From Zychaea mexicana (lineage: Eukaryota > Mucoromycota > Mucoromycetes > Mucorales > Lichtheimiaceae): a DNA stretch of 64,000 nt. Positions 1 to 64,000 of the stretch are shown piece after piece. Made by a program: the position numbers and the translations under genes. How positions within the stretch are numbered: the first letter of the stretch is position 1; each line of letters opens with the position of its first letter. The stretch lies in the NCBI RefSeq assembly GCF_025766255.1, contig NW_026516696.1:62001-126000 (forward strand), read 5' to 3'. The notes beneath the pieces were generated by a model that ran no database searches, had not been told where the DNA came from, and worked only from the letters and a program-made list of their open reading frames with translations.

Positions 1-2357
1 ATTAGTTAACGTTCTCTTTCCAAGCCTTGGATGAAAGTGCTTGGCATTTAGCTTTCTACGTTAAGATCCGTCGTCATCTGTAGGTATACCTTCTCTGCAT
101 CTTCACCTTCAATTCGGGTTGGCAGCTCTGTTATTAAAGTATATTGAACAATTGAAGATACGACCGCCGCGCCTATTAGATACCCCACGAAACGTACTAG
201 TGTGCAAATTGACAAAGATGTAGCAGCCACTATCATCAAAAATTGTTGAAAAACGTAAACGATGACGAAAGTTCAGTTATCGATTCATATATCTGGTTTG
301 TAAATATAATATCGATGTAAACATTTGAATGATAGCTCATGCGTACTTACACTCTTTGGATAAAGTGCTCGTACAGGCGACGATAATGCAAACACTGATA
401 CATCCATACGAAGCGCCTTCCAAAACGATCCCCATGGTACCCAGGTTTTTGGAAACATTACCGCCGGCCCAATTATAGAATATGGCAACCGCTATAATAT
501 AAGATGTCATGGCCACACTTACAAAGCGCTTGAACCTGCCAGTATAGTGCATGTAGCGTCCGGCTATAAATGTCCCAACGGGAACAGATGCTGCGTTCAT
601 CATAACCCACAAACCAGCTTTGGAGGTTTTGAAATGTAGCACACCCTATAATTTTTAAAGAGTAGCAGTACATCTATGTATTAAAGGCGCATATTAACCT
701 CTTTTAATAAAAGCAAATGAAATATACAGGTATACTTGCCATGAGAAATTGCGGTAGAACAGTAAGGGCTGCTCCTTCGCATGCTGCCGGTAAGAAGATA
801 CAGACGCACGATGTTGTGAAATTGCGGTCGCGTGATGCCACGCGTGACAACAAAGGATACACTGCCCATCGCCGCTCATGGATCAAGAACAGTATATACC
901 CAATCAGTGTTGAAACTAGTGCCAGGATAATTTGAGGGCTACACCAACTGTAAGAGGTTCCACCAAACCAAAGTGCGCAGGTCAAGGATGTGTTCGCTCC
1001 GGAAAGCAATAATATTCCACCGAAATCAACAGTTTTCAGCTTTTCCCTTGTCGTCAAAACAGCCTTTTGATTTTGAGATACGCTGTAGTTTCTCAATCGA
1101 AAAGTGTATATGCAAAGGATGAGCGTCATTGGTAGAATGTTGATCTTAAAGCAATAACGCCATCCAAAGTAGTCGGTAATAAATCCGCCGATGGGTGCAC
1201 CAAGGCCGAACCCGAGCTAAAACAATATAGTATATAGATTTTTTTGTCACGATAAACCAATGATAATCGTACTTCAGAGGTGCTTGATATATACAGAGAA
1301 AACACAACTTACCATTGAACACATGCTGAGGTAGGCTAGATAGGATCCCAGTTGATCTCGAGATACAATATCATGGAGAATGATGTTACCCATCAGGGCG
1401 ATCCCACCTCCTCCGAAGCCTGCGATTGCTCGGGCTACAACAACGTGCTCAAACGATCGTGCAAAGCTACCAGTAGTGAAATTTTAATTGCTATGGCAAA
1501 GTTTCCTATACACAGTGAAATGAACCTGTCACAACTTACCCACATCCCAATGACCCAATCAGAAACAACATGTTGAGTGTAATCAATACTGGCTTTCGTC
1601 CAAACGCGTTTGACAGCGCACTCGCTACATATATATTATAATTTGGTTGCTTGTTGTTTAGAGCTTTTTATACGTCTTGGTGATTTGAAATTGCATGTGC
1701 ATAGTAATCATTAATATCATACCTGCCGGCATCGTGATAAGAGTACAGAGTGCGTATGCGCTGTGCAACCATGTTGACATTTGTGCACTGTAAACAAAGG
1801 CCAGTCTACTGGTCACCATCTTTTTTCGAAACATAATCAGGTATATAGTTGATGCTACTTACCTTTGAAATTCGCTTCCGATTTTTGTCATTGTTGTAAA
1901 TATAATAGAAGTATCCAAACCGGGTAGGGCTGCTCCTATGCCCAAACTTGAGAGAAACAAGTTTACGATATATAAGTACAATAATCCAGCTATCGTATTT
2001 GTATTACTACTACGGAGCTCACCATGCTGTCAGCACCGTCAAACTGAGATTTCCAAGTCGGTCACTGTCATCATGCCTTTTTTGCTCCTGTCCAAGGCTT
2101 TTGAGTGTCGTAGATGACTCGCCTATTTTGGCGTGCTTGTCATCTCCGGTTTCTCGTCGCTTGCAATCTTCATAATCATTTACATCGTCGTCATCTGCGT
2201 ATATATCAATGGACTCATATTTTCTCTTGGGAGACCCAGCTAGCAATAGCGAATTTTGAGACGAAGAGCTCAAAGATACGTTGTCGTCTTCGATAATTGC
2301 AGTCTTTACATTATTGGTCGTCCGATCATCGATATGCTTATACCCGCTATAAACCAT
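1..2357 (-). CDS. DHA2-family MFS transporter A (3' end beyond the window)
   Basis: Proton-coupled multidrug or vacuolar amino-acid type MFS transporter (14-helix DHA2 family), predicted membrane protein. Exons on the minus strand: 2357-2023, 1946-1863, 1787-1723, 1624-1540, 1466-1313, 1216-740, 645-351 and 229-90; all junction phases agree with paralogue B. The last exon lies left of base 1; the window starts inside that intron near a branch-point-like TTAACTAAT. Seen: an acidic, serine-rich cytosolic N-terminus with SLLL; helix 1 ALPGLDTSII; the motif A region with FGRKP; motif C GAPIGGF followed by GWRYCF. After the codon at 742-740 the donor reads GCAAGT, not GT, so this intron is probably GC-AG. 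Start chosen at the ATG nearest the conserved N-terminus; an in-frame Met at 2429 is possible. Substrate unknown. Family confident. Confidence 0.85.
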
Positions 2358-4894
2358 AGTAAAATAGCAATAAAGATAGTCGACCGAGGATGGTTTCAAA
2401 AAGAGTGCGAAATTAAAAAAGGAGACCATCTTCGGTACGACAAATTAGTTAATCGCGTTACAACAACAACGCCACATACTCACTATACCAAAATTGGCTC
2501 GCTTACACTATGTAAATAAAAAGTCTCGTGAGCATGTTCTGAGCTAGACCAGGTATTATTATTTATCACTTATAAGTACATGCAACGCCGCACCCATCAT
2601 CGACTACTCAGTGGCAAAGGGTTTTCTAGATGATTCGCATTACATTCTTTATCAAGTACTGTACAAACAGCTGCTGTAGCAAAGACGTATAGAGTTATAG
2701 CATAGATGCTATGTAAGTTACAGTATACTAGAAAGCTCTATTAATGCACCGTAGGATTTAACCTAATTGTCAGATTCTTTACATTTGTTTAGTCTTTCTT
2801 TAGGCTAATATTTAGATAATATAAACTTGCCAAAAATGCGATGAAAGAAACCCCAATCATGAACAATGTATGATATACGTCATCGTCTTTTCTGCTTTTA
2901 CGCACGCGTGTGTGGGTGTGTTTTAGGTGTTGGGTGTGTGTTTGAGTACCTTAAAAGTAACCAGGCATGCGAATGGGCCTACGAGAATTATGTTGGGGAC
3001 ACTGTCATAAAACACAGCTCGTTTGAGTAGCTTTTTGCCCTTTCTTCTCCGTGCTTTCCATTGCAAGTACTACTGCATGCTTGACTTTGGCATTAACAAC
3101 AACGCAGGTTTTCTTGCGGATGCCAAGGCTTACGAAGTTGTGGTCTTGAGGAGGCATTCGATATTATGAGTTCTTTTCTCGGTCAAACTACGCTCGGTGC
3201 AAGCGCAAATGCTGTGCACTTTGTATTGAAATCTAAATAAAAAAAACCCGCTTTTGATGACATTCTCTAGGTGGAGTTAAACTCAAAGGAACTGCATATT
3301 CAAGAAGCTTTGTAGCGTGCTTACGAAGTATCGCAAACAAAGAAGACCCGTATGTAGGCTAACGAAAACTTGCCAGGAATGCCAAGGTCCAGAAAAATAA
3401 ATAACAAAGGGAACGCAGCAGAGTATGCAACTTGCAGCTTGGCAAAACGAGATTGGTCGAGCTAAAACAGCTATACAGTACTATCTGTTGGATCTGCAAA
3501 TCCCTTATGACCGGAAGGAGTTTTGAAAACAGAGGCCCGAAAGCTACAAGGAACGGACTTCTTTGGTGACGATTCCTTTCGTCAGGCAGCACTCTCTACG
3601 AAAATGGAAGTGAGTTCTACAATAATAAGCTATATGATATACCAAAAGTTTTTTGCCTACTGGATTCTACGACTTCCTTCAATTGAACAAGCGCATTTTG
3701 GATCTACGGGAAAGCGTTAAGGACATTGTGGCAGCTGTGATTGAAAGGTGCATAAGTATTTAATATTTATAGACGGACGCAAACTGTCGTATACCAAAAC
3801 GAGTCCCATGTCAATATACTGGCATCATGAATCCCGATGTGTGCTTGTATCTTTGAAGTGCAATTGGTTTTAAACATGTATCAGATATAGCATCATTGTA
3901 GGAGCACCACACAGATGGAAACAGTACTCTGTCAACGGACATGAGCTTCTGCGTTAACGCAATGTGGATCGTGCCTGCCTGGATTCCCATCCAAAATTGC
4001 TATCACAATGGGCGGATAGTGATGCCCAAGAGGGTCGACCACCACTGTTTATCATCGTAGGCCATTTTCAAAGGTGGGACGCCAACGAATCGACTTGAAA
4101 ACGCATTCGATGCGTTGAGAAGAAGTTAAAAAATGGTGTTTTACAGGATTGAGTACTCATTACAAATTCTGTTTCAAGTACATTTATTACTGTACCACGC
4201 CAATCTTATCTGTGGAAAAGGCGAGTACATTATAGCATTTTCTTCTTTTAGTGAGTGGAGTAGCCGTGGCAAAGATTCTATTACGGTTAGATAGGTCTGT
4301 CATTTCTATGACAGCGGTTGTACATGGTAGCAATATCTAACACAGAAGCCTTTAAATATGTTATACATTATCAGTCTTTTGCTAAGGATTTTCTGTAATT
4401 GGATTGGCTATCATATCGGTGATTGTGCGTCGTCATAAGAATGCTGGTAATTTCTGGTGACTTGCTGTATCATATTTGCACGACGTAAGCTGCATAATGT
4501 AGGTATGTAGCAATCTAGTACAGAAAAGGGGCAATGGGTACATTACACAATCAATCTGAATCAACCTTATGTTAAAAGGCAAAGGTAAGAGTTGCTATAC
4601 TGCGTTTTGGTAATGTAAAAGGTTATACCGACCTACGGGAAAGCGAACAGTACCTTGTGCGCTTCAATCCTGGAAGACGGTGTTAGGCGTTAAAAAAAGG
4701 CACATGAAGAAAAGTAATGAGCTAAATTTGGTCTAGCGTCATGCGCTGATGCTCTAACGCGATGAACGGCAAACATCGACCTGCAGGAAATCAGAATACT
4801 GGTCCTGCAACGACTTTGGCAGCCTCCTCCCTCTCCCTTCATCTTCTTCCGTTTTCCAAAACTTTTTTAATAATCAAACTTAAGCTGGTTTTAT
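2358..4894. other. Intergenic, no supported gene
   Basis: A 2.5-kb AT-rich interval between divergent transporter genes A and B, so both promoters must lie here. Only short open frames without family signals are present. A diverged duplication of about 50 bases occurs at 4327-4377 and 4507-4557 (both start GTAGCAAT and share ACAGAA and a TCA..TCT end). I see no transposase, RNA gene or convincing regulatory box. Confidence 0.5.
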
Positions 4895-7498
4895 ATGGCA
4901 TCTAATACGCATAATCGTACCGGTCAAACAAGTAGTCACCTAGAAACCATTGATATCGAGGACGACGAACCTTCGATTTCTTCCTCGCAAAAATCTCTAT
5001 TACTGTCAGATTTTCAAAAAGGATACGACACGATTGATATATATCATTATGACAATGATGATTGTGATGATGCTGCTGAACCGTCCAGATTAAAGAAAAG
5101 CGACACAGATCGAGAAGACTTCCAAAAACAATCAACAAATCTCGATTTGACGGTATTAACAATATGGTGAGTAGCAGTAACTTATAGTAGTGGTAATGGC
5201 GGGTTCCACGGATAGTATATAAGCTGCATCAAATTGTCATGTAAATTATATTAAAAAAAGCCCACTTACTTGTTAATACGATTACAAATGGCTCTCTCAT
5301 CTTTTTAAGCCTTTGCATCGGTGCAGCATTCACAAGCATGGATACTTCCATCATAATCACGACAATGACCAAAATTGGAAGTGAATTTCAAAGGTATGAT
5401 AAACGCGAATTGTCCTCTCACAACAGTGTTTTTTGTTTGGCTTAGCATTCCAATATCTGGCTATTCGGAAATAAGGTGATTGATCTTTTAAGTTTTTAAT
5501 TAGTGCGCAATCGGCAAGTTGGTTACACGGCTCCTATACACTCTGCACTCTCATCACAATGCCAGCAGGTACCGAAGACTTTGTATAAAACGAGGCACAA
5601 TATTGTAGTGACGTACTACACCGAACTAACGACTTTCAATCATCTGTAGCGGGCGGGATATCAAATGCATTTGGACGAAAACCGGTATTGATTACACTCA
5701 ACATGTTATTCTTGATTGGATCCTTTTGGTGTGGGTAAGACACAGCACCAATTAAAAAACGTAGACTATCGCTAAAAAGCTTGAAACATCCTTAATAGAT
5801 ATGCAAATTCGTTTGAACAAGTGGTTATTGCACGAGCAATTTCGGGTCTTGGAGGTGGCGGGATAGTATTGATTGGTAATATAATTCTTCATGATATAGT
5901 ATCTCGAGAACATCTTGGGTTATACTTAGGATACTACAATACAGCCGGAATGGTAAGCTGAACAAGGCTTCTGTTTTCTGTAATATACTCATCGTTCTCT
6001 TATTCTGCGCTGTCCTAATATGTATACATAATTATGATTTGAAAGCTTGGATTTGGCCTTGGTGGACCGATAGGTGGATTTATTACAGACTATTTCGGAT
6101 GGCGATATTGCTTCAAGATCAACATTATACCCATGATGATCATCATAGCTATCTACACCTTATATTTCCAAAACTACACGGGACCTCAGAAAAACCAAAA
6201 AGCCGGTTTGACGATAAAGGAAAGACTTCGGATCGTCGATTTCGGTGGAATTTTACTTCTTTCTATTGCCAACATATCCTTAGCATGTGCCCTCTTTCTA
6301 GGAGGAAATGCTTACAACTGGTCCAGTCCTCAGATGATTGTGATTTTGGCTTCAATGGCTGTCGGATACCTTCTCTTTTTCATTCACGAGCGTCGATGGG
6401 CAGCCAACCCGTTGATATCACGCGCAGCATTGCGCGACCGTAATTTTACGACGTCGTGCATATGCAGCTTTTCAGCAGCCGCATGTGAAGGAGCAGCCGT
6501 TACTGTTATACCGCAATTTCTTATGGTATAGAGCGAACTAATTTCTAAATTTCAAAAACTCAATATTCTGTGGATTGTTGATATCGATATTTGTTCTTAG
6601 GGCGTGCTTTACTTCGACACTTCGAAAGCTGGGTTGTGGGTCATGGCAAATGCAGCAGCAACACCTGTTGGAACTATTCTAGCTGGATGCTATATGCAAT
6701 GGAGTGGTCGCTTTAAACGCTTTTTACTTGCAGATATGGCATCATACCTTTTGATGGTTATCGTCTTTTACAACTGGGTGTCGGGCATAGTCCCGATTAG
6801 CGTGGGTACAATGGGAATCGTTCTGGAAGGTGTCTGTTATGGTGGTATCCAAGTATGTATCATTGTGGCCTGCACCAGCACTCTATCCAAAGAATGTAAG
6901 TACTGGATATACTGTTATGAAATTACCGTTTTTATATTCTCTAGTGCTTTAATGTCACAATAGGAATATAATAGGTGGATAATGACTTTATTCTCCTGGA
7001 TTTATCTGCTAAAATCGTGACTTCCACAATAGTGGCCGCTACAGCATTGTCGATTTACACATTGGCTCGTTTTATGGGTTATTTGGCTGGTACTGCAGTC
7101 GTATCCTCGATTGTACATTATACTTTGAAAACAGTACTACCGACTAAAATCGATGGCGAAAATGCAGAAAAGGTAAAAATAATACGGGTGATGTTTCCTC
7201 TGGAGTGGACTTTTGGAATGATAATAGAATAATTGACCGTGTTATTCTTACCTTTGTTCTATAGCTGATTGAATTGATCACCATGTCGATCCAAAACGTC
7301 AATACGTTAGCTCCGGAGATTCAGCAAATTGTGGCGGACGTACTGTCTCTGGGAGTACAGGGTGTGGCACTCTACATGATCACTCTTGGATCATTCTTGG
7401 TTTTGGTAGCAGCATTGCGCTATCAGAACGTCGGATTTAAAAAGGAGAAACACTCGGCAACAACCAATGAGACAGATGATAGCGATCAACAAGGGTGA
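4895..7498 (+). CDS. DHA2-family MFS transporter B
   Basis: Complete paralogue of A, predicted 602 residues in nine exons: 4895-5166, 5310-5393, 5504-5568, 5650-5734, 5799-5952, 6046-6525, 6601-6895, 7033-7172 and 7265-7498. All junctions are GT-AG and phases sum to a clean frame. The first ~90 residues are cytosolic and acidic with the SQKSLLL and GYDTIDIY motifs shared with A. Then come DHA2 signatures: helix 1 region SMDTSIIITTMTKIGSEF, motif A-like GRKPVL, motif C GGPIGGF and GWRYCF. The short hydrophilic tail ends in NETDDSDQQG. Such proteins export drugs or load basic amino acids into vacuoles by proton antiport; the substrate cannot be read from sequence. The gene is divergent from A and tail-to-tail with a broken copy at 7634-8159. 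Confidence 0.9.
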
Positions 7499-7633
7499 CT
7501 TACTCATAATTTGTGATCAATACATACATTATTAATTGCATCTCTTACATAAAATTTTACATATACAACGCAGTACACGTTTAAATGGAGTATCATTTTG
7601 TATCATCCAGGACTATCACATGCCATTATGTAC

Positions 7634-8159
7634 CTTTGAAGTTCACTGCCAATTTTCGTCATACTTGTATTTACAATAGAAATGTCAAGAGAAGGCAAAG
7701 CAACACAGATGCAAAGACTGAAATATACCAATTAAAAGTTAAAGTACATAAAAGAGTTACAGGATTTAAGATTAGTATGATATTTTTTTCATCGCTGTAT
7801 TATATCCGAAAATTTTGGCATTCGTATTTATACAACACTTACCACAAGGTCAGTACAGTCAAGCTGAGATTACCTAGTTTGTTGCTCGTATCTTCTCCAT
7901 TTGCAGAACCATCAAGTGTGCTGATCGACTTTTGGGATCATCTCCTCTATTACATATTGCCAGTTTGCCTACCGCTATGGTAGCTATCAATGTCGCCACC
8001 CACTATTTCGATCGTTTCGTAATCGTGCTTTCGTAAACCTGGTAAAAACCGGGAGCTTGGAGACGAAGAAGGGGTGGACGGTCCAACATCCACTCCGTCT
8101 GTTTGACCAGTACGACTACGTTCACCAAACACAATTTGTACAAGTAGTACTGTAGTCAT
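7634..8159 (-). pseudogene. Truncated, frameshifted DHA2 transporter copy
   Basis: Only the first two exons of the transporter family remain. An exon 1-like stretch (8159-7853) has a Met, RTGQT, a serine-rich segment, the DYETIEI motif and the family's exon-end sequence LGNLSLTVLTL before a GTAAGT donor. An exon 2-like block at 7717-7634 is 84 bases long, exactly as in the paralogues, and encodes LCICVALPSLDISIV and TKIGSELQR before a GT. Exon 1 is 307 bases, one out of phase with the 272 or 335 bases (both leaving two extra bases) of intact copies, and its frame meets a stop after TGNM; so it carries a frameshift. Nothing matching exons 3-9 follows: the 3' end of gene B lies 136 bases away. 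I read it as a decayed duplicate. Confidence 0.8.
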
Positions 8160-8823
8160 ATAAAGAAAAAGGAAGAAGAGCAAGCCGGAGAAGAAGAGCT
8201 AATTAATGCGGCACAGGATAGATCATCACAGCATACACTAGGATCCAATTGGACTGGCCTTTGATATTTCTACTTTATGTTGATACCTACAGGTAATAGT
8301 ATGTGGTACTTACTAATGTCTCCTTTTACAATGTCTATATTGTGCCTAGCGTAACGTATATCAATATTAGCCCGCTAATAACTATAATTTCTGCAGGAAA
8401 GCGTAGTCCAATGAACAAGCAATCAAAATTATGATTCTACTGTACTGTAGCAACATGAAGGAGCGTTGAAGATTCAATGTACAGTACGCTTTTCAAAATT
8501 AAATTGATGTCCGAGCGCAACACATCCGGCGTTGTGTGATAGTAGCAGTTTTAGTCTAGATATAACTGAGATGATCACTCTCGGCATCCGGGAAGAGGGT
8601 CCCGTGAGCATTGTGAGTTGGACCGGTCGTTGTATATTGCATATAAAAGGATCTTCATGCATGAGCAGTGAGTTAAAGTTATAAAGTGCACTTCAGTATA
8701 TTTTATTCTGCAGAAGATAGATACTTTTAAAAGATACAAATATAATAGAAAAAATTACAAAGTATACATGTTCTAGTGTATTGCTAGAAAGCTGTCACGT
8801 AGTGTGCTATGAAAACCGGACTG
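8160..8823. other. Intergenic between pseudogene and transporter D
   Basis: About 660 bases, AT-rich, no supportable frame. It contains TTACTAA at 8310-8316, the known Yap/AP-1 response element, about 150 bases upstream of the broken copy's start; a single seven-base match may be chance. Confidence 0.4.
8310..8316. promoter_or_regulatory. Candidate Yap/AP-1 response element TTACTAA
   Basis: The heptamer TTACTAA matches the site known for fungal Yap1/Pap1 bZIP proteins. It sits upstream of the broken transporter copy, and a Yap-like bZIP gene lies at 17.2 kb. The link is inference; seven bases occur by chance about once in 16 kb per strand. Confidence 0.2.
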
Positions 8824-11221
8824 TTAACCATGAGTTTCTTCAGTATTGTCATTTTTCTTTAATAAATTGATGTTTTGATATTGCAAGCTTGCCAAAAACG
8901 CCAAAAAAGCGAAGGCAACTACGATTAATGTAGCACGTTGAGTTGCTTCAATCATTATATCCGACACAATTTGCTGGATCTCCGGGGCCAAGGTGCTGAC
9001 TTTGCGGATAGATGTGATGATAAACTCAATCAGCTAATTTTTAAAAAAAAAATTGCAATTAATAAACTTGATTGTCCAATACTAGAGATCATCTATTCTG
9101 TTATATTACTTCTTGAGTCTTACCTGTTCTGCGTCGTCACCATTGATCCTTTGTGGTAGCAGCGTTTTCAAAGTGTATTGAATGATTGCTGAAACAGCGG
9201 CTGCGCCTGTCAAATAGCCAACACTGCGTGCCAATAAGCACATGGACATTGCTGTAGCAGCGGCTAGATAAAAAACAGTTGAAATTGCAAACAATTAGAG
9301 TTTGAATGTTATCATCGTTTGCATGTATGATTATCGGTTAACAAGTGGAAGACTTACATTCTTTAGGCAATGTGCTGGTGCAAGCAACAATCATGGGAAC
9401 AATAAAGCATCCGTACGTAGTACCCTCTACAATAATGCCAAATGTACCCACACTAAGAGGAATACGATCGCCTATCCAGAAGTACAACATCACCATAGAT
9501 AATGTGTATAGCAGGATATTCACACTCGTAAATCGAGCAAATCGACCAGTGCGCTCCATGTACCGTCCTGCTACAAAGCATCCAACTGGGCACGCCATTG
9601 CTTCAATCATGATCCATGCGCCAGCATCGGAAGTGCTGAAATGAAGTACGCCCTATTATAACCAACAATTTTACCCTTAGAATACGGCATCCTCCTGCAT
9701 ACAAGCATACAACGCGTTACACATCCTGTTTATTTTTTCACTTACCATGAGGAATTGAGGTATTAACACAAGAGCACCGGATTCACATAAGCCGACCAAA
9801 AAGACGCTTACGCACGAGGTGGTAAAATTACGATCATTAGCTGCTGCGCGAGATAGCAATGGATACTTGGCCCATTGCCGCTCGTAGAGAAAAAATGAAG
9901 CATATGCAATTGGTGCAACGATCAATGCTGAAATAATTTGAGGACTTGCCCATCCATAACTTCCACCGAGCAAAAGTGCGCATGTGAAGGATACGTTTCC
10001 AATAGAAACCAGAAAAATACCACCAAAATCGACCTTTTGAAGCTTCTCCTTGGTGGTCAATTCGGCTTTCTGGCTCTCGTCGATGCTGTAGTTGTTAAGA
10101 TGGAAAATATAGACGTAAAGGATAAGGATTAAAGGCAGAATGTTGATCCTGAAGCAATATCGCCAGCCAAAATAATCAGTAATAAAACCTCCAATTGGCG
10201 CGCCTAGTCCAAAACCGAGCTATATTCCCGCCATAGAATCAATTATTAGTTGATTGAGCAAAATAATCTGCCATGTAAACTAAAAAGCAACTTGACGAGC
10301 CTCGGCGTCATGTGACAAGTTAATTTTCTGCATACCGTTTGTACTGTACTGAGATACGACAGATAGGATCCTACTTTCTCGCTTGGAACAAGATCGTGTA
10401 AGATAATATTTCCAAAAAGCGCGATGCCGCCTCCTCCAATTCCAGCAATTATTCTTGAAGCAACAAGTTGGGGGAAACTTCTGGCGTATGCACAGCCTAC
10501 ACTACCAATGAAGAACAAGACATTGAGTCCAACCAGCACTGGTTTGCGGCCAATCACATTCGAAAGTCCTCCAGCTGAGAAAGTAAAAAGACAGAGTGAC
10601 AGTTAGTTTGCTGATACATATAAGATATACTTTCCTGTCTTACCTGAGGCCATTGTGACCAGTGTGCAGAGTGTGTATGCACTGTGGATCCAATTTGACA
10701 GATGTGCACTATAACGTGATGAAAAGAAAAGTCAGATTTTTCTTGTACCACCTCAGCCTCAAAACATCAATCAAACTGACAAAAGCCGCGTAATACCTCT
10801 GAAACTCGCTTCCAATCTGCGTCATTGTTGTGTACACAATTGAAATATCAAGACTTGGCAGTGCTGCACCAATACAAAGACTATTCTTAAACAAGAGTAT
10901 GTTGTTATTCATGTTATGTCAGCTGTATTATGTTCAATGTGCTACTTACCACATCGTCAGCACATTTAAGCTGAGTTTTCCAATCTCGTTGGTATGATCC
11001 TCCTGTGTATAGCCGCTGGTCGTCCTTGAAGACGATTGAAGAGGTTCTGTGTTTAGCTGTTTACCGGGAACATCGAGTGTGTTGTACGTTTTTAATGGGC
11101 GCTCTTGCTGTAGCAAGGAGTTTCGTGTTGAGGTCGAAGATACATCGTCGTCGCTTTCACCCATGTCGTTTACTTTGTCGTTTGATGCTACAGAGGTTAT
11201 TCGGTCGACGTGTTTGTGCAA
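8824..11221 (-). CDS. DHA2-family MFS transporter D
   Basis: Complete transporter, predicted 592 residues in eight exons: 11221-10950, 10880-10797, 10708-10644, 10574-10336, 10219-9746, 9652-9358, 9263-9124 and 9033-8824. All junctions are GT-AG and phases close. Exon 4 joins what are two exons in A and B, so the intron inside the glycine-cysteine-alanine-tyrosine region is absent. Visible: N-terminal acidic segment with TRNSLLQ and TYNTLDV, helix 1 region ALPSLDISIVYTTMTQIG, motif A-like GRKPVL, GIGGGGIAL, the LTTKEKL..VDFGGI linker and an extracellular SYGW loop. It is the same strand and direction as E, 293 bases downstream of E's stop. Polytopic membrane protein, proton antiporter by family; substrate unknown. 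Confidence 0.9.
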
Positions 11222-11514
11222 ATAAAAAGGGAAAAAAAAGGAAAAAGGGCAAGTTTAAAAAAAAGGAAAGAGAAGGAAAAAAACCGTTCAACTTCACATC
11301 GGTCGGCGTTTCTGTCTGGACACATCCACACACAACAGCAACATCCGCCACAGTTTGATGACGAAAATAATGCTTAGAATTGCTTCTATTCAGTAATATA
11401 TACACAGACTGCTACACTGCAGCGCATAATTGGCGAGTCTGGCTCTATGCTACGAGTTCAAATGGAAGATAACTTTATAACATACGAACAACATACAACT
11501 CGTCGTCAAAATGG

Positions 11515-14004
11515 TCAAGATGAATCGCTTGTAACGGCAACAACGGCAGCAACTGTTATCCGTTTGTTGTTTGGAGCCGTTGGCTGCTCGTTCTTCAGAT
11601 TCGTATCCCTCAGATACAATATTGGTAAGATCGCTACCATACATGAAAGCGCCATAAACAAGTATGCCTTTTGCAACGATTGCCCAAGAACGTTTGCCAC
11701 CAACTGTTGCAATCGAGGAGAAAGCGTGTGAACTTCTCGGATTGAAGTCCGGATAAAGCGAATCAACTACCGCGAATTTCTTTTAAGTATTTTTCGAGCA
11801 CGGGGAAACCTTTTGCCAGAGTTTGGGAAAATGTTACCTGTTCAGCAGAAGGACCATTGATTCGAGACTCTAAAAGAACTTTTAGATTACATTGTATTAT
11901 CGAAGATGCTATGGCTGTTCCATAAAGCAGCCCCATGGATCGGAAGAGCATCATAATTGACATGGCCGATGCTACATCTATAAAACAAGGAGTGAGAAAT
12001 AACCAAGCAACATCATGATGCTGTAGAATACACTTGTTATACCTTTTGATGAGACATCGCTGGTTACTGCAACTAATAAAGAAACTAAGCTCGATCCAAA
12101 ACCAAATCCAAGGATCACCATGGACACTATCCCCATGGCAAACGGTATCATAGATACCATCCAACAGCTCATGGTCAGTAATGCCCCCATATATGCGGCG
12201 ACAGAAAGCAACAGCCATTTACGGAACCGGCCCTGGTAGCGAATATAGTTCCCAGCACAATAGCATCCAATAGGTACAGCCAAAGCATTCATCATGGTCC
12301 ATAAACCCGATTGTGAAGTGGAAAAACCAAGTACACCCTATAATCCAAACAAAGATTATGAAAGAACTCTCGCCAACCAATTTCTTTTTATCAGATAATT
12401 GCTCGTACCATGAAAAATTGCGGAACAGTGGAATCTACGGAACCATTGCTCATACAAATGAAAAAGTATGCTAGCGACGAGAACACAACGTTTCGATTGG
12501 CAATACAGGTCCGAGATATCAGTGGGGATCTTGCCCAATAGGTCTGGTATAATCCAAACAGTATGAATGAAAGGATAGTCGTCACCATAGTTGCGGTGAT
12601 AAGTGGATCAGTCCATTCACGGGTATTACCACCGAGCAAAACAGTGATAGCAAATGCGAGATTGCCAACTGCAAGAATAAATGCACCAAGAAAATCAATT
12701 GATCCAAGTTTTTCCCAGAGGAGGAGATGTTCTACCGTTGCGTTGTTGTTGTTCTTCCTATTATTCACTTCATGATCGCCATCGTCTGTCTTCTTTTCCG
12801 TAACAACATTGTAATTGGTAAAGTGGAAAACATAAAAGTAGCCAATACCAATGAGTGGAAGGATGTTTAATTTAAAGCAATAGCGCCATCCAAATGTATC
12901 TGTAATAAATCCACCCAAAGGCGATCCGAGTGCAATACCCAGCTAGTGCATAATGGCACAACAATTGAACATGGCTAATTTTTAGTAGTAAGTCCTCCCG
13001 TTACATGGCATTGTGTTAATACTGCAATAAATACCGTTTGCACGCTGCTGACATAAGATTGGTATTGGCCGCGTTTTTGTGGAGCAACCAAATCTTGAAT
13101 GACCACATTGCTCATAAGCTGCAATCCACCGCCGCCAAATCCAGCAATTACGCGACTGAAAATAATTTGATTCATTGATGTTGCTATCCCACATCCCACC
13201 GAGCCAATGAAGAATAGTGCCACCAGCAACAACATGATATACTTGCGGCCAAAGACATCGGATAACTTGCCAGCTATGCATTAATCTCAGGTTACTAAGT
13301 AGATTTTTTATCTTTAGCAGTGATACGTTTGATGCAATTACCTATTGGAAGAGTCGCGAGGCAGCTCATTGCATACGATGTGTGAAGCCATGTAGCTAAA
13401 TTTGCCCTATAAAAGATTTATACATGTGCAAGTGAATTCTCAAGCCAAGATGCACGCACATTGGTCAGCCAAGCAAGTTCGCTTTCCTATTTCCCCCCTA
13501 CCCTCGTTGTACCCTTTTGGGCCCTTTTTTCTTCCTTTTCCGAAGATATACCAACCTATGGAATTCGGTGCCAATTTCGTTCATGATGGTAAAAACGATC
13601 GAGACATCTAACGAAGGAAGGCAAGCGCCGATACACAAGCTACAGAAATTAAATAGAGGCATATTTGATTATATGAGCTTCCTTTTTTTCACATGGGTCC
13701 CTTTTAGACTGTCTTAAAACTGCTAATCTTGCCAGATAGTGATCAGCGTAAAGTTTATATTTGAGCTTGGAGAGTAGGTATCTAGTAGTGATGGTTGTTG
13801 CTGTGTATCCTCGTCACGTAGATCTTCCAGATCAACCGCTTTGGAATTCGTTCTAGATACACTATCATAGGTTGACAGTGTCTTGCTTATAGAGCAAGCC
13901 AAATCTTGTTTTGCTGCATCTACACCACCATTATCTTCACCGGGAGCTTGTTGTTGCTGCGTTTTTAGTAGTGGTTGTTTCTCCCCTCTTTCTCGGCCAG
14001 CCAT
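11515..14004 (-). CDS. DHA2-family MFS transporter E
   Basis: Complete transporter, predicted 626 residues in eight exons: 14004-13733, 13639-13556, 13406-13342, 13273-13035, 12942-12409, 12337-12043, 11977-11838 and 11766-11515. Phases close only if intron 1 uses a GC donor (GCAAGA directly after the conserved TG); reading through gives Trp-Gln-Asp-stop. It keeps the canonical motif A (SDVFGRK, with the aspartate that A, B and D replace by asparagine) and motif C GSPLGGF. The N-terminus has EKQPLLKT, an acidic dileucine-type motif. The loop after helix 6 is longer and Asn-rich (around 12750). Most diverged member of the array by eye. Substrate unknown. Confidence 0.88.
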
Positions 14005-17000
14005 ACAAACTTAATAATAGTAGAGATAAAGGAGAGAAGAATTAAATTAGTGTCAAATATTTGAAGGCAGCATAGATTTGTACGTGCGTGTGTAAGGCCA
14101 TACAGCAAATCTCCTTTCTGACGATTGCAAACAAACATGCAAAGTTGACAATAATGTTTTCTTTACTTTCCCATTATTTTGTATCACCTGTTCCCGCTGT
14201 ATATCAGTCGATGAAATGACTGGAATCCGTCTCTTGTCTTGCTTTGTCGCGTGTATGTGAATATGATATTGGAAGTTCTCATGGGATGGCGTATTCGACT
14301 TTGTATCAAATAGCTCCAGTTATTTTAACACCATTTGAGCAGATTCTCTAATATGATGCAGCTTAGTTTTTGATAACCCTGCATAATAAAAAATCAGTTC
14401 ATTTTCGTCGTACTTGATGCTTTGATGTTTCGGTGACCATATAAAACATTCAAGTGCTGCACATGTAAACTAATCAGTGATGTTGGTAATGACCACGGCT
14501 ACTGTAGTTCCATTTAAAATTGGACTTCGAGTTCAGATGACCTAATAACAAGAGGTCCATCGATTCTGTTGGCATGTTCGAAGATCAGCTAAATACAAAA
14601 CTGTTGCCACACAGACAGCTATGGGACCTATATATAAATCGCTTAACTTTATTGCAAACAGCAGAAGGGAAGTCACTGTTGCTGGCTCTGTACAATAGGA
14701 CGGTGTACAACGGAAAATCTGGTGAGAAATCTGAATTGTGTATTACTTTCGGACGCCTGTTGTAAAGATGAATCGATTACCATCACAGGTGAGCGATGTA
14801 CTGCAGCCCCCGTGTTCCACTGATGATTATCTAAACCACATGCCGCTCGTGCTTAAATGGTAGCACAAGCAGTTTTTCTAAGTTGGCTATTCTTCTTTGT
14901 GATTTATGGAAAAGAGATTGATCTGACGATGAAAGAGTCCAACGAGCGAAGGAAGATGACGACAGTGAAAAAAATGTCTCGCTTTTTTCAAGTAGACATG
15001 TACAGTTCCCAAATGCGGCTTATCTGTAAGCCATTATGTTATATTAGTTTATCGGATGATTGATACCTCTACATATTGATGGTAGTACGACCGGCGGCAA
15101 CAAAATATACTTAAATGCATAATAATCATCGAAGTATCTTACCCGCGTTTATCCCAGCCTATGATACAAGTCTCTTCGTTCTGTATTTTGCATCAGATAC
15201 CATCATCATTTCACTCCATATTTCGGCATTGTTTCTGGATTTAGTTTGGTTTCTCGCATGATGAATCAATAAGGAGAAGATGAAGCGAGAGAAAACGTTG
15301 CATCCAAGCGTAGTACAATAGAGAGATAAATACCAAGTGCTACTGGCGGTATGCTTAAAGGATTTTAGTGTCGCTAATGATGAAGCTCTAAAGACACTTT
15401 GTATGTCTCCTATTTCATAACCACATGCCCGTTTCGGAAACATGGGTACATCAAAGTCAACAGTAGCAAAGGATGAACAGGATCATTATTCCCTTCTTTT
15501 TTCATTGTTCAATCCGAATTATAAGGGACGAAAAGTTGTATCAAACTTTTTCTCTTCCCTTTCTCCACTACCACATACTGTTACTACTACACCTCCTCAA
15601 ACAAAGTGGCTATTTTGTAATGGTTAATCGAGGCCGTGCAATTAGATAAGAACGAGAATTTTTTGTATGTACCAACATTATTCTGTGATCTCAAACAATA
15701 CTGGATCTTGCCAAATATCGTTATGGCAGTATTATATAATTGTTGATCTATTGATTTTCCAGCCACATGCATTATATCATTTCTAGCAAATTCGGCTGGT
15801 ATTGAAAGGAACTGTGAGAGGGAAGCAACACATATGGCACATGCTCAGGCTGGTTCTTGCTAACAGGAGTACAGTTTACAGAGGAAATTGATGTCTCTAC
15901 TCTTTTTCGCTCTAAACAGGTAAAACCTATCAGTCTGCTTCGAGAAAATTAGCAATAAATAATAGGGGCTTAGTGATGGTAGGATTACCAATAAGCCATG
16001 CAACACAAAACGGGCATTGTGGTCACTCGTCAAAATTATTATACTACATACTATGTGGCTCAGTTTTATATACATATAGCACTTTCTGCTTAATAAGCTT
16101 TCTTTACGAGCTCTGCTGCTGTTCAGTAACTCGACATAATGCTGTGCTATCTTTTATGCAGTACCGAGAATATATTGGGTTTTTTATGGAAACCCCAAAA
16201 TACGAACGTAATAAATGTATTATGTCCCCCCGTTTAAGCAACCATGGGACCGGCTAAAATAATAATATGAGCACATGTCCTACAATGGTATTTCTTGCCT
16301 TGTCACCTATGTACTACGTCTTTATTCTTCTGATTACTTTATCATATCTGTATTGAAAATGAGTTTCCAGATATATACAAGTTTCTACTAGTAAAGGGAA
16401 ACAAGAGAACAGACTTTACCACTAGACCAAACAGATGATAAAAATAAAAAGCGCTGTTCAAGGTCGTTTAGTCATGTAATGTGGATTTCAGAAGCCTAAT
16501 ACGAAAAAGAGCATTTTTCATATGATTACCCCGACCATCAGCGTTTTGTCGTATAGGCGATTACGTAATCGGCACGACTCCGGCCGGTTATCTTATGTAA
16601 ACTTTCCCGAACGGTTGGAAATAGACGTTCCCTCGTGTCGAGCCTGCCATCTTTTTAAGACATTTTGGTGTGTGCGTGCACATAGAAAAACGAAGACAGG
16701 GGATAAGAGGTTGGGGGGATAGAGAAAGAAAGATGGGACCTCATGGAGAAAGGGCTGAAAGGTTGTGTGTGTGTGAATTGGGCAATGAAGACAATATGAA
16801 CCTATCATCAAGACAATTGCTCAATTCACTCCTATAACCTCGGTAAGCTTTCCAAAGCCGGCAAGACGAGCGATAATTGGCTGACTCAGCGTAACATGCT
16901 GGACCCTTTCATGAAACGTATTTTCTTCCTTCCATTCTTACTCTTTTCTTTTAACAAGTATACTTCTTTTGTATACTTCTCTCACTCATACAACTCACTT

Positions 17001-17198
17001 CTATTAATAAGCATTGATACCCTAGCTTATAAAACAGTTATAATATAAAATTTCGTGTTATATTACCCTAAATTTACAAAACCTCCAAAATCAAACCCAT
17101 TCCTTCTTTCTTTTCTATTCCATAAATTCTTCCTCCCAATCTGCAACATCCCCTTTTTTTTGGCTCTTTTAGCTTTTCTCTATATATAACGGAAAAAA
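14005..17198. other. Gene-poor interval
   Basis: About 3.2 kb with no frame that shows a family signal or a plausible exon chain. Open frames are under 95 codons and of biased composition. The right-hand end (about 16900-17198) is pyrimidine-rich with CT runs and ends in TATATATAAC just before the bZIP start, as expected for its promoter and leader. Confidence 0.5.
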
Positions 17199-18203
17199 AT
17201 GAGCAACAATTCAAACGGATCAGATCTGAAATCACCACCGTATGATTCAAATGCGTCTACTGAAGCAGCTGATGCTTCCGATGCCGGGTCCAGCCAACGT
17301 CGTAAAGGGGGTGTCATTGATAGTCGACGAGCAGAGCAAAACCGTGCAGCACAGCGCGCTTTCCGTCAACGTAAAGAACGTTATGTCAAGGAGTTGGAAA
17401 CTAAAGTGCGGGACATGCAAGGGCTGCAGGAACGTGTGGAAAAGCTTGAGGAAGAAAACGAGCGTCTACGACAACGGATCTGGGAATTAGAACATCGGCC
17501 AGCGACGCCAACAGCAGGAGCATCTTTAACTTCTGCGCCTGCTACTACTACTACTACTGGAACTTCAAATGCTAGTGCCGCTGTTGCCCCAAATGCAACA
17601 GCAATCACAGCACCACCACCACCGTCTTCGACTACAAACAGTCCATGGACGAGACCTACTGGTCATCACCGACACGAGTCGTCATCACCTCCACCATTAG
17701 CACATCCACAACCACAGCAACCATTAGCAGCAACAACAACAACAGCATCATCATCGTCTGCATCCTCTACTGTTACAACTCCCTCAAGTACTACCAGAGC
17801 GTCATCTCTTTCATCACATCATCAGCATCATCATCATGCACCATCACGACCACAGCCGTATCGTCATCATCCGTACTCGCCGCCCACGCTGCCACCTCCA
17901 TCGTCAAGTATCAGGACATCGTTACCCTTACGGTTGTCGCAGGAACGACCTTCACCCAAGTCGTATATGCATCATGAGCAATCACAATCATCTTCATCCG
18001 CATCACAACAGCAGCAACCACAGGTACCTGGTGCAGAACAAGGACGCGTTCTCGATGATTTGATCAGTATTCTTCGTTCGCGACATCGTCCACCCATTCC
18101 CGTTCATCTTGAAGCCCAGTCACCTTCATCCTCATCATCCACCTCTCCACCTCCTTCTTCTGCTACTGTAGATTCTCGAAAAATCGAAACATCGATCCAT
18201 TAA
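17199..18203 (+). CDS. AP-1/Yap-like bZIP transcription factor
   Basis: Nuclear DNA-binding protein of 334 residues, single exon. Residues about 43-63 form the basic region with EQNRAAQRAFRQRKERY, the fungal Pap1/Yap signature (Asn-x2-Ala-Gln-x2-Phe-Arg), which selects TTA(C/G)TAA sites in known members. A coiled zipper follows (about 66-98, with EERVEKLEEENERL-like heptads). The rest is low complexity: Thr/Ala/Ser runs, a His-rich patch near 205-215, Pro/Ser stretches. No cysteine is visible anywhere, so the C-terminal cysteine-rich redox domain of Yap1/Pap1 is absent; it is more likely a Yap-like factor for metabolism or general stress than a direct peroxide sensor. The ATG follows a 5' CT-rich leader. 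It is convergent with the ribosomal protein gene (125-base gap). Confidence 0.88.
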   Translation: MSNNSNGSDLKSPPYDSNASTEAADASDAGSSQRRKGGVIDSRRAEQNRAAQRAFRQRKERYVKELETKVRDMQGLQERVEKLEEENERLRQRIWELEHRPATPTAGASLTSAPATTTTTGTSNASAAVAPNATAITAPPPPSSTTNSPWTRPTGHHRHESSSPPPLAHPQPQQPLAATTTTASSSSASSTVTTPSSTTRASSLSSHHQHHHHAPSRPQPYRHHPYSPPTLPPPSSSIRTSLPLRLSQERPSPKSYMHHEQSQSSSSASQQQQPQVPGAEQGRVLDDLISILRSRHRPPIPVHLEAQSPSSSSSTSPPPSSATVDSRKIETSIH

Positions 18204-18327
18204 AAATTTTTACATATATTACAGAATTTCTATATATTTTTTTTTGCGTTTGTGCATCTTGAATTTTGCTTGTTTCGTGTATATTAAAGAGTTCTTTTTC
18301 TTTTTGGATGATGAAATGTTTTGATTT

Positions 18328-19130
18328 TTATGACAGATGCTTCTGTACAAATTCACGTGCGGCCGAGAATCCCTGGAAACAACAGAGGAGAATAATGAAT
18401 CAAACTTTCATTGTTGTTGTCATGTCAGGGAGGCGGAAGTAGGAAATTCGTATTTACCTTGTCATGATATACTGCGCCAACTACAGCCTTGTAGACATTT
18501 GCCTTGACCTTGGGCGTTACGCCGTCTGGCTAACAACGACGATTGCACATAAATATCAGAATAAATCACCTTGACAACCAAAAAGAGCATTATTCGCCAT
18601 AGCAACCCCAACTGGTTGCTTAACAACCGTTGCCAATACAAAAAGTTGATTATGATGACTTTACCAGGTGATACTGCAATCCACTCTCAAGGTTCAGTGT
18701 ATCAAAAAGATGGGCTAAGTTTGTTGCACTTGTCTGTGTAACGACTTGCTCTTTCAGGTCAACAGCGTTGTTCTTAACAGCTTGCTCTGTGGCCAATAAG
18801 CTCACCACGCGACTGCCCAAGAATTCGAGACGTTCGTTTGTAGGTACAGTGCCATGCTTGAATGATTTGTGCGTTAAGGCTCGTTGTAAAAGGTTGGGCG
18901 TTGTGAATGATACGCCAAGGTGTTGGCTTGCTGTTTCGACATTGAAATCTGGCGATGCTGTTTTCTCGGCTCGATTAAGGAATGTGCTGTGGAATGACCG
19001 TCGTCCTTCAATTTTGTTGTTGTTCGTAAAAATGGTGTTCCCAAAATCAAAGTATTTGCAGGAGTGAGACAAAATGGTTTTGGATTTCGCAACATTAATC
19101 TTTGTTATTACCCAATACTGTTCGCAGCAT
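18328..19130 (-). CDS. Mitochondrial large ribosomal subunit protein, RNase III-like fold (mL57/mL44 type)
   Basis: Predicted 158 residues in four exons: 19130-19112, 19005-18665, 18529-18458 and 18372-18328; phases close. The spliced N-terminus MLRTVLGRRSFHSTFLNR is a typical mitochondrial presequence (Arg, Ser, no acid). The body has the ribonuclease III-fold signatures LLQRALTHKSF, NERLEFLGSRVV and VVGAVYHDKGFSAAREFV. The catalytic acidic box (ERLEFLGDSVL in active enzymes) has Arg where the aspartate should be, fitting a structural, inactive ribosomal protein such as yeast Mrpl15 (mL57). mL44 also carries this fold but is longer with a double-stranded RNA-binding domain, so mL57 is preferred. 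It is divergent from the zinc finger gene, with 251 bases between start codons. Confidence 0.82.
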
Positions 19131-19381
19131 GTTTTCTGTTCTGGAGAAGTATGTGTGTATGTGCAGTGAAACTTCAAACAAATGACTGCAAATACGTCAC
19201 GATAAATAGAGCCAAGTTTATCCGCTCCAATTCTATTGGTCTCCGAATCATCTGGGCAGCCAGTTCATAATACTCACCCTCTTTTTTTTCAGAGCTGCTG
19301 GAAAAAACCCCCTTTCTCTCCCTTCTCTCTCGCTCCCTCTCTCTCTCTCTCTCGAATATTTTTTTCTAAAAACAACGAAAA
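19131..19381. promoter_or_regulatory. Shared divergent promoter region
   Basis: 251 bases separate the start codons of the mitochondrial ribosomal protein (minus) and the Nrg1-like factor (plus). The plus side is an almost pure pyrimidine tract (CTCTCTC up to 19352) just before the ATG, a usual leader feature in this genome. No defined operator recognised. Confidence 0.4.
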
Positions 19382-21122
19382 ATGCAGCATGATGACCCTC
19401 AACGATATTCCAAAGATTCTCCCCTGTCTGTTATCGACTCATCCGGACGTCAAATAAGTTTGTTAAACGACGGAGCAGCAGCGGCAGCGGCAGCTGCAGC
19501 GGTAGCGACAATTGCCTCACCACCAACGGATACGGCAGCACCACCACAACGACAACCACCCACAGGTAGTGCTTCAAGGCCATCGTTGTACACCCCGCAA
19601 TCGATGGATTATGAACCCTCTCCTGCACCCTCCAGGGATCACCCACCTTATACATACAACACAGCATCACCCTCTACGTCCTACTCCCCTTCCTCCTCCA
19701 GCTCTTCGTCTATGGACGAAAACAGTGTTCGCGATGGTAGCAACAATGGCCCCGACCCTTCGCCATCGTGGAATAACTCTCCACATCACCATCACCATCA
19801 CCATCAACAACAGCCACCATTTACCCAACAGCCACCTTCTTTTACTTCCTCTTCGCAGCCACCTCCACCTCAAACACAAGCGCAGCAACAACAGCAACAA
19901 AAGCCAACGAATGGTCGTCGTAAATACCACTGCACAGAACCAGGTTGTAACAAGAGCTTCACTACAAGGTACGTATATACATATAGGGCTCCCTTGTTTT
20001 GTATACCTAACACAAAAATAGCCCTTTCTAAAAAAAACTTTTCTATTCTACAGCGGGCACCTTGCAAGACACAATCGCATACACACAGGTGAGAAAAACT
20101 TTCCCTGTCTATTCCCAGGTTGTCAATCACGGTTCTCGCGACAAGACAACATGATGCAGCATTATCGAACCCATATGTCACCCAAATCAAGGCGTTCGCA
20201 GCGCAATAAAGCAGCTGCTGTACAAGCTGCCGAAGAAGCTCGACCACGGCCACGACTACATGCACATCATCGAATTCGATCTGATCCGTTCGGCGTAGAA
20301 CCACCGTTGACGATCGATCAGCACTTGAGCAACTATCACCAGTCGCTCTTGTCGCCATCTGCTCGAACAGAACGGTTTTCACCTACTCGATATACGCAAC
20401 CACGACAAGAAGATTCACAACAGCAACTTGGTCGTCCAGCATCATCATCCATTTCGCCCTCTAATACCGCCCCTACTGCTAATACTACTTCTACTACTAC
20501 AACCACCGCTATCCCTATTTCCTCTGCTACCGCTATTACTTCTTCACCAAGTCCACTGAGTCAACATCCGATTACAATCAACAACACCCACAACAATACC
20601 ACCACCACCTCAACTACAACTCCGGTCCACCGCCATCATCAGCACAACAACAACATAACTGCAAATAGTTCTGCAGCAACAGGTTCGACAACGAATGCAA
20701 CAGCAGCAGCAGGAGAAAATAGTTTGGCGACGGTTACACAGAGAATGGATGTACATCATCATCATCCCTCAGGATTGTCATTATCATCACCACCATCCGC
20801 TGGAACAGCAGCAGCACAAGCGACCGCCGTGTTTTATCAGCATCGTCCGTTGACCCTGTTGGCGAATGCGGAGAATCCTGCTGGTCAGGGTCCGCCGTTC
20901 CCTTTTACATTACTACATCCGCCAATCAAGGACAGCTGTGATCAGGTACCCAATCATCGTGCTTCCGCGGTTCGTGAGAACGACCGACAAGCCGAAGGCG
21001 GTGGCGGCCGTGGTGGTAATGGCGGAGGTGGATCAGCATCATCCTCATCCTCCTCGTCCGCAGATGGAAACAGTGGCGGCGGTTTGCTTCAACTCGCTCA
21101 TGTCGTTAGTACTTTTGGTTAA
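19382..21122 (+). CDS. Nrg1-like C2H2 zinc finger transcription factor
   Basis: Predicted 551 residues in two exons (19382-19968, 20054-21122), the intron splitting finger 1. Finger 1 (about residues 183-205) spans C-x4-C and reads FTTSGHLARHNRIH after splicing; the linker TGEKN leads to finger 2 with C-x4-C, RFSRQDNMMQHYRTH. This finger pair is that of yeast Nrg1/Nrg2, glucose-responsive and filamentation repressors that recruit Tup1-Cyc8, so a nuclear repressor role is likely but inferred. Both flanks are low complexity: alanine run near 38-45, Ser/Pro, His runs, Gln, then a Thr/Ser/Asn-rich C-terminal half and a Gly-rich tail near the end. Only two fingers are present. Divergent from the mitochondrial ribosomal protein gene. 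Confidence 0.87.
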
Positions 21123-24100
21123 CAAAAAATATATATGTTATTTATTTCATCCTCTTCTTTTTAATTCCTTCGCTTTCCTCTCATTATATATTTTGTTCAC
21201 AATCTTGGTACCATTATTAAAGAAGGAAAAAATTACAGCATTTTTTATTTCACCGAGCCGCGGATGACGCCTGATTATGTAAGTTCCGAGTTACCCCGCT
21301 CTCACACGCTTGGCGTGGATTGGGGCTTGGGAAGTAAAGAGAGAAAGCGAGGAAACCAAGCATTCGAATGCAGAAACATTTCCCGGTTTAACTTGTGATT
21401 TAGATCTGCAAACAACTAACCTCACTTATAGAGTGGCTATGTTGTGATCATCGCTAGTCTTATCGTTTCATACAGGGTTTGGCTTACGCTTAAAATTGTT
21501 CAGGGACCTGTAGCGGGCTTAAATGGCGTCTCAAACAACGGGTGTATTTGAACCCTTTTTGCTTTCAGGGTTTAACGTTTGAGGGTTCTGTTGAATATAA
21601 CATTTAGGCTTATTTAAGCATCTGTCATCATTTGTGACCTGTGATAATCATCTTTCTATAACCCCTCCCTGAAACAACAAAGCTCACACACATCCTATCA
21701 GCAGCAGAACTTTGATATACACATAATGTGCCACATGAATTTTACACCGTATTGCCTATTATAACTTTTAACAACTAAAGATGAATTTTAACCAGCACTC
21801 CCGTTGGATTAAGAAAGATCCCACCCAAGCTACCCATGCCTAATTATTACAGTGCATGCAATTATTTTCTCTTCTTAACTCTCTCATTTCGATTTGCTTT
21901 TCGTAGCCACATTTCTTTGTAGTAACTGCTCCTTGATTTGGTTGCACTGTGCATGTGGATGTTTTTGCTCTTCATAGTCGTAATAAGCGGCGTGACGGAG
22001 TGCACAGGTCACACGCTTTAGCGCTCGATTTGAAGACGCACTTTCGTTCTTTCGTCCGTCCACACGCGCTTCAACTTTCTGTGTCACGCATTCTGCAATT
22101 TAGTTTGCTTCTTGTATGAGGGAGAGCACCAATAGTAATGTAAGCCTAGATAAGCACCTTGACTTGCTGTAACGTTTCCATCATTGTCGAAAAGCATCCA
22201 GGTTTATGTGCGCTGTTTGACAACGAATCCACCGAAATTGCACAATGATAGACTAAATGACAGGCGCCATTGGGCTTGTGTTACTGGCTGGAGGGAGAAA
22301 GTTGGTTTGATGGAGGCAAGAAGTCCTTTTAAAATTTTAAAAATATTAGTGAGATAGCATAACTTATATCGAATTGTTATTTACCATCCATGTCCCAGCT
22401 TTAATTCTTCTACGAGCAATACATGCAACGGTGCGTACAGGTAACTGTGAACCAGTGGATCTTCTGAGATCTCATGCTCGAGGGACTTTAGAGCATCGGC
22501 ATACAGGTACATATCAAGGACAGTGGTGCAAGAGTATAAGAATGGATCTCTTCTTTGAATATCAGTAGATAAAAATGTGTTTGCCGACAGTCGTATTTGC
22601 CATATGTGCAAAAATATATGATACTGCTGCACAATGGATTTGCACAAAAAGAAGATAACAGTTGCAGTAAAGCTTATATAATACTACCTATCCTACGTCT
22701 GTGGTCCATTAACCGCACATATAATAAGGAGGATATCACAGGTCGCAACATAAGTCTTTCGAGCTGGATTTCTAGAGAGGATACATCCTTGTTGCATTTC
22801 CCGAAATTGGAAATACATACAAACGAAAGTCATGGAGGAAGTTCAGGTCCCCGGTAACATCAAAATTAGTTGTCACTAACGCACCCAGAGCGAAATTGGT
22901 TGTGCCGTCCCAATGCTTTATCTTTACTATGTACAAATCAAAAGATCATCTTTTGCTTTTTTTTTTGCATGGTTCCTCTTGGTACTTTTTCGTTTCTTGA
23001 AATCATACTTAAGTCTTTCTTTATTTTTGTCACTTGCTACGTAGAGTTTACAATCAAAGTCTCCAGCGTTCGATGTTCACCCGCAACCTTATCCTTGTTT
23101 AGTGGCCAGGGAGTATTGGCTCTATCTACTGGAACTTAAAGCGCACTATATAAAGATGCAGGTCTTAGTCCTCGATGTTTCCCCATGGGTATGTTACCTG
23201 GGCACTGAGAAACGTCTAGCGGCTGCACCAAGTTTCGGGATGAGACAGTTTATTTTTATATTTATCGGTAAGATTTAGTTAGAGTATTCTTAAAAATACA
23301 TTTTTATAATAAATTTTTTGCAGAACTGTTGTTTTTGGTTCAAAACCACTTGTTATTCAGTTTTCAATATCAACAAAAGCACCTTTCAGATACTCTGATC
23401 TAAAGTAAATGGCTTTTAGGATGTGGATGACACGTTTCCGTCGCTGTCCTTCAAATTTACGTCTCCAAATAATGCTATTCAAGCTAGCATCAATGTTGTC
23501 CTTAGTCTAGGATAGGCATCCGAGCTCACACGCGTTGTTTGGCAAACGGAACTCTCTTAATCCAACTAGAGTATAGGAATGAATTGCTTTCAAATCTAAG
23601 GAAGGTTTAAATATACATTTTTCCTTGGAATATATAGTAGCAAGTGCTTTTTTGCACGGCCATTTTCATTGCTAGGGAGTAGTAGCATATTTCAATCAAT
23701 GAAGCTATAGCCATGTTGCCCATTTATGCGTAATTGGCTCAAATCAAGAACTACGGTGTCCTTTTAGTATATGACCTGCTTACTGTACTATAAATGTCGA
23801 AATCAACCTTCCTCTATACGCTGTACATTTGCGCGAGACAGCGCCTTCTTGCATACACCTACATATCGCCTTATTCCCACCCTTCATCTCTTTAGATTTG
23901 GTACAACGCTGACAAATGCACCACATAGTTTGAGGCCTTCCAATTCAGCAACTGCTTGTAGCGTCATTTCGATCGCCACTCCCAATGCTTCCAAAACACC
24001 GTAAAGCCAAAGTTTTACATTCGAATGTTCTGATTTTGAGAGAGCAACTGTAACCCTATGAGTGTGCGCACGCAAGGCCAGTTATCACTCTGTACAGCCG

Positions 24101-24795
24101 TTGGTAGCCTTTGTTAAAACTACATATTATTTCTCAGCCGAGAAGACCCCGTATATTTCAAGCATTGAGCTTGCTATTATTTAATGGGAGTGAGATCATT
24201 GCAAACAATTTCGTGTTTCTCATTTTCTTTATGTATCTCAGGAAATCCATAAAACCAATCTCTGTAAAGTTGATACGATTGAATAAGTGTACATGTATAT
24301 TACGGTGGTTGACTGATTTTCGATTAATCCGACTGCGGAAATGCTACAAATTGTTCCGTCAATACATTCTGTAGACGGTTCCGTACACCTGAGGCGTAAT
24401 GATGACTCTGTGGGTTAGAAAATACCACTAGTCATAGATATGCTTTTTTACTCCACACGGTTAATTCACGGTCTTCACCAATTCATGTCCCATTATCTAT
24501 GTAACTAGCGGAAGCCTGTGGTCATAACAACACAAGTCTTGCAACAAATCGTTGCCATAGCGTTGTGGATTAGTGGATAATACCAGATAACTACAGTCTT
24601 GGTTTCCTTATTAATAGAAGATATATACTACTGCAGAACGAAAGATTTGAAAGTAATGCCCTCAATCCCTTTCTTCCCCCTCCTCCCCTGGAAAAAAGAG
24701 CAAAGGTTTACATCATACTGTTGTTGAAACATCAGCGTGTTTGCATTGGATCAAGTCGGATCCAAAAAAAAATATATCAACCATAAAAAAAAATT
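21123..24795. other. Longest gene-poor interval
   Basis: About 3.7 kb without a supportable gene. Frames of 60-90 codons occur on both strands but show no family signal and no consistent splicing. Around 21540-21600 short inverted pieces (AACCCT/AGGGTT and GGCTTA/TAAGC) suggest a small hairpin-forming relic. A decayed mobile element is possible but not shown. Confidence 0.45.
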
Positions 24796-26694
24796 TTGGC
24801 AGCAGCAAGCAACTGTCAAATTGACATGCAAAGCTCTTCTATATTCAACAGGTCACTAGTCCATGCCCACGAACAAACCCTTTCAAAACGAAAACGGCAT
24901 GACCCTAAATCCTCGATTTACAAAACTCGTAAATGGCGATCCAATCGACCCATTCTCACTACGAATCAAATGCACGAGCTGGGCAAACTCCTAGGGCTCA
25001 AGACGCTTCAACGATCTATAGATCTATTCATGGTAAAAGACGTGAACCAAACAAGTGAATATTCTTTTCTTGAAAACTTGCTAAGCGGGTTATATATGTT
25101 GTAGAATCCGGCCAACATGTTCCAACTAAACAAAGTTAAATTGGGACTAATCCACCAGTTTCTCCTGGATCGCGGGTTGGAAAAGAGACGAGTCGCGGTG
25201 ACCAAATTAAACCAATACCCAATCGCACTGCGTCTTTTTGCCATTTTGTACCCGGGATTTCCAGTATGGCGAGCTAAAGAACAAGCACTGAAATTACAAC
25301 GTGAAAGGTAAGGATATGCGAAAGGACAAAAAGAAGAGGATGTAGTTAGACTGAACCATTCGTGTCCTATAGTGCAAACGAAAAAAGGAAAGCCCGGCCC
25401 GGACTCGCATATGATCAATTACCCACATGTGACATTTTCGAACGTTTAGAAGAGTTGGTGCGCATGGACGTAAAACCTATACCATACGTGCTCGGCAATG
25501 ATGATAATTATAACAATGAGGACAACCCATATGTGCAAAAACAGACGATCGCCATACCTACAAAGGGGTTGTTGGATTTTGCCCAGGCACATGTTCGTAC
25601 CAAAAAGAAGGATACCAGAGATGTCCGATTACACCTGTATCTATGGTTATCCCATTGGCGAACCTGGGAACCACGGCTCTCAGAGTTAACTATCGATAGC
25701 AAGAATAACCAATGGGCAGACGTCGACCGGGTATGCAAAAGAAAAGAAAAAAGGGGCAGTTTTTTTTTGTATACAGTATGGCTTATATAAACCACTCTTC
25801 TGTAAAAAGAAACCCGTTGAAAAGCATGGCTTTAGACACATTGATATCACCGACAAGGTGGATTGGCGAGATGTCCTTGACAATCGTAGTGGAAACGGCG
25901 GCAAAATTGTATTAGAATTCGATTGCAATGATGATATCAAGGAATTATCCATTTGCACAGTATGGCAAAAATCCCCTACAGAGGTGAGTTCCGCTTATCT
26001 TTTTGCCATTAGAGTAGCTTGATTTGAAGAGATGGCAATCCAAGGCTCACTGACAGCTCTTTTGCATAAGCTTGCTAGCCAAGTCTATGTGCAAACCGCC
26101 GGAATGTATATTGGGCGCCTCGTCGAAAGAGCCCAAAGTCGAACCGAAGTCGCAATGATTCAGAAACAAGCCTTCAACTTTCTGTCAGAAAAGGATGATC
26201 GGCGGACAAACGTTCATTGTTCACGTGCCTTGTTAAACAAATGCATGGATACCTTTAAAGCAAGTGGGAGCGCTGCTGGTGTTGGCGGTCATGGTATGGT
26301 AGAAGGCGACGACGATGACGACGATCTAGTGATGTGCGATCAGACTATTTCACTGCTGGATCCACTGCTTCTTAAACAAATCGAATACCCTTCTCGTGGA
26401 ATATACTGCTCGCACGTAGCATGTTTTGATGCAGCGTGTTTATTTCAGTGCCTCGGTTTTGAACGAAGTTGGCATTGTCCACTTTGTGCTGTCCAATACA
26501 AGTCGATCCAAGATTTATATATCGATCACGAGCTGGATCAAGCAATTCACGCATATCCTTCTGAAAGCAAACTGATTTTACGCGACGGGCAGCTTTACCC
26601 TCCACCCGAGGAACTACGTGCGGAGAAAAAGGTCAAAGTAGAACATATCGATGAGGATGAGGAAGACAATGACAACGAAGGTGATGAAACTTGA
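24796..26694 (+). CDS. PIAS/Siz-type E3 SUMO ligase (PINIT and SP-RING)
   Basis: Transfers SUMO from Ubc9 to nuclear substrates. Predicted 544 residues in five exons: 24796-25032, 25105-25307, 25373-25730, 25810-25983 and 26032-26694; all GT-AG, phases close. The N-terminus (about 50-130) resembles the SAP-like and helical start of the family. Residues about 145-330 fit a PINIT domain, ending in the beta-rich run after exon 4. The SP-RING is in exon 5: DPLLLKQIEYPSRGIYC, then CSHVACFDAACLFQC and SWHCPLC. In PIAS/Siz the metal ligands are C-x-H...C...C-x2-C, all present here. An acidic Asp run precedes the RING, and an acidic tail (VEHIDEDEEDNDNEGDE) may act as a SUMO-interacting region. An earlier or later start (24826) is possible. 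Confidence 0.82.
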
Positions 26695-26955
26695 TGATAG
26701 AAAGGGTTGTTGTCGAAAACGAATCTTTTTCTTTTTTCAAGGGATGAAGTGCTTATCCGAATTTGTAAATATAACCTTGTTTTCCTTGGACGTTCTTGTA
26801 TCCATATGTTACACGCAGTAGAGTGATCATGTCTGCATATACTAGGCACAGCATGTACATGAGGAGGAGAGAGCTGGATGCTTATATTACAAAAAGTGAA
26901 GTCTTTTTATTAGTCTATCATATGCCCATATCCTATCTGCTACTACAACGTTATT

Positions 26956-29005
26956 TTAGGCAGTATAGGAAGGGACATCAGTAGTGGTGCTACTGGTATT
27001 ACTAGTAGAAGGGGCGGTGGTATGAGGGCTGTTATTACCCTGCAGCATATATATGTGGGCATTATCCTGTGGCGTGGCGCAACACCAAAACAAAGCCTTG
27101 ACCTTCTTTTTTCCCGCTTCCTTGATATCCCAACGACCGAGAAAGCATACAGGAACGCTATTCATGATGCGATGTATCCTTTCGCCCGTGCGCATGTGTA
27201 ATAATTCGACGCTTTCACGGCCGAATCCAACAGCACACCAATCGTCCTCTGCTAACTGGATAAACTCGATATGCTGTGGCTCGTGCGTCCAGTGGTACAC
27301 CAGGGTCGAAAAGAGACCACCGATCAAGTCAATAATATAACTCTGGCGGCACAGTGTGGCGAAAAACAGTTGCGGTGACATTGTGGATGAGAGAGCGACG
27401 GGATCGACGGCTTCAGAGGGCGATGATGTGACAACAGCATCGTAAGAAGGTGGGTTGCTGTAGTCGCTTGTCAAGGAAGTCGTCAATGGATTTGGATAAA
27501 ATGGTAGCTGGATCAACGATGACCATTGGATATCAGGAGTTGTAGTCGTGGGTAAAGTCGGAAACGAGGATGAAGGTGGTAATGCTGATGAAGATGCAGT
27601 GTTATCGCTCGGTGAAGGTGGTGGATGAGGTGATGAATGAGAGCGTGATCTTGTATTTGACGATGATGAAAATATGCTATCGATGGTGTTGCTGTTATTG
27701 CTGCTGGAGTTGTTATTGTCGGCTGTTGCTGCTGCTGCCGCCAGCAATTGGTTATCGTACTGTTCGCGTAACCATGTTTTCTGGTATAGTTCTGCGAGTT
27801 TTGGGTCGATAGGGACTGTGCGTACCTTGCTGTTGCGTAATCCGATGGCTGTGGCTTCAGTGGAAAAGATCGCCAAGAGGTACCGCAAGGTAATTCTATC
27901 ATCTGCAAACGAAATCCAGCGTGGCTCCGCAGGAATCCAGTAAACTTTAAATTTGTAAAAGGGGCTCAGCCTCCATTTACAGTCATTCGATGAAGATGAT
28001 GATTGCTGTTGGTCACGCCGCCGTTGTTGCCAGACAACGATCTTGTCGCGTTGAAGCACTGCAGCGAATACGTAGGCACTCGTCTGATACGTTTGCAGGC
28101 GCAGAACGTCTTTACAGTCTGGAAACTTGTAGTAGAATTCTTGAAGTACCACATCGTTGCACACATAATGTTGCTTCAATGCCAATCCACTGGTGAGCAC
28201 AAGTCGCGTAGGTTGCTGTTGCTGCTGCTGTTGTTGTTGTTTCTGTTGTTCAACGTCGTTATCGGGCCAAGAATCTTCTTCGACTTCATCTTCCGGCGCT
28301 TTCCCAGATTGCGAAGCAACACGTTTCCATTCAGACATGGATGGCACGTCGTAATTCGTATCGTTTCGAGAGGTCCAGTCGATGTTATATATGGCGTGGC
28401 ACAATCGTAGCAGGGCATCATACGAGTAGCACCGCACGCGTTTGTTGCGCCCAGCAAGCATGAGGATCACACGACATGGTTTTATGATAACCATTTGTCG
28501 AACTCGGATCCATATAATGGTTTTTGGTTTACAGCCTGGATTTTGCAAATCGAGTACTTGGATCCCTTGTGTTGCATGGCCTAATAGTAAAAACCGGTCT
28601 TCAAGGACACAACATGATTCGAAAGGTGGTGTAGGTGTTGGCCAATGAACATTTTCTGAGGCAAGGATCTTGAGATCCATTTGCGCTGATAGCTGGTCTG
28701 TGGTAGTAGCAGAACTCTGATAATTTTTTTTTCGGATATTAAGGGCCGAGGAAGGATAGAGAAGAAGCAAGCCTAAGTTTCCTGCATGTGTATCATCGAG
28801 AAACGTACAGAAAAAGTGAATCCTTCAAGTTTACCTGTTGTTGCTGTTGTGGTTGGCAATTGACTTGATGTTGCCTGGTCCCATCATAACATCCAGGTAC
28901 ATTCAGACAATCTGCTCCTGAAGGGGAAGCAATGGCTGTGTCATAAGATGGTGGTTCAACGTTGCTCGATCCTGCCCCATGCTGCTCGTCGTCATTGCGC
29001 GTCAT
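26956..29005 (-). CDS. CNH (citron homology)-like domain protein
   Basis: Predicted about 643 residues in two exons: 29005-28835 and about 28716-26956. The donor CAG|GTAAAC and phase 0 are clear; the acceptor at 28717/28718 (TTATCAG) is preferred, and CCAG about 24 bases downstream would also keep frame. The second exon begins a CNH-like beta-propeller: VLEDRFLLLGHATQGIQVLDL, then the repeated blades, RYLLAIFSTEATAIGLRN and, near the end, WCAVGFGRESVELL. In known proteins the CNH domain binds small GTPases or vesicle-tethering partners (Rom2, MAP4K, Vps39-type). A PPSYD motif occurs both in exon 1 and in the Ser/Pro-rich insert. Poly-Gln and poly-Ser inserts break the domain. Specific role unknown. 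Confidence 0.65.
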
Positions 29006-29379
29006 TGCTTATATAGTAGAGAAAAAGCAAAGACGGCGAAGTTGTTGCGAGGAAAAAAGAAAAAGTCAGCAGCATTGGTTACACGTTTTGCGCTGCATTC
29101 TGTCTGTGCAACCACGCTTTTTTTTTATATCAGAAAAGACAAAAGTAGAGGTTAAAAAAAGAGTATCATATTGGTTTTTTTTTTCATTTGTAGATATCTT
29201 TTTAGGGAAATGAGATTGATGGATGGGAATGAATAATGGTTTATAATAAAACTAAAAATAAAGGTATCATCGATTAGAAAAAGCTAAAAGAGAGAGGGGA
29301 AGGTAGAGCAAACAAATACTACTGCTATGGTAAGTGAGACTAAACATAACAAAAATGGTACTAGGGAAGAGAACGATGA
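29006..29379. other. Intergenic, A/T-rich
   Basis: 374 bases between the CNH protein start and the Nudix gene stop (both minus strand). Runs of A and T (29118-29190) and no frame of interest; it must hold the CNH gene promoter and the Nudix 3' end. Confidence 0.4.
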
Positions 29380-30947
29380 CTACTGCTGTTGACAAGTCGA
29401 TGTCACAACAAATGGAGCACGAGCAGCGACTTGCTTGTGCGGCGTTGGAAACTCAAGCTTTCGGTGCAGTCGATAGGTAAGGTCAATGTAGTCGGGTTCA
29501 GTGTCAGCAGTGATCACAGAGTGCCGCATCAAGAAATCGATCGTGACTAAATGCGGTCAAAGATATTACACAACGATTTAGAGGCCACGGTTCTTTCTTA
29601 TTTTTAGCTGTTTTAGATGTTTATATATCAACTTACCTAAAGCACAGTTCGGTTTCCATTCATTGTTTAATAACGTTTCGCGTACTTTCTCAATAGGCCA
29701 TAAGTAGAAGCATTCGACCTCTCCGTCCCGCGGAGTGGGAACAAAATCGCGTGGGAGCTCGAGATCAAACGAATACCTTGAAAAGGATAGCAATAGTGAT
29801 AAGGGTTAGCACGTCAGCAAATAACAATCATGACAATAAATGAAAGAGTTTAGGGGGCTAATATACGTGGGTTGTGATATATTAAAAAGAACTGCAGAGT
29901 GGGCTAGTACTTACTGAGTCTCAGGGACCAAGCCATGTTCAGTATAAGTGAAATATGAGACTGCTCCTACATTACGGGCCTAATAATAACAACAGCAAGA
30001 CGCCCACGAGCCTGTCAGTACATATATTCTTTTGTATAACGTACAAGCACATATCCCCCAACGTAGGGTGTTGTGAAAACAAGCTCCTGGTCAATTACCT
30101 GTTTTGAAATCTCTGAGGGTATACTAGCTTCTTCGTCACATTCTTTGACGATCGTGTCTTTCGTGGTGGCTTGATAGGTGATGCCACCAGCGACCTAGCG
30201 TGTTCAAGCAGACAAAGAGTTAAGTTAGTATTTTGTGGCCTTTTTATCAATGAGAAGTTTTTGCTAAGTAGAATTGTAACTGACATATATAGTAGTTACT
30301 TACGCAGTTGTCCAGTAAGCCTGGCCAAGTTTGTTTTGTTCTGCTACGTCTGCCTACCCAGATCTTGATGCTTCCATCAGGTTCCCGGACGTAGCAGTTA
30401 AGATGCGCGCCGAACTGTGAAATGCCAAAGAGCGGTGTACCCGCACGCTCAATGACAAAAGCCACATTATCCGATCGCGACGCATCGCCATATACAGGGA
30501 ATATTTCGTTTCTCCAACCTTGTTTTCAAGAAAAAGACAAAGCATTTTTTTTTTGGTCAGGACCCATATCTTTACAGAATGTATATGTAATGTCATCAAT
30601 ATACACAATCGCATTGTATGTGTACCTTTCAAGACTTTAAATGTGCCTTTCTCTCGCCAAGTTTGTAACAGGTTCTCCATCACTTGGGTGCGCTTATCAA
30701 AAGTGTCAACCCAAGAGGCAAAGGATATATATTCGCCCTCCACAACTTCAAACGGCTTTGGCATCTGAGCATCATTGTATTCGATCAACGGTGGCAATGT
30801 GCTAGGTAGTACTCGGCCGACAATGTGAGGGTGAAGGCGAAAGGGTATGGTATGGTGTACTTCATCTGGGTTCTTTGGATCGAACTCGTGGGGGAACTTG
30901 TCCGCGTGTGAGATGACTTGAAGGTAGGTATCGAACCGTGTTGACAT
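29380..30947 (-). CDS. Nudix hydrolase, oxothiamine diphosphatase type (YJR142W-like)
   Basis: Predicted 352 residues in six exons: 30947-30626, 30518-30304, 30194-30045, 29979-29915, 29776-29637 and 29546-29380; phases close. The N-terminal half (about 1-120) matches the DUF4743 region that precedes the Nudix domain in this family. Residues about 130-310 are the Nudix domain: NCYVREPDGSIKIWVGRRS, KQTWPGLLDNCVAGGI and the Nudix box GGITYQATTKDTIVKECDEE. The box has Lys-Glu in place of Arg-Glu but keeps both catalytic glutamates. Yeast YJR142W removes oxidised, toxic thiamine diphosphate analogues by cutting them to monophosphates; the same cytosolic clean-up role is inferred here. Confidence 0.88.
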
Positions 30948-33491
30948 TTTTTGAATGATGTGGTATAGTATGAAATGCGGTATGGGTATAGGGGTGAGAT
31001 GAACAGGTAGAAAGAGAAGAATAGAGAGATAAAAATAGTACGTTTTGTAATGAATGGAGAAAAGAGAAAGAGAAAGAAAAGCTAGTATCGTGGCTACTTT
31101 TATATATTTCGGTGCGTGTCGTGTGTTGCCCAACAAGCCATGTGCAACATCGAGATTCTGAACGCTATTCTCTCTCGTTCACTCTCTGCTCACAGCACTC
31201 CCATGTATCCCCGTCGACGAGGTTATTATACTTTATTATTGCTTCTTCTAAATCGGACTCATTAGGCAATAGCCAATCTCAAGCAAGGATAGGTCAGAGC
31301 TGGAGTTGCATCTCTTTCCCCTGTTCTTTTTTGGGGGTGTGGGGGTGTGGGGGCGAATCTAAGTCTCTCGTTCGCTCTCTATGTCTCTCTCTTTGTTGGT
31401 CGCAGTGTATTTAGAATGTTTTTTTTTACATATGCGGCATTTCGGAAAAGCTGGTTTGTTGGCACTTGCAGTTTCGTAAAGTTTCTTTATAAAAAATAAG
31501 CAATTCTATTGGCAAAGGAATGATGTAGCAAACTTTGTTTTCTATGCTCTCCCACTTTCTACGCGTATAGGATCGACGATTATCTCAAAAGTTCGAAAGG
31601 AGTTCGGTCAGAAATGACATCAAGAATAAAAAAGGAGCGCGTTGCGTCTATATATATACTAGCCATGCCCGTATCTTCTCCTTCTCCTTAAATCTGTCAA
31701 GTTCGATGTAGTTGAAGAACAACGAGAATTAAAAAACTGGTTATCGCGCAATGTACTTTTACTACCCCCTGAAATCTTGGTGGCAAGAAAGTTTAGTGTT
31801 TTCTAACTAAATGTCTCCCCCTGGCGTCAAATAGGAATAGCAAGTTTGCATCGGAGCACACACATAGTACAAGACACAAACAAACACATAGATACAATGT
31901 GCGCACACCGAGAAAAACGTATCGCAATTGTTTTTGATTTTAGTTTACCAGTATCGCTGAAAATCCAGGATCAGGGATCAGCTCTGATCGTTTGTACGAC
32001 ATGGTTAAATAGCGCCACGCTCAAAACATTTGCCTTGTTATCGAGATTTTCTCCGGGTCACTTGAAAGATGATGAGTAAGTTGGCAAACTGTTTATGGAT
32101 AACAGTAGCCGTTGTCACTAGAGTGGGGAGGTACGTTGTTACTCCTTTCTCAAATGACAATCCTTGTAAGCATTATGTATAAAACAGGTATGACATCCCC
32201 CCAACGGAATGACAGAAAAATAATACCGACTTCTTCTGTTTCCTTTATACATGCGTACGTATGTACAGTACATGCTTATTCAGTCTCGATTCTCTGAGAG
32301 GGAAAAGCTAGAAACTTTGGTCCGCTGCATCGGGGCCTTTAATTGCCAGCTGAGTGGCTCTATCCGGCCCCTTGACTGGCTTCGTATTTCAGGTGATCCA
32401 TTTCTTGTTTGCTAGATGGCGAACCTCTTTAAATGTTTACATATAATATCCCGTGCCATCTCATAATTGCGCTGAAACAAGCTAATTCTAAATGCTTGGA
32501 GCTTATGCTTGGGGTGTCGAAGTAAAGAACAAAAGCGTGGTAGGACGCGTGTCTAGAAGAGCAGGATGCTGTTTTAAGAATGAGCATGGTGTGCAGCGCA
32601 TAGACTGTACTTTGCGTATATCATGCAAGAAACTCAAGTAGAATCCAGCAAGATAATGCATACTTAGAACATAGAAGATGGCATAACAACATACATTACT
32701 ACATGGCTTACTTTTATGGACCCAACTGACTGCAAAAAAAAGAAAAGAAACAGTAGGTCAAAAGACTTATCAAGACAAACAACACAGAAATAATACGTGT
32801 GTGCACGTCCATTTTGCACTATCGTGTTTTTGCTAAGCTGTGTGCGACAGTTAGAATAAGAACTGATGGGGAGCGGCGTATATACTCTGGCCTGGTGTCA
32901 TGGTGAGACAAAACGACCCAGTGGGATGGCCTCGTGTAATAAATTCATCGGCCGTTGTTGTTGCATCCTTCTTCTACTTGTCATACCATCCTTATTGTCT
33001 ACTTTTTAAAATGAAGAAAGCGGTTTTTATTATCAAATGACTTGTTTGTGCAATGGTCGCCATGTCGTGCAACAGTAACCAATACATATTACGGCGTTCG
33101 TCCGGCCATGGGCCTGGGCCTTTTAGTCAGTCAAAAGGCGATCGTCATTTGTGTGACCACGACATGAAAACAAGCGCCTTATGCTAAAAGGTACTACGTA
33201 CAGAGCATTATGTAGTGAAAACTGCACTTTCCAGCGCGTTTTCATATAAAATTTTGGGGTAATGCGTACTAGCACGTATAAACCACTATTATAATTACAT
33301 GTGCAGATCATCGCAGAAGCGTTTTAGAAATACTATCAAGCAGTTAGCGGCAGCGGCGTGTATCGAGAAGCAAAGAAGCACTTTATTATCTCCCCAAATA
33401 TGACATGTCTGCATGTCAGATTCAGACAAGATCAGCCTCGCACACTAAAACTAGTGCAGAGTGAGGTAAACTTGTACATGTTGTGTATATG
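30948..33491. other. Gene-poor interval
   Basis: About 2.5 kb. The left part (30948-31130) is the Nudix promoter with a purine-rich leader. The rest has short frames only. G-runs at 31332-31352 (GGGGGTGTGGGGGTGTGGGG) are a local oddity. No gene, RNA or transposon supported. Confidence 0.45.
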
Positions 33492-36400
33492 CTAGTCCCA
33501 ACGACGACTACTTTGCTGCACCCCTGCAGTTGTATTGAGTCCTCGAGCACCAGCTTCGTCCGAACTCGCTTTTTGGAACTTCATGGCTTGGAACGATGGT
33601 CCTGGTCGTGAGCCTGATGACCTTGGTAGCAATGGTTCAGCATTAGAACCAGTGATGCCTCCTATAATTTCAACAAGAATCAATTTCAAACAAGTTTTTC
33701 GTTGCTATCTGATGCAATAAAAAGTGAATTGAGACGGTACTATACCTCCCGCTCCTGTTGCTCCTCCTCCTCCTCCTCTGAAACGCCCGCCTCGCCCCCT
33801 AAATCCACCTCGGCCATCTCGACCACCTCGACCACGGCCCCTTCCTTGACCGCGACTGCCACCGTGTATCCGAGAGCTTTTGAACTTGGGATTTGTCAAT
33901 GCAAGAGCCATTAGATCCTGGGGGACCGCCTGACCAGAGCTTTCCAAGTTTCTGACCAGCTCTCCAGCAAAACGATCCTCCTTGCGAGTGATGAGCGTAT
34001 AGGCCGTTCCCTTCTCGCCTGCACGTCCCGTACGTCCGATCCGGTGTACATGCGAGTCGATGTCACGGGCAATGTCATAGTTCACGACGTTCTTTACAGC
34101 CTTGATGTCCAGACCGCGGGCCGCTACATCTGTTGCCACTAAAATGGCGTACTTGTTTGCGCGAAAGTCACGAAGTACCTTGTCGCGCTCGTATTGCATC
34201 AGATCTCCATGGAGTGCTCCGCCTGTACATAATGGAGATAAGTAACAACAACAAAACGGCACCGACAGCGTCAAACTTAATTGGTCGAAGCTCTGCGTAC
34301 TATATGATACACTTACAAGGAAACCCGGATTCGCTGATATTCGAAGCAAGTACATCCACAGCCCCTTTTCGCGACACAAATACGATGACGCTTCCCTCTA
34401 AAAGAATGAATAAACAAACATTGAGTTTGCAAGTTCGCTGGCTGTATTTGTTTTGTTTTGTTTATCTTGTATAGCCCACCAGCGCAAAATCCAGATAACC
34501 GTCTTATCAGCCAATCCCACTTTAGCATTTCCTCATCAAGCACAGCAATGACTTGAGTGATGTCTTCGTTTGCTTGACCCGTCGTGCCAACACTGATTCT
34601 AATCGGATCCGCTGTTACTTCGCGCGCCAAATATTCTACTTTTCGTGGGAAGGTGGCACTAAACAGCAAAGCTAAAAATATTTGTGATGAGTTTAGAAGC
34701 ATTTTCATCGAGTCACTAAGTATGCACTGTTTTTCTCGTTTACCTTGGCGATCGGGTCGGACGTTGTCACAAACAGAGCGTACTTGAGGTTCTGTATAAC
34801 GTCAAATTGTACGTACGTGTGTATGTATGAGAGAAACATTTTGACTTATCCACGCCAGAAAAAAAAAGAATAGAATGATCGCTGGCACATACCAAAACCA
34901 AGGTCGAACATTCTATCCGCTTCATCAAGAACAAGATAGCTGACGCGCTTGAGATTCGTAGCCTTCATTTTAAGCATATCTATCAATCGACCAGGCGTTG
35001 CAACCAGGATCTCGACGGTGCCGCTTCGCAACTGCTTGAATTGCGCCATCTTTGATGCACCACCATAAACAGCGGCCACCCTATGCTCACATACAGCATA
35101 CAGGTATGACAACAACAGCAACGCGACCCCCCATCATCGTCAGCTGATCACATACTTTCATTTCCCATTGTAAAAAACAAAAACAAACAAGGATAACAGT
35201 AAAAATAAAGACTCACTTTAGTCCATACGCCTTGGCAAACTTTTTGGTCTCAGCATAAATCTGGCCCACCAATTCACGTGTGGGTGCCATGACCAAACCG
35301 ATCGGGCCATCACCTTTGGCAAGTTCTTCTTGGTCCATGATATGCACAAGCATCGGTAGAACAAATGCAGCAGTCTTACCCGATCCCGTCTTGGCAATGC
35401 CTATAATATCACGGCCCTGCAATGCCACGGGCACGGCTTGCTTTTGGATTGCAGAAGGTTCAGTGTACCCGGCTTTGATGATGGTGGCCATGACATCTTG
35501 ATCAAATCCAAAATGTGCAAACGAAATACATGGCGCAGGTGGGTCAGATCCCGTGACATGCAATCCAAGTTCCCGTCGGATCTCGGCTACTCGTTCGTTG
35601 CCAAGTGCTGTAATATCTGGGTGCTCCTCGTAGAAATACTTTTCGATCTCGGGATATTCAATTTCGTCGTGATCGACTCTGGCGAGTGGTTCAATCTCTC
35701 GTTTGACAGGGCCGTGCTCTCCATCATCCGAGTTGTTGTTGAGTTCTGCATCAATTCTTGCTGCTGCTGCATACACTTCTTCATCCGAGTCGGCGTACTG
35801 CGTGATGTGCTCATGTATTAATTGTTAAACCTTCTACCTATCCTGTCCCGATCCAACAACAACACGACAAGAGAACATTCAAATTCCCTCTCATCAGTAT
35901 TCTACTCTTTCTTTACCTCATTGCGATCCATGTAAGATCGGCTATCCACTTGGCCCACTGTAACACCTTCTTCTTTCATATGCCGTATGTAGCTCTCCAT
36001 ATCATCTTCTTCCTCAAAATCGTCGCGACGTGCCTAACATAACACCCATTTCCAAATTAATTTATCTGTCTTTTTTTTCCCTAGTATAATTATTAAAGTT
36101 ACCTTGCTTTCCGTCTTGGTCGTCTTTGCTTGTTCGCTCATGTCTGCCATGAAAGCGTCCAAAGGATCTTCTTCATCGTCATCGTTGGCTTGCTCTGCTG
36201 TTGGTTTTACCGCTGATACAGTGGGGGGTGTGAACGAATGTGTAACGTTAACCACACGTTCAAATCAATCTTACTCGAGGTGGGACCAATGCCTGCACTG
36301 GCCAAAAGCTCCTGTTCGTCGTCGGCGTCAATGAGACTGCTTCGTACTCGTTTCGTTGAATCGCTATTGGCTGTTGCTTTTTCTTCGTCAGAATCACCAC

Positions 36401-36566
36401 CGAATCTGCGTTTTGGTGGTGGTCCTTGAGGAGTAATAGTAGCAGCAGTAGCAGAAGAAGAAGAAGTAGCAGACGAATCAGCAGCTTCTGTCTTTTTTGC
36501 CTCTGTTGCTTTTTTACTCGATGGAAAACCAAAATTAAATTTCTTGGCCGGCTTTTTTTGAAACAT
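33492..36566 (-). CDS. DEAD-box RNA helicase, DDX42-like
   Basis: ATP-dependent RNA helicase, predicted 751 residues in ten exons from 36566 to 33492; phases close throughout. N-terminus [13 protein letters not shown] and the stretch [15 protein letters not shown] followed by [15 protein letters not shown] are the DDX42/Prp5-type pre-core signatures. Core motifs in order: [12 protein letters not shown] motif [10 protein letters not shown], Walker [36 protein letters not shown], then in lobe 2 [18 protein letters not shown] and [10 protein letters not shown]. The C-terminus is an RGG-rich tail (about residues 640-690), typical of RNA annealing activity. DDX42 associates with SF3B1/U2 snRNP in human; a nuclear splicing role is inferred. 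Confidence 0.93.
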
Positions 36567-37445
36567 TCGTCCGTTGTTACTGATCGTTTTTAGACAAAGA
36601 AAAGCCCTTTATTACAGACGCGCAGCTTACAAAACTCATTGGGAAAGCTGAGGAGAATACCAACACCGTTTAAGCTCCGGTAGCTGTATCTTTAATGCCA
36701 GCCAATCAGTTCATTTGGCAATAGCCAATCAATTGAGTCATTTCTGGATTGCAACCGAGAACTCTTCGTTAACGCAAAAGTAATTCTAGCAGACTATAGC
36801 AGAAATAGCAAAATGCTATGCTACCATGGAAAAGTTACGTAGATTCGGTGATCTATAGTGTTGCTATAGAAAATATTTGCTGAAAGCAGTCGTCATGGAA
36901 ACAACATATGCAATGACATGGAAACGAACAGTTTCCATAGAATTTGTAAACTGTACCATTGCTAAGTAAGCAGCTATGTTAGTAGTCTACATACTACACA
37001 AGCTTCAGAGTTGATGAACTATGCTGCTGTTTGATATTTTTAAGAATTCCCAAGAAGTCTTTGTGTTAAGAAAACGCTTTGGAAGCAATAGAAGGCTTTT
37101 TATGTTTATGTGCAGTGACGAGGTCTACTTTTACTAGCACGCATGTAGTACTGCTACTTTATTATGATTCGAGCAGCTGCATTGAATATAAGGCAGCATA
37201 GGTTGCAATCGAGCGCCCACAAGGCACAAATCCAGACTATCCAAAAGTAATCGAATATTATATGCGATATAGCCAAAGTGAGAGTCACTTTCCGTGATAA
37301 GCAACATAATAAAGCTGGTTTGGGGGGAGGGAGAGAGATTCAGGCATACGATTGATTTGCTGGATTTGAATTATCGCCGAGCCTTTGACATTCGTCCTGG
37401 AAATTCATCCCGACCAGTCCCTCTTTTGCCACACGCGTAGCAGAC
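36567..37445. other. Intergenic; divergent promoters of helicase and eL38
   Basis: About 880 bases between divergent starts. AT-rich, no frame supported on the plus strand. A small hairpin GGAAAC..GTTTCC lies near 36920-36940. Confidence 0.4.
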
Positions 37446-38087
37446 ATGGTAACTATGGGACCATAAGCAATAGAGAGAGAGAGAGAGAGAAGCGAAGCAA
37501 TATAGTTAAAAGGATGGATGGATGAGTGATTCGATGGATGGATTACTTTGAAAGGATACGAGTTAATGAAAGAATCCAATTTTTGGGATGGGAAGGGTAC
37601 CAAAAAGCGGTTTTGGGGATATTGAAGGTAACATTGGACATTCAATTTTACTTACCCGGATTTTTTTATAAAATTCTCTTCCTTAGCCTAAGCAAATTAA
37701 GGATATCAAGCAGTTCCTTGAGATTGCCCGCAGAAAGGACGCCCAGTGTAAGAAACGAATACGAAAACGATTTTTTTTCCATACTCGACAATAGAGACAT
37801 GCTAATACTAAATATGCCTTATAATATATTGTTAGCCGCCCGCATCAAGAAGAATGCCGAATCTGTCAAGTTCAAGGTCAGATGCTCGCGTTACTTGTAC
37901 ACTCTTGTCGTCAGCGACAAGCAGAAGGCTAACAAGTTGAGACAGTCCCTCCCTCCTGGTAAGGTTTTTTTCTTGTGTTTTATATATTGGTATTAGGAAA
38001 ACGACACACAGACACTAACCCGACAATCTCTCTTTTGTTATATTTATTTTGGGGACTTTAGCTCTTACTGTCAACGAGATCAAATAA
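37446..38087 (+). CDS. RPL38: 60S ribosomal protein eL38
   Basis: Predicted 70 residues, the exact family length. Four exons: 37446-37448 (the ATG alone), 37687-37747, 37836-37958 and 38062-38087. The spliced protein starts [20 protein letters not shown], continues with [19 protein letters not shown] and ends [11 protein letters not shown], all diagnostic of eL38, a small cytosolic large-subunit protein. Exon 1 is inferred: the only suitable ATG followed by GT upstream is the one at 37446 (ATG|GTAACT), and the coding exon begins with proline after an AG. The 238-base first intron carries a GA repeat (37472-37490) and is long for this genome, as often in ribosomal protein genes. Confidence 0.92.
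37472..37490. repeat. (GA)n microsatellite in eL38 intron 1
   Basis: Nineteen bases of AG dinucleotide repeat directly read from the sequence. Confidence 0.9.
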
Positions 38088-38569
38088 ACGGATTGTTACT
38101 TTGCTCTCTTGTTTCACCTCAGCTTTTTGAAACAATAAATTCATTTCTCGAATTCTCGCATACAATGAAGTGAACGTATCCATCTTGCAGACGACGAACT
38201 ATGTGTGTTTTGTTCGAAAGGGACGAAAGAAAAAAGAAATATGCTGCGAGGGACATCTATCAAGTGTCAGAGCAAAAGAGAGAAAAAGGGGACAAGCAAT
38301 TTGGGATGCAACATGTGCGTCCGGATGTAGAGCGAGAAATAACCAGTTTTCTTTTGTCTATTTACATTGGATTTTATGGCATATTGTCGTGTATTGATGA
38401 GGATGGTTCAAGGGTAGGGTGGGTAATAGGTAGACGTGTGCATTGTATGTGTGTGTGTGTGTGTGTGTGTGCCCGTGAATAAGTTGAACATGTCATGGTA
38501 TTAGATACAGAATGAAAAAAGCGATAAGACATGGGAGAGGGGAGAGTTGTGATTTGCCATTCTGTTTCT
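38088..38569. other. Convergent intergenic region
   Basis: 480 bases between the eL38 stop and the LisH-CTLH gene stop. It contains AATAAA soon after the eL38 stop (about 38133) and a TG repeat at 38448-38471. No gene. Confidence 0.5.
38448..38471. repeat. (TG)12 microsatellite
   Basis: Twenty-four bases of TG repeat between two convergent genes. Confidence 0.95.
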
Positions 38570-39781
38570 CTACATTCCCATCCTTTCTTGATCTGGTTTT
38601 TCAGCACTTGTCAATCCATCGTTTTTGTATTTTGCCAGTTCGCTTTCGATCAATTCATTTTGCTTATACAATCGTTCAAATGATGATTCATTTCTGAGAT
38701 TAGATAGCGCTATAACAAATTCATTTGTTAATATTGTTATTCTTTCATGCATGAAAATCCAGAATATATATACATATCCCACTACTTACATAATACCACT
38801 GTGTTGACTTCATCTGCCAGCTGGAGCCGACGTTCTTGACTCAGCAAATGACTCGACTTTGAATTGTGAGGATCACGATAAGCGATGAGCGATGCCACCT
38901 CGTTTGTGAGATCTTGAAACTCTTTGTTATTCGGTCTGAGGTGTGTTTGTGCGAAACGGATGGCCTCAACTTCATCGGAAGAGCGTACTATTTCAACAAA
39001 TTGCTGGCATCGAAGCTTAAATAGTATGTATTGTAACTGTGACATGCTCTGGTTCTCGTGGTCGACGGTCATGGATTCTGTCCGTTGCTCTTGCTGTGGA
39101 TACTGTGGATCATGCATTGCTAGAGTAGGAAAGTGCTGCTTGATCACGTCGAATGCACGCGGTATGTTTCCGCTCAAAATGGCATCATAGAGGTCTGTTA
39201 TATATACCCCCACGCCATGCCGTATATCAATAAATCCATTCAGCTATCTTTCCCACTACTCTTTCACACTGGAGCTCTTCACGTTGTTTACGAACCTTTT
39301 CGTGCATCCAGTAATGCCCACGTGTATGCATCAGCGTCTAATGTATAAAATCCCTTTTCCATTAACAAGCCGTACTCTACTAACGTTACATTCTTTTCTC
39401 ATAGCAGCAAGGATAATAAAACGGAAACGAAAAAGGAGTATATTACCGTTCGCGTCGCTATCATTCTCATCAATGTCCATGGCATCAGCTATTACGTCAA
39501 AGTAGGAGGTCAAGTCAGCACGTTCTAGCTATACTTGTTCGAATATATAGGCGATAAGAAAAGAAAAGCTGCAGCGTTTTACTTGTAGTGGTAGTATTGC
39601 TCCGTCGTCGCTTGTCATTTCCGTTATTACCATTGACTGGCGTTGACGCAATGTCACTGGCACTGCAAGCGTTCAGCTTCTTGACTTCACCAAGAAAGGC
39701 CTTGGCAGTATTCTTATAGCAGTTGTGGATCAAGTACTCTGTTATAAGATCTCGAAACACATTCTCGTCGTTAAAGTCCAT
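38570..39781 (-). CDS. LisH-CTLH-CRA domain protein (GID/CTLH complex-like)
   Basis: Predicted 287 residues in five exons: 39781-39583, 39524-39447, 39337-39296, 39194-38790 and 38709-38570; phases close. A LisH dimerisation motif lies at residues 10-35 (LITEYLIHNCYKNTAKAFL), followed by a polar linker. A CTLH segment comes next (LDARKDLYDAILSGNIPRAF..IKQHFP), then a CRA region (LRCQQFVEIVRS...EAIRFAQTHL) to the C-terminus. This order is that of RanBP9/10 C-terminal halves and of Gid8-type subunits of the GID/CTLH ubiquitin ligase that degrades gluconeogenic enzymes in yeast. No SPRY or RING domain is present. A scaffold role is inferred; which subunit it is cannot be fixed by eye. Confidence 0.82.
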
Positions 39782-41180
39782 TGTACTCTATAGTTTTTGT
39801 AGTAGGTGGAAACGTAAAGCGAAAAGAGAGGTAGCCAAGCTGCTTATAATCGGATATTTAACTTGCGGAAGAGAGAAAAGGGCATCGACATGACTATCAC
39901 TACCGCTTCTTATGTATCAGGAGTTGGATCCTTACTTTTTTAACATACCTCGTCTTTTTCTCGTGCTACTTCCGGATGAAATCAATATCATCGATATCAA
40001 TTTTAACGGCTTTCAAACTAAAGATATTCCCTCATTCCTGCATAGAAAAGTGACTGACGAAGCTACTGGACGTTAATGCGAATGATCCACTACAATCATG
40101 CTTCTTTCTTTCTGCGATAGCTTTTTCGCCTCCCGCCAATTACTCTTGTTAGCAAGGTAGTCTGGCATTTTGACCCTTTACGTAATATCTACTTGAAAGG
40201 AGATCGCTTCACATGTTTCTGCAAATATGGCATACTGATCTCACAGTGATAACCCGTTCTGTTACATTGTTGTCATAGATCAATGGGCCTAATAAAAGTT
40301 TTTGCATCTTTAAAAGAAGTCCTTTTCTACCGGAAATAATAAGCTATTGCTATATTGCTCGTTTTGATGTTTTGCAACTCGTAAAGTCTAAAGTCAGATA
40401 TTACAATGTGCGGGTATGTTATATAAATACAAGGACCACATAGAAACGCGATTACTTGAAAGTACATCCAATAGTATATATGTATATGGTAAGATTTGAT
40501 CAGTTGGAACTCAATTGATGTACTTGCATTTTTGGTGAGAAGTACCCGTAATACCAATTTGTATATCAAGATCACTACCACCTTTTACGCCTGTCACTCA
40601 GGCGTAGTTTACGCGTTACAAAACATGTAATGCTCGTAGACAAGTACTGTACAGTACGTATTCAAGCACCGAGTAATAGAAATAATCCATGCAAGTATGT
40701 ACTGGCATTGCTATTCACTCGCTTTATTATAATTTCACAAATGTTGGGCCTCTACTATAAACACATAGTGTGCTTTGTTACAAAGACATGCGAGAAAATA
40801 AACACCAGCGTACCGCACCACAGACCTTCCGAATGCGTCTCTGGTAGCACAGATTCCCAATTGCAGTCAAAGTTTCGTCTTACAGCGCATCGATGCATTT
40901 TACGTATATGTTGTGATTAATTCATGAGTAGGTACCTTTTGCGGTTTGAATCTCCAAAATACTCTTCCAGCTACGTATATTTAGTCGTTGTAGGTCGCAC
41001 ACAGGCTTCTCTTTTACTTAACAAATGTATTGGGGGAAAAACGACCCGTCTTATGACATGGATGTACACAAAGCAAGAAGCACTAAACACCGCTTCGGGC
41101 CTAAACCTTGTGTGTTTTATTTATAAAGTAGCTTCCAATCGCATCTTGCTTTTCTTTCCTTCTTTGTGAGAAACTCAATT
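39782..41180. other. Intergenic, no supported gene
   Basis: About 1.4 kb. Open frames at 40630-40920 and 40924-41169 lack family signals, have no upstream context and are compositionally unlike neighbouring exons. It must contain the promoters of the LisH-CTLH gene (left) and the sulfotransferase-like gene (right). Confidence 0.45.
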
Positions 41181-42082
41181 ATGGCGCCACTTGAGGTTAT
41201 AGGAGCAGCCTACAGTCGTACTGGGACTGATAGTCTGCGCACTGCACTTAACATGCTTGGGTATGTGGATAAAAAGACTATTTTTCTGTTGACGCATTGA
41301 TTCTTATCAACTTGTGGAAATTGGGACCAGATATAAGACGCATCATATGCGTGCCATGTTTGAAGGAAATGGTCACCCTGAACTCTTTGCGCAAGCGTAC
41401 GACAATCCAGAAAAGCCTGCAGATTGGGATCGGATGTATGAAGGCTGGGAAGCCGCTGTAGATTGGTATGTTGGTGATAAGTATATGAGACTTTCAAATC
41501 AGAAAGCGTATCAAAGAACAAAAAAAAAAGGGGGGGGGAAGAGTGGAGACCATGAATAATGAGGTTCCTCGAACAACATTGCATATACAAAAGGACAACG
41601 GGTTTTGTACTAACGTCCCCTTGATATCCAGTCCAACCGTTTGTTTTATTCGCCCGTTGATAGCAGCTTATCCGGATGCCAAGGTCATCCTCATTGAGCG
41701 GGATGCAGATAGCTGGTACGACTCGGTCAAAAACTCCATCTACAAGTTGAGCACAGTGGACGAGGAGGAGTACGACGACTATGGCCGTTGCTTACAGCGC
41801 ATGACCAAGAAGATTTGGATGGATGGCGTGTTTGAGAACGGCGAGTTTATTGCGAACCCCGATGCAGTAAAGGCAAAGTATAAGGCGCACAACGCCTGGG
41901 TGAAAGAATATGTGCCACAGGAACGGTTGTTGACCTTGAACCTAAACGAAGGCATTGGATGGGAAAAAATCTGTGAATTCTTGGGAAAACCTGTGCCTGA
42001 CGAGCCGTATCCGAGAATCAATTCAACCACACAGCTCAATGAAGAGCTTCCACAGCTAATTGATCAATTGAAACCTCAATAA
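41181..42082 (+). CDS. Small P-loop sulfotransferase-family protein
   Basis: Predicted 221 residues in three exons: 41181-41260, 41331-41465 and 41632-42082; phases close. The start PLEVIGAAYSRTGTDSLRTAL holds the PAPS-binding loop (here SRTGTDS, normally GRTGT) of the fungal/animal Sulfotransfer_4 group. It continues KTHHMRAMFEG, a WEAAVDCPTVCFIRPLIAAY segment and YPDAKVILIERDADSWYDS, where Arg-Asp-x-Asp-Ser-Trp is the conserved 3'-phosphate region. The C-terminal part is CEFLGKPVPDEPYPR. Family members are common in fungi with no firm substrate. Cytosolic, no signal peptide. An enzymatic role transferring sulfate is inferred only from the loop. Confidence 0.83.
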
Positions 42083-42603
42083 ATTGGAAAAGGAAGCACT
42101 CTACGAATGTCTGTTCTTTAATAGGTAGTCAATGTGTACTACATTCGTAATATTGCATATTACACACTTGGTGTCTGCTACTGATAAACTTGTAATCTCT
42201 GCAGAGATACGCATTGCAGATTGAGACAAAGATGCACTTGACGTGCGAACCACATGCTAGAGCGAGCTATGACTTGCACATAAACATGAGATGATCATGA
42301 TAAAACTTCTTTCAGCCTTGATTATTAGCTGGGTATCCTTTTACACCTGTAAACGTTTGATCCTAATTGTTGCTAGAAAACAATAAAACTTGTATCACAC
42401 CCTTTAGTTTCACAAGAATATGTTGAGTTATGTGTATGCAGTATCTCACGACAGCCGGAAATTTCTTGAAATTAATGGGTTGCAGGAGGGAGGCACCAAA
42501 TGGGTCGCGTCCAATTATTATTACGCGACACGCGTTTTTATAGGAACTTGAATTAGGCTCATTATCTTTCTTCTGGGCTAATTGAAATATCAATGCAACC
42601 AGT
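42083..42603. other. Intergenic
   Basis: 520 bases, AT-rich, no supported frame. It carries the 3' end of the sulfotransferase-like gene and the promoter of the CENP-M-like gene. Confidence 0.4.
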
Positions 42604-43731
42604 ATGATCCTTCGTCCACGATACACACAGCGCGCGACTCAAGTTCTGGTACAGACACACACACACACACTCTCTCTCTCTCTATTTTTTCTTAAAACTA
42701 TTCAAGCTCGACCTGGTTTGCTAATTACACAAATAATATAAAGCTTGTTGGCCCAGCCAATAGTGGAAAACGTACATTGGCAGATCAACTCATTTCGAGT
42801 CGAGAAACATTTATTTCCTTGTAATGTTTATTTTTTAAATCCCTTTTTCTTTTTCTCACTGTTTTCTAAATTTTAAGCTAATTAGAGGAATTGCTATATA
42901 TGAATGAAAAAACTGTAGAGGCACTGACGAAGAATTATCTGCGACAGCTCTTGATGAACTTGGCCAAGTAGATTTTGTTCTCTTCTTGGTCGACATGACC
43001 AACAAGAACAGTCTGTTGACTTTATATCGTTCATTTGAGCATGTTGCACCTGAGTATCTAACCAATCGTTGTGCGGTCTTGATGACCAAAGGTGAGTAAC
43101 CAACAAGTATCTAAGCAAAGGTGGGGGGGGTTGAAAAAGAAGACAGAGTATTGAATGTCCAATCAAATGTTTAGTTGACGCAGTGGAAGCATGGACACTT
43201 GATGAAGAAAAAGTACAACGTATTATCAATCAATATACCCCTGACATCTACACATTTCGATGTAACCTCTCGGTAAGTCCTTTTGCAACAGATAGTATCT
43301 TTTTTTTTTCTTGCAATTCCATGTATTTAAACGAGTGGGAAAATATATGGAAACAGGATCGCCGAGAACGACAGAAACTGGGTGACCAATTGGCACGACT
43401 TGTTCGGATCAGTACATTGCAACAAAAGAATATCACAATGCCCTTGATCAAAGCGACCACCTACTACAACCATTTGCCATACTCCTCCCGTGGTACAGAC
43501 GAGACCGAATATACCGAAGAGACAGATGACGACAACAGTGGGATGGTATCACAAGCAGGACAAGATGACGCTAGTGGGATGGTATCCGAAGCAGAACAAG
43601 ATGACACTAGTAGGATGCCATCAGATGCAGAACAGGACGGCGATGCAAAACAAGATGACAGGAGTAGAATGTTATCAGAGACAGAACAAGAAGACAATCA
43701 AATACAACAAGAACAAGCAATTCAGGATTAA
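42604..43731 (+). CDS. CENP-M-like small-GTPase-fold kinetochore protein
   Basis: Predicted 255 residues in five exons: 42604-42648, 42744-42820, 42919-43091, 43175-43272 and 43357-43731; lengths sum to 768, clean frame. The model starts MILRPRYTQRATQVL then LVGPANSGKRTLADQL, the beta1/P-loop region. The next core element is VDFVLFLVDMTNKNSLLTLY, followed by LTNRCAVLMTKV, DIYTFRCNL and RQKLGDQLARLVRIS. Order, spacing and residues follow vertebrate CENP-M, a GTPase-fold protein that does not bind GTP and that holds the CENP-HIKM complex together. The P-loop here is GPANSGKR: the GK pair stays but the Ser/Thr after it is Arg. The acidic C-terminal tail (about 190-255) is made of 12-residue repeats. 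Alternative: another degenerate Ras-like protein. Exon 1 is an inference. Confidence 0.6.
42655..42683. repeat. (AC)n(TC)n compound microsatellite in intron
   Basis: Repeat of AC followed by TC directly read; it lies inside intron 1 of the CENP-M-like model and forms part of the pyrimidine tract. Confidence 0.9.
43543..43700 (+). repeat. Coding minisatellite, 36-base units
   Basis: Units start at 43543, 43579, 43615 (expanded by 18 bases) and 43669. Each encodes a variant of Met-x-Ser-x-Ala/Thr-x-Gln-Asp/Glu-Asp followed by a small or basic residue pair. The frame of the CENP-M-like gene is kept throughout, so copy-number change alters an acidic tail only. Confidence 0.85.
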
Positions 43732-43892
43732 GAACCAAAAAAAAAAAAAGTCATGTGGATATTTTGTTAAATAATGAACAAAAAAGTAAATTATGTAGAT
43801 ATTAAACCTAGTTAGAAGGAGCAAAAAAAGGTCATAAAGTACAAGAAATTGCAAATGAAGGGGAAGGGTGTGCACTGTGAGAGAAAGAGCGA

Positions 43893-43914
43893 GTGTGTGT
43901 GTGTGTGTGTGTGT
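43893..43914. repeat. (GT)11 microsatellite
   Basis: Twenty-two bases of GT between the convergent CENP-M-like and Ras GEF genes. Confidence 0.95.
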
Positions 43915-43999
43915 ATACGTAGTGGTAGTGGTGTTGTGTGTAAGTTACTTGTAATGCAAAAATAAGAATAACAAAAAATAGAAAATAAGAAATGAGGTT

Positions 44000-46900
44000 T
44001 TACAAGAATCCAGATTCTTGCAATAGTCGCGTAATTTTCTCGTCTTCGCGCTCTCTAATAATGGGTGTCAGTCATAGAAAAAAAAAAGCGTAGAAAGCAT
44101 CATTTCTTAATTACCTAGGTTCCAATTTCAAGCTTTCATTATACAGCTGCTCCTCGTCCCGCGTGCTTTGCAGATTAGCTTGAATGAAAGACTGAAGCTC
44201 TTCAACCGGCTTCAGACGGTATAATGATGACTGGTATTGCTGAATTTCGCGAATGACTTCGGCGGTCTTTGCGCGTTTGGCGAAATTGATGAGTTCTTTG
44301 GACTTTTTCAAAAAGTTTGGGTTGCCGTCTTCTATGAATGTAAGATCTTGTAGGTAGATGCCGAGGAATGGTATGCAGGGAGGATTGATAGAGTGAATGA
44401 TTGCGCGGTATTCGGTAAAGTTGCGGTTAGCACCCATCAGTTTGCGGATCTGTGACAAGATCTGGTTGGTCCGTGCGCCCACCATTTCCCATGTTCGCTT
44501 CAGACGGCCCACTGAACTATTGTCAAAGGCGGACAGAACTGCCATGCATGTGTTGAAGTTGTTCAAGAGTCGGCATTTCTAGAGAATGATTGTTAAATTT
44601 AACTTTTGTCTCTCTCTTGTGACCTCGGAAGAGGGTGGGAGAAAAGACAGTTGAACTCACCTCGGCTACTTGGACCCAGTATTTGATGACATTGCTACGT
44701 TTCTTAATATCGCTCTGACTCAAAATGGCATCCGAAACCCACGAAGTGACCTCATTACAATACTCGATCGACGCACGGATGTTCACAGCGACCTTGCCAG
44801 TATCATCATTGGTATCACGCGACCACGCCTTATCCAAACACTCCACGGGCCGAATCGAGCTATACAGCTTGAAATCCATAATGGTCAACTGTCGAGCCAT
44901 CTCCAACGGGTCGATATCCATCAACTTGAACTTTTTACGGTTGCGTGGCAAGATCGGTTCGGGAGGATCTGGCAGGGTCAAGACCATCTTTTTGAGCCCG
45001 CCCTGACTTTCATCCTCCTTGCGCATCTTGATCAATCGTTCGAGCTGGTCTGCCGAAAAGCTCAATGTGCTTCGGATGCTTGTGTTTGTGAATTCCTGCA
45101 GTCGATCCAGAATGATGTGGTCGTCCTCGTTATAGTACAGTTCCAGCCAGTTCTTGAGAACGTTAAACACACGCAGTCGGATCAGTTTGAGTTTCTTTTG
45201 CGTCCATGCTTCAGTCTCTTCCTCTGTCATGCCCTCCGGGGGATTCAAGTTGTAGCGTGCTTCCAGCAGATTCAGTAGTTCCATGGACGCGCAGAACGAT
45301 CGGTACGTCAGCAAAAAGGTATTGATAAAGTTCATGTCCAGATAGTCGTGCAGCGTCAGTCGCTCTACCAAGGCAGGCAGCGTGCCGCCCTTGACATAGC
45401 CTTCCATGTTGAATACAATTTCATTCACATCATAGTCGTATTGCAAGTACCATGCTCGTTCGTTCACGGCTGGTTTCGCAGCAGCGGCAACAGCAGCGGG
45501 TGCGTCGTCGCCAAAGAACTTTTTCAATTTGCGCGAGGTAGCCTTGGACGGTGAGCTGGTTGCACCGCCGACTGTCGATTGGCGTTGCGCTGAGCCGCCG
45601 TGATCGCCACTATGAGCACCCACCGAACCTGTTTGTGACGTAGTCGTGGTGGGAGATTCGGGTATCGTGGACGGTGTGCTTGCTTGCGATTGCTGTTTGG
45701 GTTGCTCGAGTTCTGACATGGTATCTGTAGGTAAAGTGCCTTCGTGTGTTGCATTGTCATCTGTACTAAATCCTTCCGCAGCGACGCTTTCGTTTTCGTC
45801 TTCTTCAGCAATGACTGTTTCCATGAGTGCCGGGCTGGATGGTGTGGTTGTTCCTGCCGGTGTCTTTGACAGTGCTGCGTCTTCTCCAGTAGCAGCAGCA
45901 GTAGTAGTAGTAACAGGAGCAGCAGGCGCACCGCCAGCGGACATGCTTACCCGTCGTTCGGTCACAAGTTTACCAACACACGAACAGATATTACGGATCG
46001 GCAAACTTACGCCAGTCGCAGCATGCTCCATGTCTGCCACAATACCCTGTATGGCCACCGTTTCATCCGTCATTGACTGCATGCAGCAGAACAACAGGCC
46101 CAGTCCATCCGAGAGTCGCTGTCGGTCCGCCTTGAGCTCGACCATCAAGGGCGATGCATCGACGTCATTGAAATCGATATCCTCGACAATGCCGATGAAT
46201 TGGGCTGTCTGGTTGGCCAAGTTGCGGAATTGGGTAAACATGAGTGCTGCTAACGAGAATCGTGAGCTGTCCTGGCCGTCGTCGTCGCGTCTGATGCTGG
46301 ACAACATGGCGTCGATCGATTCCTGCATGCTCGTTCCATAGGCTTCCAAATTATCTGCCAAGTCGTTCTGTAACGCGTATTTAGCGCGTTGTTGATGTTG
46401 TTGTTGTTGTTGTTGATTGGCATCGTCTTTACTGTTATTGCTGCCATTTAGGGTACGTTCACCCATGCCTGTTGTTGTTATCAAGGACGGATCCATGTGG
46501 TGTACAGAAACCGGAATATCTTGACACGTGCTGACAAAGTTGCGCACGGCCAACAAGAGTTCGTTTGAATCAGAAAGCATTTTGCTAATGTTTTCGTCTG
46601 CACTGTCTACGCTCAACTGGGAGGACAGGACGAGTTTTGACATGGATGCCATCATGGCCCGATGGTGTGCACGCAGCACCGAGTTTGTCTTGATGTGTAC
46701 CGACTCCTTGTCAATCGTGCCTGAGGTGACGAGCATCATGCGGATTGCATTGACGATGGCAGCAGCGTATGGCATAAACATGGCCTTTTGTGTGTTCTTT
46801 GCAGCGGAATTGAGGTTGTGTATGGATAAGGCAATATGTGCTGACAGTTTGTTCCATGTCAATGGCTCGCTGCTGTCGACGACGGATGTGCGACGTACAG

Positions 46901-48435
46901 AGGCTTGTCGTGAAGGTGAGCGGGGTAATGGTTTGGGTGGGGATTGGGTTGCTGCTGTCTGTTGGAACGGTGGATCGTCAGGCAGAGGCGGTCGCCATGA
47001 TGGATCATTGAGTGACTGTAGTTTGTCCCGCTACAAATACTGCATTAGAAACCCGCGCAAATTCTCTCTCTCCCCCTCTCAACGGCACACCACTCACCAG
47101 TCCATTCGGGGCCTCGATATCGGCTCTATTTAAGGCGGTTGCTTCGGTCACGGTGTTAAAGTAGTATTCTCGTCCCTGTGTGTTGATGCGCTTTACCCAA
47201 GGATGTGGAAGCTGTGTAACCTATCACGACAACACACAACACACAGACAGAAAGGGCGCGGGCACCCGGTAGTAAATTAATTAAATCAACTGATCTACAA
47301 CAGTGTGGAGATAGAGAAATAGGGAGACAGAAAAGCAAAAAAAAAAAGGGGGGGGGGAGGCGGCCCGCGCTTCTTGTTCTTCTTTTCAATTACCTTTTCT
47401 GACGTTGACAGCTCGCCCAATTTATCAAGTGTTGATGGTGTCAGCTGCTGTGCTGTTGGAGGCTGTGGTGGTAATGGCTGGTCGTCCCAAGGCATTCGAC
47501 TATCCACGGATTTAAAGTCAAAATCATCGTCTTCTTCCTCGTCGATCGATCCATTGACGTAGGAAAGACCGTCATCAAGTTCCGATTCTGAGGCATCGTC
47601 CGGATGTGTCGATCGCATCTCGCCCGTCGTGGTGTTGTAATAATAGCAGTCTGTTCCATCCTCTGTCATCTGCAACGTCCAGCTGGGCGGCATCGAGCGT
47701 TGTTGTTGCTGGTAGTGTCTGTCCTTGCTGAACGAACTGGCCGAATCTTTGCGTCCCATTGCTGATCGTACTTGGGTGGATCGATGCTGCTGCTGTGGCT
47801 GTTGCTCCATGATGTCAATGTTGTTGGTATATGGCAAGGAGAGACGATACTCGCTATTTTTTCGTAGTGGAACGCCATTGCGTGTACGAGGCGTGACGAT
47901 ATCCGATTCATCGGAAGTGGCTGACATGTAGCGTGCGTGGGTTGCGGAAGGCTACATGTACATGCATGCGTGAGCGGTGTGTGTGTGTGTGTATGAATTG
48001 GAGAGAAGAGCATGAGGGTTAGAAAGGGGTTGGGATGTGAGAGTAAAGGGAAAGATTGGGAACAATGAAAATTTAAGGTTTTTTCCTTCAGCTTACTTCC
48101 TCGTAGAAAATGTCATCTGTCCCACGTATGGTAGAAGTGTCCTCGTTTTCATAGTCTTCTACTATCTGGACGTAATTACTGGGAAACCATCCGCGGACAC
48201 CTTTGCACCTATACAGAGTCCAAATATCCATTCTATTTTAGTCATACTGACAAGAGAAAGAGAAAGAGGAAAAGAGACGCGTCTAAAATAACAATTACCA
48301 GCCGTCCCACCATCCGGAATCCAACTTGGTCAGGACTTCAATGTAATCACCTTGCTCGAAGCTGAGTGAGGACGGGTCATTCGAGTTGAATGGGTACCGA
48401 GCTTGGACTCTGCACAAGATGGGCACCTTGGACAT
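44000..48435 (-). CDS. Cdc25-type Ras guanine nucleotide exchange factor with SH3 and two WW domains
   Basis: Activates Ras by exchanging GDP for GTP at the plasma membrane. Predicted 1272 residues in seven exons: 48435-48299, 48208-48097, 47951-47394, 47220-47098, 47030-44661, 44578-44115 and 44054-44000. SH3 lies at about 5-62 (ARYPFNSNDPSSLSFEQGDY, SGWWDGWCKG, GWFPSNYV). WW1 is at about 170-203 (PPSWTLQMTEDGTDCYYYN) and WW2 at about 272-302 (LPHPWVKRINTQGREYYFN). The REM/N domain is at about 834-960 (INTFLLTYRSF). The catalytic domain is at about 1010-1240 (IDPLEMARQLTIMDFKLYSSI, NNFNTCMAVLSAF, GRLKRTWE, PPCIPFLGIYLQDL). The middle is helical then Ser/Thr/Gln-rich. An AG after a T11 run lies just 5' of the chosen ATG, so an upstream coding exon cannot be excluded. 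Confidence 0.93.
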
Positions 48436-48634
48436 CAGGGCTCTCTCCTAAAAAAAAAAAGTCCTTTATCGGTCGAGGAAACAAGATAAAAAAAAAAAAG
48501 GCGCCGGGTATATTCTATTCGCCGTTCTTTTTCTTCTTCTTTTCGAGAATTAGAATGAATAAAAGCAAAAAAAAAAGAAAGAAAAAAGACGAAGCTCGTC
48601 TTTCCAGAAATAAGATATGAGTGTGTGAAAAGAA

Positions 48635-48667
<33 letters not shown>

Positions 48668-49643
48668 AGTACGAGCGCAGAGCCAAAAGTTGGTCAAGGC
48701 GGAGTCGCTATTGTTTTCCATGGAGGCAGAGAGGGAGAGAGGGGGAGGCCCCAATTGTTATATCATATACAGCACCCAGCGTTTTAGTGAGGTTGGGTTG
48801 GGGGTGGTGTATTGGTATTGGTGGTGGTGGTGGTGGTCAGGATCCAAAAAAGAAAATCAAGGCAAAGCGGACTCCAAACACTCCGCTCGCGTAATTTCAC
48901 GCTTCTTTCGCACCTGGCAAAACTGACTGACTACCGTGAATATATATGATAAACCATCGTAATAGAAAACGGTCTGGGCTGGCTGTGTAACCTGCCACGG
49001 GCCCGCGCACCACGTTTTCGTCTTCCATGCTCAAAACCCTAATTCTGCTGCTTCCTCACAACAACACACTCCTCCTTGTTGAATGCTTGCTCTACGTACG
49101 AAAAAGAAAAAAGTCGGCTGGCTCTCTCCCACCCCACCCCCCCCCCTTTTCCTTTCTAACCACCCAAAGAACCACGCTGATTCATGACGTATCTTGTTTA
49201 CTCCCTGACGAAACGTATACGCGTACGACTACTACTACTGCCACTACTAAATGCCATTTGTCCAAGATGATGATGATGCCGCTTAGCACTAAGCGGGGTT
49301 ATGGACGAATAATAGAGTTAATGAGTTAGTGCATGTATCACTGCAGCATGCATTATAATCTCCACCTTTACTGCTTATTGATTACTACGAGACTGAATGT
49401 TATATAACGACTTTTGAAATTTGAAGCTTGTTCGGTGATACGAGAGAGACAGACACCCACTTTTTTTTCTTGTAATAAAATTTATATATAAATAAGAAGG
49501 TTCTTCTCTCCAACAATTGTCCTCTTTTTTTATGGACCTTATAGCGAGCTGAGTTTTGTTGATCTTGCCCTATCTTGATCAACATGTCGCGGACTTGGGG
49601 CTGAACGATGCACCTCCTCCCAAAAACGCATTTTTTACCAAAC
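48436..49643. other. Intergenic with purine and pyrimidine runs
   Basis: About 1.2 kb between the Ras GEF start and the F-box gene. It has GA repeats (48631-48666), G/T-rich tracts (48790-48840) and poly-A/T runs, which create long but meaningless frames on both strands. Short frame beginning MENNSDSALTNF (minus, near 48720) could be an upstream GEF exon but phase does not fit. Confidence 0.45.
48631..48666. repeat. (GA)n microsatellite
   Basis: Imperfect AG repeat of 36 bases upstream of the Ras GEF gene. Confidence 0.9.
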
Positions 49644-51097
49644 ATGACCGCAACGAGTCGATTGACGGACGATTGTCTCGAGCTCATTTTCTTCTGGTGC
49701 GGCTCGTGTCCTATCGTGCTGTGCACTTTGGCCAAAGTATGCAAACGATGGCATGCCATTGCACGACGACCCGTCATGGTGAGACAACACAGTTCTCTTC
49801 TTGCATAAAATAAGGAGTGAATATACAACGCGCCGCTTAATCTCTTTTGTGAACATGGTTTTTCTTGTTTCGCTTCTCTCTCTCTCTCTTTCTCTCTTTC
49901 TCTCTCATTCTTCACCACTTGTCTCCGTTCAACGCCTGGCGCGATTTCTTTAAAACAATAAAGTGGAGACGATTGACCTTGGATAAACCCGTCCTGTTTA
50001 GTGCATACAAACGGCTACTCGTGTCGCCAAGCCTACAACCACAGCTCGAATCAGTACGTCATTTGAATGTCGCCAAACCCTACGAAACCCTACGGCACAG
50101 CCACTTGTCACCACTACCGTTGTCGACCGGTTTGCGTAACGTGCGCGCATTGTCCACCAAGCACTTGTGCCTGGGCGAAATCCACACTCTAACCAAACAG
50201 CTACCCTTGCTGCATACACTCGACAGCGATCGCGTGGAGACGTGGTGCGCCATACAGCCATTGGATGTGACCGATTTGTTGCTCACTCATCCTTTACAAC
50301 ACGTCAACATTTGCTTTGGCCATGTGTCTGGGTTCATCACCATCGTGGCCAAACCGTTGCCATTCGCGGTGGCGTCTGTGCAAACGCTCAGCATTGTCAA
50401 CATGCGCGATGCTGATTATTTCCACTTTTTGACGCTCGTCACCGAAATTGCATTGTTAGAACAAGAAGCACAGGAGCAGGTTTATTATGGGCAAGGACTG
50501 CTAGATGATGAAGAAGGTGGCGCGGTGACGTTAGAGCACATGATCGTGTCGCGTTGGAAAGCATTAGAATCAAAACAGGCAGATAAATACGCGTGGATCG
50601 CTCAATTACCAAACTTGCGGCACTTGAAGTTTGGGTTTTGCTATGCTTGGCCGGCAGCTGTGTGGCGAGGAGCAGTTTTGCCGCAATGTCCAAAGCTCGA
50701 ATCGTTGACACTTTATGGCTGGACGCGTCTAAATCCACCGAAACAAGAATCACAACAACAACTACAACAACAGCAGCAGAATCAATGGTTATCCATTCAA
50801 GAGGATGCGGAGCAGGCCATCGTGGCATGTTTTGCTGCTATGGGCGAATCATTGAAAACATTGACCTTGGATGACTTTTGGGTATCGGGTAGGATGAAAC
50901 TTGCTACAAGAAAAAGGGCACATGTCATCCTACGGAACTCGTCAGAATTGTTGCGGGACGGAGGGCGTCGTGCAGAGCGGATCTTGAATGATATGCATGA
51001 TTTTATCGTCGTGAACCAACCTCGGCATGACATAACTGTACATCTGGATGCAGGCTGGAAGACACTTGACCAACAATGGCTAGATCAACGAGAATAA
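49644..51097 (+). CDS. F-box protein with LRR-like C-terminal region
   Basis: Substrate-recruiting subunit type of SCF ubiquitin ligases. Predicted 422 residues in two exons (49644-49778, 49964-51097), phase 0. F-box at residues about 5-48: RLTDDCLELIFFWCG, then LAKVCKRWHAIARRPVMWRRL across the splice. The Skp1-binding pattern (Leu-x-Asp/Glu-x2-x-x-Ile-Phe, Val-Cys-x-x-Trp) is clear. The rest has irregular leucine-rich units (VRALSTKHLCLGEI, LPNLRHLKFGFC, CPKLESLTLYGW, LKTLTLDDFW), a Gln run and no other domain. An in-frame ATG at 49608 would add 12 residues. The intron is pyrimidine-rich. The target is unknown. Confidence 0.82.
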
Positions 51098-52216
51098 AAA
51101 AAAAACATTATCCTCTCTTTATGCGTCATTAGAATTTTCCAAAGGAGGTGGAACGGGGTGGAAAAAAAGAGGAGGAAACGATAGAGAAATGGTATAGACA
51201 TGTTTTCATCGAGAATATGTGTGAAAAAGAAGTATGTGTTTGAGCATGATTGTAACTGAAGATTAGCACAGAACTGGACTACATATATAAACATCAACGC
51301 TGGTTTTTTCAAGTTAAGAAAGCTGACAATCCCTGACTAGACGCAATGCGAACTTGGTACCGTGCAATATAGCCACACACACACTCTCTCTCTCTCTCTC
51401 TTTCTTTTTTATATGCGCCTTGTATCATTTACAATTGTATTGAGCGCTGTCGATTCTGAAACCAAAAGAACTCTATCTATGATACAAGGTCGCTTAGGGG
51501 TCATTGCAAGTCTATTATGCCACTTGACAAAAAAAAAATTAAGGGCACTCAGAGATTTGCATGATAATCATTCAATGAAGGCCCAGGATGTGTAAGTTGT
51601 TGATGTATACATATACAGATATAGCAGACAGGCTCATCGTTTCGAGCTGTTATATTGGCAAGTTGCGTTCATATTATCTTTATGAAAGAAAGATATAAAA
51701 AGTCGTACTTGAATGCTTGGGCGAAAAACATTTCATTCCATCTCAGTTATTGGATACATGCTGGCTGGTATCTTTTTTTTTTTCGCTAAACCGACATTGA
51801 ACTTGACACACAAAATACATGTAACTGTAATTCACTGGATTTCTTCACGAGAAAACTACATGGCAAGTTTTAAATGAACATTGTAGATCAGAGAAAGTTA
51901 TCCTGTTTGCTTGTTTATAAAAAGCAATGATTGAAAAGTCTTTTGAATGGAAAGTTGGAGGGCGGTGGTGGTTCGGTGATAAAGAAGAAGATGGGGCATA
52001 AAAAGAAAAATATCTGATATACAAGAGAGAAAGAAAGAAGATGATTAAGTGAATGTTGTGTATAAACATTTTTTTCTGGGGGATTGTTGCGAACACGTGA
52101 GATAGAAAGGTGAGGGGGAATAATGGTTGCCAGTGTAATAGTAGAGGGGGGGGAAAAGATGCGTAAGGTATAGATGTGATATAGATATGTGAGTGTGAAA
52201 GAGAAAGAAAAGGGTT
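51098..52216. other. Convergent intergenic region
   Basis: About 1.1 kb between the stops of the F-box gene and the kinase gene. A CT repeat (51381-51400) and AT-rich sequence. A 77-codon frame at 51362-51595 has no family signal. Confidence 0.45.
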
Positions 52217-54465
52217 TTAAAACTTTAATAAAGGACTGAAGAAACGTCGTGCAGCTTTCCGTCGAAGACTGCTAGTACTACTTGGCGTTCTTGACGTCTT
52301 TTGTGGATTCGCATGATGCGTGGTACGATGTTTACTACTTGTTGCTGTTGATGATGGATCCAGTTGTAAACTGAAGGATAGTTTGAGATCCAGGTCAGCA
52401 GAGATACCACCAAAATCAAGATCCTCTAGCTCGTCTGCCGTCGATGCAACCGACAGATCCGGCACGACGCGTGGATGGCCTGGTGTGATGGACGACGACG
52501 ACGGTGTCAAAAGCGGTTCAGCCACGACCAATGATTCACTCATTTGTTGTCGATACGCATACGCGACTTCGTCCAAACACGATCCATTGGTGTTGCGTCG
52601 CTTAGCATACCGTGCCTTGTCGCTCTGTTCTTGCTTCTTTTGTGTCGTCAATGGCGTCGTCGTCGTCGTCGTCGTCGTTGTCGCCGCCGGTTCGTATCGC
52701 TTATGATCCTGTTGTTCTTGTTGATGTTGGTTTCGATAAAGATGGTGTTGAGGTGACGTTGCTCGCTCCTCAAGATGGAAACTGTCAATGTCAGAAAGCA
52801 TACTGACACTCCCCCGTTTCCGTGCAGGCTGGAAGGTCGGGTAAAAGTCATTGTACAATTCGCGTTCTTTCAGCTGCTGCTCGTCGATCCTGTCCATCGT
52901 CCGACGCTTGTGATCGACGGACAACTCGTCATCCCATCCACTGCTACTGCTATCACGTCCAGCGTTGACGGCATGAGTAGTCGTATCATGGTGCGTGCTG
53001 CTACCGACCCGCGGTTGCGGTGATGGTTCTTGTTGCTGTTGCGATGGAAGAGGAGGTTGTGACGGGGGAGAAGGTTGTTGTTGTTGTAATAGCTGCTCTT
53101 CCTCCTCCTCAATGAACTGCGCATCAACAAACGAATACCCATCAAAGACTTGCTGCATCTCCTGCGACAAGTCGACGGCGGAAGCGACTGGAGTGAGCAC
53201 TGCAGGCATTTCGAGAAAAGACGGATCAAAGTTGGAAAAATCCAACGACGATCGAAGATCAGGCACATAGGGTGGGACCAAGCTTCGCTGATACACTTGG
53301 TCCCAATCCACGTCGGAGAAATACATGTGTTGCTTGATTTCGTCGACACCGTTGTAGCCAAGTCGTAACCGTGGGTCGCGTTCAAGCAATGCAGACAAAA
53401 ACTCGGCTGTTTCGAAATCCGTGTCGGGCGGGAACTCGAGTGGGTCCTGCAGCACCCTGCGGTACATTTCCGAATGGTTGTCGGCCCAGAAAGGTGTGAT
53501 GCCTGCAAGCATTTCGTAAAGAATCGTACCATACGCCCAATGGTCGATGCCAAAGGAATAGGGCTCGCCTAGCAATGCTTCAGGAGCTAAATACTCGGCG
53601 GTGCCACAGAACGTCTGTGTCACTCGTTGATGTTGCTGTCCATCATTCTCGTCGTCATCGTCGTTCGTTGTTGTCGTCGTTAGAAGCCATTTACTCAACC
53701 CAAAGTCCGTCAGCAAGACGTGCCCATCGGCCGTGAGTAGAATGTTCTCGGGTTTCAAGTCGCGGTACAAGACGCCGAGTCGATGCAATTCGCCCATACC
53801 GTCAATGATCTCGGCGGCATAAAAGAGGGTACGTTCCTTGGAAAAGGTGGAGCAGGTGCTCATCTGGGTTGCCAAGTCGCCGCCGCAATAGTAGTCGGTG
53901 ACCAAGTAGAGTCGATGCATGTCTTGAAACGATGCATGCAGCTTGGCCAGGAAGGGATGGTTGATCTCAGACAGAGTGGCCAGAATGTCACGCTCTGCAA
54001 GCGTGTGTGTGATTTCGCGCTGTTCAATGACTAGCTCTTTCACGATACTTTTAAGTGCATAGAGCTCGTGCGAAGCGCGCGATCGGACCAAAAAGACCTA
54101 TGAGTAATCACTGTGTATGAGATCACTTACTCCTAGTTACTCAATTCCCCTAAACCAACCCCCCCCAACCCTTCAATAGGATGGAATTGGGCTGTCTCTA
54201 TTGAAAGCATCCTATGTGTGTTTTTACCTTGCCCATACATCCTTTTCCAAGCACTTTGATCATTTCCAAGTTTTCAAAAAAGTCGTACTTTTTCGGGCTT
54301 TCGTCCTTTTGTTGCTCTAGTTGACCGTTTTCGTTATGGTCATCATGATTGTCAAAGTCGTCGTCGTCGTCGTCGTCATCGTCATCATCCACCAGTAATG
54401 GTTCTTTATGGACGGGTGATTGGGGTACAACAGCATCGTCATTATCATCATCACCTTGCACTATT

Positions 54466-54496
<31 letters not shown>

Positions 54497-55270
54497 GTAG
54501 CAGCTGAGGTGATGGTGTAGCAGGTGGAGGAGACAACGGTCGCTGATGCACCTCACGTTGCCGAGACTGCTGCTGCTGCTGCTGTTGATGTTCTTGTTGC
54601 AGGTATGGCTTAGTAGTAGTTGTAGTAGTAGACGAAAGTGGCGCCTGAAGTTGTTTCAGTCCAGCTTTGGGTACGCAGCGATCCTCATCGCGCTGGACAG
54701 AGAAAAAATCACGAAAAATGCTCGACGAACGGACGACTGGCTCGAGCGAGCATTTATGCAGATAGCGTTGGATTTTTTCTGCGTTCGATCGATGACTGCT
54801 GTGTGGCAGCGATGTCAAGAACTGACGAAAGCTACGGCGTTTATCCGCAGTCGTATTTACAGTGGCTGTGGTGCCCGTCGTCGTCGTCGTCGTCGTATGG
54901 GTCGTCATCGTAGCGGGTTCCTCTGTCAATTTCGGAAAAGGGACCCTGACTCGTCGATAATGCGTCTTGATCTATGGATGGTTTTCAATCAATCTTTCTT
55001 TTATTATTTTCCCAAAAAAAAAAAAAGAACACGCTAGAAGTATTTACTTACCAAGTGGTCAAACTCGATAAGGTCAGGGACGTAGCGGACCAATGAAAGA
55101 ACGTGCGTGTCCGTTTCCACCACGACATTCAACACCTGTACAAACAATGAGGATTCCACATTACGGTTTAGCAGCCAACGTACGTCTTGTTCTTGTTGTT
55201 GCTGTTGCTGTTGCTCATGATTGGACACTGTGGCAGTGATCTGAGACACGGCAATGGTGAAAGCCTTCAT
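52217..55270 (-). CDS. PX-domain AGC-family serine/threonine kinase
   Basis: Predicted 947 residues in three exons: 55270-55052, 54971-54228 and 54097-52217; phases close. Residues about 1-130 form a PX domain (RYVPDLIEFDHL, VPFPKL, RRSFRQFLTSLPHSS), which in known proteins binds phosphoinositides on endosomes. An Asp/Gln/Thr-rich linker follows. The AGC kinase core starts near 300: glycine loop GKGCMGKVFLV, ALKSIVK, HRLYLVTDYYCGGDL, LYRDLKPENILL, DFG, activation loop TFCGTAEYLAPE, DHWAYGTILYEM. Turn-motif LTP and hydrophobic motif FDGYSF follow, so TORC2/PDK1-style activation is inferred. Domain order is that of animal SGK3; fungal Ypk kinases lack PX. A long C-terminal tail of about 280 residues is low complexity. 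Confidence 0.9.
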
Positions 55271-55965
55271 GGTCCGATTGATATATATATTATATATATA
55301 TATATATGCTGATCCCCTTTAAAATACCGCATATGGGGGGAAAAGGGGGGGGGTGGAGGTTGTTAACTTTTTTTTTTATTTTTGTGCGCCACGTAATAAG
55401 TTATAATGTAATAGTTACCGGAAAAAAAGGCGTTAATGGGGTCGCTTCAATGGCGAAAAGGGAGAAACGGACAAGTGGGGGAAAGAAGGGAAAAGAAAAA
55501 GAAAAAGAGAGGAACAAAGGGGGGGAATGGAGGAATGAGTGAGAAAGAGTGAGGGAGGGAGGAAGGGGGAGGAGGTGTGTGGGGAAGATTATTGGTTTTA
55601 TGTTTTTCGCGGGCCAATTGCGTGATGGAGGGGCGGGGGTGCGCAACAAGAAGAATTGAGGCAAAAAAAAAAGAAAAACACTGGTTTGTGAAGGACTGGA
55701 GTTGCGATGAGTTGTTGTTGTTGTTTTTGGGGGGAATGGAGGAGGGAAGAAGAAGAAGAAGAAAAAGGACGGGTTCCAAAGGGCCAACAACTAATAATAT
55801 ATAACCAGCCCTTGGAAGTTCCTCAAAGCGGAATTTGCACACACAAAAAGTTGCCATGTGGTGCTTGCTCTTTCTTTGATGAGTCGTGATTATTGTATCA
55901 CCTCTTCATTCATACTGTACTTTTATTATTATTTTTTTCCTTTTGCCACGGTAGAGACACACGGC
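55271..55965. other. Intergenic; kinase promoter
   Basis: About 700 bases. A TA-dinucleotide run (55281-55307) lies 11-37 bases before the kinase start. A strongly purine-rich plus strand (55400-55760) yields spurious Phe/Pro-rich frames on the minus strand. It contains the 3' end of the cysteine-rich gene on the right. Confidence 0.45.
55281..55307. repeat. (TA)n repeat before the kinase start
   Basis: Twenty-seven bases of nearly pure AT alternation immediately upstream of the PX-AGC kinase ATG; could serve as a TATA-like element or be a simple repeat. Confidence 0.85.
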
Positions 55966-56664
55966 TTACAAGAGGAGCATACAACAACAACAACACCCAA
56001 GCGCGATTGCTATCACCAGGCCTTGGGCAGTACGCGTGGCTGCTGCTGCAGCAGTACCCAAAGACGATACATGCTGCTGCTGCTGCTGCTGCTGTTGGGG
56101 GTCCTTGGCTCGATCGTCATGAGCGTGTCGTCGTGATGATGAGCTCGTCAAGGCAGTCGTCCCGTTGTAAGCAGGCGCATGCGTCGAGGAGTCGCAAGGA
56201 AACGACCCGGCGCACTGCATACGGCAAATCTTGGCTTGGTTGCCGTGCTCACCCATGTGTTGACAGCTGCTCTGGCACAAGGCAAGATCGATGCGACACA
56301 TTTTGCGCGGGATCGGAAACGTGCCTATGGGCTTGGTGCCGATCATTTTCTTCTCGGCCGTCGTCTTGTTGTTGTTGTTCGGCGGACAATGACAGCCCCA
56401 TACGAGTGTTTGTGTGTCGCAACTTGCAGATGCATGGTGACACGCGTCTGCACAGGCCGCTTTCGTTTCGTTGCACAATCGTTCTCGTTCGTCTTTGGGG
56501 ATTGCATCTGTCGATGCTCCTGTGTTTTGATATTATTGTTTGTTATCAGATTGGTGGATCGAGCACAGAACATGTGACTTTTTACCTTGGGATTGTGTAA
56601 TGGTAGCGCTGACTAGTATGACAAGTACCAAAGTGAAGATCACATAAATACGGATCATTGTCAT
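55966..56664 (-). CDS. Secreted cysteine-rich protein, probably GPI-anchored (DUF7707-like)
   Basis: Predicted 206 residues in two exons (56664-56586, 56507-55966). Residues 1-23 are a signal peptide (MTMIRIYVIFTLVLVILVSA). The mature part has a cysteine pattern LCNETKAACADACHHA, SCDTQTLVWGCHC, MCRIDLALCQSSC and ICRMQCAGSFPC, like the fungal DUF7707 cell-surface family (Cx6CxxxC ... TLxxxCxC ... CxxxxxxCxxxC). Then a Ser/His/Gln-rich spacer and a C-terminal hydrophobic stretch (about 185-206, TAQGLVIAIALGCCCCCMLLL), which could be a GPI signal or a membrane anchor. The run of five cysteines at the end suggests lipidation if it is not cleaved. Cell wall or membrane surface role inferred; activity unknown. 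Divergent from the next gene. Confidence 0.7.
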
Positions 56665-56847
56665 ATGAAAAAAAGAAAAAGAACGAAAAAAGGGATCAGC
56701 AGGAAAATAGCGTACTGCAGCACATAACAAACTTTAAAGAGCACGGTTTCGAAAAAAAAAAAAAAATGCAGCGCGGCGATTATTGCTGTTTTTGGAAACT
56801 TTCACTCACTGTACGCGGCGACTCCTCTCTTTTGCAACGGGATAGTT

Positions 56848-57740
56848 ATGGCAAACGTTGGAACACGCTGTTTTTTGCGCATGGGTGACGATCAAGTTGA
56901 AAATGCAAGGTAAAACCTCAAGCCCTCTGCTTTTTTTTTCTTTCGTTCAGCTAAGTCTACTACTTTTTATGAAAAAAGGATCGTACTCGATTTTGTGGTA
57001 ATGCAACTGCAACAGAAAACTGCGCATTCAAACCAAGTATTTGAATCCATCGGTCCTGACGCGGTATATACAACTCGGCCTTGGGCGCTTGTGTTTGTGA
57101 ATGAAACACAAGACTTGACCCGTGCTCTCAGGGACGACTTTGGGGTGTCGTCGTTGGAAAAGCGTCAATGGCTTGAGAGCATACGCGTTTGGTAAGATTC
57201 AACTTGTTGTTTTTCCTTGCACCAAGCGAATAAAAAGCTAACGAACGACACGTTGTACAAGTCAAGTGGAGAGTGTTCATCAACTGAAAGCGATACTGTG
57301 TGCCATGCACATGGACGACGCGCAGCCATTGCCTGTTGTTGCTGGACCAGGACCACGGCCGTCGTCGGATTTGTTATCATGGATGCAAACTGAACGTGAC
57401 AATCAGCCGCCATGCCTTATTGTTGTCAATGATTTGTTGAAATGGACGGGTACTGGACGAACAAGCGAGTAAGCACTGTTATGGGTTTGGAGGGGTTAAT
57501 GTAGTTAAATTGTACTGACTGGCGTACCATGTTGGCAGACGCAAAGAATTGAACAAGGTGCTTTGCCTACTGGTAGAAACGTGCTCGTACCTTGGCAGCC
57601 ATGCAAGGCCAGCATGGGATGACGCCTTTGGACGTCATACGGAACAGACAACCGATCTGCTGGTGACGGATGGTGCGAATGTGGGCGCCGACGACCGATT
57701 GCTTAAAGTGATCTCATACTACTGCGATTCTATTCTTTGA
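56848..57740 (+). CDS. RecA-fold protein resembling SWSAP1 (Rad51-paralogue/Shu type), start uncertain
   Basis: Predicted at least 227 residues in four exons: 56848-56909, 56979-57191, 57262-57468 and 57539-57740; phases close. The order ALVFVNETQDL, LEKRQWLESIRVCQ..SVHQLKAILCAMH, then PPCLIVVNDLLKWTG (Walker B-like) and ERKELNKVLCLLVETCSYLG follows vertebrate SWSAP1, which works with SWS1 in homologous recombination. The Walker B strand ends in Asn-Asp. The same frame stays open upstream to about 56772 and reads AIIAVFGNFHSLYAATPLF, placed where a P-loop would be but without GKT, so the true start is likely further 5' (an exon starting at 56665 spliced from 56711 fits phase but abuts the divergent gene). 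Assignment by eye and tentative. Confidence 0.45.
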
Positions 57741-57862
57741 AATCCTTTCTATAAGTCGGAGTTCCTGAGAAAAGGGAAATTGTTGGGTCGCTTTTTACAG
57801 GAAAAAAAGCCTGGAAAAAAAGTGTTCTCGGGACAACCTTTTTCTGGAAAAAAAAAAAAAAC

Positions 57863-58384
57863 ATGTTGGACAACAAGCAACTCAAATTTGACGCATACTC
57901 TCTCGACGAGTGGCTTGAAAATGATTTACGCGCGTCTGGCATACTCAATGAACCAGCTCCTATCGAGAAGAAACGGAACAACAGCAGCACCACAACGAGC
58001 AGTGTCGTAGCCACCCAGTGCTGCAACACCGGCGGGTGTATCGCAGACGACGCAATGCACTCATCAACGTTACTCCAAGAAGAAACGTCAAAGCAACGCA
58101 TGGAGCATGGCACCCAACATCCGGTGACGCTGAAACGACAACGCAACACGGATGCAGCACGACGATCTCGATTACGAAAGTGTCAAAGAATGGATTCGCT
58201 AGAAACCAGAATGAGGAACCTGGAATTGGCGAACGAGCATTTGCGGTTACGCGCTGCTGTGCTTGAGAGTGAACGGAAAGCAACGTTGCATAGACATAAA
58301 CGGAGCGAGGAACGGATCATGGAATTGGATAAACAGCTTGCCGAGGCGCATGAGGCGCTTGTTCGTAGGCATCAAACGACTTGA
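57863..58384 (+). CDS. Gcn4/Cpc1-like bZIP transcription factor
   Basis: Single-exon protein of 173 residues. The basic region near residues 92-110 reads KRQRNTDAARRSRLRKCQRM, matching Gcn4 (Asn-x2-Ala-Ala-x2-Ser/Cys-Arg), and a zipper with heptad leucines follows (SLETRMRNLELANEHLRL, then a longer coiled coil to the end). A short N-terminal part has an acidic/aromatic patch (YSLDEWLENDL) that could be an activation motif. Gcn4-type factors activate amino-acid biosynthesis genes under starvation through TGACTCA sites. I saw no obvious upstream open frames, but the leader was not fully surveyed. It lies 122 bases after the SWSAP1-like gene on the same strand. Confidence 0.85.
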   Translation: MLDNKQLKFDAYSLDEWLENDLRASGILNEPAPIEKKRNNSSTTTSSVVATQCCNTGGCIADDAMHSSTLLQEETSKQRMEHGTQHPVTLKRQRNTDAARRSRLRKCQRMDSLETRMRNLELANEHLRLRAAVLESERKATLHRHKRSEERIMELDKQLAEAHEALVRRHQTT

Positions 58385-59026
58385 ACTTTTTTTTACCTCA
58401 GTTTTCCACCTATACACCGCGCATTCATTGTATACTACAACCGCCCCCCCCTCTCCCAGTCCTACTCATTGTACATAATGTTTTGTAACTCTTCATTTGC
58501 CACTTACTATACGTCAGTGCTTTATACCCCCGCCCCCTCTCTCTCTCTCTCTGTGTGTGTTTCTATAATAGCAGCAAACAAGAGATAAGCATCCAAAAGT
58601 TGCGATGCATTTTTAAAACCTCAAATTAAAACCAAATACAATACCGCTATTGACAGCTGTCAAAATGCGCTATTTGTGCACACATGTATCTTTTACACTC
58701 ACAAACAGTACAAAGATCGACACTAATGTATGATGCATTATGCAGACACGAGTGCAGATACTATCAACCCCTCTCTTCCTCTTCCTCCTCGGCGATGGCA
58801 TTGACCTCCCAGGGCGTAAACAAGGAGCCGCTGCTAATAGTACACTATGAATTCAGCAGCAGCAGCAGCATATGTAAAGTTGAATGGCAGACCCGCTCAC
58901 TGCTTCAGGAGCTTTCTTGGGAACGTTTCTATATCTCTCTCTCCCCTTCTTTCTGCATTCTGCAGTAGGGCATATCTTCTCCTTTTTTCCTCTTTCTTTT
59001 CCTTTTCTTTTTGCATATATTTAATA
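58385..59026. other. Intergenic; transporter F promoter
   Basis: About 640 bases with C-runs and CT/GT repeats (58530-58560) and AT-rich sequence; no supported gene. A pyrimidine-rich leader ends just before the transporter F start. Confidence 0.45.
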
Positions 59027-61579
59027 ATGGATAAAAATCATGACACAAAAATAACCGATACAACGGTCAGCAATGATGACAACAGTCATTTTAATCCATC
59101 GACAGTGGGCACAGAACAAGTAGAGAAACGTCGTTACAAAAGTGAAAAGCATTCCTTACCCACAACAACAACAACAACAACAACCAGTACTCTGCAACCT
59201 TCGACCAGTACAGGCAACACAACTTTGATCTCAAAATCTGAACGAGTCGAAAAGCTACAAGTTGTTGAGGAGGATCACGATGACAGCAAGGGTAGGACCA
59301 ACAATTTAAGACCGTAACGGGCTGCCCTTGATGTGACAATCACTAAAAAACGCTTAAAGGATCAGACGAACAACCACACGTGGAACTTGGCAAAGTCAAG
59401 CTGACGCTACTGATGATTTGGTATGGTTTTTTGTCATTCTATTACTTAGTCATAAGGGAAGCTATTTTACTCAAGGAGATGTATAGTCTATCTATTGGTT
59501 CAGCACTTCCGAGCATCGATGTTTCTATAGTCCTTGCAATCATGACGGACATGGGCAGTGAATTTCAAAGGTAAAAGATTGCCTGTTTCTAGACGATACT
59601 CTCCTTTTTTCCCTGGCTGATCCTCTATTCCCGTTTTCCTTTGCATCGCTTTCTTTCATGTAGAGCGAATCTTTCCACATGGATCTATAGTGCATATACT
59701 CTATGCGCACTAATCATGATTCCAGCAGGTAATTCGTTATACCGTCCTTTATGAGAGATGGTAATCTAAGAAAACGAGTAACTGATTGATATATATAGTC
59801 GGAGGGCTGTCCAATGCATTTAACCGTAAACCCATCCTAGTTATAAACACATGTGTGTTTCTGATGGGCAGTATCCTGTGTGGATTCTCACAAAGTTTTC
59901 CTCAAGTCATTGTTGCAAGAGCAGTCTCTGGTCTTGGAGCCGGACCCACCAGCCTCATGTCCAACATGATCATCCACGATGTTGTGCCCAAGGAGCAGCG
60001 AACGTCCTACCAGTCTTACATAAGCACTGTACAAACGGTAACTATCACTTTTCGTGTGTGTCTCATTGAAACCCCCACCTCAAAGTGTAATACACACAAG
60101 CTGTTTGTAATGCGCCGAACCATAATAACAAAAATCGATCAATAACCCCATGGGTTCGTATCCAGCTTGCTTTTTCCATTGGATCGCCACTGGGTGGTTT
60201 TATTTCGGACACGATCGGCTGGAGATACTGTTTCCGGATCAACATACCGCCACTCGTCCTTATTCTGTATTTTTATTTCTTCCATTTGGAGAACTACAAG
60301 GCACCCAATCAGCAGCAAGAACAGAAGAATGGAGACTTGACCCTCCGAGAAAAACTCGCAAGGGTCGATTTTGGTGGCATTTTCTTGATTACCGCGGCGA
60401 GCTTTTTGTTTACATCTGCGTTCCTGCTTGGTGGAAACATCCTGGCTTGGACCCATCCGTTCATCGTGACTGCACTGGTCGTTGCTCCTGCGATCTATGG
60501 CTTGTTTGTCATACATCAGCACCGGTGGGCGAAGCACCCCATGCTACCACGTACCGTGTCCACGAATCGAAACTTTGTCAATGCGTGTCTGTGCGTTGGG
60601 TTTTCAGCTGCAAGTGAAGCATCTGCAGTCACAATCATTCCTCTGTTTCTCATGGTAAGAGGGCTATCACAACAATTGCAAACAATCAAAAGAGATTTTA
60701 GATACATTTTTTTTTTTTTTTTTTTTTGGGTGGGTTCATTATAGGTTGGGTTGCATTTTACCACTGCAAAATCCGGTGTTTGGCTCATGATCGAAGCTTT
60801 TTCTGTCCCTGTCGGGTGCTTTATAGCAGGACGCTACATCCGATCCTCGGGTCGCTTCTCTTGGCTATTGCTGTTTAACCGTGTACTGTGTGCTGCATCG
60901 TTTGTGATTCTGTATTTCTGGATTGGCAGTGATGTTTCAATGGCTGCAGGAACGGTGGGCATTGTTCTTCAAGGCATGATGTTTGGTTTTACCGTCGTTA
61001 TTTTGGTCATTGTTGCTTCCAACACGGTATCTCAAGAGCGTAAGTTTTATTCTTTTTATTGCAAAGAGGCAGTATACATGCATCATCATCATCATCATCA
61101 TCATCCATGGTCACACTGATTTCTCCACCTTTGTGGTGTCTCATTATACCCATAAAAAGTCGTACCCTCTGCACTCTCCATATACATGCTATCGCGAAGT
61201 GTATCGTTTCTGATGGGTACTTCAATTACGTCAGCAATCATTCAAAGTGTGTTGAAAATCTTGTTGACGGAAAAAGTGAATGGACCCGATGCTGATCAGG
61301 TAACTTGTTATCTTTTTTTTTTCCTTTTGGCGACAAAGTAGCAGCAGCAGCAACACTGACCCCTATTCTATCCATTAGCTGGTCGAATATATAAGAACAT
61401 CCATTCGACATATAGACACCTTGTCACCCGAGCTTCAGCAACTGACAGCTAGCGTACTTTGCAGCGCAGTACAGAAAGCGACTCTTTATACAATTGGTAC
61501 AGCTGTACTATCTATTGTTGCAGCTTTCTTTATGAAGAATGTCAGCCTTAAGCCGCCATCGTCGTCGTCGGCTCGGTGA
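59027..61579 (+). CDS. DHA2-family MFS transporter F
   Basis: Sixth member of the transporter family, 45 kb from the array. Predicted 612 residues in nine exons: 59027-59291, 59360-59420, 59487-59570, 59664-59728, 59799-60037, 60166-60654, 60745-61039, 61160-61299 and 61379-61579; all GT-AG, total 1839 bases. Helix 1 region SIGSALPSIDVSIVLAIMTDMG, the motif A equivalent NAFNRKPIL, GLGAGPTSLMSN and motif C GSPLGGF are visible. It shares intron phases with A-E, lacks the A/B-specific intron in the middle of exon 5, and has one extra intron in the N-terminal tail (59292-59359). The N-terminus is Thr-rich and lacks the SLLL motif of A, B and D. Proton antiporter by family; substrate unknown. Confidence 0.9.
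61081..61104. repeat. (CAT)8 repeat in transporter F intron 7
   Basis: Twenty-four bases of CAT repeat inside the intron between exons 7 and 8. Confidence 0.9.
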
Positions 61580-61736
61580 AAAAAAAATTACCATACCCAA
61601 ACTAATCCCCTTTAAAAAGAGAAAATATCTTGAAAAGTAGCACTTTTGCGATAATTTAATAAAAAGTAACGGCTGATAGTATATTCTTAAAACAGGAGTA
61701 ATCCTAACAATGAATCTTATTTATTTTCTACTAGTA
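61580..61736. other. 3' flank of transporter F
   Basis: Short AT-rich interval with AATAAA-like sequence (about 61658) before the inverted-repeat element. Confidence 0.4.
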
Positions 61737-62081
61737 CAGTTGTACCCTGGTTTTTGCAACCGAGGGTTTTCCGAATTTTTTTTTTTGCAAAAAGTGAGGA
61801 TTTGCAAGTAACGGGGTAAACAATTCTGCTTCAAATAGTTAGAGATGATGTACGATACGCTCTGTGGGGATTTCACACAGCTCTAAGTGTTACTACTTGC
61901 ATATATAAGACCGTTCTTTTTTTGAAGCTGTCTAGTGCAGTAACCGTATCATTTTATTCTTCTTTCAGTTGATATTGAAAAAATTCATTTGCTAAGTTTT
62001 TTTGGATTTTTCAAAAAAAGTTGCAGATATATGATACGAGGAATTGCAAACCCAGGGGTTGCAAAAACCGGGGTTCAACTG
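61737..62081. mobile_element. Non-autonomous pogo/Tc1-mariner-like element (MITE)
   Basis: 345 bases bounded by inverted ends: left CAGTTGTACCCTGGTTTTTG, right (reverse complement) CAGTTGAACCCCGGTTTTTG, 18 of 20 identical. After GCAACC the match continues weakly (GGGTTTTCC / GGGTTTGCAA). A TA dinucleotide lies at both ends (61735-61736 and 62082-62083), the target duplication of Tc1-mariner/pogo elements. The ends resemble the CAGTTGAACCCC-type termini of pogo/Tigger elements. No reading frame inside, so it could move only with a transposase made elsewhere. It sits 157 bases after the transporter F stop. Confidence 0.75.
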
Positions 62082-63151
62082 TAGTTGTTACTTATGCTGA
62101 ATTGATCGAAAATTAGAGACTTTAAGATTTAAAGAAAAACGGGGAAAAGGAAGAATCTACAGCAGAGACCCTCGTTTATTATTTTTTTAGCGTAATTCCA
62201 CGGGCGATGATGGCTGAAAAGTTTAGCGAGAAGGTCTGTAGTACTCTAGGTATTATGTACGACCATTTATGAAGAAGAAAAGTCAACCAGGACAAAATGT
62301 AATTAGATGGAAGGCTGCGACGGGCAATGCAATACATCTTCGTTACCGACCGCACAAGGTACGTTTAGATAATGATATTACAGGATCAGTAGACGAAAGA
62401 TTAGAATGCAAGATAAACAAACTTACGACACCTTTTTTGATGATAGACACGCATCCAACATGTTGATTCCTGGTCCATATATCAAGGTGCACCGTTTGAG
62501 CGATCCGAAGCGACAAACATCAGCCGCATAATCAAACTCTTTCTTTCCTGCAGTTCTGTCCCCTCCCATCGTCCAATGTAAAATACGCAAAAGTTTTCTA
62601 GCTCTTTTCTCTGTACATCATAGACATATAAATGATGACGAAGAATCGCACGAACGATGAGATGGTGTACTTATCATCCTGGTCAACTGAATGATCCGGA
62701 CCCGAGAATGTGCTTTGAAACTTATGATTACCTTTTCATCTTTCCGCCTTTTTATTTTCAAAGAAATCAGGAAAAGGATGGACACTATATAGTATCTGTT
62801 TACTGACACCTTGTCAAATTACAAGCATCAAAAACGCAGTTTCTGCAGAGTGCAACCTCTTTGTTTGCAAGTACTCGAAAGGGTTCCTGAATAATGAATA
62901 TCACAGTAAGCATCATCAGTACCACTCCACAAAAAAAATAAACCGAGCTGATTTAGTATTATTGCCCTGAGGTGCATATTTCCAAGCTTGCTTGGACGAT
63001 TTCCCGGGGATGTGCTACACAAGCACAAAAAACACAAACCCGCATAAAATACTTTTAAACTTTTTACCGAGATTTGTTTGGTAAATTACTTGGGGGGTAC
63101 ATAAAGGCAAAGGCGATGATGATGATGATGATGCTTTCCTCTCGGTCTGAG

Positions 63152-63173
63152 ACACACACACACACACACACAC
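63152..63173. repeat. (CA)11 microsatellite
   Basis: Twenty-two bases of AC/CA directly read; a GAT repeat (63115-63132) lies just upstream. Confidence 0.9.
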
Positions 63174-63421
63174 CGAAGCTAAGGCTGTGAGGGGGTCTAC
63201 TATGAGGGAGACGCGCTAAGAGAGGAATGGGATAAATCTACTCGGAGATAATGCTAGCCCGGACGACTTTAATATTATACGGGAAGTTTTTTTTTTTTAT
63301 TTTCAAGGTCCATTGACCAATGGGGAAATTTACCCTGTCCCAAAAAAGACTTGGATCGCTTTTGGTGGGTGAGAGAACGCTACGTGGGGGGAGAGAGAGC
63401 GCGCGCGCGGAGATTGCTCAC

Positions 63422-63428
63422 TATATAA
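63422..63428 (+). promoter_or_regulatory. Probable TATA box
   Basis: TATATAA lies about 85 bases before the dehydrogenase ATG, followed by a pyrimidine-rich stretch (63434-63466). Position and sequence fit a core promoter of an abundantly expressed gene; the site is inferred, not tested. Confidence 0.45.
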
Positions 63429-63509
63429 AGCTACTCTGGTTGCTTCTTTTCCGTTTCTTCTTTTTACTGCAAATACACATATACCTCTTCATAAACACAC
63501 AAAATAACC

Positions 63510-64000
63510 ATGCTTCCTGAATTCTCGCTCAAGGGTAAGAAGGCCATTGTCACTGGTGGTGCTCGGTAAGCTATAATAACATGCAACATGAAATACTGTC
63601 CCCACCCCCCCTCTCTCTCTCTCTCTCTCTCCTGAGGACACGTTTTTGTTAATGAACTTACACACAATGTGTCCATAATATCGGCCATTACCAGCGGTCT
63701 CGGTTTGGAAATCTGTCGAGGACTTGCCGAAAGCGGCGCCGACGTTGCCTTGATGTACGTCTCGAGCGACAAGACCCACGACACTGCTGCCGAGATCGGC
63801 AAGGAGTTCAACGTGACGTGCAAGGCATACAAGGCCAACATTGCCGACGCCAAAGAGACCCAAGAAGCGATTGACCAGATCCACAAGGATTTTGGTCGCA
63901 TCGACGTGTTTGTTGCCAACGCAGGCATTTCTCAAAACGGTAACGCCGAGACGTTTGATTTGAATGACTGGAAGCACTTGTTTGATGTCAACGTCCACGG
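63510..64000 (+). CDS. Short-chain dehydrogenase/reductase, polyol/sorbose type (3' end beyond the window)
   Basis: NAD(P)H-dependent oxidoreductase of the classical SDR family. Exon 1 63510-63565 and exon 2 from 63695, running off the right edge. The Rossmann start KGKKAIVTGGARGLGLEICR holds the coenzyme motif T-G-x3-G-x-G (TGGARGLG), the intron splitting its Arg codon. Next come GADVALMYVSS, ANIADAKE, IDVFVANAGI with the structural Asn-Ala-Gly, and a start of the active-site helix (WKHLFDVNVHG). The catalytic Ser-Tyr-Lys lies beyond the window. Closest look: fungal Sou1/mannitol or arabinitol dehydrogenase-like enzymes with the MLPEFSLKGK opening. A serine after the second strand (VSS) suggests NADP preference, by inference only. 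Confidence 0.88.
63612..63632. repeat. (CT)n microsatellite in SDR intron 1
   Basis: Twenty-one bases of CT after a C-run, within intron 1 of the dehydrogenase gene. Confidence 0.9.

Follow-up and report, generated by a model that had tools for sequence, protein, structure and literature searches.

The window analyzed here is a 64,000-nucleotide stretch of the genome of Zychaea mexicana (Mucorales, family Lichtheimiaceae), in which an initial annotation, made from the sequence alone, had proposed a CENP-M-like kinetochore gene in a mucoromycete-type genome; the species fits that description. The gene lies on the forward strand and comprises five exons. Exon 1 (42604..42648) encodes residues 1-15 with the MILRP start. 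Exon 2 (42744..42820; residues 16-40 and part of 41) has GT-AG borders and encodes the end of the first strand, the P-loop, and the first helix (the structure model places the strand at 12-17 and the helix at 24-33); it includes the P-loop-like G1 motif GPANSGKRT (42750..42776, residues 18-26), in which R replaces the S/T of GxxxxGK[S/T]. Exon 3 (42919..43091) runs from the end of codon 41 to the first base of codon 99 and encodes VDFVLFLVDMTNKNSLL and LTNRCAVLMTK. It contains Leu47 (42935..42937), which aligns with human CENP-M Leu52 at the position of Ras Gln61; the role of this position is taken from passages of PMC4080450. Exon 4 (43175..43272) finishes codon 99, and with it TKVD, and continues to residue 131; FRCNL lies within it. 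Exon 5 (43357..43731) encodes residues 132-255 and the stop, with the LARLVRIS helix followed by an acidic tail. The introns (95, 98, 83, and 84 bases) all have the form GT...AG, and the frame is open to the TAA at 43729-43731.

The spliced product of 255 residues is identical, exon by exon, to P0001, deposited as 'hypothetical protein BDB00DRAFT_821564' of Z. mexicana. This identity means that the deposited gene model and the exon chain are in agreement. All segments quoted in the initial annotation were found in order in this single chain, and the MxLRP start and LVG strand noted there correspond to MILRP in exon 1 and to an LLVG strand that aligns with human CENP-M. Human CENP-M likewise has an LRP start. 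A pseudogene or an annotation artefact might be suspected at a locus deposited solely as a 'hypothetical protein', but the full open spliced frame with its four GT-AG introns, the clear conservation in five other species, and the single locus make this hardly credible. A search of the spliced protein against its own genome returned four pieces, all at one locus, and Rfam gave no match between 40000 and 48000 of the window. The tail (residues 171-255) contains 26 D/E against 5 K/R, and pLDDT falls below 50 for residues 171-218, 220-237, and 239-246 of the structure model. A 36-base tandem repeat (43537..43634, forward strand, 2.7 copies; Tandem Repeats Finder) lies within this coding tail, which aligns poorly to that of Phascolomyces.

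Two neighboring genes were recognized. The upstream gene (window 41181-42082, forward strand) carries a Sulfotransfer_4 domain, with the open reading frame 41489-42082 scoring 133.2 bits; the ATG at 41181 is our guess for its start. The downstream gene (window 44111-47030, reverse strand) has RasGEF_N and RasGEF domains with DUF7783 and probably encodes a Ras exchange factor. An intron is placed in this gene because the RasGEF profile is split between two open reading frames.

The spliced protein belongs to the family of CENP-M, a protein of chromosome segregation known mainly from work on animals. It matched Pfam CENP-M (PF11111) with 48.6 bits (E 7.3e-13; cut-off 25) over residues 11-159, corresponding to profile positions 15-164 of 174; the exon open reading frame 42908-43093 alone reached 23.8 bits, slightly below cut-off. 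Four other Pfam families were listed, all under their own cut-offs. In a phmmer search of solved structures with the single Zychaea sequence, human CENP-M came first with a weak match (E 0.011), and a profile of six proteins found it in the Protein Data Bank with E 1.3e-9, followed by mitochondrial Era at 1.3e-4. The predicted structure has a GTPase-like fold that is closest to CENP-M among small-GTPase folds, with 17-20% identity to the human protein, and CENP-M stood first in all three comparisons (the structure-database profile search and two fold lists). The CENP-M-like identity first proposed is thus borne out by family profile, solved structures, and fold. The profile evidence comes from Pfam and Protein Data Bank searches.

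Protein searches over approximately 5.8 billion sequences returned two proteins (E up to 1), then six, and then five (E up to 10). In total six distinct proteins were collected, all from Lichtheimiaceae: Zychaea, Phascolomyces (P0002), Circinella (P0003), Fennellomyces (P0004), Rhizomucor (P0005), and Dichotomocladium (P0006). The compared set is therefore a single family, with no member from Mucor, Rhizopus, Umbelopsis, or chytrids. The third search, with a six-sequence query, returned five known proteins and no further relatives, and P0005 fell out. One source names P0002 'Centromere protein M'; the Zychaea entry does not carry this name. Scores against the CENP-M profile lay between 41.5 and 66.1 bits, over the cut-off in every one of the six, and CENP-M was the top family of each. 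Three deposited proteins are short (P0003, 139 residues; P0005, 170; P0006, 143), and P0003 and P0006, which stop before the last helices, are likely affected by gene-model errors.

Gly18, Pro19, Ser22, Gly23, Lys24, Arg25, and Thr26 are invariant in all six proteins, so that GxxxxGK is complete while the magnesium-binding S/T is replaced by Arg (R25) throughout. The G4 motif [TS]K[VI]D is likewise present in each (S in one; TKVD in Zychaea), and the guanine motif [N/T]KxD accepts T as well as N. DxxG is lost: the Asp position 43 is T in six of six, position 46 reads E/E/E/G/S/K, and position 47 is Leu in five and Met in one, with T43, E46, and L47 placed by alignment to human CENP-M. Switch I and the second strand are absent from the structure model (E12-17, H24-33, E39-44, H51-54, E60-66); the Ras spacing between these elements is longer. 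Deletion of switch I and the second strand is described as a CENP-M feature in PMC4080450. The absence of a GTP-binding pocket, expected in the initial annotation, is only partly borne out: all six proteins retain the P-loop glycines and lysine and [TS]KxD.

The human protein (4p0t, 4wau; chain M of the CCAN structures 7xho, 7pkn, and 7qoo) has the same fold and order of elements. Common to both are the short stretch from the first strand to the VDFVLFLVD strand, the LLVG strand, the loss of DxxG, and Leu at the Ras Gln61 position. In contrast, the fungal protein keeps Gly18, Gly23, Lys24, and TKVD where the human one has GTEDALLQQL and TGAG, and it is longer, with its repeat-bearing acidic tail. 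The loss of P-loop glycines seen in human CENP-M does not extend to the six Lichtheimiaceae proteins. It was not counted as family-defining because distant CENP-M members are reported to have a substantially conserved P-loop, as in the fungal protein (Basilico 2014, PMC4080450). Two human residues are named as CENP-I contacts in the same paper, Leu94 and Leu163, and their conservation in the fungal proteins is not clear, a point against the CENP-M reading. Leu94 aligns to Thr89 (T/V/V/V/Y/Y across the six), next to Leu88, which is kept in five of six, and Leu163 lies beyond both the sequence alignment and the fold-aligned ranges.

An ordinary small GTPase of the Rab/Ras/Arf/Era type with a GTP switch, matching CENP-M only through a common fold, would account for the retained GxxxxGK and TKxD, for GTPases following CENP-M in the fold lists, and for weak Pfam matches to GTP_EFTU (E 0.002), MMR_HSR1 (0.1), and SRPRB (0.11). 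One relative of five, P0004, is even just over the GTP_EFTU cut-off (26.7 vs. 26.5 bits; CENP-M 46.3), and P0006 is near it (25.4; CENP-M 51.5); these two may be the least degenerate CENP-M members. However, the Zychaea protein passes no GTPase family at curated cut-off and does pass CENP-M, so the outcome that would have spoken against the proposal, a best match to a Rab/Ras GTPase with no CENP-M signal, did not occur. CENP-M is the top family in six of six and first in every structural comparison, and an arginine at the magnesium-binding site, no DxxG, and a model lacking switch I and the second strand do not suit a switch. We regard the small-GTPase alternative as strongly disfavored and its probability as very slight. 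Very probably, the gene encodes a Mucorales member of the CENP-M family that is most likely orthologous and acts as a structural subunit of CENP-H/I/K/M with a small-GTPase fold.

The P-loop stands out in the alignment: 7 of its 9 columns are invariant against 25 of 113 elsewhere (gap-free columns 8-130; Fisher p 0.0012), a test made on six related, non-independent sequences with motif positions picked after the alignment was viewed, and with such sampling the enrichment is suggestive only. The TKxD block alone showed no enrichment in these sequences (2/4 vs. 30/118, p 0.28). Conceivably, though this is unlikely, CENP-M of Lichtheimiaceae, and perhaps of other Mucorales, has kept a bound guanine nucleotide in the role of a permanent structural cofactor, with the P-loop GPxxSGKRT and TKxD under selection and the switches and catalysis gone; the arginine would then perhaps substitute for magnesium. 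If true, the protein would stand between a GTPase that still works and the human pseudo-GTPase with its empty site, and this in a kinetochore lacking CENP-A. A conserved P-loop is a trait already known for CENP-M, and the novelty may lie in its retention across Lichtheimiaceae with a fixed arginine. This retention raises the questions of the order in which CENP-M lost its GTPase machinery and of whether nucleotide binding was lost only in some lineages.

Further kinetochore genes were searched for in the Zychaea genome assembly (50.3 Mb, 305 contigs). Scored by exon, six-frame searches placed CENP-I (C288, 37.1 bits), CENP-K (C236, 49.4 bits), and CENP-L (C25, 30.1 bits), as well as CENP-N (C57, 35.5 bits plus neighboring matches) and Ndc80 (C263, 90.6 bits) over their family cut-offs. 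CENP-H (C255, L014 532-1593) gave only E 1.68 in six frames, and its five exons joined scored 67.2 bits against a cut-off of 29.9. The six-frame CENP-T search pointed to six places. Two were H3 loci (28.6 and 25.9 bits; cut-off 28.1), and three, over cut-off with 31.8-31.9 bits, were rejected as a sequence we take to be H4. Because these five were H3 loci or H4, the remaining place, C179, was spliced and rescored; its joined exons reached 65.0 bits for CENP-T_C against 28.1, with CENP-S also barely over its cut-off (29.4 vs. 28). All HIKM, LN, and T partners searched for are therefore present in the same genome, among them the CENP-H, -I, and -K whose presence the initial annotation had proposed to check.

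An orthologue recruited elsewhere, for instance to signaling with the adjoining RasGEF gene on the opposite strand, would leave CENP-M off the kinetochore. The repeat-bearing acidic tail and the length of 255 residues against 180 in human CENP-M could be read in this way. Such recruitment is nevertheless quite improbable with every searched HIKM, LN, and T partner in the genome; for an exchange factor beside a non-switching pseudo-GTPase, coincidence is the simplest explanation, and the closeness of the two genes is likely just that.

Queries with histone H3 and with fission yeast CENP-A led to the same four loci in the Zychaea genome (C68, C251, C276, and C101), all with the canonical H3 tail and loop, and CENP-A was not detected. 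Two of these loci are unspliced with identical products and two have introns. The locus at C101, 64-89% identical by exon, was considered as CENP-A and rejected for its MARTKQTARKS tail and uninserted DFKTDLRFQSSA loop; CENP-A usually departs from H3 in this tail and loop. The initial annotation had drawn on a reported lack of CENP-A in Mucorales: PMC9089191 describes CENP-A as absent from all Mucorales and Umbelopsidales among 55 Mucoromycotina genomes. CENP-C was not detected by the six-frame family search of the genome; the best match (E 4.0, under cut-off) is at noise level, since its profile gave sub-cut-off matches in 8 of 14 controls at E up to 10 (CENP-T_C did so in 3 of 14). The controls, those named being bacteria and archaea, gave nothing over cut-off for the searched families and so hold no positive control. 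The six-frame CENP-M search also missed the gene itself (0 of 1), most likely owing to its short exons. Because CENP-M was missed and CENP-H reached only E 1.68 despite their presence, a blank six-frame result is weak evidence, and this weakness therefore extends to CENP-C and to any intron-rich CENP-A. Six-frame surveys likely undercount such genes in intron-rich fungal genomes.

In humans, CENP-M binds CENP-I within HIKM, and CENP-T/W and then Ndc80 depend on HIKM, as stated in passages of PMC4080450. Zychaea CENP-M has a predicted small-GTPase fold with lost switch regions and very probably plays a structural role in the inner-kinetochore CENP-H/I/K/M complex; by analogy, it would bind and stabilize CENP-I and HIKM assembly, and would help recruit CENP-T/W and, via CENP-T/W, the Ndc80 complex to the centromere. 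Complex formation and centromere location are what we infer for the Zychaea protein. As no CENP-A or CENP-C was detected, HIKM-LN-T is probably the main bridge from centromeric DNA to the outer kinetochore, judging from the parts lists.

CENP-M has been denied to fungi, or to most of them. The discussion of PMC4080450 assigns it to metazoans and not to fungal genomes, its results describe it as lost from most fungi, and a passage of PMC9252888 states that it is missing from fungi or most fungi; it is not named in the main text of PMC5579357. Elsewhere in PMC9252888, and in a table of PMC7729030 (primary source: Navarro-Mendoza 2019), CENP-M is listed among the components of Mucor circinelloides, a species of the same order and another family, Mucoraceae. 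That protein, known here via these reviews, was not among the matches of the Zychaea protein searches. The open-licence literature yielded no publication on the Zychaea kinetochore and only these two reviews for Mucorales and CENP-M. Parts of the reviews also describe Bombyx mori as having CENP-K-I-M and CENP-T without CENP-A or CENP-C; it differs as a holocentric insect with an independent loss (PMC7729030). The question of which inner kinetochore parts outlive CENP-A loss had been answered before for M. circinelloides, CENP-M included, in the reviews cited. The Lichtheimiaceae example is thus a well-supported extension of the Mucor report, an extra example of a published arrangement rather than a surprise. 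Against the two papers that deny CENP-M to fungi or most fungi, the Zychaea genome, in which CENP-A went undetected, encodes CENP-M and the other HIKM subunits. This lends support to the idea that, within the inner kinetochore, HIKM-LN-T does not need CENP-A and CENP-C in order to stand.
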